From contig JADNRV010000059.1 of the NCBI GenBank assembly GCA_015499995.1, positions 62,001 through 126,000 on the forward strand: a DNA stretch of 64,000 nucleotides. The letters are read 5' to 3'. A program made the position numbers and the translations under genes. The stretch's first letter is position 1, and each line of letters opens with the position of its first letter. Positions 1 through 64,000 of the stretch are shown piece after piece. The notes under the pieces were generated by a model. It made no database searches, had not been told where the DNA came from, and worked only from the letters and a program-made list of their open reading frames with translations. The stretch is from Flammula alnicola. Its lineage: Eukaryota; Basidiomycota; Agaricomycetes; Agaricales; Strophariaceae.

Positions 1-204
1 GGTACTTTTACAATGGTGTAACCTTTCTGTTCTAACTTTTGCCACAGCGCTCTCATACGCCGACTCTGAAACAACGAGCACCCCCTCAAAAGAAAAACGA
101 CGATGTTGGGGATGATCAGGATAGTACTCATATTGTGAAAGCTTCGGTATGTGAATTTTGATGCGAGCGTCTCAGATGCTCCAACAACATTCGAGCGATG
201 AGAC

Positions 205-2076
205 GCTGACCTTCTCATCGGCGATTCTCAACTCTCAGCTTGTGCGTAATACCATCTTCTGAACTGCTGAAGGGACGCTGACCTGCTGGTTGGCCATTTT
301 CAACTTCCAGGGAGTGCGTACTGCCATTTTCTGGGGGGCTTAATGAATGCTGACCTTCTCGTCGGCCATTTTCAACACCCAGCTTGTGCGTAATACCATC
401 TTCTGAGCTGCTGAAGCGATGCTGACCTCCTCTTCGGCCATTTTCCACTCTCAGCCTGTGCGTCATGCCATCTTGTGAACTGCTGAAGGGACGCTGACCT
501 GCTCGTTGGCCATTTTCAACTTCCAGGAAGTGCGTACTGCCATCTTCAGAGCTGCTGAAGGGGCACTGACTTGCTCTTCGGTCATTTTCCACTCTCAGTC
601 TGTGCGCAATGCCATTTTATGAGGTGCTGAACGGATGCTGACCTGCTCTTCGACCATTTTCAACTCCCAGCAAGTGCATAATGCCATCTTCTGAGCTGCT
701 GAAGGGACGCTGACCTATTTTTATGCCATTTTCAACTCCCAGCCTGTGCGTAATGCCATCTTCTGAGCTGCTGAAGTGACGCTGACCTGTTTTTCCACCA
801 TTTTCAACTCCTAGATTGTGTGTAATGCAATGTTCTGAGCTGCTGAAGCGACGCTGACCTGCTCTTCGGCCATTTTCAACTCCCAGCCTGTGCGTAATTC
901 CATCTTCTGACCGGCTAAAGCGACGCTGACCTGTTTTTCCACCGTTTTCAACTCCTAGATTGTGTGTAATGCAATGTTCTGAGCTCCTGAAGGGATGCTG
1001 ACCTGCTGTTTGGCCATTTTCAACTCTCAGCCTGTGCGTAATACCATCTTCTGAGCTGCTGAAGCAACGCTGACCTGCTGTTTGGCCATTTTCAACTCCC
1101 AGCCTGTGCGTAATACCATCTTCTGAGCTGCTAAGGCGATGCTGACCTGCTGTTTGGCCATTTTCAACTCCCAGCGAGTGCGTAATGTCATCTTCTGAAC
1201 TGCTGAAGTAGCGCTGACCTGCAGTTCGGCCATTTTCAACTCCTAGAATATGTGTACCACTATCTTCTGAGCTCCTGAAGCGACGCTAACCTGCTCTTGG
1301 GCTATTATCAACTCCTAGCGAGTGCGTCATGTTATCTTCTGAACTGCTGAAGTAGCGCTGACCTTCTTGTCGGCCATTTTCAACACCCAGCTTGTGCGTA
1401 ATACCATCTTCTGAGCTGCTGAAGCGATGCTGACCTGCTCTTCGGCCATTTTCAACTCCCAGCCTGTGCGTAATGCCATGTTCCGAGCTGCTGAAGGGAC
1501 GCTGACCTGCTATTTCACCATTTTCAATTCCCAGTGGGTTCGTAATGCCATATTCTGAGCTGCTGAAGCAACGCTGACATGCTCTTCGGCCATTTTCAAC
1601 TCCCAGGAAGTGCGTAATGCCATGTTCTGAGCTGCTGAGGTGATGCTGACCTGCTTTTCGGCCATTTTCAACTGCCAGCTTGTGCGTAATGCCATTTTCT
1701 GAGCTAATGAAGCGACGCTGACCTGCTGTTCAGCCATTTTCAACTCCCAGGAAGTGCGTAATGCCATGTTCTGAGCTGTTGAAGCGACGCTGACCTGCTG
1801 TTCGGCCATTTTCGACTGCCAGCGAGTGCGTAATGCCATGTTCTGAGCTGCAGAAGTAACGCTGACCTGCTGTTCGGCCATTTTCAACTGCCAGCTTGTG
1901 CGTAATGCCAGGTTCTGAGCTGTTGAAGCGACGCTGACCTGCTCTTGGGCTATTATTAACTCCCAGCGAGTGCGTAATGCCATATTCTGCGCTGCTGAAG
2001 GGACGCTGAGCTGCTGACGGGCCATTTTCACCTTTTAGCAAGTGCGTAATGCAGCTTTCTGATCCTCTCCAGCCCG
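205..2076. repeat. 72-bp minisatellite, about 26 monomers, no net length change
   Basis: The core GCTGAC/GCTGAG recurs at 205, 277, 349, 421, 493, 565, 1069 and 2005, all exact multiples of 72 bp apart, so about 26 monomers lie head to tail. Monomers differ by many substitutions, yet no net insertion or deletion has built up over 1.8 kb. Because 72 is divisible by three, each frame repeats every 24 codons. On the minus strand one frame reads as repeats around FSSSEDGITHKLGVENG and another around KMAEQQVSVASAAQNM, but all frames are broken by stops. One minus-strand reading starts outside the array (2146) and runs in to 1730. It may be a decayed repeat-coding exon or a plain satellite. Function unknown. 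Confidence 0.9.
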
Positions 2077-2589
2077 GTTGACCTAGCTTTTCTTGTTCAT
2101 GTCTGATTCTAGGATTATGGGGAAGAAATAGCTCTGTTAATGACACGACATGATGAAAACATGGAGCATGGCGATAATCCTCGCTCAGTTGAACCGCATC
2201 TTACGGCTTAGTCTACCCAAGTATGTTCTTTCATTGATAAGCTCTTTCTGTGGAGGTAACCTTGTTTTAAAAGCCACCCTCCCTTAATGCAAGGGCTACG
2301 GAGGGCCAACCACTTATGTAGAATGAGGAACGAACAAAGGAACGAGCAGCATCTGGACAGGGACCGAATGTAGAAGAATCTATACTGAAGAGCTGATTTC
2401 TATGTCGAAGGCAGACAGATATATTTTGGAGACGAGAAATGAATTCATTTTGCGGAAGTCGGAATTTGGCATATGTAAGCTCAGTCATACAGGATACGAT
2501 GAACTTTGAAGATGGGATTTCCGAAGTCTAGCGAAAATAACACCATGACAGTCGACGCACTTGGTGCCTTGAACGTTACAAAGGTGCCA

Positions 2590-4400
2590 CGTGTGAAAGT
2601 TGGTGGGGTTGTCGGTTGACTCCTCCATCCATCATCTCCGCCGCCTCTCCCTGTTGCCCCAGCCGACACCGCTGCCACGCCCCTCCTCCTTTCCTCTGGC
2701 AGGCAATGCCACTGGAGCCACCAACAACGCCCTCTTTCCTGCACGGTACCTCTACCCGCGAAACGACACCTGGGCCCCGAAGCACGTCGTCCTCACCAAC
2801 CAGCACATGGCGACCAAACGTCCTCAAAAACCGCCCCTGGCGAGCGGAATGGCTTTATTGACTCAAAGGTCCTCAGCAGGCAGCCCGCTGAGGTGGGAGG
2901 AGAACGAAAAGGTGCGTTGGTGAACCAAGTGCATATACAAGGGGTATTGACGTGGATGTGGTTGTCGATCTACATTGGGGATGTGAAGAGCTCGAAGACT
3001 CTCCAGTGAAGGCCACAAAAACAGAACCTTTCGAGCTCAAAAGTTGACAATATCGTCGCGCCCTGCCTCTTTTGTTTCCCCATCAAACCCGTAATTTACC
3101 TGCAGAAATTCGGGATCGACATCGTAGGCGAAGACGACAAAACCATCCACCACTAAGTCCCCGCCCGCATGTATGCGTCTTCTCAGAACAGGTCACCCGA
3201 GTCGCCGCGCGTGCAGAGCAGCATCAGCATCGACAGCAACTCCAGTTCATGCAGCAACATCAGCAACATCCACAACAGCCGGGGGTTAACGACCCCGGAA
3301 GGGACCCAGCGCCGTTAATGGTATCGGCAGCTTACTAGGCGGGATTGTTGCAAGCCCGCAGAACTTTGTCGCTCGTTCAGCAGGGGTAGGGTAACATGCG
3401 CGGCATGCGCGTTCCTAGGATCATGGGCTTGAGCTTTGATGTTATTCTCAGCAGACTCCAGGGCAACTCGTTGATGAGCGTGATGAGTAAGATACACGAT
3501 ACGCTTGGAGGAGCCGTGGTACGTCTTTGCACTTCAAATTTCTAACCTCCCTCCATTCCTAACGCACATCCCACCAGTGCATCCACCGCAAGAAGCCCAA
3601 GCACCCTTGCCTGCTACAGCGCAACAGGGCGCCCCTTCATCCTGGTACGATCCTTAAACGTGAACCCCACAGCAACTATCTCAGCAGCAGCCGTCGTCGA
3701 CCTCCAATCCCAGCTACGGGATACACAGTCGTCGCTCGCCTCTCGCCTCAAAAAAGTGCGTCCCTCGAGGACGTGCTGGCTGAGCAGGAGGCAATGAAGC
3801 GCGAGGTGTCTTCTTTGTGCGAGATGATGGAGGAGAGGAGAAGGGAGATGGAGGTGCTTAAGCGGAGGGAGGAGACTGAAGCTGATGAACGACAACGGAG
3901 AAGGAGGCAGGAGGATTTGAGGCCACGGCTCTTCACCTCGAAGAGGAGACCTTAGATGATGTCGCTGTCGAGAATAGCGCCAAGTCAGATGCAGAAGCAC
4001 AGGCGGCTGCTGGAGCTGAAGCACAAGGTCAGGCGGAAGCGGAGGAGCAGGAACGACGACGAGAAGATCTTGATATCGGCAGGCCACGTACGCCCGAGCT
4101 GCCGAGACAGTCGTCTCTATCCTCTCCTCTCGCATCTTCTTCCACCACCGCCTCTTCCACTGACAGTGAAGATGATTAAGGCCGAAGACGACGGGAAACA
4201 CGAGATTGCCCGCGGGCTAGGCATGGTAGGCGTCACCGCCGCCTCTGTCGCCGTGCCCGGAAAGGCCCACACGGTGGTCGCCGCGCGCTTGCTGGCTACG
4301 CCCCGAGCCGTCGGTGTACTTACTAGCTCTCGTCGTGTACCAACTCGCTGGATTTGTCCTCTTCTGGATCTTTGGGTTCCTCGCCGCTTAAAGGACAAGG
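2590..4400 (+). pseudogene. relic of a tail-anchored FHA-domain protein (Far10/VPS64/SLMAP-like)
   Basis: Scattered segments in shifting plus-strand frames match, in order, what I recall of fungal FHA proteins of this type: LYPRNDTWAPKHVVLTN near 2750-2805, NGFIDSKVLSRQPAEV near 2850-2900, a DVKSS-like segment near 2980, TEPFELKS near 3025, FGIDIVGEDDKTIHH near 3108-3155, a Gln-rich stretch near 3200-3280, a charged coiled-coil segment at 3773-3955, and a hydrophobic Ala/Val-rich tail at 4210-4390 that would be the membrane anchor. Stops and frameshifts separate nearly every segment, and the Arg/His core of the FHA domain is disrupted. Living relatives sit on endomembranes in the STRIPAK/Far complex. 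The family call is from remembered motifs only. Confidence 0.45.
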
Positions 4401-4419
4401 ACAAGGACAACTGACACCG

Positions 4420-6430
4420 ACGCGCGCGAACACCGCTATCACTGACGATACGGCAAGTCTCCTGTATTTCTCTGATTTTACGCGGAGGTTGTTGCTGTCA
4501 ACTTGCTGATGCTTTTCGGATCTTTGGTGTCTTTGTTCTTTTAGGTGTTTTCGGTTTTGTCGGCTTTTATTTCGACTCGTTATTCATCTATATCATCGAT
4601 TCTTTCCTCAACTCTCTCCTCAACTTCCACTTCGGGTTCGGATTCAACTTTGGATGTTCCTCCTCCTTTGAAATGGACTTGGAATCGTCCTGGGCCACAT
4701 CAAGCTTCTTTCAAGTTATTATTACCCACCAAACACGGTATACACCACCTGCATGTTCCATGTTTTTTCTCGGGTTCAGGTCTCACGTATAATCGTATGC
4801 GTTAACGTAATTTTCTCTTTCTTTCTCTATTTGCCTTTTCTCATCTCTTTTTCTCTTCTTTTTTAGGTTCTTATATCGCTTTTTTGACGAAATCTTGTTT
4901 CCAATATATTCCTTCTATCTTTCCTTCTCGTTGACCGCTCGTTCTTACAGCGCTTTGCATATTTTTGTGAAAACCGAAATGTTTCCAGCGGGGTCACGTG
5001 CTGATGGTACCTCAGCCAAATACCCTCGGCAGATTCGGCACATCATCAGTGCTCTCCCTCACAAACCTTCGCTTTTGATAGTTTGAAGTGAGAATACCCG
5101 TTGTGACGCCTTTAAGTTAAGTTATATCTTTCTTAATTTCAGGAGAAGCCCTCCTGTGTGCTGCATTAACCATCAGGTTCTTCATCTTCATTCCCTGGCA
5201 CCTTGACAATTGAAAGCAAAGGCCTGCTAATAGAACCTCAAGCACATGCGGCCATCGTCAAAAAAGTGGTGGCACATCATCACCGGTGACGAGTGAAAAC
5301 CCTGATGTCTTTTCTTCCTGCTCTGCCCTCTTCCGAAGAGCATATAGAAGAAACCGACTGCCTGAGACTGGGCAAAGGTTTCCGTGGGTGAAATAAGTCA
5401 TGTAAAACTTTAATTTATTATACACTAGAATGATACCTCTTTTTTTGGGGTTGGTGTGCACCGTACGCTGTGTTCTACATAACGGGCAGGACGTTGGAAC
5501 CAAAGCACAAGCGCAGGACACCTTGTGGCCGCAGTTGCCGAACATGTTTGGTTAAGGCACGATCAGCACGTGATGAAATTGAAAATGTTACGGGTTTTCA
5601 CAAAAATATGCAAAGCGCTGTAAGATGGAACGCTCGTCACTCAGATGGGATTCATAGATGGTGTGAGTACCCCTCTATTTTTTACTTTTACATCGAGTCC
5701 TACTTTTCTTGCTGCCTCGCTGAGGCTCGCTTTATCGGAAATTGCCCCTCTCCCTCTTTCTTTCTTTCATGTTTATTCTTTCCTCGCTTCTATGTCCGTA
5801 TTTAATAATTAATTTCATGACCTTTGGCACCGCATTTAAGTTTGGTACCCACAAGGTGTCAACTCTCCTCAACGTTCTTCAAGATTCAAGTCTGAAGACG
5901 ACTTCAGGACCCAGGTGCATATTCAACACACATGTTCGTGATCCTCTACGGCATCTTATCCCTTTGATCATGATCTAGATCACTCTAATCTCACATTGTT
6001 CCACGGTCTACCATCTTTGTTGAATAATCACGTTGAATGAATAGCTTTCTAAGCTTCGCCCACCATATCATCATCTCCAGTGTGATGACCGTCCATGCCA
6101 TCAGTTCGAGCTGCGTTAATGTGATGCGCCACCATTTCGTTCCAGATACAGGGATGTTTGGGTGAACAGCAACCCATAAGCACAAGAAAATCGTCGAGAA
6201 GCAGCTCCAGAGGATATCTCATATCGACCGCTGATCGAAGCAGGAGAGGCGAGGGTGGGTGTCGAAGTGTCGCGGGGAAACAACGCAGTCGTCGGCGCAG
6301 CGCGAATGCCGCCTTGCCAGAAATATAGCAGAGAAAGCAGGAGCAGCATCGATGGTGGGGTGGTCAAGGTGCGTCGTCGTTCTTTATGTCGTACACATTC
6401 CTAGTTTTCAATTTACAGATGCACTCCTAA
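4420..6430. other. gene-poor stretch, nothing recognised
   Basis: Only short open frames without recognisable motifs are present. Pyrimidine-rich tracts occur near 4810-4870 and 5740-5790. No structural RNA or clear transposon end was seen. Confidence 0.5.
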
Positions 6431-6433
6431 TTT

Positions 6434-6765
6434 ATGGGGATCAAGAATGCATCGTGCAAGATTTGCCACTGCTGCTCATGCTTGCTCACTGCGTGTGCTG
6501 TTCATGCTCAATTGGCGCTTGCTGCTCGCCCAATTTGCGGTTGTTGCTTGCTCAATTTTGGCGTTGCTGCTCGCTTAATTTCGCGATTGCTGCTCATGCT
6601 CAACGTGCCGCTGTTGTTGCTCTTGCCGTTGCTGCTCACGCTCAACGTGCTGCTGTTGCTGCTCGTGCTCAACGTGCTGCTGTTGCTTGCCTCTGCCTTT
6701 GCCGTTCTTTGCCGTTGTTGCTCATGCTCAGTGCGCCGCCTTTGCTGTTGTCGCTTATGCACAAC
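6434..6765. repeat. low-complexity GCTGCT/CTCAACGTGC degenerate tandem repeat
   Basis: Degenerate repeats of about 20-30 bp built on GCTGCTC(A/G)TGCTCAACGTGC lie mainly at 6590-6680. They give Leu/Val-rich readings on one strand and Ser/Gln/Asn-rich readings on the other. Open frames here are probably an effect of composition. No gene is called. Confidence 0.6.
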
Positions 6766-6880
6766 TTGAATGTCACGCTGCTGGTGTTCTTTGGTGTTGC
6801 TATTCAGTCACAAAGTGATGCTTGCCCATGCCAAACGATCATTTCAAATATTTACCTCAAGAAGCGCATGCCCAGTGAGA

Positions 6881-7325
6881 AGGACCCTGCTTAATGCTGA
6901 TAAATGTCCGATCCAAAGCGCCCAATTTTTGGCACTTATGTATGGACGAAAACTTGCCCGTTCCGTCAGCATGAGGATCCGACCTGCCTTTTTGCGACCA
7001 CTTCCGTCCGCATAATGAATCAAGCCTAGCTAACGACTACCTTATAAAAATTCGCCACCTTCAAAAAATTCACCACTTATCCACCGTTATGCCCAATTTT
7101 CACCGTCTCTCCATGCATTTCGAGGTGGCGCCCAGGATTCCTGGGCCCAGACAGAGGGCTCTCCGTGGGGGCTGAATAGAGTTCCTGTCCCAAAAAGTAA
7201 TGAATTTTGGATCGAACACTGCGACTAACCTGCCCTTTACAGACGCAGTTCGAATGTAGGCCAACTTTGAGGCCAATTTCCGTCCGCATAAGGATCGGAC
7301 ATTTCTCAGAGTTAAGCAGGGTCCT
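6881..7325. mobile_element. MITE-like element with about 36-bp inverted repeats
   Basis: The left end begins AGGACCCTGCTTAA and continues to AAATGTCCGATCC (about 6881-6916). The right end (about 7292-7325) is its inverted complement with a few mismatches: GGATCGGACATTT, then TTAAGCAGGGTCCT. The 445-bp interior has no convincing coding capacity and repeats the CCGTCCGCATAA motif near both ends. No clear target duplication was seen, so the exact ends are uncertain. Confidence 0.6.
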
Positions 7326-7331
7326 CTGCAA

Positions 7332-8754
7332 GAGGTCAGTTCCTATACACGTTAAGTGATCATATACTTCTTTTCATCTTTCTCTTCCAGTATAACTTTT
7401 TTCATCTTTTCCTTCGATGAGATCTCAGTGCCTTATCCCCTCCACTACCAGTATACGTATGGTCTTCATTCAACACCCACTTCCCAGCTCCGAGTATTCT
7501 ACATGTCGTAAATTACTTACGCCGCGGCGCAGCCCTCATAAAACTAGTCGCACAACAATATCTACTTCCTGTTGTTTCAAATGAATTCTTTTGTAAATGC
7601 AAAGCCGGAAACAGGTAGCGGGCATCGCCACTTGTCGGCCTTATTTGTACGCTACACAGCCACTCTAATGAAAGGGTTTTCCCACCAAAGTACTGGGTTC
7701 TCAAAGAAGAAAAAACCCAAAAAAGGAAGGGAAAGAAGAGATTTGTAAGCAATATAGCCCTAACCTCCGAGCAAGACTCCTCGCATATCTGTCTGATTCT
7801 TACTGTGTCAACTGCGTCGCTTATCGCGCCAGTGCAGCCAAAAAATGTAATTTAATTAAATAGTACAGCTAAACATTGCAGGTACAATGCTTACAATTGG
7901 CCACCCCTCGACAGACTTCAATTTCATACTTACTACACCCACATTTCCTGCACGGAGCCAAGTTGGAGCCGAGTTTCACACCTTGCAACACTTGAAATTA
8001 ATCTGAGGACAAGAATGTACTTACCATGATCCTTGCCCTGACACAGCTTGATGATTTTTTGGTGAACGCGCGCTGACGCGTGCGGGGATTTACACCAGGT
8101 TTCCGAATGCGGTCCTTGGCTTCTTTTTTTTCAGGCTGCCGGCGAGTTGTCATGGCGCGAGTAGGAAAGGACTGGTGGTCAGGACAGGATAAACAAGGGT
8201 ATGGGAGGTTTACGCACCAAGAAAGGCCGAAGAGCAAGCAGATCCAGACAAGAGCAAGAGAAAAGTATTAATTAATGATGATTGACGCGAGCGCGTTTAG
8301 TGAGCACGTGCCGTGGCAGATAACATGGCAGATAACATGGGTCCGAGCACAGCATGTTATCTGCCATTGGCTCGTGCGTCAAACAATTTGATTTTTCCAG
8401 CGCGCGTCTTTCGATTTTCTCAAATTCTTAAGAGACAATTCTATTTAATGGATGTATGGCTATATACATGGAAGTCTACGTAGCGATAGCATGGGTTTTG
8501 GAGTTGTGAGCTCGAAAGAATAGTCAAAAATCGACTTTTCGGAGTTTGCCGGGCAGATAACAGCCCAGCACTATGGTGTATAAACCAATGAAAGCGACAC
8601 AGCGTTCGCGATTAACAGAGCTGTCGCACTTTTTTCTCAACAAAATCGATGGCAAATCCTTCTTTTTTGCCTTCGTTGTCGCAGTTTGACATCGAGCATG
8701 CCGCACAAGTCAGTCGACTCCTGGCACCACCGTCTTTCCCCATCTCACCTCATC
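7332..8754. other. intergenic, no gene recognised; contains a small hairpin
   Basis: Short open frames only. The 13-bp segment GGCAGATAACATG occurs twice in tandem at 8315-8339 and is followed by its inverted complement at 8353-8366, which can form a strong stem with a 13-nt loop. The 3' end of the interval must hold the promoter of the karyopherin gene. Confidence 0.5.
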
Positions 8755-11700
8755 ATGTCCGGCCCAGTTAATCCAACAGGCTTATGGGCCACCGTCGTCG
8801 ACCACGACACCGGAAGAACTCAGACGTCTTCAACAAGACCTGTTCGAGATCCAGAAGAGACCTGAGGCGTGGGGGTTGGCCATACCACTTCTGAACAACC
8901 CAGACCAGAATGTGCAGTTCTTTGGTGCTCATACTGCGCAGGTCAAGATCGCAAGGGACTGGTGAGTTTCAGACTCAGAATCCGTTAGAAATTTCGTCAA
9001 CTTGTGTAAAGGGAATTATTTCCCGGAGAACATACAGAGGCTCTACGCGATCTCATGGTTCAATTGACGGCCCACTCGGTCTCGATAGGGCGCAGCAAAT
9101 TCATTCTTCGCAAGCTATTCGTCGCTGTACGCTCCCTCTCCCAATATCTTCCAATCTCTCATGAAATCCGTCCAGCTCAGCTCTTTGGCCCTGAAACTCG
9201 CGCCCGGACATCCCTCGCGCTGGCCGGAATGGATCTTATCGTGTGTTTCCGCGTTCTCAAATCAAGGCGCATCGACGGAATACGTACTCGATTTTCTATC
9301 TATTGTCGCGGAGGAAGTGAGCAACGCAGATCTCTTGGGGGCCAGTAAGTATGTCGCTGTCGGCTTCTATCCCACCTTGGCAGGATTTATAAAACTTGAC
9401 AGAGCGCAGATGCAGCAAACGATGATAGATGCGACGGCTATGGTCGTGCAGGCTATCACTGCGACGATCACCCAGCCTCGTGGAACGATCCCGACGAAGC
9501 AATATACTTCGGCCCTACACTGTCTCCAGGCATGGATGACGTACCTCAAAGCAGAGTGAGCACTGGTGATCTAACTGTTAAATAATCCTAATGTGACCAT
9601 GTAGCCATCTAACGACTCTCATTCCTCTCCTAATATTCCTTCTGGACCCGGGGTTTCCAGATGACTCGATATTTGTCGCCGCCTCGGATGCCTTGCAAGA
9701 AATCACGACCAAATCCGCGCTCTCCGACGGGTCGGGCAGCAAAACGCTCACTGAGCCGCTCATGGTGTGGCTGGACACGACAGGAAACAGGATCATAGAA
9801 ACGACACTAGCCACCGACGAGGTCTCGCCCATCTCGCATTCCCTATGCAAGCTGCTCGTTGCGCTGGGGGACCACTCGACCGCGTACATCGCGACCAACA
9901 TATCATCATCTATGCCCGTTCCGACGGGCCCGACGACGGCACCGACAACGAAGGGCCACCTGACGCAGAACTTTCTCAGGCTGCTGCTGGCCTACACGGG
10001 GCTGCCGGGGTACTACGGTGTGGATGAGGAGGAAAGCGAGATGACGCTGGGTTTTTGGTACCTGTTCCAGGAGGCGTTATGGAGTACGGACTTTTACATC
10101 GATGGTGAAGACGAGGATCGTTCACCCGTGCCACCAGATACAGGCGAAGGCGGGGAATCGAAACAGATGTTGATGGCCAAGGCGGTTTTTAGCGAGCTTG
10201 TGAAAATTCTCAGGAGAAAGGTCGCGTTTCCACCTCCGGGCAGTGGATGGTCGCGAGGTTTGTCGTTCTTTGTTCATTATCTTCGGTCATCTTGTTGATT
10301 GTGTTGTTAAAATCCAGACCACATTGAGAAATTCCAAGTGTTCGTTGTTGTTTCATCCCACTGAAAATTTCGAGATCTCAAGGCATGTTCCCGATTCCAG
10401 GTACCGAAGAGATGTGGGCGATACACTCATCAATGCGTATGTTCCTTTGCATCCTCTAGCCTAGCCTGGCTAACCTTGGGTACTCAGTTACTACGTACTT
10501 CGAGACGACATGATCGGCTACTACGTCAACGACATCGCTGAGCGGTTAGCAGCTAGACAGGAGGGTGATCATTGGCAGGTACGCGTACATGTACATTTGG
10601 ATATTTATATGACCGCCAACGTTGCGATTCGTTGTTAGGACATCGAGGCTACGCTCCATTGTATTATGTCTATCCAGGAAGCTATCGACATGGACTCGGT
10701 ACAGCATCTGGACCGATTGTTCAGCCCTGAGATCCTAGGACGACTGCCGTCTACTGGTCGGTCGAGAGTCAGAAGGACTGCACTGGGCGTCATCGGTACG
10801 CTTTTATTGACACCATTCCGGTGAAAATGCAGAGCCTCATGCATCTTTAGGTACATACTCGTCCTGGTTCGCGACCCAGACACACCCTATCTCGCCGAAC
10901 GTTGCCGAGCCAAATCTCCTCCTTACCGTCCTATCATACGTTGTCTCAGCCCTGCCGGACCCGTCTCTCAGTCTGTCAGCGGCGACGGCCCTAAGGAATC
11001 TTTGTGAAGCGAATAGGAAAGATTTGGCGCCGCATATTGGGGCATTTGGAGAGCTGCATGCGGGATTGAATAATATTCCTGTGTGTATTTTCTCCGTACG
11101 TTCGGCGATGCTAATTGATTTCTGACATATCATTCTTTGGCAAGGATTCAGAGAAGAGCAAGGTGCTGCAATCTATCGCAAGTGTCATCCAGGCTATGCC
11201 GCCGAACGAGGAGATCCCTGCGATCGAGGTGGGCTGTTCGCATTGAAAATCAGCACTACATTCGTGTTGTTGACTCTATCGTTGTGCTGCAGGCGATCGT
11301 GAATCCTATCGTGCAAAACTCTATGACGCCCTTCAAACAGCCACCTCAGTATGTCACTCGTCTACTCCTTCATCGTACTTAGTAGTATTCATTTTCCCCC
11401 GCAGCTTCCAGATGAAGCCCGTACATCGATTATTCTGCATCTCGAAACACTATCGGGCGTTGCCAAGGGCCTTACGCGGACGGTGGAAGGCATGAATGTG
11501 CTGGAGGATGAGTCAGATCTCGATGCCCAAAGCGAGGCGGAGACCCTCAAATTGGCACGGGCGGATCCTAGGGCAACGAAGTTGCGAGAGAACATATTCA
11601 CTGCGATCAGGGGCGTCGTGGAGGTGTGGTCTATGGATGCAGCAGTTAGCCATGTACGTTGCCCATTCATTGTACACGCGCCTTATTATCATCCGCGACA

Positions 11701-12914
11701 AACGCTAATATCCGCGTCTTAGGCCCTAAGCGATCTCTTCAAGTCCATCACCTGTCTCCCGTCAGACATTACGCTGATCTCACTCCCCGCCGGCCCCCTT
11801 CTCGAACTGGTCTGTCTCGCCGCGCAGCGCCAGTTGACCGCCGCGTGGCTCTCGCTGGCGGCGATCCTGATCGCACAGCTCAACCCGCCGGTGTTCTCGT
11901 TGAATATCAAGAGCGGGCCGCCGCCCGAGTCGGAGGGCATCGTGCAGAACATCTTGCCAGTGCTGATGCAGTGTGGGCTGGCGAGCTTGAGCGTGGAAGG
12001 TGCCATGGAAGGTGTACGTCCAGGCTTTTTTTAATGCTGTGCCTAGCGCAGTGTGGATGGTGGTTAATTGATCTTTTTGTTGTTTCTAGAATCCGGATAT
12101 TGTTCAGGAGTTCTTCGCGTGTATGGATCGGGTGAGCCTTTTGCCCTTATAATGCCTTTCTTCATATCTAAATGTCAACCTCGTAACAACTTGATTAGAC
12201 AGCACAAGATTTCACGAATTCTTTTTATTCTTTGCCTCCTGGATTGCTCGATGCGCTCGTTCAGTGCGCTATCAGGGCTTTATCACTACAAGAAAGGTAT
12301 TCGCTGGTCGCGGCTTGTAATTTCGTCGTATGTGCTTCCATTGCTTCCGAAGATGTCTTTTTATTGAGCCCACTACTCCGGTATTGGCTAGTCGACACTG
12401 ATCCATCGATCGTCAGTTTCGGACGAACTCTCTGCGCACAAAACCGCTCTTCTAACCACCCATGGACGTGCGCTGATGCGTGCCGTTCTCCAGGGCTTCG
12501 CTGGAGTCGCCCCGAGGAGTGTCGTTCCCAATCTCATTGAAATCCTTGGCACACTTCTGAGTCGTGCAGGTGACGCGGGGCCTGGAGGAGGTGCTACGCA
12601 GTGGATGAAGGACATTTTGATGGCTGTGAGTTAACGATGTCTTACGCTGAGAAGGCGCATATATTTACTCCTCTCTGGCTTCTGCAGGAGGATTTCGTGC
12701 CGAGCAAGGCTGGTCCGGAGGCCAAGACGAAGTTTATAAAAGCTGTTGCAGGGTGAGATTTTTTCTTTTGCCCTTCCGTGGGATGTTCGTCAACTAATGT
12801 ATGACGTTCAGGTCGCGATCTCTCAAGAGGACACGGGAGGCTGCGCAACAGTTCACGCTCGTCGCAAGAGGGTTAGAAGGTTCTAGTTTCGGGTATTCGT
12901 CGTTGACTATGTAG
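8755..12914 (+). CDS. importin-13 / Kap122-like karyopherin (nuclear import receptor)
   Basis: Karyopherin-beta of the importin-13/Kap122 group, which carries cargo through nuclear pores in a Ran-dependent way. About 18 exons are joined by 48-85 bp GT-AG introns. Recognisable segments are FFGAHTAQVKIARDW (N-terminal importin repeat, ends 8961), LVQLTAHSVSIGRSKF-type helices (9055-9126), LALKLAPGHPSRWPEWIL (from 9182), LGFWYLFQEALWS (about 10048-10080) and YYVLRDDMIGYYVND (from 10490). Exons I could place include 9012-9126, 9176-9344, 9405-9555, 9605-10257, 10318-10339, 10401-10436, 10488-10578, 10639-10795, 10851-11080, 11145-11228, 12090-12131, 12199-12331, 12417-12625, 12688-12752 and 12812-12914. 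Two positions break the frame by one base: between ATG 8755 and the downstream frame (C run near 8763), and in an A run near 11318 before a phase-consistent splice junction. These may be sequence errors or decay. Confidence 0.85.
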
Positions 12915-13197
12915 AAGATAAATCGTATAGCTCTGTCATTGGAAAATGCATTGGACAATCGTTTATGTACTGTGAACAACAAAGTTGTCTTTCAACAGCT
13001 TTCGAACTTAGGCGGTCCGCCTTCGCCGGTGGCTGATAGAATCCCGGGCCACACTGCCGCTCAGCGCTCAGCGCTCACTTCTCACTGAACTGAAGCTTCT
13101 CTCAAGCTTCTCTCAAGCCTCTTCTTCACTCAGTTCAACAACACTTCAACGTTGCAACATTGGATCACCGTGATTCACTGAGGCAGGCGTCATCGAG

Positions 13198-13642
13198 ATG
13201 GATAAAAAGCCTTTCGTTCCACCACCACTCATCGTTGTGAACGAGTTCACGTTCTGCCGCAGGCACGGAGAAGAGTATTGCCCGTCATGCACCTACGATT
13301 TCATATGTATGAACAACGACGTTGTAATGGACAACTTCGAGGAAGAGATTAGTGAACGCATCACCGACGTACGTATGACTGCTCCTTCTAACCGGAATAT
13401 CAACGACTTGAATCTTCTTTACCTCTGTGTAGGAACGTGAATCTATCAATGCTTATTCGCAAGGTGCGGTACCAGCCACCAATGATGTAGACGGTTCCTA
13501 CAAGTGCACGAAACACGACAAAATCGATTGCGACAAGTGCTTTGATTGGGCGGCGCTTATCACGAAAGGCGTGCAAGAGATCCTCGACAGAGAGAAATGG
13601 CTGAAGAAGAGGGAGAAATATTTTAGGAACCGAGACGACTAG
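13198..13642 (+). CDS. small protein with paired CxxH/CxxC motifs, unknown function
   Basis: Two exons, 13198-13368 and 13433-13642, joined by a 64-bp GT-AG intron, encode about 126 residues. Each exon carries one copy of the same metal-binding-like signature: CRRHGEEYCPSC and CTKHDKIDCDKC, i.e. C-x2-H-x5-C-x2-C followed by an acidic or aromatic stretch. The C-terminus is charged and helical (REKWLKKREKYFRNRDD). The duplicated knuckle suggests Zn binding, but no known family is assigned. The ATG at 13198 is the only start upstream of the first motif. It lies 280 bp downstream of the karyopherin gene in the same direction. Related GC-rich segments flank it at 13013 and 14053. Confidence 0.75.
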
Positions 13643-14335
13643 TCCTTGCAGTTTTACTAGCGGTGCGTCCGTCCTGTGCCTACCGGCTCCACTTACTTCA
13701 ATTAGGTTTTAGCGTATTAAAGAAGGTGCTCACAGTAGCCGCCCATGCAGGATGACCATGATGAACCATGAACGAAGAGAATTACCAGAGATTCTTAACA
13801 AAATTGTAATGTACTTGCTTCCGGAAAAGTTTGAGGACAACTTGAAATGTCAATGAAATGTGCCAATTTCTAGATAGAAATTTTTCGAAACACGAATCGT
13901 CAGCAGTCTCTACGCAATGCACAGGATTTGACATTGCGTTACCGAAATCCAGTAGCCCCAGCGCTAACGTGTCCTGCGGCTACTAAAGCTAAAGCACTTA
14001 AGCGTATGCACTTGAGCCTGAGGCATCCAACTCCACCGATCAGCGACACCATCAGGCGGTCCGCCGCCGCCGGCAACCGACGGAATCCGGGCCAGTACTT
14101 AGTAATGATATGGCGTCTTGATGTCACAGAAAGTTATTTCTGTGCATCGAATCTGTCTGTTTCCCTCTGAAACTTTGCGAAGGAGAGCCGCCTTCGTCTC
14201 GGCATCGAACAATTGCCATTTTGGAGAAGGTTAGGATGTGGAAGTAGTTACGGGAAATGTGAAGTCAATATACATATAAACAAATAATGTCCCAAAAGAG
14301 TAGGGAGGCTTGTTCCGAACCTAAGAAACTTGCGC

Positions 14336-16195
14336 ATGCTTCGTACCATCACTGCTAAGTATCCTAGATCTGCCATGAAATCCTCACAAGCTTGGGTTCC
14401 CGATCCCTATGACATATCCAAACCCCCATCCTTAGCTTCCACTTTGCACATTGGTGCAGATTCTGGACTTGCAAGCGATTTTCCTCGGCTCGCGAAATGG
14501 TGGGTAATCAGCAGAAATGACCGTCAAATTACTAACGGTGGAGCTACCCTTATTGGATGACCTATCCCTTTAATCTAGGTGTCCTGATGGATCTGTAGTC
14601 ATTGCTCAATGCGAGAGCAGAACCTTTCAATTCTTTAACGTGTAAGTCGTTTCCACCGAAATCTTGAGGGTACTGTATCCTGAAAAGCTGATATTAAGCT
14701 CTTCACAAGACGGTGGTGCAGGTGAGCCATATAAATACACGAAAAATTGGCACGGTGTAGTTGATAACATACCAGCTCAGAGCAGCCAGTCTCCCGTCCG
14801 AGAATTCCGTCAGCCATCGCCTATTCTGGATTTTATCTGGTACCCCACTGCATCTCCCCGTGATCCCGCGTCCTTTTGCTTTGTCGCTTCAGTACGCGAG
14901 TGTCCTGTGAAACTACTGGATGCATCAGATGGCAGAGTAAGATTCTGTATCCTCTTGATGCCTTTTCGCCCCTAGCTTCTGACGCGATCACGTCCCAGTA
15001 GCTGCGCGCGTCATACAGAATAGTGGACCACAGGGAGAGGCAAATAGCACCCCATAGTCTCACGTTTAACCTCACAGCGCAAAAGTTCGTCGCGTACTGT
15101 CCATTCTTTCTCGAAACTCAAATATTCTTTAGACTTTACTGTGGGTTTGAAGATGCAATCGAAGTGTTCGATCTATCTCAACCAGGAGAGGGAACTCGGT
15201 TACGGACAACGTCATCCAAAAAAAGCAAAGACGGCCTCAAAGGTATCGCTCTATGACTCTTTCGAGTTTATCGTCCTCTAGTTAACGTCCTGCGTTCAAG
15301 GTCTCATTTCATCTCTCGCATTCTCTCCATCATGTAGCTCCGATGAATCCTTTTACGCCGCGGGAAGTTTCACTCCTACAGCTAATAACATTGCGATGTT
15401 CAGCGACGCCCAGCCAGAACCGCTCATGCATGTAGGTGGCGGGCCACGAGCTGGGGTCACTCAAGTAAGTCCTTTCCTCACATCTAGAGTTGTACTGACA
15501 CCCACGTTCCTGACTTACAGCTTCACTTCAACCCTATGAAGCCTCATATCCTGTATGCTGGGTATCGCGGACACGCGAGTGGAATGGTATACAGCTGGGA
15601 TATTCGCTCTGATATTGGCACCCCACTGGAAATATTCCGCGCCTCTCCTTCGAACCCTAAATCAAGAACCAATCAGAAAATGCGCTTCGACATCGACATA
15701 TCGGGTCGTTTATTGAGCATCGGTGATCAGGTTCAGTCGGCGTCGTATTTCCTCTCTGATTTGTCTGACGTGCGCCTATTTATAGGAAGGGAACATATCA
15801 ATTTTCGAGCTCGATTCCCAAAGTGCAGAAGAAGACCTTGGCCTTCGCGATACAATGTTGGCTGAACCGTCGAGTGTGTTTCACACAAAGGTCTCTGCGC
15901 CGCAGTTGCAGTTCAAAGCGCACGCAGGTAAATTTATTTTTCGACAATCTTGTAATTATCTGATTCCGGTGAAATATTAGATGCCGTAGGTTCCGTCGCC
16001 TTTCACCCTTTCAAATCGACCCTGTTGTCTGCCTCAGGATCGCGTCATTTTCTTGACATAGACCAAGCGGAAGGCAATGATGATTCCGACACATCGGATG
16101 ACGAGGATCTTCTGATCCAAATTCGACGAGCAAGGCGGCCCCAACCTGTGACGTTCGATTCCACGATGAAAATTTGGGACCTGAAGAACGAGTAG
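14336..16195 (+). CDS. WRAP53/TCAB1-like WD40 protein
   Basis: WD40 beta-propeller of the WRAP53/TCAB1 family. In animals the family binds CAB-box RNAs and takes telomerase RNA and scaRNPs to Cajal bodies; fungal members (Swt21-like) relate to snRNP and splicing function. Nine exons: 14336-14499, 14579-14641, 14699-14936, 15002-15084, 15133-15242, 15301-15464, 15521-15730, 15786-15927 and 15981-16195. Family-type segments are CPDGSVVIAQCESRTFQFFN, PILDFIWYP, RAGVTQLHFNP, YAGYRGHASGMVYSWDIR, MRFDIDISGRLLSIGDQ and a C-terminal DSTMKIWDLKNE. An acidic loop (DDSDTSDDEDLL) precedes the last blade. All splice phases agree and no frame break was found. ATG 14336 is preferred; 14374 is an alternative. 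Confidence 0.85.
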
Positions 16196-16663
16196 GGTAC
16201 ATGTACCATAACCCCTCCTCAACTTCTTACTCCACATATTCTTCACTCTAGCACCCTCAACGGCAAACAGAATATACTTATTATCTAATACTTACCTAAA
16301 CCCCTTCACTGACTTTGGCGAGATCCAGTCAACTGCGTTTCACGCGAATGGACCTCTCACGATTAGTTTTTTCAGTCTCTGAGCAAAGCCACCCAAAATT
16401 CGCCTTTTCGATAGTTGGGTCTGGATGTGTTCAGCGACAAACGTAAGTAGCACTAATCCGACAACCTTCCTCTTCACGTTTTCTGCTATGTACATCATGT
16501 TGATTCATGTATGCGACAAAATACGCAAAATTGTTTATTTACTGGGCGGTCCTGTGCAAGGGACCTCATTGTTAGGACATTCCCCGTCCAATACAGCTGT
16601 ACAGCCACCACAATCATTGGGCTACGTTGTATCATGTCAGTCAGAAAGCCGCAATCTGCGAGC

Positions 16664-17104
16664 CTACAAATAACTGACACATACCAACTCTATCCCAGCC
16701 AAGGTGGCTTCAGCGATGCAGTCCGCACCTTGAGCAGCTTCCTTAATGACGTCTTTCTCTGTTAATTTATTCGTTCCAGTGGTTAGAATATGTCAAACAT
16801 GTTGTCGAAGAACTTACGAGCACTCTCATCATCAAGGTCTTTCAATGCTTCGGCACATGCAGTAATCTGTAAGGGAAGCTCGGCCAACGCGACGATGCAG
16901 CCTGCCCTCCAGATGACCCATAAAGCATCATTAAGAAACAAGATTAATGTATTTCCGAGTCGATACGGAAGTGGGAAGAGGCTTACCCGCAATCTCGCAT
17001 TCAGGCTCTTTTTGCTGTCTTTTCAGCTGCAGCTTTCTTGGGCTTGCCACAGAGTCGGATATCAACAGGGTAGCAATGAGTGCGAAGGATAGAAGAAAAC
17101 GCAT
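16664..17104 (-). CDS. small secreted cysteine-containing protein (CBP-like?)
   Basis: Three minus-strand exons, 16987-17104, 16818-16901 and 16664-16758, with introns of 85 and 59 bp, give about 98 residues. The N-terminus MRFLLSFALIATLLISDSVA is a clear signal peptide, followed by a basic stretch (SPRKLQLKRQQKEP). The mature part contains CEIAGC, ALAELPLQITACAEAL, ADCIAEA and a terminal LVCVSYL, so about five cysteines in a helical Ala/Leu-rich context. The spacing resembles the small secreted fungal calcium-binding-protein family (PF12192-like), but this rests on pattern only. It is probably extracellular. Start and splice phases are unambiguous. Confidence 0.65.
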
Positions 17105-18390
17105 AGTGAAATAAATGAGACAGTTAAACGCTTGATTGAGCACACTGCTTCTTGGGGTATAATGTCTCCATCTCATTATCGTTTAAATACTTGTAGGATC
17201 ATGGTGAGAGACTAGGATTGACTAAAATAGATTACCGTCTCCATCTCCCACTAAATTTTATGCTTCCAGTCGTTGGGGGTGGGAAAAACCACATCTGTAT
17301 ACATAGTTCTAGCCAAGTTGCGGCTCTGAAGGCAGCCGGTAAGGATGCACGAGTATAAGCGCTAGACATGCATCTGGTTACAGCTAAGCTTGCCTTCTAT
17401 CTTCTCAGGTTGTAGGCCACGATTTAAGATTTGATTTAGCAGCCCGGCGAAATGCATTGTGCACCTGCCTTTTGGGGATAAGGTAGAGAGGACCTCTACC
17501 TTAGCGTGGGCTCAGAAATTTAAGCGCCCAATTTCAAACCACGAAATTCCTGATGATTGGCGATTCAGAGCGACTGACTACAAATTTATTTACTCTTGCT
17601 AGTCGCACTCATTAACATGTCAGTTAAGAGAGATGTCCCAGCTGCCCTCGTTATAGCCTTCTTACAGACGAAGTGACCTATGCCATATGCTACTATGTAT
17701 GGAACATTGAGGCTGTCATCAGCCCCTTCTCGCTTGTTAAGTGAAATCCTCCATAATACATCAATACGTCATAAGTACAGATCAAGCAACTCCATCTCGT
17801 CCTCACACAACTACTTGTTCCGGGCCGCTCAGCTTTCAAGTACTATTGCTATAGGCATCGCTAAATTTGCATAGTTCATAATGAACACGAAACCGTGGAG
17901 CACAGTGTGAGCAAAATAAATGTTGGAGAGGGCTTTAAGTCACTCCTTAATTTTCAGACTTTTTTTTTCCGTTGACAAGTTCTGCCTTCTAGATACTCAC
18001 AGCTGACTACTGGCGTGAAAGCGATTCGCTCTTTTGGCTCACACAAGAAGATTCATGCTTACTTTCTAGCCTGATTGTCAAATTTTAGGCCCCGGGTAAC
18101 CAAGGTATAACATGTGAAGTGTACTAAACTCATTTTCACTGTCAAACTTGATTTGGGCGTTTCTATTTTAGGAGTCATAGATCAGGAGGCCGTAGTTTAT
18201 TATATGTTGAAGTAGAACCCTGAAGAGTTCTCGAAGATAATTCGGGGTGCTACGACGCAATGGACATGAGTGGATTTAATCAACCGGGATTTAACTATTG
18301 CGAAGCTTCTATCCAATTGTCGGCGCTCAGAGGTGCAGAAGCTGATCAAAAATTCGCACAGGCATTAGAAAACAATATCATTAAAGATCA
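17105..18390. other. intergenic, no gene recognised
   Basis: Low-GC spacer between the secreted-protein gene and the 3' end of the first TPR/DUF4470-like gene. It holds the minus-strand promoter of the former and the terminator of the latter. No repeat or RNA gene was identified. Confidence 0.5.
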
Positions 18391-21300
18391 TTAATAGGTG
18401 CTTTGCGTACCAGGATGAGACATATCCGTTCGATATACGACCATCTTCCATTGTTCTCTCTGCATCTTCTTGTACCATTGCTGGTTCATCTTCCACGAAA
18501 TCTCTCCTGTCCGCAAATTGACCGACTCTTGACTGAGCATGATCTGTACCTGCATGGTACGGAGATCTGGATCCCCCTCGAGTAAGCGAGAGATCCGAGA
18601 TGCTAGCTGCTCCGCATCGAAGGTTGGATTGGGCGCGTAAAATAAGAGCCCTATTGATCTAATGAATGGTGAAGACAAAGGCCCTCTGAGAGGATCTCGA
18701 GAGAAATCTCGGGGCTTGACACGAGCCTTGTAGGTTTGAATATCTTGGAGAGTGGGATAGTCTTGAGGTAACGACACGGCAAATGGAAGGGCGGACTGTA
18801 CAGATGCGAGAATGACTTCAATGTTTGCCTGCCATACACGGAGATTGACTTTACGCGCGACCTTGCGCTTCCGCGGCTCGTTCGGAGGTACAGGGAGAAG
18901 ACCCAAATAGGGTGTCGCATCAGTAACTAGGTTGTCGGACACGATGTATTGCACGAAGTCGCCTAACCAATGTGCCGGGAATCCTACCCGATGCAAATGG
19001 ATCAGAACTTGGAAAAAAGCAGTAAGGTTGTTTGGGAGTTCAATTCTTGGCGAAGGAAGAGAAGGCGCATTACACAGAATGCACAGCAAGAGATCTGCCA
19101 GCCACGCGTGAAGTTCTCTCTTCGACGCCAATTCATCTAATGGTCGAGGCAGCGGTAAGGGCGTAACGACAATGTCGCCAAAAGGGGAAGAATTTCCGTC
19201 CATTAGGTTGCCGCCCAAGAATCGGGGCAGGTCGCGTGGATGCAAGAGCGTGTAACTGCGCCATCAGCACCATGAAATATAGGGTACGAAACTCGGCGGA
19301 GCGACTTACTTATAGCATATTTCAGCAATGGACTTGAAAGCCGGGCTGTTAAGAAGACAGTTGCATGATACTAGTGCCTTAAGGTTATGGGAAAGGTGAG
19401 GAACCAAATCCACTACAATATTAAGAACTCCGTTTGTGTAATCACTAGTACAAGACTTTGAGTTGACGTGAGGATTACATTGTGAATCAGAACTTACGGA
19501 ACGTTGCTCAACCACATTCGCGTAAAATCAGTGGGGGACCCGTTGGGACGCGGTCCAAGATCTCCTGCAAAGAGCCTAGGCAGTGCGGTTGTCACGTCCG
19601 CAGCGACAAGCTCCAATGTAAGCCTATCCTGCAATACGCCGATCGACTCGCCGACGAGATCGAAAAACTTCCTGGAAACCGAGAAGGAAGTCATTCCTGA
19701 AACGGATCTCGGAAGTTTCTGATAACGACCCATAAACTCGAGGAAGGTAATTAGAGTGTCGTATGGGTTGGTGCAGAGTTTGAGATATCCGTTGTCTTCT
19801 ACGAGATCGGGATGCTCCGTTGAGTTTTTGTCCTGAGTTGTACGCGTAACTATGTGCTCTGGGTATAGCGCCAATAGTAAAGGACTCACGAAAAGTGTTG
19901 GATTGACTTTCCAGGTGTCTTCTATCTCCTTGGCCGCTGCTTTGTAGGCGCTGCGAGGAGCCGCGTTGAATGGCGTCGCCGTTGCGAGCTTGGCCAGAGC
20001 AGGATGCCGCGAAACCAAGGCCTTGGGGGGTAGGAGAATCTTAGTTTTATCGTAGATAATTCCCTCTGCTTCAGGGTCATCATACGCATCCAAGGTATCC
20101 TCTGCAAGGCCTTTCGCTAGCTTTTTGCGATCGGAATTGGCCGCAAGATGCAGCGGCGGGCCTAGCCCTTGCGAATTGAGGGCCGAGTTAGTCTGCAGGA
20201 ATAGTTTTGTCGATTTCGGAAGTGGTGAAGACCAGTATTTGAGAACTTCCACAGTAGCCGGGATACTTTGCTCATTGATGTGGAGAGAGATTAGCATTTT
20301 TCGTTTTCTTGGTTCCAAAAGTTCGTCAGCTAAAGTTTCGGCCGCGGCGACGAATCTGCGGATTGATATTGAGAGGTAGGTATTCATCATATCAACAAGA
20401 AACTCACATTATGTAGCAGTATTCCGGCATTACCAAGGACATATACACATAAAAAAGCGTAGTATGGAGTTCCAGTTCAAGTTGGCTCTGCAGACCTTCA
20501 TTCCGCCGAGTTTCGATAATTCTTAAAACTAAGGCAAGGACAATAAGGGTACGAGCCAACGTCGCAGGATGAATGTCCACCAGGGTCATGTGAAGATCGA
20601 CTGAATTGCGTTGTTCGGGAAGAGGAAGATTACGTGTGCTGTCTGCAACATCGATCAACGTCCCAAAGACATGACGAGCTGCGAGAGATTTGGTGGTCAG
20701 GATGACGTCTAAAACTCCTCGATGTGCCAGTGAACACACCATCGCCTGAGCCTCCGAAAAGAAAAGACAGCTTTTTGCGTTCTTCGTCCGCAAAGAATTC
20801 CAACTTGATGGAATCAGAGTCGTCCCTCACTCCGTTGATACCATCCAGAAGGGAACGGACGCGATCGTGGCCGAACTGGAAAGATGAACGTGAATCTCAT
20901 GCGTTATTCGCCCAGAAGCAAGGAGCTGTAAACAACATACATTATATAGTTCGTTGACCGGATCTCTTTTAAACGTTTAGGAGTGAGCGTACGGAATGAT
21001 GCAGTGACTCACGATGGAGACTTGAAGATGGACATTGCTCTGAGACGTGCTTTGGCGTCAGATATCGAAGCATTGTATTCTCCAGCAGTGTGGCGAGCGC
21101 ACTCCTCACGTATGGACAGCCAGTGCTTCCAGATTGATACCATTTCCGCAACTTTGACTGCGCCAAATTCGCCATTTTCATCCCGTCCCAAGAACACAAA
21201 GTTTTCGATATCGGCTTCAATTGCCTTCGCTTCGGGAGTCTGCATGTTCTGAGAACCGGCGGAGATAGGACTTGGAGACAAGACGTGCAGTGGCATTGAC

Positions 21301-21726
21301 TTGTTGGAGAAGCCATTGATTCGGGCCTTGGCAAATCGTGTAGCAAGTTTGAGTGCAAGAGGATCTGTTGTCGGCGGTGTGGTGGGCTCTCCGTTGACCG
21401 CATGTTGAGCACGCAAGCCTTGCCAAGAAACAACTATAGCTTGAACACATTGAAGATACTTCCCAAGCTCGTATTGAACGGCGCTAAGGTTGGAGGCATG
21501 TTTGAGTGTTTTGGGATCAAGCCTAGTTGCCTGTAAAGTGGGAAGAGTCAAGACGCGATCAACGTCGGCCTTTCCCAGCAACAGTCCCTACCTCGTTGAA
21601 AAAATTCTCAGCTCTGAAAAAGTGGAATGTTGTGAGATGTGAAGCAGTGCTTTTCCGATTTATGTACTTAGTTAATTGTCCCGCCTTGTAACTGGCATTA
21701 CCCTCTTGATGAGCTGCCTCTGCCAT
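18391..21726 (-). CDS. TPR + DUF4470-like fungal protein, paralogue 1
   Basis: Ten minus-strand exons give about 943 residues: 21668-21726, 21592-21613, 21013-21530, 20941-20965, 20740-20875, 20408-20678, 19890-20355, 19498-19832, 19310-19444 and 18391-19255. The 57-bp intron 19833-19889 has no stop and could be mistaken for coding sequence; paralogue 2 has an intron at the same place. The N-terminus (MAEAAHQEGNASYKAGQLTK, then ATRLDPKTLKHASNLSAVQ) is TPR-like. [19 protein letters not shown] plus VDIHPATLARTLIVL matches the DUF4470 pattern often joined to TPR or MYND modules in mushrooms. No MYND cysteines were seen. The C-terminal half ([31 protein letters not shown]) is shared with paralogue 2. 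Molecular function is unknown. All exon phases are consistent. Confidence 0.85.
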
Positions 21727-23407
21727 TGTGGATGTGTATTGGTATAAGTATTCTCGAGGTCAAAGCGATGTGTAGGGTGTTAAAGATTCGAAAGAGAGAA
21801 GGAGAAAGCAGCATGTACTACGTATGGTCCTTCTGTGAGGTCTCGCGACGCATGGACCATCAGCTAAATAGGAGCCATAAAGTCACATTACTACGGTGGC
21901 TTCGACCTAATTATATGCATCTCAGGAGAGCGCACATCCATTCGCGTATACTGAGGTAAATATGCGAATACCTAATTCAATGCTAACGGCGCCTTGGCGC
22001 CAGACCCCGACTCCGTTTACACTTTTCTTCTTCCAGAAATCTCAGCCTTATTCATCTTTCACAACATCTACAGCTATCTAGTATTCCTCCATGCGCAATT
22101 TTATTATTAATAATCTTTCTTGTTCGTAGGTTGTTTTGTCTTTGTTGCGCTTCATTTTTGGTTGGGAGAGACGGGAGATACATTTCGAATTTACTTCAAG
22201 CAGGATTGTGTTTGGACATCAACCATTGAGGAATTTCATTGGCTAACCACGCAAAATTTTCAACGCTTTGACCAGCATCAGAATTTTGGCGAAAAAAGAC
22301 TCTTCACGACAGAACAGCGCTTAAAACAGGAACTTTCCACGTCAGAGCACAGAAATTGAATAAATTGTGAGTGATGAGAAATTTGAAAGGTCGGAGCTAC
22401 CCATTTCACATATGTCCTGGCCCCATTTGCTGATAAGTGTCATTTTTTAGAGGGTAAGATGACAGCTGAGATCATCCTGAAACCAGGAAGTGCACGATTG
22501 GGATGTCAAGAAATATTCAACATATAGTTCAGGATGGTATAATGGATCATAAAATTTTGGGTATTGATTTATATTGTGGAGAAAGTCGTGAGATGGACAA
22601 TGATAATCGTCGAGAACACGAGGTACTCTCGACAGCGACTTGTTGAGAAACATAGGATTGCGGCTATGAATACGGTGTCAAATGGGCTATCTTGCATAGG
22701 TTCAAATAACATCTCACGGAATTTTATCACAGCAAATAAGGTGGTTGAGGTTCACAGAAGTGATGTCTTCAAAGTCAGACAGTGAAACAATGATATATGA
22801 ATTCAGGGCCTTCAGTCAGTGCACGATGGAAGTCTGGAAGAGGACCTGTTTAGCATGTGGCGCATTTGAATAAACTGATCGCTTACGCACGAGTTGTCTA
22901 TTCAAGGGGCAGAAAGTGTCGCCTGGCAGTAACGGACGCGGCATCTGCCAAAAGCCTCACCTATGTAGCCTAGATATCCTATTGAATACCTGGTTGGGAC
23001 AATGTTCCAGCTTTAAAATCGGGCTATGAAATGTCTTTTAAATTTTATTTGAGAAAGAAGGAAAGCAATGGTGGGGAAAGGAAACGATTGTCGATGGCGT
23101 TCATTGTCAATTGGAATTCGTAGGAACAAACAGATCACGAGCTCGATTATATAACTTTGATTTTCTCACGGCTTTACAAGCGTTTTGGCTGGGAGGCCGG
23201 ACGTTTGTGAACGACAGAACCCTCCTGTCCTTCGGACAGAGTCGGGGATGGGCTCCGAGTTCCTTCGACTCACTACCCAGGGCTCAACAGGTACAGTAAT
23301 TCAAAAAAAAGCGAGTACGTGAAGGGACAGGGACGCTACCTAAACATCACGCTGAAACCGCTTGCCACTTGTCAGCTCTCAGAGGTTCAGTCACTAGGCA
23401 TAAACAG
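21727..23407. other. spacer between tandem paralogues
   Basis: Contains the promoter of paralogue 1 (immediately right of 21726) and the 3' flank of paralogue 2. Only short frames without motifs are present. A CTCAGAGGT segment at about 23377 resembles CTCAGAGGT at about 18327, near the 3' end of paralogue 1, in keeping with a tandem duplication that included the 3' flank. Confidence 0.5.
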
Positions 23408-26400
23408 TCAGCCATTGGACCACAGTTGATATGAATTGAGCATCAATGTACCGGCCGAAGACAGGTCAGTTCGGTAAGCGACCATATTCCACCGCTCTGT
23501 CACCATCTTCTCGTTCCAGGATCGACTCATTTTCCATGAAATCTCGCCTGTTCGCAGATTAACGGCTTCTTGACTAAGCATGATCTGGACTTGTACATTG
23601 CCGAAAATCGACTTTCCCTCGAGAATGTCGGGTACATGGGCCGCCAACTTGTGGCCATTGATATCGAGACGAGGTTCGTAAAAAATCAAACCAACCGAGG
23701 CGATGAAAGGAGACGATAAAGGGTACAATAAAGGATTTTGACGGATATCGATGGGCCTAACAGTCGCCTTGTATGTTCGAACGTCATCGAACGTGGGATA
23801 GTCTTGAGGCAGGATGATAGAGAACGGAAGCGCAACCTTCACAGATGAGAGGATAACCTGGAGCTCCGCTTGCCACGCGTATAGGTGAACCTTTCGCGGG
23901 GTCACCCGCTTCTTGGCTTCTTGAAGAGGTGTTGGGAGTAGATCCAGGTAAGGCGCGACGTCGGCGACCAAAGTATCCGAAAGCATGCACTGGACAAAAT
24001 CACTTATCCAGTGTGAAAGGAATCCCACGCGGTTCAGATAGACTAGGACATGGAAGTAGGCGCTAAGATTGCTGGGCATCCTGATAGTGTAAGGCGGAAG
24101 CCGCGGCCTGCCGCTGCAGAGTGTACAAAGCAAGAGATGAGCCAACCAGGTTTCAAGCTCTTTTCTCGATGCTAATTGATCTAATGGCCGAGGGAGGGGC
24201 AAGGGAAGAAGGGCAACGTCGCCCTTAGCTGCACCCCGGCCATTCATAACTTGGCAGCCGAGGAATCGAGGCAGATTGTCAGCGTATAGCAGAGTGTGGC
24301 TAATAAACAACGTCAACATCGAGTCGCGTGTCGCAAAAGACAACGACACCTACTTGTAACAAAATTCATTGATAGAGCCATACGATCCCGTATTGAGGAG
24401 GACGTTGGACACGGCCACACCATTGGGTTGAAGGCGAGGGACTAAATGTACGGCCGTGTTCAAGATACCATTTGTGTAATCGCTAATGCAGTCAGATAAC
24501 CGTCAGTCTAAGTGTTTACTATCCGGTGAGATGAAAAATTCTTACGGAACGTTGCTGAGCCACATCCGAGTGAAATTCGCCGGAGATCCTTCAGGTCGTC
24601 GACCGAAGTCACCAGCGAGCAGCTTGGGGATTCCAGTAATGACGTCCGTTGCGACCAACTCCATCTTGATGTTACCCTTCAAGATATCGATAGAATCCGC
24701 AACTACTTCGAAGAATCGATTCATGATGGAAGCGCCGCTCTTTGCAAAGGGAGGAGAATAAAAGCTAATGATGAAATCCGAAAACGAAAGCAGGGTATCA
24801 TATGGGTTAGAATGAATTAGTGGATAGCCTCCCTCTCCACCGAATTCAGGATTTTCAGTTGTGTATTTGTCCTATCAATAGAACGTGAATGATTTGATCG
24901 GGAGGCTAGGAAGGGATCATACGAAGATGACAGGGCTGGGTTTCCAGTTTTTCTCTATCTCCAACATGGCAGCGGCGCGCACAGGTGCAGGTGCAGAACG
25001 GTATGTCCTCAATAGCGCAGCCAAGGCCGGATGTCGCGTCAATAGAGATCTTGGGGGAAGCAAGACTGTAACGAGATCATAGACCATGCCTTCGACGATT
25101 GGACTGCTGTATGGTTTATCGAGAGAATCTGCATTATTGGAGTTGCAGAGGCCATCGTTATAGTTTCGAAGGGCATTGCTATCCTTTGCCTTCGGCAGCA
25201 TCTGCCGGATTCTTTGAATGAAGACCTTTGTTGATTTGGGAAGGGGATTGGACCAGTATCGCAAAACTTCGACAACCGCAGACACGCTGTACCCATTGAC
25301 GTGCACCCATTCTGAGAAACAATGAGTACCCAGCGGGAGATTAGAAGCTAATTCCTGCGAAACATCCATGACTCTTCAAGGTGTAAATAACGTCAGATCA
25401 GCGAGAAACGGCAGTGAAAATAATCTCACATTTTACAACAATAATCGGGCATCAACGCCGCCATGAGGACGTAGAAAAGAGTAGCGTGGAGCTCTGCACG
25501 TCTCGTCTCATCTCCAGATTTTCGGGTCTGCAAGACCTTTTCAATGATCGCTAACATAACCAGCGTTCGGGCTATGGTCGCCGGGTGGATGTCCACCAAA
25601 CATAGATGGATCCTCAGAAGGGGTTGTAACTCGGACCGAGGGAAGCCTTTATGTGTAACCATGGCCATAAAATGAATCAATGTCCCAAAGACATGACGAG
25701 CTGTCCAATTTCATTACATCAACAACAAACAAAAAACCCAAGACATGGAAGTATACGACTAACCATCGCCCGAGCCTCCAAAAAGGAACGAGAGCCTGTC
25801 AAAATTCTCCAATTCATGCCGAAGGTTGAAGATCTTGGAATCAGGTCCCGTCTCATTGTCTACCCCATCCAAGATTGAACGGACGCGGTCATGGCCAAAC
25901 TGTAAAAGCAGAAGTTGAATAAAATACGGCAAAAGTATCAGGGTATGGGTCCGACTTTAAATAACTCCATGGTCGGGTCGCTATTAAATATTCAGAGCTC
26001 AGAATAAATCAGTCTGGGAAAAAATAGAATAGATACTCACGAGGCTGATTTGAAGATGTGGAGGCCCCTCAAACGAGCCTCCGAGCTAGCAAGAGCCATT
26101 CCACACTGCTCAGGGGTATGTAGAGAGCAATCATCACGAATGCTTCGCAAGTGCTGCCACGCCATCCTCATTTCATCTATTTTTGCGTCGACAACGTTTT
26201 CAGGACGTTCCAGCATGACGAACTTATCGATATCGGTTTCGAGAACCTTGGCAAGCTGTTTCTGGTTTGCCTCTTTCGCAGATTCGACGTTGATCGATGA
26301 TTCATGGCGAGCGATAGTCTTGTTCGCAAAGCCATTCATTTTCGCTTTAGCAAAGCGCGTCGCAAGTTTGATGCCGAGGATGTCAGTTGGAGGGGGCGTA

Positions 26401-29400
26401 GCAGGTTTCCCGTCGACTGATCGTTGAGATCGCAAGATTTGCCATGCAAGAACAACCGATTTGACTGCCGAAATATATTTTCCCTGTTCATAATACGCTG
26501 CACTGAGATTCGAGGCATATTTTGGGTCCTTGGGGTCAAGTCTTGTGGCCTGAAAGCGAAGTTAGTCGAAATCTCGTAAGGGAGATATCAGTCCAAGGTA
26601 ACTAGCCTGTGGACCCGTGCTTCGCACGGGAAAGAGTTGTCCAAGAGTCTATGAGCAAGACTTTGAGAACTGAAAGGTGCGAATTTTTTTGCTCTATCAC
26701 GTGTGAAGAATGAGTTTAGGGTTAGAGTGTTGTCTTTGTACACGCGGTGACAGTCTCAGCTAATGTGACCATTCTTGTCCGTGACTGCCACCACGCGACG
26801 GTGCTCGACGAGCACGCTGAGGCTCCAGCCTGCAGTCTCGCTTTCTTTTACCCCACCCTCCACTCCCTTGAACTTGCATGCATTTGATGCGACATTTTAT
26901 CTAACAAGACAAGTCGCCTCAACTGGGACCGAGAACAATGCCGAATGATGGGCATTGGGTAAGCACAAGTTCTTCCCACCCGCCCATCGCAGCTCGTCTC
27001 GGTCCCGAACGGGATTTCTGTTAGACCAAAAGCCTCACGGCTTTCCCCACATACCGCGCTCTATACATCTTCCGCATATGCTACAGCTACCTCATATTCA
27101 CATTGCTACTCATGTAAGATTGAACATACACCAAGCATGAGACGGCGAGCATAGTACAAAGACTGGTTGACGAACAATTCACACGACATTTTGAGATGTA
27201 TTGAAGATAAATGTGATTGTATCTGTCTCGTATAGAGTCAAGGGGGTTCGCGAACCAAAAAAAAATACCTAGGGTCGAATTATTTTTTTCGCCCATTTTC
27301 GCTGGACTAACTAACTATGTAATCAGGCACACATCCCGATATGGTAATATGACATCACCAGTGCATGCGCTTTCCCACATGAAGATCCCTCGCACGTCTC
27401 GCAAACCCATTTCTGAGGGATTTTCTCGAGGTTGATATGTTCTAGATAATACTACAGATGTATTAATACAATGTTGTAATGAAATCTGATTTTTTGACTT
27501 TGAAATAAACCCACCGTGTTTTGTAAAAGGTCTGAACACTTGCAGTTTACGGAAATCGTGAACAGATGGACTGGCTTAGTCATCCGGCAACTGCCACAAA
27601 CTAATGATTGTTTGTTCTATTCTCATTCTACATGCACTAACAGCCTATTTTAATGAGATTATCAGTTACGTAGAGAGTGATAAAAGTGATAAGACACCTT
27701 TGCACCACCCAAAATCGCAAATTTCAGGGCACTTGTAGAGGGCTCTAAAATTTTTTTTGGGCAGCCTATGGCTGGACTAACTAACCGACCCCCGGTCCGG
27801 CATTCTGGTTCCAGAACCCCCTTGTATAGAGTAGGCATTTATGTACATAAAACATGAATCAGAATAATATGTAAAAATGTCAGAAGCGACACTCGCTAAT
27901 TTGTTCATGATGAGCAGGTCTAAGGCAAATCAGAGACCGGAATCTGTTGATGTTTCCAGAGTGATGCTGGGTTCTCCGCACCTAGTACGTTTATTTGATG
28001 TAAGTAATTTTCATGCACTGACTGCCATTGAGCTAATTTGTATCACCGCGCTACACAAAACAACCAACTTTGCATAAAAATACTTGGAATGCATTTAGAA
28101 TACAGCCGTTTCGGAAATTCTTGTCCACGGTGATTTCCGACATTTTTTAAATAAAATAAATCAAACAAATCGAGAAAATAAGAAAAATTCAGAAAATTCA
28201 GAATCGTAGCTTCCGCTGTCTCTACTCCTCGTAAACGAGCATCTACACTCTTTTAAATATCTATACATCATGTCTGATGACTACGACAATCATCCCTTGG
28301 ACTTTCCTGTGTCTGACGGTGAAGAGAACATCTTCCTACATCGAAAGCCGTGCCCGCTACCCAACGAGATGATTCATGAGCTTGCACAATGCCAGTGCAT
28401 CTGCAAAATTCCCCGCGTCCTCGATTTGTATCCTCAAATAGTCCTCATGCCGGTCATACTTCTTCGCAAGGTAGGATGCATGCTCAAAGTAACCCGCTTG
28501 TCTGCACACACGAATCGCGGTGACAAGGTCGAACGGCAGCTCCTCCGCGTCTCCTCCATCTGCCTTGGCATTCCGCCGCGATTCTGTCTTGATGAAGCTG
28601 TCGAGCCGCACAACGTCTTTGAGCTTGGTGTAGGTGTTGAGCAGGAGGGTGGTGTGGTCGGCGTTGGCTAGTCCCAGACTCCCAGAGAGTGCACTTCTTG
28701 AAGATACGTTACGAGGTTCTTTATTCGTTGTGCGTCGAGATACTATACGTAATGATTCGAATTCAAGTTCGAATTTTGGCAATGGAATTTAGGACTCTTT
28801 TTTGAGGGTTTTGACAAGGGTTCACGATAGCCCTCTGGAAGACTTGATGACGTGGCACTGCACAGTGGGCAACCTTGCCTCTGCGACATGCTCCGGGGCA
28901 CTTGAAAGCAAAAATAAAATATCTAGTTGCTATTCATGATCATGAGGTCATCCTTCATTTTCAGTCATTCTGGCTTCCATTTGTGAGGTCTTTTGGCCCC
29001 AAATCAAAAGTTTGAAGACTTCGAGGCCTGGATAGCTCTATTACAACCTAACCTCGTCAGAAACAACCAGGCTTTGAGCCGTATGCATGGTATTGATATG
29101 GTTACATATAAGGAACATTAAACAGTCGAAAGGACTGCAGAATCACTCGATTAAAGCTCGTTCTTGCATTTCTTGCATTTCTTGCATTTTCTGGATTTTC
29201 TGGATTTATTTTATTTTAAAACACCGGAATTCACCGCCGGACAAGAATTTCCGAAACGGCTGTACCTTTCTGATGAATTCTACCAAAAATCTTGAATAGC
29301 AGAGGGGTATGCAATATCTGCTTTTTTGAAACCCGTAGAGCGCACATCAGTGGAGTTTGAATTTTCATATACTGACTGCTGTTGAGCTAATTTGTATCAC

Positions 29401-32400
29401 TGCGCTACACAAAACAACCAACTTTGCATAAAAATACTTGGAATGCATTTAGAATACCTTTCTGATGAATTCTATCAAAAATCTTGAATAGCAGAGGGGT
29501 ATGCAATATCCGCTTTTTTTGAAACCCGTAGAGCGCACATCAGCGGAGTTTGAATTTTCATATACTGACTGCTGTTGAGCTCATTTGTATCACTGCGCTA
29601 CACAAAACAACCAACTTTGCATAAAAATACTTGGAATGCATTTAGAATACCTTTCTGATGAATTCTACCAAAAATCTTGAATAGCAGAGGGGTATGCAAT
29701 ATTTACTTTTTTTTTGAAGCGCACATCACTGCATAGATGGCTTCAGTAAACAAAGATCAACAAAAACTCGTAAATGAATCTTTCTGCTAATTCGTGTCAC
29801 TGCATGCCTCACACCAACCAACTTTATATAAAATTATGCTTACTGTCTTGAAGACATCATGCTAATTGTGCTTTCTAAAAATCTAGAGTAGCAGAGGGGT
29901 AATATTTATTTTTCTGAAGGAATGTAGCAACAGTAAAGCCTGTAAGGATCTGTGCTTCGCACACAGGAATCATATGCTAGTATACTTTAATTTAAAAGAA
30001 CCTCTTCATATACTACATTAGATGTAATAGGTTCAGTAGCATTATCCGGAAGAAGAATCTTAATATTGTGGCTTGAAGTAGCCCGTGAAAGTGCGACATA
30101 AAGTTGTCCATGCGCAAACACAGGAATTCGGAGATCAAGACCAACGTATCGTACAGACTGACCCTGGGACCTGTTAATAGATAGCGAGAATGCAAGTCGG
30201 ACAGGAAACTGACGTCGCTTGAATTTGAAGGTCACGTCTGCAGCAGACGATGTTGGAGTCAGGGAAATTCGTGGGATTAAAGCGATCTCTCCATCGTGCT
30301 CTCCTCCGATAAGACACACCTCAAGAACCCTATTGTGCATTCTTGTGACAATCATTCGAGTACCATTGCAGAGACCTTGTGAAGGGGAGAGGTTACGAAG
30401 AAGGATAATAGGGCATCCGACCTTGAGATTGAGTTCGCCTGGAGGAAGACTTGACGAATTGATTGACCGCAAAAACTCGACAGGAATATGATCGTCATTC
30501 TCCGGATCTGCTCCTGCCTCACGTATCATTTCATCAGCGCTGATATACTGTTGAACATCTCCAAACATTCAATCGAGTATCTGTTGATTGAGTTCACCAA
30601 CATCGGCATTTCGTGGCGCAAGGATCATTCGGTTCAGAAAATATTCAGGTGGGGGGGTGGGTCCGAATGAACATCAGGGTATATGGAATCAATGAGCGAT
30701 TCAACGTTGTCGACTCTCATGTGCTCAGGCAGGTGGATCTGGTTATTGTCAATCATATTTCGCCCATGGCCTACATCGAGAAGCCACTGGGAGAATTGCC
30801 GAACGTAAGCTAATCCTTGATCAAGACGCATGTTCTGGCGGAGGAAAAGGATTTCAACGTGTTGCCAGAGGTGTGATCGCTGAATGGTTGCGTCCAAAAT
30901 ATCTTCACGTGAACCTTTGGGTACCACAGGAAGTGTTTGGAGAAAGTCGCCTCCGAGTATGACAGGAATGCCTGCGAAAGGTCGATCATTATCACAGACA
31001 TCGCGTAGGGTCCGATCGACAGCTTCGACTGCATGCCGGTGTTGAGCACCTATTTCATCCCAAATGATAGCCTTTGTAGCACGGAGAAGGTCAGCGCGAG
31101 GACTATTCTTCTGAACGTTGCACATTGAACCTTCAGTGAGCGTGTCGATTGGGATTTTGAATGTTGAATGAGCTGTTCGGCCACCACGAATAAGGAGTGC
31201 TGAGATTCCAGATGATGAGACGCAGAGAATAACTTTCCCTTCACTACGTAGCTTTGCACAGATTGTGTTGTAGACAAATGTCTTCCCGGTACCGCCATGA
31301 CCATGCAGGAAAAACACCTCGTCCAGCCCCTCCTCGATTGATGCGATGATTCGTGTATAGGCGGCTCTCTGATCGGCATTTAGGCAAGGGAGTCACTCAT
31401 CCAACTCAGCTTGTTGAGCATCTCGGTTGTAGTTGAGCTGTTCTGCAATCAGATGGTTGATATCAAGAGCAGCCCAATCTCGAACTGGTCGGGGCATGGA
31501 TGGAAAGTCCGCCAGTGTGTGTCCAGAATCGCCTAAAATAGTATCGAGCAGGAAGAGGCCATAATCGTAAACGTCTTCCTCAGCTGGATTCTGGATTCCC
31601 ATGGCTTGCAGACGGTGTTCCAAATCATCACAGATAAGATGTCGAAAGTCGTTCCACAATACGTTGGGCTGAGCAGGGGGTCCGAAGAGCAGGAAAGTGG
31701 AAAATAGATGTCGCACTCGGGTGCCAGTCTGCATCTCACATGCTTCTTGCAAGCAAAGACGCCATTCACCATCGTCCTCAAGAAGACCTCGAGCAAGACA
31801 TGCGGCATGAAAGGTGGGCAGGGGGTCTCGATGTGCTGGTACTCTGCGAAGGTCTTCAAACGACTTTGGGCCTTTCACTACGGTAAGCAAAGTACGCAGG
31901 TAAAACTGCTCGCCGGCTGTAGGCTTGATGAAATACATTCGACCCAGCGCAAAACCTTTCTTTCGCAGAGTCCATTTCCTGTCATTTTCATTGTAGACAA
32001 AATACTGAGGGAATTCCTGATATGTGTGTTTTCTAGCTTCTTCGCCAAGTGGACTGGGGTCTGCGTTTGCCTCGAAAAATGCAGTCAAGGAAGTCCGTTG
32101 ATTTGCCCCACGTTGAAGAACAGCGTCAATATCTTCGTCTGGATTAAAAGTGACCATATGGTGGTTCTCAAGGTGGACTTGAAGGCGAACAACATTCGGA
32201 ATTTGCTCGTGAATGTCAAAGTGGAAGATTCGCCATACGGCATCAGGTGGAGAGATATAGCGACCCTCTATCCACCGCTTGACCTCATCGCGTCGATTGA
32301 CCTCCAGTGCAGCAAGGTCTGGTCCCTTCTGAATGTACTTGAATGCGTACTTGAACGTTCCGAGGGATATGGCGCATTCCATGTTGATGTGGCAATGGAA

Positions 32401-35400
32401 GTCGCCGCAAAGAAATGGCGGGTATGCGACAATCCAACGATTATCGACCATCACGCCTCCCACCTCATATGCGCATCCATCATTCGGTCGGAAATAGAGA
32501 GGGTATCCACGGTGGTCCATTGTTGTGAATTCTTGGAAATCCTTCGGGTAATTTTTGCTGCATTTGCCGTCAATCATGCACGGAGCATTGGGATTCAGCG
32601 CTCCACAGGGCCCATGCACCATGCATTTCTTGACCGTTTCAAATAAGAGTGGCTGGGTCTCGGGGTCTGGCCAACGTGCTGAGATGCAGGAATCTATCGC
32701 TTCAGGGGTAAGCAGCTTGTAGGGGTCTTTGAGGAAGACCAGGCAGTGCATGTGAGGGAGCCCACGCTTCTGAAATTCAATTGTGTAGATGTAGGCAACA
32801 GCCCTCCCAAATACACCGTGCTGGTAAATATAATCGATAACTGCCTTCTTCTTCATCTGAAACACCCGTGTCACCAAGTCAGGACGATCATAGGCTGTCT
32901 GGCCCGGTAGAAGCTCGCGCTCAATTTCAGCCCAATGTGGATTGGTCGTCATCGTGAGGAATATATCAACCTTTCGGAAGTAGCGAGCAATGGCCATGGA
33001 ATCCTGGAAGCCTTGACCTAAGTTTCGAGGTCCACCAGTATAAGAGGACGGAAGGATGACACGCTGGCCAAGGTCATTGAGGTCGAGATTGTCGTCGTCG
33101 TTGGCCACGGCATCTTGGAGATTGTTGAATCTGGCAGCCCGAAACATTGGCTGACTTCGTTCTATCCACGACAACCTTTGCTGGTCAGCAGAGGCAAACA
33201 TGTCAACAACATAACGGGTAAAAAGGCGGCCACCATGAAGTAGTGGATTAAATTCCTCGGGGCGGTAATGAATCCGATGCGCAACATATCGAGTCAAGGT
33301 GAGTCGTCTCGACTGTGGTAAGTCGCCAGGTTGTACTTCCAATCCACGATCGCGTTGCCGCTGTCGCCGTCCCTCTCGCTGCTGAAGCCGACCATCTCGC
33401 TGCTCTGCAGTTTCATGCAACTTCATCTCTGGGTACCAACCATTTTCACCTCGGGGAAAAAGAAGAGGATATTGAAGAGGGGTATAGGCAGGATGGAGGT
33501 CACTGATACGATGTAAAGGTCCAGAACGAAGCCGAAGGATGATATCGCGGGGCTCTGTTGAATGGTTTCCAGGGAGAATAACTGCCACCTCATCAGCAGT
33601 TGGGAGGTTGTACCGACGGCGATCAAGTCCAGGAGTCAGTCGCAGTCGCACTTCAACGTCATTTGCTGGATCATATGTTTGCAGGATTTCGAAGGCGTGG
33701 CGGTAGACAGGAACATATTGGTGGTGTTGTGAGAGCATCGTTTGTAGGCCATCCATGATCGTTTGGTCAAGACCTGCATTTTGCTGCATGCGAACATCCA
33801 ACGCTGCCCGCGGCTCGTAGACATACAGCTGGGCATAGCTCGCCGGACGTGTTCCTGTGGCCACCAGTGCTCCAGATCGATGATGAAGTTCGCCAAAAAT
33901 CCTAAAAACCGGAGGTCCTCGTCCCTGATTGACAGAATGATCCTCGTCGACCCCGAGTGAAGTGAAGGCCAATGCCCGGTTATATTTCCAGATTTCATCC
34001 CGAAATGTTTTGGCATCATGATCAGCAGAGGTGAGAAGATGTCGAAGGGGTTCTGGTGGGGCCTCGAGTGCTGGAAGCCAAATCTTCCCTTCCATGCAAC
34101 ATATTCCAAATTTTGGCGAACGTTTAGAACTGTTGGAAAGCTTTTCCGCCAGCCAGTGAAGAGCGCCACAATTTGGACAGGGAATGTCCATTCGACCCAA
34201 GTCATGTCGTTGAGGTGGATCTTGGTAGGGACGGCGACCTGCTAGAAATAGTCCTCGCGATCTTCCTCGCTGCGCAGTTGGTCGTGGAGCAGTGTACTGA
34301 ATAACATTTGCTGGACGGATTACAATAAAACAGATTAGCCAAATAGTAATGAAAGGCCATGCAGCCGATTTACATACCTGGTTGTCTGCCTGGCCGCTCA
34401 ACGTTTCGTAATTGCGCGGCATGGCCCCGTTGACCGTCTAGAAAGCTTGTCAGAGAAGCAACACAAAAGAAAAAATTAAGAGTACTTGCCTTCCTGAACG
34501 GCATCATAAAGATTGAACATCCATTGTACATTTTCATCGTGACCTGGCTCGGCCTGTGGTTGATCGTCCTCTGCATAGCCTCGGTCGTCTGAAAAAGAGA
34601 ATTGTTTGAGATAATCGCAGAAGCAAAGAAGTTAGCGACATACTTGTGTCTGCGGCCTGAGTAGTAGGAGGAGTGGGCAACGGAACTTGATTCCGCTGCT
34701 GATTGGTATGCGGCCTGGGTTCCTGAGCTTGTTCAATGCGAGACCTTTCTTCTTGTTCTCGTTCTCGGCGACGTTGCTGACCAAGGGATCTTGTATTAGG
34801 TATTGCTGTCAGAGTTCGCCACAAATCCTGGGTAGGAGCAGGCGCAGGCTGGGTAGGAGGAGGTGACACAACTTGAAGAGGTGGCATTCGTGCAATCCAC
34901 CATGGTTGTGGAGCAATGTTCACTGCAGGAGAGCTTGCCTGCTGAATCCGTGCAAGTCGTTCATGCTCTCGCCTTTCCCGCTGTGAAGTCAAACGCGAAT
35001 GGCGTTGATGGGCAGCATTGCCTACAGTTGGAGTTTGGTGATCTGGGAGTGTGGGTACATTTGGCTGAGATGACTGGCCGTTGAGTCTTGGAGGTGTTGA
35101 CGAAGGCTTTGAAAAGAATGAGCATCATTCTGAGATAATAAATGTTATCTTACACACCAGGTATCTAGCCAACAGAACCCTCGCATTTGTACCCTGTGGA
35201 TTATTCTCGTCTTGGGGCGCAACTTGCGCACGTTTTCTCCGTGGTGAGCTCAAAAGCTCCGCAGTGCGAGCCTCTCGATTCGAAGCTCGAACAATTGCCC
35301 TTGTTCTCTCGACATGCCCAGGCTGAGGAGTAGGAGTTTTGGGTCTGGGAGCAGCAGAACGACGCCGCGGACTTTCTTCAACATTCAGAGAGCGATCCCG

Positions 35401-36141
35401 AAGAGCTTGCCGTGTACGAAGTTGCTGACGTTCAGGTGTCGTAAGATTTCTGGTCAAGGGATCCATAAGTCAGCAGAGGTATTGGAAGGAGAGAAATGCG
35501 GCAGTGGAATATGAAATGTGAATATCGACTTACCTCGACGCGTCGATATCGTGACCGTTCCTGCCCTGAGTTGCGAAGAATGGGGCTAATTTCCCAGAAT
35601 GATGGAGAGGTGCACCTGGGCGCAACCGTCTTGATTCTCGAATAGCCGCGCCATGTAGCCTCGCATGGCGGTCTGTTCACTTCTGTTCATGATAAATAGC
35701 TCCAAAATTCACTTCCCATGTTGGCGGTGCGCTGTTTGCGAAGTTCAGACACAAACTGTATTACATGGTACTGCACATACATAGGTGATATAACATTCTG
35801 ACATTGAGGTCTGGGAAATGCAGGAAGAGAAGGAAAAAAAGCCCCAAGAGAGAGTCGATGTTGAACGCTAGGAAGTTGAACCGTCCGACGTCGGACCTCA
35901 ATTTGCAGCGCCATTGGCGGTTTGTCTAACCAATCATAAGACCTTTTTGTCCCCCCGTGAGAAACACCGTTGTCGTATTATAATATAGATAGATAGATCA
36001 CCTGGTTATAAGCTTTCTGAGCTCTACAATTCCAATTCCGAGAGTTAAGTCGATGGCCCAAAACAATACGAGTGTTGCTCACTTCATGAAGTCTCCAGCT
36101 TTGTAGAAGGCATTGCCCTCTTGATTAGCTGCCTCTGCCAT
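23408..36141 (-). CDS. TPR + DUF4470-like fungal protein, paralogue 2, split by a Helitron-bearing intron
   Basis: Same ten-exon plan as paralogue 1: 36084-36141 ([20 protein letters not shown]; left edge plus or minus 1), 36002-36023 (the 22-nt exon, AQKAYNQ), 26041-26549 (starts ATRLDP), 25956-25980 (25-nt exon), 25764-25899, 25430-25700, 24923-25373, 24546-24871, 24354-24482 and 23408-24299. The summed length is a multiple of three, about 939 residues, with no internal stop. Internal exon lengths 22, 25, 136 and 271 are identical in both copies. The second intron is 9,452 bp (26550-36001) because it holds a Helitron; in paralogue 1 it is about 60 bp. Domains are as in paralogue 1 ([36 protein letters not shown]). 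Whether the giant intron is spliced is unknown. Confidence 0.85.
26602..26630 (-). other. Helitron 3' terminus (hairpin + CTAG)
   Basis: On the minus strand, a 7-bp GC-rich stem (CCCGTGC/GCACGGG) with a GAA loop, then 8 nt (TCCACAGG), then CTAG at the junction with a host T. This is the signal that ends rolling-circle transfer in Helitrons. Confidence 0.9.
27239..27823. mobile_element. MITE-like insertion with 9-bp target duplication inside the Helitron
   Basis: The 9-mer GTATAGAGT is present at 27230-27238 and at 27824-27832. Between the copies lie inverted ends AAGGGGGTTCGCGAACC (from 27240) and, as complement, AAGGGGGTTCTGGAACC (ending 27823). A 9-bp duplication suits a Mutator-like (MULE) element. 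The 585-bp interior has no transposase. A direct repeat of CTGGACTAACTAAC occurs inside at about 27303 and 27773. Confidence 0.7.
28103..29262. mobile_element. TA-flanked TIR element carrying a VPS11 fragment
   Basis: The ends are inverted repeats of about 60 bp. The outer 24 bp (CAGCCGTTTCGGAAATTC, then TTGTCC) are identical, and the rest is similar down to an A/T-rich AAATAAAATAAATC stretch. TA flanks both sides (28101-28102 and 29263-29264). The neighbouring tandem units show the empty site AGAATACCTTTC, so a TA was duplicated on insertion, as in Tc1/mariner-type elements. The 1,160-bp interior has no transposase but contains coding sequence from VPS11, so it is non-autonomous and has captured a host gene piece. 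Confidence 0.85.
28390..28670 (-). pseudogene. captured fragment of VPS11 (HOPS/CORVET subunit)
   Basis: About 93 codons read uninterrupted on the minus strand: [27 protein letters not shown], then [40 protein letters not shown] and GNFADALAL. This is the clathrin-repeat/alpha-solenoid part of VPS11 (Pep5), a core subunit of the vacuolar tethering complexes. Both ends leave the homology abruptly inside the TIR element. The segment has stayed open, so capture looks recent. No intact VPS11 is in the window. Confidence 0.85.
29937..29967 (-). other. second, internal Helitron-like 3' hairpin
   Basis: Just downstream of the helicase stop, the minus strand shows CTGTGTGCGAAGCACAG, then ATCCTTACAGG, then CTTT. 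Layout and sequence parallel the true terminus (GTGCGAAGCAC core, ACAGG spacer), but the stem is imperfect and CTTT replaces CTAG. It is probably the original 3' end, now weakened. Confidence 0.65.
29987..35466 (-). pseudogene. Helitron RepHel (HUH replication initiator + Pif1-like helicase), interrupted
   Basis: The N-terminal exons (35125-35466, 34534-34992 and a short one near 34440-34575) are Gln/Arg/Pro-rich and end with [21 protein letters not shown] sequence. The main block 31393-34310 contains a [12 protein letters not shown]...FGICC zinc-knuckle-like start, the HUH motif ([11 protein letters not shown], about 32737-32766) and the catalytic tyrosine pair YAFKYIQKG (about 32326-32352). 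The helicase part (30634-31317) has Walker A GHGGTGKT, Walker [19 protein letters not shown] and LRQNMRL, and continues at 29987-30568 with [12 protein letters not shown] and YVALSRA. Three lesions are visible: a TGA at 31393-31395 in frame between Rep and helicase, a frame change at the seven-C run near 30650, and a TGA just before 30568. It was probably active recently. Confidence 0.88.
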
Positions 36142-36641
36142 TGAAGTCGTCTCTCGAAAAATTCTCTTTCAATGCGTAAAAGAGATGAAGTCAAAGATAG
36201 CATCTATTGACCCTGCAAGTAAAGTTCGAAAGTTCTTCTGCCGCGACACGTGTGTTTTGTAGCCTGCAGCACGGAAAGTCACAGCGAAGCAGAGCCATCG
36301 ACGCGTTAAAAGTGACAAAGAGAGTAAAGGAGCATGCCAAACAACCTTCACGTTGTCTCTTCCGGAGTACTTAAGCGGGTCTATAGTTAAGTGTGAGCGC
36401 TGGTGAGCGCTGGTGAGCCAAAAATGAGCGTGGGCAACTCTTGTCACGCAGTGTTCGCGTCACACACACTAATGTGGCACATGATCAAGAAGCATCGCGC
36501 GCTTCCGTTGACATTGATGGGCCATCAAAGTGAAGGAACCGGCCGAATGTAAAGCAACGAGTTAAGTTTGAGTTAAGTCACCCAGCCAACACCCAGCAGC
36601 ATAACATTTCTCTACTACAAGCTTATCCGATTTCAAGGAAC

Positions 36642-37711
36642 ATGTCTACCCCTAATTTTTGCGTATCCGACTCTGGACTGGAGTGTCTAATCTATAACCC
36701 AGTTAAACCGCATACGGCGACTATCTTGTTCCTTCATGTGAGTAGCAAATTCAGGTTGGCAATACTCTATTGTATCTAATCAACCACCTATGGTTATCGA
36801 TATGGTTGTCTATTCGTCCTGCAGGGTCTGGGAGATAACGCAAGAAATATCGGTCCCTTGTTATCGCCGTTAACCCAATATCCGAGTCTTTCCCATGTTA
36901 AATTCATACTTCCAACTTCGTGAGTTTTTTGATCGTCCCTCTCGATCATCTTGACAATATTCATGACCTCTCATTCTTTTTAGGCCACTTATGTCGGTAA
37001 CAGGAATGAAGGGACGGACTATACCCTGCTGGTGAGTTCGATTCAAGGCCCCTGAACGGTGGCCCACCGATACGTTGTGCAATGGCAGTTGACTCCAGAT
37101 TCCCAGGTTCGATGTTTACTCTTTTGACTACGTCAATCGTCCGGAAGATGAGAAGGGACTTTACCGAGCCGTCGGATTCATTAACGAGCTCATATCCAAG
37201 GAAGAGAAAGAGTACAATATACCCTCCAATCGGATCATTGTTGGAGGACTGAGCCAAGGTGGTGCAGTTTCCATTTTCACGGCGCTTACAACTGAAAGGC
37301 CGCTCGCCGGCCTCTTCCCGTTGAGCACATATATTCCATTGCGGAAGAAGGTTCCCGAGGTGAATTTTTAATGCGTTTTGTTCTGTCATGCATTCTTTCC
37401 ATTCAAATTTGTCTAATTCCTCTTTCTGCTGTCAGATTGCGACCGCCTTTGCGAAAAGGATCCCAATATTTTGGGCACATGGCACAGAAGACCAACAAGT
37501 CGACCACGACACCTGGAAAAACTTTGCGGAAATATTGGCTTCGCAGCTTAGTGTCCCATTTATCACTGACACAGAAACTGTACAATCAGGTCGTAGTGGT
37601 GTGCAAGGCCTAGAATTTCGCAGTTACCAAGGGTTGGGACATTGGATCATCGATGACGAATTGCAAGACTTGGCGACTTGGGCGTCAAATTTAATACCAG
37701 ATACTGTATAG
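36642..37711 (+). CDS. acyl-protein thioesterase (APT1/LYPLA-type alpha/beta hydrolase)
   Basis: Serine hydrolase that removes palmitate from cytosolic S-acylated proteins and also acts on lysophospholipids. Five exons, 36642-36737, 36825-36920, 36984-37031, 37107-37359 and 37436-37711, give about 255 residues. The family start MSTPNFCVSDSGLECLIYNP leads to LFLHGLGDNARN (oxyanion-hole loop). The nucleophile is the Ser in GGLSQGGAVSIF, the Asp is in EDQQVDHDTW, and the His is in YQGLGHWIID. All splice phases agree. A degenerate copy lies at 57830-58338. It starts about 500 bp from paralogue 2, in the divergent direction. Confidence 0.88.
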
Positions 37712-37938
37712 GCCTCTGAGTTCCGAGTTCGATATAATTTTCCTATGATCAAGTCGAATTATGAATACTTGATTGTTACCGTATTATCTATCTCTTGTCG
37801 AACTCGAAAATTGAAATGCCGAAACTGCAAAGACATCTAGAAATCTAGCTTCATCGAAAACACTTCGAAAAACCGGCGTTCTTTCACTGACGAAGAGCCG
37901 ACGCCTTGTACTCGTCATGTAAACAATGAAGACGAAAT

Positions 37939-39227
37939 TTATGACGAGAACGGTCCTGGAATGACCCCAAACTCAAGCTTCCCCTGTGTGTCCAGGCGAC
38001 GAAGGGCTTGGCTAATTAATGCGTGCGCCTCGTCGCGATTGACGTCTCCACGGACTTCAAATTGAATTTTTGTCGAGCCCGAAGAAAGACACGGATTGCC
38101 ACCAGTAAAGAGTTCACCGAGAGCTGGGAGGTCAAAGGGAACAAGCTCGTCCGGGGTTTTCATTTTCAGAGAGAAAGATACCCTCTCAATGGCCCGCGAA
38201 GATACTTTGGAAAGAATGCTCCTGACCCAGTTACTGGATTTCGAACAGCCCGAGTTGCGGAGTAAGGATATGCCGGGGAAAGAAATTGTCCGGAGGGATG
38301 TGTTCTTTCTGAGGTCAAGCTCATCGCTGAGCATGTCTAGGCATAAGGCGTCATTAAATTTCTACATAAACTCAAAGCGAATAGTAAAAATTGACGTACT
38401 CTGGATTATTACATTGTTATTGCCTTCAAGGAGGCCTGAATAGACGGAAATCGCAAGGTTTTCTAAGGATGGACCAAACGCACGAATGTATGTAGAGAGG
38501 GGTTTTACGTCATGGAGATGGAGTCCGATCGTGAGGCTCAGTGTGTGGATCGATGACACAGACTGTGAGGCGGAGAGGAGCCAGCGAAGTAAGGAGGGAG
38601 TGCTGGCACTGCCTCCAATTGCGAGTCTCCTTAACCGAGGCGCTCTTAACTGAGTCGAAGGGTCATCGAGGTCTTTGTCACAAACTACTGTACCCAAGAA
38701 AAGGGTCTCCAACAGTGGTGCTGAGGCGATTAATTCGAGCTGTTGACTGAAACTTTCGAACTAAAAGTCAAAAAAGGTTAGTAGACTGTTTCAAGCAGCA
38801 CAAATGAGCGTGATGCCTACATAAATACAATGCAACTGGAGAGTCGTGAGGTTTCGAGAAAGGGAATGCAAATTCCCTTTCGCACTGGCGCTCAGACTAT
38901 TCCAGGGGATATCTCGCAATGTGAGCCGCACAAGTGCGCTCAGAGGTGGAAGGCTGACGAATGCGTCGTTCGCAAAGAGTCCAGCGTAGTTGTTGATTTC
39001 TAGCCAGCAGATGTAGGATGGAATGGTCGATTGAGGGGCGGGAAGTATGTCAAGTGCGATATCAATATTGAAAGAAAAGAGTCGAACGCGAGAGAAAAGA
39101 TGAAAGCGAGAGGAATAAAGCCAGTTCTTGCAAACGAGACTACATGCACACAAAGTTGGTATATTGTCGTGCAAGTAATCGATTATCACGTCGCAAAGTT
39201 CTGCAGGAATGGCGGGTGGATGTTCAT
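37939..39227 (-). CDS. F-box protein
   Basis: Three minus-strand exons: 38821-39227, 38413-38760 and 37939-38361. The N-terminus has an F-box (IPAELCDVIIDYLHDNIPTL, CACSLVCKNWLYSSR), which would bind Skp1 in an SCF ubiquitin ligase. The rest is Leu-rich (LSALVRLTLRDIPW; LRRLAIGGSASTPSLLRWLL; PSLENLAISVYSG), as in the many fungal F-box proteins with degenerate LRR-like folds. The only nearby ATG (39225-39227, reading MNIHPP) is one base out of frame with IPAEL; adding one base in the GGCGGG run near 39212 would give a normal start. This is either a frame error or an unseen upstream exon. Substrate unknown. Confidence 0.75.
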
Positions 39228-39230
39228 GTT

Positions 39231-39850
39231 ATCAGCTGGCATAGCGATCACAGTGAAGGACATGGCAATTGCAAAAGCTTTGCAAAAGTTGAGATCTGAG
39301 AGTTGTCTGAGAGTACTCGGTAGTCTCGATGAATTTACCTAGCCGGCCCGTAATAACCGGAGCTTGCGAAACTAGACACCGACAGCGAGTGTTCTAATCG
39401 TTCAACCCACACTCTTCCATTCTCTGATTAGGAGACAACGGCCTCTTTCTCCTATACACTCAGTGAGCTTGATACCGACTCAAATCCGAAACCCAGACCA
39501 ACTGCCTCGTTATTGTGGCCTGAAAATATTCAAATGCCCTCAACCTTATCTAGCACGCGATACTAGTATCATATTACAGAGAGATAACATTATCGCCCCC
39601 TTTTCCTGAACAGGTTCCCATGCTCCATTCCGCCTGGAAGGCCAAGTTTATTTTCGGCTAGTTGGCAGGAACACATTGGAAAGAAGACCGTAAAGGAAAG
39701 ACTGGAGCATGCGAGGATTTTTATCACGCTTTCGGTGGTTCCCACCTATCGCCCTATGGACAGCATGTGCGTATATATACTTAAAAGTAGAATTTGATAT
39801 CGTCTGACAGCTTGATAGCTGCCTCCAATCCATATCTTCCCCTCCGAACG
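39231..39850. other. divergent intergenic region
   Basis: Shared upstream region of the F-box gene (minus) and the MFS gene (plus). No motif was firmly identified. Confidence 0.5.
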
Positions 39851-42327
39851 ATGGGTACTAGTTCAGAAGCTAGCGACGAGAAACACCAGAGCGACAAGCA
39901 TGACCTCGTCGCCGTTTCCGCGAAGGAGGTCGATACAGCTGCAGAGCTCGCTTCAGGCGAGCAAGGAGAGGTCGATCCCGAGGAGGCTCTTCGTGTTCGG
40001 TTAGCAGCTGCTCAACTTTTGCTACAGCAATTTTAGTCTTACGCTTTCGCAGGAGGAAAATCGACAAACACATTCTTCCTCTCATGTGTAGTGCGTCAAA
40101 TTTTTGTTTGAAGTCTATGCCTATTGACCATATTTGCAGTCCTTTACTGGTGAGATCGAAGAGAGGTATCGTTGGCGCAATTCCTCATGATGATCACAAA
40201 CAGGATACAATTTATGGATAAGACGACCTTAGGAAGTTCTGCAATCCTTGGCATAAGGTAACGTTCTCAGCTTGCGTTCATCCCTCTGCTAATGCATCAG
40301 CAGAGAAGCGACCCACCTTAGCACCAACCAGTAAGTTTTCTCTCTTCTTTTTGTATTCAGTACCGTTTCTGAACCTGTCACTCCCTTAGGTATAACTGGT
40401 ACGCACTTGTCGTTGCAGCCCTCATCTGTTGTATTAATTTAGCGTATTATTTCAGGCTTGGGACGATATTTTACCTCAGCTACCTCGCCTTCGAGTTTCC
40501 GCAAAACCTTTGCCTGCAACGCTTCCCAGTCGGAAAATGGATGAGGTAACTACCCTTCACCTTTACAAAAATTCTTTGGCCTCCTTATCAAATCGTCACT
40601 TAGTTTCAACATCTTCATATGGGCCATCGCACTTAGCACCCACGCTGCCTGCAAGAATTTTGCTGGCCTATTCGTCGTGCGCCTGATCTTGGGCGTGTGT
40701 GAAGGATCGATTACCGCAGGCTTCATGATCGTCAGCTCAATGTTTTACACGAGAAGGGAGCAGACGTTGAGGGTCGGCTATTGGTGTAAGTCTTATTCGT
40801 GCCCGATGCATTTCAAAAACTAATATATAGCAACATCAGTCCTCATGAACGGCACTGGTACGATTGTGTCCTATGATCGTCTGCCCCACGTCTGATTGTC
40901 CATACAGCGCAGATTATCTCTGGCTTTATCAGCTTCGGGGCATTGCACATCAAGACCAAGTCCTTTGAGCCATGGCAATGGTCAGTTGCTTAGAGCCTCT
41001 TACGAGTATCCCCGTGCTAACCGCATTTTCAGGTTAATGATCATAACAGGCATTCTTACTCTCTTCACTGCGCTGGCGTTCTGGTCAGTTCAAGCTCCTT
41101 TCACCCACGTCAATCATTCCTCATCCCCGAATTATGTCCATTTAGGTTCCTTTTCCCGGATTCGCCTACAAATGCCTGGTTCCTCACTCCAGCTGAGCGA
41201 TCGATTGCAGTGCGCCGAATCAAGGTGCGCAGTCGTTCGAGTATAGATAGCTGTTCGCCATATCTAATTGCTTATCGTCGTATTTCCCGAACAGGAAAAC
41301 CAAACGGGAGTCGAGAACAAGCATTTCAAGAAAGAGCAGTACGTTGTGACATCTCCATTCCCAGGTCGTGCGCGTCTCACGCGGTCCATTCAATTACGTT
41401 TTCGTATAGGATGATAGAAGCGCTACTGGATCCGAAAACCTGGCTTTTCGCGCTCTTCTCGGCACTCGATAACGTGCCCAACTCTTTGACGAACCAGAGG
41501 CAGATCATCGTCTCCTCATTTGGTTTTACTCCTCTCCAAACCACCCTTCTCGGATGTGTGGACGGTGTCATCGAGATCGTGACAATCTACACCGGCGTCA
41601 ACCTCGCTGCAAGATGGCCTGACAGTCGCGCATACGTCGCGTTCGTCTATTTCATTCCGAACATTATGGGCGTTTTCTTAATCAACTTCTTACCATGGAG
41701 CAACAAAGTCGGATTATTGTTTGGCCAATGGACTACGGGTTGGTCGCTTTCTCCTCAATGTCGCGAGTCTTGAGTGTATCTGATGTGATTGCACGTATTT
41801 GATAGGGGTTGGCACGACCGGTTTCGTTTTGTCCCTATCATGGCTTTCCAGCGTAACGGCCGGCCACACGAAGCGGGTGACTGTTAACGCCATCATGCTC
41901 TCCGCTTATTGTATTGGGAACTCCGCTGGTCCGTTTATGTGGCAGGCCAAGTACAAGCCAAGGTACATTTGCTGTTATCTTCTCTCCTGGACTGAGACCG
42001 ATAACCTCCAACTTCCTTATCTGCAGAAACCACATTCCTTGGATTATCATCGGGATCTGCTATGTATGCTGCATGGTGTTGCTGCTTGCCATTCGATATG
42101 TTCTCTCTTCAGAGAACAAACGTCGCGACAACGAGCCTATAGATGACACCTACGATGATGTCTACATTGAGAGGATAGGCAAGGACGGTGAGACGGAGAA
42201 AGTTAGAGTTGACAAGGTATGTCCCTATGTTCCCTCGCATCGAGAAAATCAAAGAGTTAACTGCGCTCTCCAGGAATTCTTGGACCTGACAGATATCCAG
42301 AATCGTGATTTCCGATACGTTTTGTAA
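39851..42327 (+). CDS. MFS permease, Dal5/allantoate-type anion:cation symporter family
   Basis: Plasma-membrane transporter of the fungal ACS subfamily; it probably takes up an organic anion or vitamin-like substrate that cannot be told from sequence. Motifs are RRKIDKHILPLM, IQFMDKTTLGSSAILGIR, LGTIFYLSYLAFEFPQNL, CLQRFPVGKWM, VRLILGVCEGSITAGFMIV, FYTRREQTLRVGYW, DPKTWLFALF and GHTKRVTVNAIM, the family's TM1-TM10 landmarks. It is split into many short exons (39851-39999, 40053-40090, 40140-40149, 40204-40257, 40304-40330, 40390-40398 and onward), including exons of only 10 and 9 nt, both needed to keep the conserved ILYW and QYNWLG segments. The C-terminus is hydrophilic and ends RDFRYVL. 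It converges with the mannosidase gene. Confidence 0.82.
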
Positions 42328-42718
42328 TCTTTTATGATCCTATGCCTGCAATGATAGAAACGAGCTATTTGATTCCTGCACTTATCGAGGAGATTGCATT
42401 CGTTCAGAAAAGGTATATACATCCAAATCAAATTGAGAAGAGTACAAGTCACGAGAAGAGGTACACGTTGTACATACACAGCCAGAGCTATCTATGAGTT
42501 TTACTCAAGTTCGCTAACTCTCGTTTTGTTTACATAACAAAAATCAACGAAACCACCTGGCTATGTAGTAATATACAAAACAAAGACAACGAAGAGCAAG
42601 GGTTGCAAACATTTCAAAGGGACAACAGTTGGGCTTGATCAACGTTCACCCAACTAGATCGCTTGGAACTGTAGGTTCAAGAGCTCGGAATGTCAGCTAT
42701 GAAACTTATCAGCAATCA

Positions 42719-45700
42719 TTAAAATAGGACTGACACTCTTTTGTGTGAAGGGGTGGGAGGGAGCGTACCGAGTACGAGCTTGACTGTTTTGACCTCGAAG
42801 CCTCGGAAGGAGAGCGATAGCACACTTCCGGTATTTTCATCCCCATCTTTTGATCGCAAAATGTAGAGCTCTTCGCCTTCATCTTCCAAGAGGTTGGTTG
42901 TAAATGCTTTGACAACCGGAAGATGACTGGATATGACTAATTTCGCCTGTGCGTGCCCTCCAAATGCTTCGTACAACCTCAAAATGATGGTTGCAGAATC
43001 TTTTTCTTCGAAGTTCACAGGTTCCTCGAACGAGTCGTATTCACCGCGTTTGACTGTTTCAAGGAAGACATTGCGAGCACCTTCAACGCTGAAAGGTGAT
43101 TTTAAGGTCGACGTGAAATCCGGAGATCCAGAAGGCAAACAGCGAACTACATGCAAGGTTAGATCGACTCGAGTCAGGAGAATAGAATAAAACCTCTTAA
43201 GGGAGAATTATAGAGATACCCAGCGACAGGCACGTCAGATTCGAGGAAATGACCTTCGTGAGGCATGACTGCCCATGAGAAGTGATGTTCGCCTAAATTT
43301 GACAATATTTGGTAAGGGATTAGTTGTTCAAATGGGTCATGTCTGCTGCATACCTTGATCTTGTTCGGCATCAGGGGCAGTGGAAGAGCGGAGAAGGGAT
43401 ATCCTAAGGAGGTTTCCCAGACATGAGAAGCCGTATTTCGATTCCGACAAGATGGCCACTCCATAACCAAATTCACTGAGATCCGCGTACTAGGCAGGCT
43501 CAATCAGTCCAAAGTTCTCGCTCTGAGTAATGTCGAATTGTTACCTTATGTCCGCAGACTTCAAACTATTTGATGATAGAGTTAAGTCAGTAATTGATTT
43601 CATGAGGTAACGGACATACTTTGGCTATGTCCCAGGTGGTGTTCTTGTGGGTAGGTCGTTGAACATATCCGAACTGAGTTTCATATGTGGCGTTGTCGCT
43701 ATGGATGTTCAAGGGTAACTCGACTGACAATACGACCAACTGGTTAGCACAGAATATCCCGATTGAGCAACAACATACATTTTAAGAATTCATGGCGCTG
43801 GTGCCAATCAACCACAGCATCAAAGTTGAAGAGTGACCGAGAATTCTCTTTAACAGTAGCTACGGAAAAAGAAAGCTTTCAGCGAGGACGGAAGAGCGAT
43901 TTATTCGGATGTTCCCACCAGTAGTAGCATCCAGAGAAATCTACGGAAGGGTCAGATATGTCTTAGTACCGACAAAATGAAGCAACGCTCACCGTGACAG
44001 CAATAGTGCTCTGGCCATATCGCACTTCAGCCCGAACAGCTGCACGAAGAGGACCTTGAGACACAACAGATACATTGGAGAACGCGAGAGGTTGAGCAGT
44101 CTCCAAATGATGGATTTCGACATCTAAAATAGCTTTTAAGCATTAACTCGGACAATCGAAGGCTAAAAACGAACCCCAGGCATCCCAGTAGTTAGGTCGA
44201 TCTTGGAATATAACCAAGCCACCCGTCGTCCCTTCCGGAATGAGTTCGCGACTGTAAGCAAAGGATGAGGTAGAAATAAGGAAGCAAAACTTTGATCAAG
44301 ATACCTCAGCTTGACGTCGACAAGGCTACTGATACGACCATTTGAGATTGTAAGTTGGACACTACCATTCCGAAGAACGAAATGGTCAGATCCATTGGTA
44401 CAGACTAAATAAGGCATCAGTGGTGTTGAACTAAAGAAGGCCATATCTCCATACCTGAGACAGGCTTAAGATGAGCATGAAGAGCGTTGGAGGGATGCTT
44501 CAGCTCTCCTGGGCCGGCACCATTTGGGCAATGCATGATAGCATATCCCTCTTTACCATTGTCTGATGCTTGTAAGATTTGGGCTTTCAACGCCGGACCA
44601 GCTTTCGCGAGTGGAATCTTAATGATATCCCAGCGAGGGAAGAACGTGGTGTTGTAGGCGATGATCTTACTGGAGCCGGCTAATGATTTAGACCGCGTTG
44701 ATGGAGTGAGGGGTACAGAATTCGGGAAGAGGATCGAGAATGCTTCCTCGAGTAAAGCCTCTCCATCTTTCTTTACCTCTGCGTAGAGGACCTCTGCATC
44801 ATCGTAGACCATACCGCTGAATAGCCATCAAAACAAATATTGCTATGTTAAAGCTTGAAGACTCACATCGCCGAACCAGGAAGAACTGATGATCGAGTTC
44901 TGAGTAAGTAATATGGTAAATAAATTGCATGGGAATGGCTTTACCATCGTGGACTGCGGATAAGATAGTGAGATATAGCTTTATGTGTGATCAAGTACAG
45001 ATCATCTTACATTGGTTCAACAAGACTTTCTCCCAAGATTCGTCAATCTTGTCCTTCGGATAAAGGTAGTTCTTCTTGCTGTGTTTGTACAAAGACGCCA
45101 AAGCTGTAATTTGCTGCAAAGTGCGGTTAGTTTGTCATTTAGTGATGAAACGAGACAATACATTACCTCTACGTCTCGGAGCAGGATTTCAGAATGACGA
45201 TTTCCCTTCTTGATTGACCCATGAGATGTGTATGTGCCACGATGGAACTACCCGTCCTTTAAATCAAAAGCAGCACGAAAGTCGAAAAGTTGAACCAACC
45301 TCAAGATACAGCTCTCCGTGCCTGCAAGGAACAACGTTAGTTACTGCTACAGGCCCATCCAACAAAAAATCCACGAAAAAAGCGTACCAATTGGGCAAAG
45401 TTACACCTTCCTTGGTATCCTTCTCGATGTTCTCGAAGAACTCATCCACCGAATGACCCATGTTGACCGGAGGCAATTCGCGATGAGTGTTAGTCACAGC
45501 TCTGATTCGACGAAGCTGGGCAACGAATGGTAGTCAGCTTATGCGAGAGCAACATTTTTCAGATATCTATCGTACGTTTTCCAACATTTTCGCCAGAGGA
45601 CCTCCTCCGCCATCACCGTTGCCAAACACGAGCAGAGAAGCATCTGATGATTCGAGATTCTGAAAACAATTTAGCCATGGTCGAAAAGCAAGTTAGAGCG

Positions 45701-47893
45701 ATATATACCTTGTGGTTGGTCAATCCTTTATTTACATCACCCACAGTAGCCTGTGCAGTGTAGGTATCGACTGTGGCAAGTCGTTAAGCGATATGCTAGT
45801 AATTATGGCTGAAGGTGCTTACCGGGCGTCATGTGGCAGAGAACTTGTGTGCCGTCGATGCCGACCCAGTTGAAAGTTGAATGGGGAAATACATTGATAT
45901 TATTCCTGAATAAATCGATATCAGTGTCGCTCGCATCAATGACTCCAATGAATGTAAGACTGACCAAGACAACTTCTGTGTAAAGAAGTAGTTCATTCCT
46001 AATCACGTCATGTCAACTTACTTCATCAACCCTCGACTTTTTAATTATAAAGTCGTACCTGCGCCGCGAATGAGCTGAGGCAATGCCCCAGTCAGGCCAA
46101 AGGAGTCGGGCAACCATGCGGTGTCGCATCGTTTGCCGAACCTTGTCTCGAAGTATCGCTGGCCGAACAGGAATTGTCGCACAAGTGCCTCTCCTGACGG
46201 CATGTTTGAGTCATTCTCAACCCATGAGCCACCAATGGGCTGGAAACGCCCGTCCAGGACCTTCTCCTTGACTCGCTCGAACAAAGGGGGGTAAAGCTAG
46301 ATTTTGCGTTGAGAAACATAAAGTGAATAGAAAGTTGGGACATACGTTCTCGAGCCACTTGTATTGTTGTGCTGAGCTGCATGTGAATCTATGCTCAGGG
46401 TACCTTTCCATGAGATCCACCTGGGTCGCCCATGAACGCGCGACTTTCTGTTGAGTAACGCGATACGGCCATAGCCAAGCGGTATCAATGTGGCAGCTAA
46501 AAAAAAAAAGACAATCATCACAAGCTCCACTCTTGTATGTGGAACTACTCACTGTCCTACAAGCAAAAGTTAGCTCGAGTGATGAAAGAGTCGTTCAGCG
46601 TACTTACCAATACCCCAAACATTGACCTTCTTAGGGCCTTCATCGTAAATGGCAGCACCTTTCCCCTCCCATCCTTCTCCAAACACCTCTTCCGCCAATC
46701 TACGTGCTCTTCCAACTGAAGATGGATCTCCTTTGCTGAAAACGTTCATGATTTCATTGGCGACAGAAAGAGCCTTATTTTGAAGACTGTAAACCAAGTA
46801 TCTGACGTCAGCGATAGTGCACGCGAGCACAATAGTAGAACGAACGGAGTATTTCCAGGCAGGGTATCGACAAGCTCTCGGAGTGTCTGGAAATCCCACA
46901 AGAGGCCCCATGCCTCCATATTAGGGACGACAAGGTCAGCAGAGGCAAGTGAGAAATAGCGGTTCATGTCCGGCGGCTGGATGGTGTCGCCGTTCCAAGG
47001 TACGCCGAACATGCCATTGCAGCTCGACTCGATGACGAATTCGTGTACGCCCTGTTCGCGTGCCTCTGGAGGTATGATGTATTCGACTCTGCGGTCGCCG
47101 CCATATCCACCGGTGATTCCTGACGAAGCTCAGAATCGAACCGAGGAAGAAATTGTTTGAAGATAGTCACCTTGAAGCGGTATGCCGTCTGTAGTGAATA
47201 TCATAGCTTCGCATCCTGGGTCGAATTCGACTGAAAGAGAATTTATAATGCATATGTTATAATTTAATCATGGGCGGGACGCTGGTGACGTACATTGGAC
47301 GCGTTCATACTGCTGCCAGTAACCTGGAATAACCACCGTAACTTTCCACCAATGATTTGTCTAATAACGTCCTGTCAGCTAACGGCTCGACCTGGACGTA
47401 TTGGATACCCTCAGGCAGCATATATGTATGAGTACACATGGCAAGAGATAGAGCTCACCCCTGCGAAGAAGGATTAGAATTGGGACCAATAACGGGAAAC
47501 AACTTACAAGATGGTCCAAAGGAGTCTCCCTTTTGGAAAGATTAAATCAGTTTCAAATCTCGCAGGAAGGGTCCCTTGCGTACCTTCTTGGCCGTCCTAA
47601 ACTTCTGCTGCATTGCTTCCTCGAAAGTCGGCTTCGTGAGACCTGGCGCACTCCATCTATACAAAGTTCTTCAGCCCAAAGGCCATATTCCGTAACCGAC
47701 GCACGCACACTTTCAACTTGACATGTTCCGAGTTGTCGACACGGTGCGTGAACAGGACAGAACCAAGGTTGACATCAGAATAATGGCCGCCGTTGAATGT
47801 CCCCAGGCGGTCCTTGGTCAGGTTCTTGATCCATTTTGGGCCAGCGCTGTGGTTGAGCTCTGGGTACGCTCCATGAGTGTGATTGCAGGCCAT
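42719..47893 (-). CDS. AMS1: alpha-mannosidase, glycoside hydrolase family 38 (Ams1-like)
   Basis: Class II alpha-mannosidase of the cytosolic/vacuolar Ams1 type, which trims free oligomannosides; in yeast it reaches the vacuole by selective autophagy. Many minus-strand exons run from ATG 47893. Landmarks in order: [84 protein letters not shown], the GH38 metal site [13 protein letters not shown] (about 46465-46500), [17 protein letters not shown], and [15 protein letters not shown] with the catalytic Asp (about 46090-46125). The C-terminal beta domains end [14 protein letters not shown]. The last codons are uncertain: reading on stops at 42719, while a GTACGC donor near 42769 could splice to a short final exon near 42680. 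I saw no frame break. Confidence 0.85.
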
Positions 47894-48481
47894 GTCGGGC
47901 TGCGTGTTTGGGTGGGTTGCGTTGGAATTGGTATATGGTACGCTGCGTACGCAACGCTGTCGTTGTCAATAACCAAACCCTGAGTATGTAGCCTGGGAAA
48001 CACTTGGGCTCACCCCATTAATGCCTTCTATATTTGCCCATCACGGACTCTGAGATTTTAAGCGCTGCAACCAAGTGATCTCTTAGGCTATTCGCCACGA
48101 GACTGCATACGAAGGTTCGTAGGAGGAACCACAGTTCGGATAACATATGTGTGTACGTGGAAGACCCAAGTTTCATTAAGTGGTTAACGTGTTGTTGTAA
48201 CCTGGGACAGAAGATCTTATCTTATCTCTACAGCCATCCAGGACTCAGACATAGGAGGGCACGAGTCCAGCAGGAGGACGAGTATGATATCAGGGGTACA
48301 AGACGAAAACATAAGTAAGACGCCGAGGAATTACGAGAATATAGGATACGAATGCATCGATGTCCGAGCGAACAAAAGAAAGAAAGAAAAAGAAATAAGA
48401 ATAAGTACGAATGGAAATACAACATAAAATCCATGGACGCGAGAAGGCAATAAAGGCAAGCAGAGAAGACTCAGGAGAGAG

Positions 48482-50756
48482 TTACTCCTCGTTCTCCTGC
48501 TCCATCGCTTCTCTCTCCAGCTTCTTCTTCATAGCGCTCACTGGACAAAATTATGAGCAAATTGAACGAAAAGGTCAGCTAAGAACACGTACCGTCTCTT
48601 GATATTTGACCTGACGACATCCATCCCTCAGGGTAAGCGGCCACGATCTAGTCGCCGCAAAACCATAAGCAATTAGAGCAACATACAGAAGCTGACGAAT
48701 ACACGCACCTTCTGATAGAGCACCTTCCGCAACCCCTGGTCGCTAATCTGTATCACAGATCCTTCAAGCGAGCTACAAATCAAAGTAGATAAGCGTGGTT
48801 AGCAGCAGCGGTAAATTAAAAACATACTTCTTCTCGTTCTCCAACCGACAGCACTCGTTGCTCAGCAGAACGAGCTCCCAGACGATCGCCTTCATCTGCT
48901 CCGTCATCCGATATCGCTTTGCTGGCGGGTGCTGGCCATTATCCTTGCCGTCCTTCCCAGCTTCACCGTCCCCTGGAGGATGCGATACAGAGGATGGCCC
49001 GTCCACATCCATCTCCTCCGTTGGATGTCGGGTGGCGCCGCCGACCCTGTCCCTGTGCTCGCCTCCGCCGCGTCCTGCCGTATCTTCTCCTGTCGTCTAT
49101 CTGGAAATACAAATGCGATATTAGGAGTCGTACAGATACACACGGAAGAAAGGAGGAAACGCACCCCACGCGATGACGCTCTTCTCCCACTCTTCCTCTG
49201 CCTTTGCGAATCCACTCCGTGCAAGTCAGCCAGCTGGACCAATAGCACGTCCTGGCGTTCCGTCAACAACGCAAGATGATCGCTGAACACCGTCCGTTTG
49301 ATGAGTTTCTATGTTTTCGTGTAAGTCAAAGGGTCGAATAATAAGAAAGATGGAAATGTCACCGTCATCGTGAATTGTTGTAAGGGAATAGGGAGGGCAT
49401 GAGGGAGAAAAAGTCTTCGTCGTATTCGTCCAACCGAATGGCGAGTATCGCGAGCTTCGCAAGAGCAGGCTTGAGGGTAGGTGGGAACTTGCCCTTGTTC
49501 TCCCATGACTCTATGGACCAATATGTTAATGGCTCAAGTCGAAGTAATGCGACCAGACACGTACCTTGCGCGATGAGCTTCTTCAGCTCAGCAATGGCGG
49601 CCTGCAAATCTGGATGGAACATGCTCTCGTCCACGACCTTTTTCCGCTTGCCGCCTCCGTGATGATGCTAATCTGCCGCTTGCGTTTCTGCCCCACATGT
49701 TCCGCGTCGGCCGCTATCCCAACCCCGCCCTCTAATTGCATGCGTTTCTCGTCGCCGTCGATAGGGATAGGCGCCTCGCGCGTTCCTTCGTGCACTTCTT
49801 TCTTATCGGTGGCGAGTGAGGGATGCAGCCAGTAGCGAACGAATCTTCTTGGATTTCGGCTTCTTGGGCGTCCTGCGTCATAAAGCGTTAGTAGAAGCAG
49901 CCACAAGTCGACGAGACACGCACTTGTCTTTCAGAAGCGCAACCTCGCCACTGACACATAGAAACCTTGCTGCTTTGTCTGCGCAAAGTACTGTCGTTCG
50001 TCCACTGCAAGTTCAGAGTCGTCAATGAATGGGTCGGATGTGTCATAGTATTCCGAAGCGGTATTCTTTTTCTACAACGTAACACATGTGAGTAAAATCA
50101 GGGATGAGAGAAGAGGCAGGACGCACCTTTTTCTTCTTCGATTTTGGCTTATCGCCCTTGGCTGTTTTGTCATCTTCGTCCTCTTCGGAGTCACTTGAAT
50201 CCGCGACCTTTTTCACGGTGGGCGGGGGTGTCGGCGGACGTTGGCCAGTATCCTTTGCTTGACGACCGATATCTACTTCGTAATTTGACGGGCCTCCGAG
50301 TCGGATATCGAGTCGGATGGTTTGAAGCGGTACGGCAGGTGGCGGTGGCGACGGTGACGGTGAGCGCGCAGGTTTCGCTGGCTTAGCTGACTTGGGTTTC
50401 GCAGAAGACGCGGGCTTCGTTGAAGATGACGAAGGTGGAGGAAGGCCGGAAGGCGCTGTTGAGGAAGAAGCCCCAAGTGGCGCAGAGCCCGCCTTTGAGT
50501 CGGCATCGTGGGACGGTGCAGGTGACGGAGAGTGAACAAGCAGAGGAATAGAAATTGGAATATTGGAAGAGCTAGCAGCCCCAATACCGTCAACTTTGTT
50601 TATGGAAATGTTCTTATTCTCGTGCGTAACGACTGCGAGCGACGAGCGACGACTTGTGGCCGCCGAGGCGGTGGTTGGAGGTGGCGAGAGGTGGCGGTCG
50701 GGTGACAACGAGGATCTTGTCCCGATGTGCCCATCCATTTCTACATCTGAGACCAT
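48482..50756 (-). CDS. HPC2/ubinuclein-like subunit of the HIR histone chaperone complex
   Basis: Subunit of the HIR/HIRA complex, which deposits H3-H4 independently of replication. From ATG 50756, a Ser/Pro/Ala-rich region leads to QTIRLDIRLGGPSNYEVDIG, an acidic SDSEEDEDD patch and a basic tract. Next comes the Hpc2-related signature EYYDTSDPFIDDSEL with TKQQGFYV (about 49960-50060), VDESMFHPDLQAAIAELKKL, then the ubinuclein middle domain FPPTLKPALAKLAILAIRLD, EYDEDFFSLMPSLFPYN, KLIKRTVFSDHLALL. The tail is KRYRMTEQMKAIVWELVLLS and the protein ends MEQENEE. At least four apparent single-base losses interrupt conserved blocks (near 49951, 49820, 49650 and 49385). Either the sequence has errors here or the gene is decaying. 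Confidence 0.78.
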
Positions 50757-52161
50757 GGATTCCAGCAAGATTCAAGCCAAAATTGACGTGAATAATAGCA
50801 AGGATTGACTGTTCAGAACGTTGTGAGGAGCGAGCTTGATGATGTGGAAGATGCCTAATCGAGAAGTGGCGGCTTTCCATGTTTTCCCCTCTCTTTGAGC
50901 CCCACGGAAACCCCCAACAAATTCCTGCCAGAAAGTACGACGCACGGACGCAAAGCAATTCAAAATCACTTGGAAGATTCCTCCGGCCGCGTGAGAAGAG
51001 TTTCTGACCTTGTGATTGGTTCGGCAATTGCCATCTTCCAAACTGTTGGCGCATCTTCAGTTCGAAGTTCATTCTAGCAAGTCGAATTGTCTCCGACTCT
51101 TCGTCTTGCGCCATGATACTGAACACCTTTCAAACGGAGAAAATGAGGCTCATATGGGCTTATTTTATAGCTGCTGAGCCGTATAACCTCAAGAAGAAAA
51201 AATATTTCCTTTATCTGACAAGCATGCAGGGAGATTTGGTAATTGTCAATGGGGTGGGGCGCATTACAGAACGACCTAGATGGAAGGACTCACAGGCACG
51301 AAAATCGAAACGAGCATCTATAGGCTTTTGCAAGCGACCTTTAGTGCAATATATGCGTGTATTCTACATGATTGCATTAGAATTCAACATAAATCTGAAG
51401 TCTCAGCGTCGATTATTCACCCGTCCTCAACCACCCTAGAAAACACACTACGCATATATATCAGCTGTAGAATATTAGTGGAGTTTCTTGTTATGCTCAG
51501 ACATTTATTTAACTCACAATTGGAGCGCATATATACACCTCAAAGAACACTGCGAGCAATTTTTTTTGTGGAAAAGGGCGACCAGACCTGAGCTCGAGGC
51601 CACATGCACATCCGCATGGCAGTCGCAGATTCGTTCACCTAACAATCTGATTAGCTATAGTCTCCGTGTAGGCACGGGCACAACAATCCGACGAGAGCCA
51701 TTCACCTTTAATATTGACCAAGTGAGCGGAAGTCGCATTGTAAGAGTGAGGTCTCGCTGTGCGCGACTCGGAGCCTTGTGGCGGCTCCCTAAACGTGAGT
51801 CTGGCTGCATTTATCCAAGACTGCCATAGTGAATTGTTGTGGAAGAAGTTAAGAGTAAAAAATGAAATCTATCACATACGAGTGTTGGGAAAGCAGGATG
51901 AATGTATTATCTTATCTTATCTACGGGCCGGCTGCTGCCGGTGAAACCGGGATCTCTCTCGGAGTCGCGATAATTTCAATCGCCATTCTCCATCTTTGAC
52001 TGAAGTCTAACTTGAAATGGGAGTTAAGTGACACAATTGAAGAGGTGAGCAACATTCAACTTAAATAAATATGTGGCATGCTGGTCTGATAACGGTCTGG
52101 TAGTACAAGTTCCAATGCTCAAATTTTGTGCAAGCTCGGTTTATAAAAACACAGCAAATTC
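50757..52161. other. intergenic; one weak minus-strand open segment
   Basis: A minus-strand ATG at about 51114 opens MAQDEESETIRLARMNFELK and stays open for some 40 plausible residues before losing character. It could be the first exon of a small gene or chance. Nothing else was recognised up to the hAT left end. Confidence 0.35.
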
Positions 52162-52457
52162 CAGTGTTGTCACTGATGCCGTCTGACGGCCTCAGTCAAT
52201 ACTAGTCAGTCAGTAAGGTCAGAGTCAATGGTCAATGACTGACCTCTCACTGACCGTCCTCGGGAATCTCAGACCTACCCTATTAGGCAGGTATCTCTCT
52301 CTTCTTTTACCCACGGTTGACTGTTGACCTTGAACGTTGCTTGAACGCTCTTGGAATGTTCCACCTCTATCGACCATGCAATATGTCCCTCCATAGACTT
52401 CAAATTATTACTGTTCTCTCACACTGTCCGTGCTTGAGCAACCGTTTTGCCACAAAA

Positions 52458-52995
52458 TCACGTGTGGCAAAAACATCTTGGGCAAGACGTGCAATTGAAG
52501 AATGTCGTTGCGAGATCGAACACTGTATTAGGGTCAAATTTAAACTCGTATTCCACGCTGCACGCATCGGTAATAAGATCAAGCAGTTTACTTTCGATGG
52601 CCTTTCGCCATAGAAGGTCAATGTCAGGAAAGGGGACGAGAAGCGCAGCTGGGTGGCTCTTTAAATAATCCACCAACGATGGATTCCCCTCCGTAGTGCG
52701 GTATAATTCGCCGACAGTAGGGTATACCGAGTTTATGGGAATGTTTTTTGAGCCGTTCTTGCAGATGTCATGGAGGACAATCCTGTGGCTTTCAAAAAAC
52801 TCGCTGTGCTCTCGAAACAGGTGCTGCTCTTTGGCGTGTTTCATGAATACATTGAGGCGATATTTCAAATCGTAGAGACCTTTGCATTTTCACAGCTAAT
52901 AATGGTTTGTTCTTTAAAATGCTTTTTATAATTTCATCTTGATGCAGTGGCAGCGCTCGACGGCGAGCTGCTGGTACTGTATCTGCGGTCGACAT
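52458..52995 (-). pseudogene. truncated host-like gene of unknown function inside the hAT element
   Basis: The minus-strand reading starts MSTADTVPAARRRALPLHQD, continues EIIKSILKNKPLLAVKMQ, then needs a one-base shift near 52880 to LYDLKYRLNVFMKHAKEQ and runs on through YLKSHPAALLVPFPDIDLLW, DACSVEYEFKFDPNTVFDLA and TTFFNCTSCPRCFCHT to a stop at 52458. The C-terminal FFNCTSC looks like the beginning of a cysteine-rich domain cut short. Composition is more gene-like than its surroundings. I do not recognise the family. Confidence 0.45.
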
Positions 52996-53227
52996 TCTCA
53001 ACTTTCAAGAGTCAACATGGAGGTTTTGCCATTAGAAAAGTTGCTACGAAGGTTTCAACATATTATATAGATATTATAAAGTGCTAGCCACTATTTTCTA
53101 GCACAAATATGTGGCGAGGACACTGAGAGGGACGTCTTCAAGCAATGTTCAGTGGTTCGAATCCTAAACGGGCATTGATCGCTACTGACCTAGTCTCTCC
53201 TAGCCAGACTACGATATATGGAGAACG

Positions 53228-54345
53228 AGTCTGAAATGAATATTCCGGCTCACCAACTCATGAGCCGGACTCCGACTCACCCGTCACACGTCAAACTGCA
53301 TTTTATTGGCCTAAGTACCTCCTAAGGACGTCCTTGAGGTTCTCGGAGAGTATATAATAAGATAGAGATCCCGAAAAACGTACCTTGAGCCTTAGAGAGA
53401 AGTATACAGCATGTAAAGTATCTTGGCTACTATTTCTGTGTCTGTACATCAAATGGAAAGCGACACTTCCTCAAGGCCTCAAGTCTGCTCGTATTCACCA
53501 AAAATAACATTATGTTTATTACATATGCATGTAAGGTTTAACGACATATAGCGTTGTATCTACGTGCTATCATGACAGGTGTACAACGGAGGCGGAGGCA
53601 AAGGCAAAGGCGACAGCTCGCGCCGCAGGCGGGGAAATTACCTATCCTCATCTCCCGCTTGCAACGGCTTCATGGCCTCGCTCTGCCACCTCTGGCTTAC
53701 TCTCAACGACTCCCACCCCCGCCGTTGCCCGCCTCTGGTTCTCTCCCCATCGCTCGTTCTTGTCTCTTGTTCTCATCGTTGTTCTCGGCGTTGCAGGAGC
53801 ACGGTAGCACCATATTCATACCATCTCTTCGTATTCCTCCCCCTGCTTCTTAGCTCGTCGCCGTTGCTTTCGGCTGCGTTCTTGGCCTAGTATTAGGTGT
53901 AGTCGATCCCGGCTCCACATCCCTTTTAGAGGGGAGGGGCTCGCAGGTTGCGAGATGGTAAACCGTAGGCTGGCAGAGATGGTTGATGGGCGGCGAGTCA
54001 TGATGGCGAGGTGGGAGGACAAAGTGGGCAGCTGGTGCTGGAGCGTTGAAGACGTCGAAGGGGATGGTGGCGGGAGGAAACTCCGGTGACAGGAAAGGAA
54101 AGCGGCGGCAGTGTCATGATCATGTGACACATTTTTGCCTTTTATGTTCACATATGGCGGCAAATTTACATTCGTGATAATTGTCACCAGACACTCGAAA
54201 TTAGGGACAAGAAATGCACAAATATGTTCAGAGAAGCTCAGAGATAGCTTATGAGGAGCAAGAATCTGGAAATACCAGATACAGGCTGTGCCGGAGGATG
54301 AGTCGGACTCCGGCTTGTGCCGGTGAGCCGGAATATTCGTTTCAG
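53228..54345. mobile_element. 1.1-kb inverted-repeat unit inside the hAT element
   Basis: TGAAATGAATATTCCGGCTC (from about 53232), followed by CACC and later GCCGGACTCCGACTCA, recurs as inverted complement at about 54296-54340, where the arm reads TGAAACGAATATTCCGGCTC and ends GCCGGAGTCCGACTCA. The arms are about 45 bp with few mismatches. The interior has Arg- or Pro-rich open frames (53554-53890) without recognisable domains. No target duplication was evident. Confidence 0.6.
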
Positions 54346-54395
54346 TCATTTTTTGGATATATGTGATGTGCCCTTCGGATCACGATATATGTAGT

Positions 54396-55907
54396 CTGTT
54401 TTTTACCGCGCCCCCAAAACCGTGTCAGGAAGTTGTTATGTAATCTTCGGACTTTGAACCCCCGGTCCGCTGCAGTCGCGTCAATATTCCTCCTCCCGAC
54501 TTCATCTCGACGCGATAATTCGTGCAATCTTGTCGTTATACCTCTAGAATTCCAATAGTTTCTTTATTTAAAGGTCCGGAACCTGTTATAAGTCAAAAAG
54601 AATGGCTTCGGGACACCGCTGGCAGGATCTCATAGGCCTCGAGACAATCAAGGCAATTGTGAAGAAGATTGTACCAACATGGACGAACGGTCTGCATGCG
54701 GTCCAGCTCGAACTCGTTTCTGGTATCCTTGATGGAACAGATATGCTTTGCTGTACTGCCACTGGGGATGGAAAGTCGGCTGCCTTTGCGATTCCCTGTC
54801 TCGTTCTCCTCGAATACAACAACAACCCTGAGGCTTATCCCCGTGGTCTTCCTACTCGAGCAAAGCCTATAGCGGTTGTAATTACGACAACCAAGGCTCT
54901 TGCGAATAATATTGTATGTTCTTTGACTCCTTTTTCTATTCATCCTTCACAACTCGCTAGGTCGACGAACTGTTCAAACTGAATGTATCCGCCTTCTCTT
55001 ACTGCGCGGAAACCTTAACTGAGGCAAGGAAGACCGGACTCCACTTGGCACAGGAAATCAAGGAGTGTGTTCAGTGGCAGGTTGTGTGTGTGGACCCAGA
55101 GCATCTCCGTGACAAGGAATGGCGGGAAATTATGGAGGGCTCCACCTTTCAATCCAATGTTTTATTCGCGGGCATTGACGAAGCTCATCTGATCAACTCT
55201 TGGGGCCTTTCTTTCCGTCCAGCATTCACCCTCATCGGAACTTTCTTGCGGGCTGCTTTCCGTCATCGATTTCCATTCTGGGCCTCACGGCAACTCTCGA
55301 ACCTGGTTTACCAACTGAATCTGTTTGCAAGAGTCTTGGGTTTTTCGAGGGAAGCTTCAAACTCATCAGGTCCAACGAGCGCCCAAATACGCAATTTACC
55401 CTCCGATTCATGGCTCGTGGGATGACTGGCGACAAAGAAATACCTCCATTTTGTTGAACGTGAGTGCCGAATTTTGGCTGTCGCTCTGCGGAGACTGTCG
55501 CAGCCGTGGTTGGCTTGACGATCCATCCATCCATCCAGGCCCGTTAAATGGAGAGCCGAGTGTAGTCGACAGTGGTCTGCGAATATCATCAGGAGAAGAT
55601 GGAAGTGAGGCACTTGAGGCACTTGAGGCAGACGGCAAAAGACGTTGGAGGTAATCTAGAGTCTCTGGCACTGTGATGACGAGTCACGACGGTTTTCTTG
55701 TAAGTTCGAACACTTCTAATGTTTCCTTCCATCGAGCTTGGGTATTGCTTTGAATAAGAATTGAATTTACGATAGTAGAGCAAGCGGTATATGTATAAAC
55801 ACGTCGAGAATGGGACGCCTGCTGTGCAATATTGACGCGACGCGTTTTCAAAGTCCGAAGATTACATAACAACTTCCTGACACGGTTTTGGGGGCGCGGT
55901 AAAAACA
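54396..55907. mobile_element. inverted-repeat element carrying a RecQ-like helicase relic
   Basis: The left arm runs from about 54396 (CTGTTTTTTACCGCGCCCCC) through AAAACCGTGTCAGGAAG, TTGTTATGTAATCTTCGGAC and TTTGAA. The right arm ends at about 55907 and is the near-perfect inverted complement over about 60 bp; similarity resumes inward at GTCGCGTCAATATT. The arms bracket the helicase fragment completely. No unambiguous target duplication was found, so the outermost bases are uncertain. Confidence 0.75.
54602..55457 (+). pseudogene. truncated RecQ-like DEAH helicase
   Basis: The ATG at 54602 opens MASGHRWQDLIGLETIKAIV. The first exon has motif I (TATGDGKSAAF), and a GTATGT...CTAG intron (about 54914-54960) joins to VDELFKLNVSAFSYCAETLT. 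Motif II is GIDEAHLINSWG. Motif III (GLTATLEPG) is reached only after a one-base frame change near 55277. The reading then passes SVCKSLGFFEGSFKLIRSNE and ends at a stop near 55457, so the second RecA-like domain is missing. Such solo RecQ-like helicases are common, often mobile or subtelomeric, in fungal genomes. It is non-functional as a helicase here. Confidence 0.75.
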
Positions 55908-56516
55908 GGACTACTACTGTCAAATTATTGACTGACCCGGTCAGCCAACTGACGGTCAATTATTGACGGTCAAACATTGACGGTTATTGACTGACCTTGA
56001 CAACACTGGCAAATTCTATTCAGCAGGTCTTCTAAATACAGGGAGAACAGAAAAAATATATGGTATGGTCCAGTTCGATGTCCATTTGGGGATCTGATTC
56101 AGATTGTGTACTCGTTTAAAGGTGGTACATGCCTAGCACAATACTGTGACGCTCAAGCTCCATCGACGATCGCAAGGCCTACTGCTCTAATAGTACGCGC
56201 ACCTGCGGTTGAGCACCTTACACCCGAGTTACACAGACGGCGGACTATCCCGGCCTACGCCAACGCGTGCGTGGTCAACGTTGAGTTCCATCTCTCCCGT
56301 TGCTTCAAGAGAAGTACCGGTGACGTACGTTGACCATGCCCCAAGTAATCTTGTCTATCTTAAAACTCGTCACCCTGTTAAAATAGCCATATCCCACCAT
56401 ACTCTCAATCTAAACGCTTTTTCTCGTCATTCCGCCACGAATTTCAGCAGGTTGCCTTCTAAAACCGAAGGCCTGAATCCAGACTCTCAACCCTTCAAGT
56501 TTGTGTCCAGCTCGAA

Positions 56517-57454
56517 ATGACCTCTTCGTTTACAGAAGGCACGATCGACTTTACGCGAAACGACGAGACATACCAGACATATTACAAGCGCTTCGGTGAT
56601 TTGGAGAATAGGACGCGAAATCCACTTGTCGTGCTGCACGGCGGTCCTGGGCTCTGCCACAACTACTTGGTCTCGTTCGCGGACCTCAGCTCGAAGTATC
56701 ACATTCCAGTCATCCTCTACGACCAACTAGGCAATGGAAAATCGACGCATCTCAGAGAGCAGCCCCCCGAATTCTGGACCATCGACTTGTTCATCGACGA
56801 ACTCGTGAACCTTTTGAATTACTTTTCGATTCAAGACAGCTTTGACCTCGTCGGACACTCTTGGGGCGGTATTCTTGCCTCAGAGTTCGAGGTCCGCAGA
56901 CAGCCAGCAGGATTGAAACATTTGATTCTATCGAACTCTCTCGCTGCCTCCAGTCTGCGGAATAAGTCTAACATGCAACTCATCCAGGCCTTCCCTGACG
57001 ACGTCAAGCAAGGATTAATGGGTGGTTTGAAGGAGCCCGAGAAGTTCTTTGAGGCGTTGAAGGAATTTCACTCAGTCCATGGGTGTATGACTCGACCAAT
57101 TCCGGAGGAATATTGGTATACCCTCGAACAGGTTTTTGGGCCAGATGGAGATCCTACTGTTACAGCCGCTCGGTATGTTCTGTGACAAGTATTCTTTTTT
57201 GTTCCATCAAGTTCTGATTTGACTGTTTCAGCATCGTACGAAAATGGTCTATTATAGATCGTTTGCACCTCGTCCGTGTGCCAACCTTTGTTATCAATGG
57301 ACACCACGACATATCGCAAGATTTCGTAGTGCAACCCTTCTTTGACAAGATCCGGAAAGTTAAATGGGTCACATTCGAGAACTCAAGTCATTCGCCTTTC
57401 ATCGAAGAGAAAGATAGATATATGAGGCTTGTTGCTGAATTCCTAGCATTATAG
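56517..57454 (+). CDS. proline-iminopeptidase-like alpha/beta hydrolase (peptidase S33)
   Basis: Two exons, 56517-57172 and 57232-57454, give about 292 residues. It is probably a cytosolic hydrolase that removes N-terminal proline or cleaves amino-acid amides. Visible: LVVLHGGPGLCHNYL (HGGPG oxyanion motif), LYDQLGNGKSTHL, nucleophile elbow VGHSWGGILASEF, EEYWYTLEQVFGPDGDP, FVINGHHDISQDF (acid) and NSSHSPFIEE (His). Compared with relatives I remember, about ten residues (a MxGPSEF-type segment) are missing at the exon junction; the intron itself contains a degraded in-frame resemblance of that segment. This may be an exon-to-intron change or a damaged gene, but the catalytic triad is complete. 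Confidence 0.78.
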
Positions 57455-57498
57455 AAGCTTGATGGTTATTTAAATGATCAATGACATTATTTAGTATA

Positions 57499-57790
57499 TT
57501 ACAATCTAAACTGGCTTAAGCCTGCAAGTGCTTTATTCAGGTCATTGTACCTCCTGGCGCCCATTATGTTAGAAATTAGGTCATCAGACCCAATTGACAC
57601 TAAGAACTTCAACGCAACTTTCTGGTTGGCATTCCAAGTCGATGCCACAACCACAGCCTCATGCTTTGTCACCACCAGACTGAGTGTTCGTGCATAGTTC
57701 AACTTCTCTGTTGCAAAAGTGCGCAGATCCTTCGCAGTTGAAAGACACCGCTCGAGGTGCTTGCGGTGGGCTTGTACTGCTGTAAAAGTG
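57499..57790 (-). pseudogene. open fragment of unknown origin
   Basis: The minus-strand reading TAVQAHRKHLERCLSTAKD, then LRTFATEKLNYARTLSLVVT, then NLNKALAGLSQFRL to a stop is helical and gene-like for about 95 codons, without a start or recognised family. It lies next to the thioesterase pseudogene and is probably a gene fragment. Confidence 0.3.
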
Positions 57791-57829
57791 TATGAACTTT
57801 TAGCGCTATTGATAATAAAATTCTCGACC

Positions 57830-58338
57830 CAGCTCTTTGTTACTAAGTACGGAATTCCAGTCCTTGTCTACCCTTGCGAACCGATTGAAGAGCATCCTCG
57901 TCGGCGATGAAAGAGACAATAAGCTGTGAAGCCAATATTTCTGCGAATTTTTTCCAAGTATCCTGGTCGACTTGGTGTTCTTTCGTTCCGTGTGCACAAA
58001 ATGTTGGGATCCTTTTTTGCGAAAGTAGTGGGGATCTAATAGTATTGAGCGAGTTCAACGGAATGCATGGAAGAACGGGGAAATTTTACATAAGAAGTCA
58101 CCTCTAGGGTTTTCTTGCGTAAGCGCTCAAGGCAAAGAGACTCGCTAGCGACCGTTCCGTTGTAAGCGCCATCAAAACGGAAAGCGCGCCACCTTGACTG
58201 AATGCTCGACAATCCGATCGGAAGGTATATATTGTGCTCTTTCTCTTCTTTGGATATGATCTGGTTGATCAATTCCACAGAGCGATAAAGACCTTTCTCG
58301 GATGATGGATGATGTCAAAAGAGGAAACGTCGAACCTG
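57830..58338 (-). pseudogene. acyl-protein thioesterase pseudogene
   Basis: Degenerate copy of the thioesterase at 36642-37711. The minus strand starts with GATTCCCAG|GTTCGA, the same intron-3 end and exon start as the intact gene, then FDVSSFDIIHHPRK, LINQIISKEEKEHNI, and after an intron-like gap KRIPTFCAHGTKEHQVDQDT, WKKFAEILASQL and RQGLEFRT, where homology stops. The GLSQGG nucleophile region is disrupted by small deletions and the catalytic His block (GLGHW) is absent. Intron traces show that it arose by DNA duplication, not through mRNA. Confidence 0.8.
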
Positions 58339-58339
58339 G

Positions 58340-59195
58340 GAATCTGAAGCATGAGCCAACCGCCGTAAGACTGGTAGCAGAATTTTTGAATCGAACTTAC
58401 CAGGACTGTATAGTTCCTCCCCTCATTGCTGCTACCGATTACCGATATAACAGAGGACAAGATGTCATAAACATTGTCAACATCAGTATGTGGAAGAAGC
58501 AAAGCTCACGCAGTTGGCGCAGTGGCAGGATGAACTTGACATGGGAGAGGCGGGGATGTTGTGTTTAAATAGCTGGCAATGTACCAATATTTCCGGCGCT
58601 ATCTCCCAGACCCTACATGAAGAATAGGAAAGGATTATCACGGCTGATTGATCAGACGGAATATGACTGCGTGAAGGAAAACGATTGTGGCGGTATGTCG
58701 TTTGACTGGGTGGTAGATTAGACATTGAAGTCCAACCTCGGGGTTGCACAGTGAAGTCAGGCATTGTCCGTGAATTCGAATACGCTACTACTTAGTCGAT
58801 AAATTGGTTGGCTTCAGCAATTCGGTCGGCTCCTTGATCAACGGAACCGTTTGGGCTTTGGTGGATTTATGTATTCCGAATCCAGAGGCAATCCATTCGA
58901 ATCTCGATGAGTTGACACCAAATAGGAATACTGCCGTGGGATGAAATGGCCCTAGGTTAAGATACGGCTCAGATTCCAGGGTGCGTACAACTTGGAGCTT
59001 GAATACTTACTTACAAGTAAAGCAAAGGATGAACTTGAACGTTGACCTCGTCGCTTCGTAATGGAGAAAGATTAGCAAATGTTGAGAGGATAAGCTTCTT
59101 AACATTGACGGATTAAATAATTGTTGACCAGGAAGAGACTGAGAGTTCAGACAGTAACTTTAAGTCCCAGTGTGGCATCGGAAATGAGAGCCAAT
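58340..59195. other. intergenic, nothing recognised
   Basis: Short open frames only, with no homology that I recognise. Confidence 0.45.
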
Positions 59196-59510
59196 AATAA
59201 GGGTTGGGTAAAAAAAAACCTCCGAAGGGGGTAATTTTAAATTTACCAGTAAGTTACCTCAGTCACGTGATATAAATTGGCCCAAAGTTGAAAGCCCGTC
59301 GCCGTTTTTCATTGTCAACAACCTCTCCATGGCCCCAAACCTTTCATTTACCATCGAATCGATTACAGTTCACGTTGCTATGATTCTTCCACCTCTTTGA
59401 CAAATTTTTGCAACCTTCATCCCTCCCTGCCAGGAGGTAAATTACCAGTAAATTACCGGTAACTTACCGGTAAAAAAAACTGTCAAAACATACATTTTTT
59501 ACCCAACCCC
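59196..59510. mobile_element. MITE-like element flanked by a 9-bp direct repeat
   Basis: AGAGCCAAT occurs at 59187-59195 and 59511-59519. Between them, GGGTTGGGTAAAAAA (from 59201) and its complement TTTTTTACCCAACCC (ending 59509) form the inverted ends. Internally, repeats of TTACCAGTAAATTACCGGTAA and GAGGTAA add further symmetry. About 315 bp and non-coding. The left end carries five extra bases (AATAA) outside the inverted repeat, so the exact end is uncertain. Confidence 0.65.
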
Positions 59511-60017
59511 AGAGCCAATCAATGCAAAGGTATTTCACAAGTTCCCAACATATTTAGCCGCCGAGAGGCAGCTGTGGAGACGAACCCCACATCATGTACC
59601 TGAGGTGGTTGTTATTGAGTCCGATACGAGTTCCCATCTGTTCCCATCGTCAGACAGGCTGAGACCGGGCGCCGAACAGCTGCGCAGCTGGCGATCTCTG
59701 GCGATGCTGGATTTGCTGCATCAGTGGATATTTAGCTTTTTTTAGAACGAGTGTAGATGTAGCATACATACTGTATAGTCCATAGATCCTCTTTTTTTGC
59801 AAAGAAAAATGAGGCAGAAATGCTGTTCAACCATCGACTTACATGGCGGGCCGCGATGGTGCGGGGGAGGGACTGTTTTGGTATTTACCTCCCAAGGATT
59901 CTGAGGAAGGCCAAGAGGAACCGAAACGGCGGTAACTGCACTTTGAATTTCCACCGCTAATTCGGTTTTGTGCAGAGCCTTCATGGGTCGCTCTTCTTGC
60001 TTGCCGTACCCCATCTA

Positions 60018-62210
60018 ATGCCCACATCGATCCCCCAAGATGAACTTACTTCAACAGTCTGCGGTGCAGTCCAGCAGTTGACCCAACATAGGAAGGCAAA
60101 TTTTCTCTTGGATACCGCCCTAGCATTGATCGACGCTGGACAGTGAGTACCTTTTTGTGTGTGAGTTTTCGGCCCAGCTGACACATTTTGGGCTATTTCC
60201 TTTGTTAGATATGGACCAGACGTCGAGAACTACCTTGAGGTATACCTTAGGACACCAGGATTGTCGAGGGAGGATCTGGCGCGAGCTCTTTTGGCCCGAG
60301 GGAATGCGCGGAAACAGGGCGGGGAAAGGTTACTCGCCAAAGCTCAAGAAGGTATAACAGGATGTTCGACCTCTTCCCATCTGGAAACTCACAAAGTGCT
60401 ACAGACTACCAAGCTGTTCTGAAGCTCGATCCCTCGAACAGGGACCTCCAACACCACCTACGGAGAAAAGTAGTGCGTCGCTTGCATTGGATCATGCTTC
60501 AAGTTCTCACATATACCCGCAGATACATTTTTCTAACGAGCCGGCCTCACAAAGAGCACCACTGGAAATATGGGAACGTATAGCATCTCACACACCCCGG
60601 TACCATCTGCGCACATGGTTGTTCATCTCTGCATTCCACCGAGACATCGCAGTGCGGCATATTTTCCACACCGTCGACATCTATTTTGGAGACGACCAAC
60701 AGGAAAACTTGACTCGAGGGTTGGATATCTTTGACAGAGCAAAGACCGATCCTATCTTTGCGAGCCGGGTAAAGTCCCTGAGACTGCACTGGGCCTATGA
60801 AGAGGGTGATATGTTGGATCTCATGACTCGTGAGTGCCGACTGTTTTGATGCCAGTATCAATACCAACACCGCACCTCTCCCACGTCTAGGTATCTTTAA
60901 GACCGCTCTGCTAGAATTCAAAGCTCTGCGTGACTTTGAATGGATAGGATACCCCGAAATGCGAGCGGACATGGTCCAAGCTGTGCTCGCCAGTCACAAA
61001 CACCTCCACGGGCTTGGTCTCATGTAAGTCATTTTTTCTGGAGACAACTTCTCTTCTGTCTTGCAAACTTTTACTTATTGGATACCATAAAATTTAGTGG
61101 CTGGCACTTCGATGCAGTCGGCGTATCTGCCTTCCGAAATCTACGGAAATTCACTTTACGCGCGGAAGACGACGACGGATTCGCTGATATGGGCGAAGTT
61201 CGGACAGTGCTAGACCAGAATGAGCACACACTAAGGCATCTGATCCTCGGCGCATATCTCGAGCGACATCATTCGTGGGACTCCGCCTTCCAATCAGTGA
61301 CTATTAAGAATCTCACTCATTTGGACCTCGTGGACACCCGCATTTCGCACATCGTCTTTGCCCGCATTGCCCATGCCCACAACTTGCAAAGTCTCACATT
61401 GCACGGAACTTTCGAAGAACCGGGTTCAGCCTCAGTAGTCTTCGGCAGCGACCAGGTTATCGATGGCAAACACACCTTCCTGCCTCATCTCGAGTCCTTC
61501 CGATTCATCTTGGTGGGACACGACGATGAGCACGCTCTATATCACTCCGTCACACAATTTTTGCACCAGCGCGAAAAGCTTAGAAGATTGGATTTGGGCA
61601 GTTGTCCCTGGGATATGGTCTTGACTCTGCTACCAGACCTAAGCGGTCTTCGCGTGTTGGGAGTGCGAATCGCCAATATCAGTCGGACGGCGGTGGCTGC
61701 CCTGGTAGATGCCATACCGGAGCAGATGCAGGCCATCAATCTTTCCACCGTAGTTTCTGATAAGCCTCTCGTACGTTCCTCTTCTTGTCTCTGCAATGCC
61801 ACTCACTGACCGCGTCCTCAACGTCACAGAACGAATACGCAAGGGCGTTCATTAAATTCCCAGCCATCTCCTTCCTCCATCTCCACTGCCCCAACAAACG
61901 CCGTCCAAAACCAAATCTGATGTCCGAGAAAGACTTCCAGGTGCAAACCGACATGTGGATCTCCAGCGCCCGGAGCGTCGCCACCGCCATTCCGTCCCTT
62001 GACTTCCTCGGCTGGCACGGAGAACACTACGTTGTGGTGCGGAGCGACCACAGCAGCAACGGCTACGGGAGTGGGAGCGTCGAGCTCAAGGAATTGCCAA
62101 CGAGGCGGCGCCTGGATTGTGGGAAAGGAGTTGACCTCGGGGGGGAAGATGCGGCGTGGTTGGAGCGAAAGGACGTTCCCATGGACTATGAAATGCCGGG
62201 GCTCGACTGA
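60018..62210 (+). CDS. TPR/F-box protein with LRR-like C-terminal region
   Basis: Seven exons: 60018-60142, 60209-60351, 60405-60469, 60533-60829, 60891-61023, 61098-61770 and 61830-62210. The N-terminus (TALALIDAGQYGPDVENYLE; LARALLARGNARKQGGERLL; DYQAVLKLDPSNRDLQHHLR) forms TPR-like helices. PLEIWERIASHTPRYHLRTW, LFISAFHRDIAVRHIFHTV is an F-box of the kind common in mushroom genomes, a predicted Skp1 contact. The remainder alternates Leu-rich strands and helices (LRKFTLRAEDDDGF, LTHLDLVDTRISH, LRRLDLGSCPWDM), a likely LRR-type substrate surface. Phases agree throughout. The substrate is unknown; a role in an SCF ubiquitin ligase is inferred. Confidence 0.82.
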
Positions 62211-62727
62211 ATGTGAAGTGTGTTTGCGCACCTGTACTTCGCGCGATGCGACGTGGGTACTTATCTATATGGTCAGCCCCATCTGCCTGCTTCTTTGTCC
62301 ACCTGCCATGCTAGCCTCAGTGCTCGCCCGATGGAAAAACTTGCTTCGGGATTTCTTGCTGTAATACTAGTTGGTTTCTGTCATATTTCATCGTGCTTTC
62401 GTTGTACCGCAATTGATTGTATATTATCCTGCACATCGCATCTTGCATCCTAGAATAGACCACGTATTCAAGTTGTTCTGGTTTCAGTATGTACACGGAT
62501 GAACCAAAGAACCGCCTTCACCGAGGTTCAACGTGGTCATGAGAACCAGAGTCAATAAGATAAATATTGGTTCGTGAGTGATGAAAAAGTTACACAAGTC
62601 CATGTCATCAATGAGATGAACGACTAGATACACACTGCAGGTATGTTTCCAATGATGCAAGACGAAAGATGGGGTCAGGATGGAATGCGGTAAGGACACA
62701 AAAGCTCGTAGTAAAGAAGGGTCCGCG

Positions 62728-64000
62728 CTAAACCTGACTGACAGGTTCGTATCCGCCCCGACTACTGCTCGCCCTGCCCAGTCCAAAGCCCATAAACAGT
62801 CCCTTCCGGCTCGCCGGTTTTCTGGCCCCATCCTCGTCCTCCTCTCTCCCCCTTCTGATCTTCGCTTCTCGGAAACCTTCAAGAGGCACATCATACAGCT
62901 TATCATACTCCACACCCAACTCGCGTCCTGCCGTCCAAAAGTCCTTGCAGTTCGCGACGATGCCCATATCGAACGGGTTGCTCGCCTTGCTCGCGCGCGC
63001 GAGGCCATCCACGGCCTTGCCCTTCGTGAAGCGGTCGAAGCCGAGCAGGTTCATCAGGAAGCCGCTGCCGCACCCCGCGCACACCCCGGAGTGGCGGTGC
63101 ACGACCCCCGTCGAGGCGCTGCTCGCTTCGCTGACGAGCGCGGTGTCCTCCGTATCGACGCCAGACAGGACGCTGTCCGAGCGAGTCTGGTGCCTGTGCC
63201 CCATTTGCCCGGAGAGCGACGCGCCGCCGCGCCCGCCCATGAAGCCATACCGCCCGAGATTGGATACTTCGAGGGTCGTCATCTGTCGTGCGACTTGCCA
63301 GAACTGCGAGGCCAGGAGGATGGCCGTCCAGGTGAGCTGGAGAGTGGCCCAGACGGCGACAGAGACAAGGAATGTATCGTGTGCTGTGATCGCGCAGAGG
63401 TTTCCGGGAAGAGGACAAGATGGCGATATTTCCGAGGGGTCTGAAGGAAGAGGAACGATAGAGAAGTCTGCAAGTGATAAGTCAGAAACAGTGCAGCAGA
63501 CAGTGTAAGGGTAAATAGAACGCACAAGCATATGTAAGGTAGTCAAAGAGGCAGATACCCACGACAAGAGTGGTGACAAACAGCAGGAACTGGCGGTGGT
63601 TGTTAGAGCCCACTAGAAATGATATCAGCATCGTCGCCCCCTGCAACAGAAAAGGAACACGAACCGCAATTCCACACCCAAGGACAGTGACTGTAAGTTA
63701 AAACCACCAAGTTAGCTCGTCGTTCTTGTCGTTGCAAAATACTTACTGGTCACTACGCGCAATGCACTTGTCACATACGCGACAATGCTTCGAGCGCAGC
63801 GGTTTTCGGGCCATGCACTGGATGCAGAAAGTTTGCCCGTTCAGCCGTCCCTCAGACGCGAGGTCTTCAATAATCTGAAACAACCATTGAGACAGTGGCA
63901 CAACAACAGGAAACTGAACGCACGGATTTCAGTTCCTCATCGCTGGCTGGTTTGGGGCATGTACCGGGATCCAGTGTGATGGAGCGGAAGAAATTGTAGG
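62728..64000 (-). CDS. DHHC palmitoyltransferase, Akr1-like, C-terminal part (gene continues past window edge)
   Basis: Integral-membrane protein S-acyltransferase. Reading leftward from 64000: [27 protein letters not shown], an intron, HHCPWVWNC, another intron, then [19 protein letters not shown] and a further exon with [20 protein letters not shown] and [18 protein letters not shown]. The DHHC cysteine-rich domain, including the catalytic Cys of DHHC, is complete. The TTxE motif (TTLEVSN) follows the last TM segment, and [15 protein letters not shown] is the conserved C-terminal NPFD/N-DFW motif. It stops at 62728 after an Arg/Ser-rich tail. Akr1/HIP14-type members have N-terminal ankyrin repeats, which would lie outside the window, so the sub-class is inferred from the C-terminal motifs. 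Confidence 0.82.

What the first reader, a model, noticed from the sequence alone, without database searches (positions are those of the whole stretch)
26550..36001. A 9.4-kb Helitron sits precisely inside a 56-bp intron of an otherwise intact gene
Exons 1 and 2 of the second TPR/DUF4470-like paralogue (36084-36141 and 36002-36023) lie 9.4 kb from exon 3 (ends 26549). The nearby paralogue supplies the uninterrupted template: its second intron is about 60 bp. Deleting 26602-35997 between host A and T leaves a 56-bp intron with a normal donor, branch-like CTAAC and acceptor. All coding exons stay open and in phase. Fungal introns this long are exceptional, so either the giant intron is spliced, or the insertion is very recent, or the gene is silenced without coding decay.
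Basis: partly seen in the sequence, partly recalled or inferred. Interest (0 to 1): 0.92.

Follow-up and report, generated by a model that had tools for sequence, protein, structure and literature searches.

The report
Helitron in one allele's small intron
In a mushroom genome, one of two versions of a gene carries a 9.4-kb rolling-circle transposon dropped exactly into a 56-base intron while the other version is uninterrupted; it is a clean natural experiment on what such an insertion does, but a kind of event that is not rare in mushrooms.

Summary
The extra 2.4 kb is three nested insertions (a VPS11-carrying TIR element, a hAT-like MITE, a 476-bp element) plus a 193-bp duplication, and the intron copy's RepHel gene is broken while the C15 frame is open. 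The insertion is young relative to the allele split, but not brand new. Intact exons therefore say little: with no constraint at all, none would be disabled in an estimated 6-58% of cases. The deposited gene model skips exons 1-2 and starts inside the transposon, losing the first TPR helices. Most likely the interrupted allele is poorly expressed or truncated and covered by the empty allele. Splicing of the 9.4-kb intron, or a transposon-born first exon, remain open and need RNA.

The parts
36083..36141 (-). exon 1 of gene 2 (59 nt)
   Evidence: open frame and intron positions shared with gene 1 and the C2 paralogue
36002..36023 (-). exon 2 of gene 2 (22 nt), donor GTGATC
26550..36001 (-). intron 2 of gene 2, 9,452 bp; 56 bp in the empty allele
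26602..35997 (-). Helitron, 9,396 bp: 5' TC..., 3' hairpin then CTAG, between host A (35998) and T (26601), no target duplication
29987..34422 (-). RepHel gene of the Helitron (Helitron_like_N, PIF1, Pif1_2B), broken by two premature stops and one frameshift; an open 1,483-aa frame exists in the C15 copy; start not defined exactly
28103..29262 (-). nested TIR element (1,160 bp, TA target duplication) carrying a VPS11 gene fragment; absent from the C15 Helitron
28360..28677 (-). VPS11/PEP5 fragment inside the TIR element
   Evidence: PF23356 hit; related loci on C250, C168, C7
27239..27824 (-). nested hAT-like MITE (586 bp, 8-bp target duplication), 100% identical to copies on C553 and C368; absent from the C15 Helitron
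26687..27162 (-). nested 476-bp element of unknown class with fixed ends and no evident target duplication; absent from the C15 Helitron
27130..27189 (-). first exon of the deposited gene model BDZ97DRAFT_1920671 (P0001): Helitron sequence plus the start of the 476-bp element, joined to exon 3 by a 580-bp intron
23347..26549 (-). exons 3-11 of gene 2 (DUF4470 and the rest of the protein), all open
18298..21726 (-). gene 1, tandem paralogue (P0004) with ten introns of 47-69 bp (span without stop codon)

Best explanation
A Helitron of a family with many relatives in this genome inserted by its usual A|T, duplication-free route into the 56-bp second intron of one allele of a TPR/DUF4470 gene, in the sense orientation (shown). 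The insertion is heterozygous: the other version keeps the uninterrupted gene (shown for the sequence; that the two contigs are the two nuclear haplotypes is the likeliest reading). The element has three further insertions and a broken RepHel frame that the C15 copy lacks (shown; that they came after arrival in the intron is inferred). The most likely effect (inferred, not shown) is that transcripts starting at exon 1 mostly stop or mis-splice within the 9.4 kb, so this allele makes little full-length protein, and it is tolerated because the empty allele covers it. The exons look intact because little time has passed, not because function is demonstrated.
For: Empty allele exactly A|T, 56 bp, 940 aa open; second empty site A|T on C523; 3' hairpin and CTAG; Rep and PIF1 domains and 34 other RepHel matches in the genome; collinear second contigs C303 and C744. 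Recency: 46 differences in the 3' 5.5 kb between intron and C15 copies, 28 of 46 CpG transitions, against dS 0.0765 between alleles; nested MITE identical to two other copies. No extra decay: of 67 amino-acid differences 23 polarise to the Helitron allele, 27 to the empty allele, 17 unclear. Weakened donor: score 1.95, below all 29 donors used to build the matrix (lowest 2.55), 3.54 in the empty allele, with 151 GT sites at least as good inside the intron. Genes silent in the TE-bearing allele and active in the TE-free allele, a Helitron family among the causes, are reported in Pleurotus ostreatus (PMC4905642, passages).
Against: No RNA was available, so reduced expression is not shown. Donor GT, branch-like CTAAC and acceptor all survive. 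The donor matrix comes from 29 introns only and is crude; the empty allele's donor is itself weak (3.54). CpG transitions do not lean towards the Helitron allele in the flanking gene (10 against 18 in 23248-26601; 3 against 6 upstream), so there is no trace of methylation spreading into the exons. Coding changes do not lean towards the Helitron allele either.
Confidence: 0.68

Rival explanations
1. The transposon supplies a new start: transcription begins in or near the 3' end of the Helitron, a 60-nt first exon (27130-27189) made of Helitron plus nested-element sequence is spliced by a 580-bp intron to exon 3, and the allele makes a 933-aa protein with a replaced N-terminus, as in the deposited model.
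For: The deposited protein P0001 has exactly this structure and can be read letter for letter from the window. The element lies in sense orientation. [quoted passage not shown]
Against: Gene predictors generally disfavour 9-kb introns and would be pushed to such a start (my knowledge); whether RNA supports the model is unknown. The start removes the first TPR helices: P0001 has only PF14737 in the precomputed list whereas the 940-aa form has TPR hits at 2-50. All 14 next-best homologues (P0002-P0015) begin MAE, none like P0001; lower hits vary (P0016 and P0019, for example, have other, short N-termini). Its donor scores 1.87, no better than exon 2's 1.95.
Confidence: 0.15
2. The 9.4-kb intron is spliced normally and the allele is fully functional.
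For: All splice signals remain; exons intact; coding changes are balanced between alleles (23 against 27, 17 unclear). In soybean a 5.7-kb transposon in intron 2 of a gene still gives, among chimeric ones, a correctly processed transcript (PMC1947982, passages).
Against: The 30 introns of the three family members, with gene 2 counted by its empty allele, are 47-69 bp; the donor is weakened and 151 GT sites at least as good lie inside; a RepHel gene in the same orientation sits in the intron and should bring its own transcript end (inference).
Confidence: 0.13
3. C303 is a recent segmental duplication in a haploid genome, not the other haplotype.
For: Long tracts of C303 are 99.5-100% identical to C545 and only some blocks are 2-7% diverged.
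Against: A separate contig, C744, whose match begins beyond the end of C303's, is collinear with window 56009-64003 at 96%, and C15/C523 form another filled/empty pair: contigs that tile the same region fit two haplotypes. Even if true, the empty-site proof of the insertion stands.
Confidence: 0.08

Closest known systems
Helitrons of Pleurotus ostreatus (HELPO1/HELPO2)
   Same: RepHel gene, AT target, subterminal hairpin and CT[A/T]G 3' end, a copy broken by a nested transposon (PMC4289320, passages)
   Different: I saw no insertion into a host intron in the passages; 'intron' occurs there for the RepHel genes' own introns. The nested elements here are not the LTR element described there
TE insertion polymorphism and allele repression in P. 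ostreatus
   Same: Up to 50% of TE insertions differ between two haplotypes; 21 genes silent in the TE-bearing allele and active in the TE-free one, the HELPO1 Helitron family among the causes (PMC4905642, passages)
   Different: Those are insertions within 1 kb of genes; here the element is inside an intron
Maize sh2-7527 Helitron mutation
   Same: A Helitron in a host gene, with chimeric transcripts and loss of function (PMC1657028 and PMC1947982, passages; that the site is an intron is recalled)
   Different: Plant gene; phenotype known there, not here
Nested hAT in Fusarium oxysporum Helitrons
   Same: hAT element inserted in a Helitron (PMC5148889, passages)
   Different: FoHelis are described as non-canonical Helitrons (title); this one is canonical (A|T, CTAG)

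Membership tests
canonical Helitron | Rep domain plus PIF1-type helicase | tested here: met
   PF14214 E 1.4e-59, PF05970 E 1.1e-67, PF21530 E 1.5e-19 in three pieces of the broken gene; open 1,483-aa frame in the C15 copy
canonical Helitron | insertion between A and T without target duplication | tested here: met
   two filled/empty pairs: C545/C303 and C15/C523. Of 10 relatives with the plain 5' start, the base before it is A in 7 and G in 3; no empty sites were sought for those
canonical Helitron | 5' TC and 3' CTRR with a hairpin just before the 3' end | tested here: met
   TCTATC... and ...GGCTAG; 7-bp stem, -8.4 kcal/mol, z -3.0
canonical Helitron | rolling-circle transposition | not testable with these tools
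   mechanism inferred from the family
hAT-like MITE (nested) | 8-bp target duplication and short TIRs | tested here: met
   8-bp duplications at 3 of 3 copies examined, of 51 matches in the genome
hAT-like MITE (nested) | mobilised by a hAT transposase | not tested
   no transposase sought
TIR element with captured gene fragment (Pack-TIR) | TIRs, target duplication and a host gene fragment inside | tested here: met
   TA on both sides at 10 of 10 copies examined including the window's (two of them, on C308 and C290, share flanks); 8 full-length copies match over the whole element including the VPS11 fragment
functional giant fungal intron | removed by splicing in RNA | not testable with these tools
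   no RNA data

The most novel reading that the evidence does not exclude
The allele is alive: either a mushroom spliceosome removes a 9.4-kb, transposon-filled intron that was 56 bp until recently, or the Helitron and its nested element have donated a start and first exon, giving a protein with a new N-terminus in place of its first TPR helices, with the ancestral form still made from the other allele.
Probability: 0.27. Interest if true: 0.65.

Novelty: new member of a known kind. Interest (0 to 1): 0.4.

Why it matters
Filled and empty alleles of the same gene sit in one assembly, so the effect of a 170-fold longer intron on splicing in a fungus could be read from one RNA sample with 118 coding differences between alleles as internal markers. 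It also shows how a transposon can distort a deposited gene model (exons 1-2 lost, a transposon exon gained) and gives two clean empty sites for a basidiomycete Helitron family.

Tried and rejected

'Intact exons prove function': rejected for lack of power. With a branch divergence of 0.17-0.84%, kappa 2 and an assumed indel:substitution ratio of 0.1, the chance of no disabling change in 2.8 kb without constraint is 0.58 to 0.06. The allelic dN/dS of 0.43 mostly reflects time before the insertion.

'A special divergence island caused by the Helitron': the 3.6% block around it (189/5323 against 119/25080 in the rest of the aligned parts) spans both sides of the element, and C744 differs by 3.7% from the window (8,000 of its 13,856 bases fetched), so high divergence looks normal here and the near-identical tracts may be shared descent or assembly. 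No meaning attached.

'Methylation spreading into the gene': CpG transitions are 28 of 46 differences between the Helitron copies (3' part) but 28 of 141 and 9 of 48 between alleles, and do not lean to the Helitron allele. Polarising the Helitron differences between 29.5 and 34.5 kb with three relatives was mostly unclear (29 of 43 ambiguous, 9 on C15, 5 on the intron copy; the sites at the two premature stops were among the ambiguous).

Seven paper searches showed no fungal Helitron-in-intron case with splicing data in the rows listed (searches listed only the top 25, 15 and 15 of longer lists); that is no proof that none is in print. That long introns are exceptional in basidiomycetes was not tested genome-wide; PMC11649378 passages report low intron content in all fungi sampled (44, of which 40 Ascomycota).

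Full report
What is there. The window is C545:62001-126000 of a 74.4-Mb assembly. Gene 2's deposited product, BDZ97DRAFT_1920671, is from Flammula alnicola and lies on a contig of 301,528 bases, the length of C545. On the minus strand gene 2 has 11 exons and an open 940-aa frame; nine introns are 51-63 bp and intron 2 is 9,452 bp. Pfam finds TPR repeats at the N-terminus and DUF4470. Gene 1 (18.3-21.7 kb) and a paralogue on C2 also have ten introns each, all 47-69 bp, the second being 61 and 60 bp.

The insertion. Between A (35998) and T (26601) lie 9,396 bp that begin TCTATC and end in a 7-bp hairpin and CTAG. They hold a Rep domain and a PIF1 helicase in pieces. A search with the flanks found contig C303, which matches the window on both sides and reads straight through...CAGGTGA|TTACC..., a 56-bp intron. 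Its copy of the gene is also open for 940 aa. C303 is collinear with window 8587-49687 apart from the Helitron and a 1.27-kb stretch (21983-23247) that it lacks; C744 is collinear at 96% with window 56009-64003. The likeliest reading is a two-haplotype assembly with a heterozygous insertion.

The second copy. A 7.0-kb copy on C15 matches the intron copy, and C523 holds its empty site, again A|T. Twelve further loci with the 5' end were looked at: ten start TCTATATTATAATA after varied flanks (the base before is A in seven, G in three), one (L032) has one extra TCTA and one (L042) departs from the family at its first bases; the C15 and intron copies have one and two extra TCTA units. So the A|T target rests on the two empty sites, and the G-preceded relatives are unexplained.

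What differs in the element. Compared with C15 the intron copy has three insertions: a 1,160-bp TIR element with TA duplication and a VPS11 fragment, a 586-bp MITE with an 8-bp duplication, and a 476-bp element of unknown class; it also has a 193-bp internal duplication. In the search with the Helitron's 3' end, none of the 33 other places held both the 476-bp element and the Helitron end, so that nesting was seen in this copy only. The RepHel frame has two premature stops and a frameshift, whereas C15 has an open 1,483-aa frame. Whether these events followed arrival in the intron cannot be proved; no other copy with them was found, but only C15 was compared in full.

Age. The two Helitron copies differ at 122 of 6,972 aligned sites, 76 of them in the 5' 1.5 kb, which looks exchanged; the remaining 5.5 kb differ at 46 sites, 28 of them CpG transitions. 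The alleles differ by dS 0.077 and dN 0.033. If rates are alike, the copies separated at roughly a tenth of the age of the allele split, or less without CpG sites; this bounds the insertion unless C15 came from the intron copy. The nested MITE is identical to two other copies. Hence young, but with time for several events.

Is the gene working? The sequence cannot say. Of 67 amino-acid differences, polarised with 11 homologues (P0002-P0012 of the 29 other hits), 23 fall on the Helitron allele, 27 on the empty allele, 17 are unclear. That speaks against strong decay, but decay is hardly expected yet. The insertion changed the donor from GTGATT to GTGATC, lowering a crude score from 3.54 to 1.95, under the lowest of 29 family donors (2.55), with 151 internal GT sites at least as good. 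Published work in Pleurotus shows up to half of TE insertions polymorphic between haplotypes and 21 genes silent in the TE-bearing allele (PMC4905642, passages). I therefore favour a weakened or truncated allele covered by the intact one.

The deposited model. P0001 skips exons 1-2 and starts [20 protein letters not shown] at 27189, in Helitron sequence that runs into the 476-bp element, then a 580-bp intron to exon 3. All 14 next-best homologues start MAE, and the empty allele has the standard exons. Unless RNA supports it, this looks like a prediction forced by the transposon; if RNA does, it is a transposon-born first exon.

Verdict. The finding is real and unusually well supported by an empty allele in the same assembly. 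As a kind it is not unusual for mushrooms; what is attractive is that it makes giant-intron splicing in a fungus directly testable.

Noticed in passing
window 28103-29262; C342, C259, C19, C556, C173, C308, C290: A TIR element with TA duplications carrying a VPS11 (PEP5) fragment has eight full-length copies; the seven others are 98.5-99.3% identical to the window's. Relatives with the same ends (C801, C36) hold other internal sequence. It looks like a gene-fragment-carrying TIR family in a mushroom.
   Followed up: partly
window 26687-27162; C357, C123, C612, C806, C663: An element with fixed ends (TCTTTGTACT...GATAGAGCAAAA), no evident target duplication, in 0.47-kb and about 2.1-2.2-kb forms; class unknown, the long form has open frames on the opposite strand.
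   Followed up: partly
window 34500-35997 against C15: The 5' 1.5 kb of the two Helitron copies is far more diverged (76 differences) than the remaining 5.5 kb (46), as if the 5' part had been exchanged with another family member.
   Followed up: partly
L033, L035, L040 (C779, C334, C3): Three relatives of the Helitron 5' end are preceded by G instead of A; in L040 the preceding bases read CTAG, as if one Helitron followed another head to tail.
   Followed up: no
window 8587-49687 against C303: Mosaic divergence: long tracts at 0.0-0.5% broken by blocks at 2-7%; shared descent, recombination or an assembly effect.
   Followed up: partly
window 21983-23247: A 1.27-kb stretch between gene 1 and gene 2 that C303 lacks; nature not determined.
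   Followed up: no
window 53218-54355: A repeat right of the locus with 96-99% identical copies on seven other contigs (C97, C124, C68, C335, C116, C168, C33).
   Followed up: no
C250, C168, C7: VPS11-like loci 90-91% identical to the fragment carried by the TIR element; C7 has three matches.
   Followed up: partly
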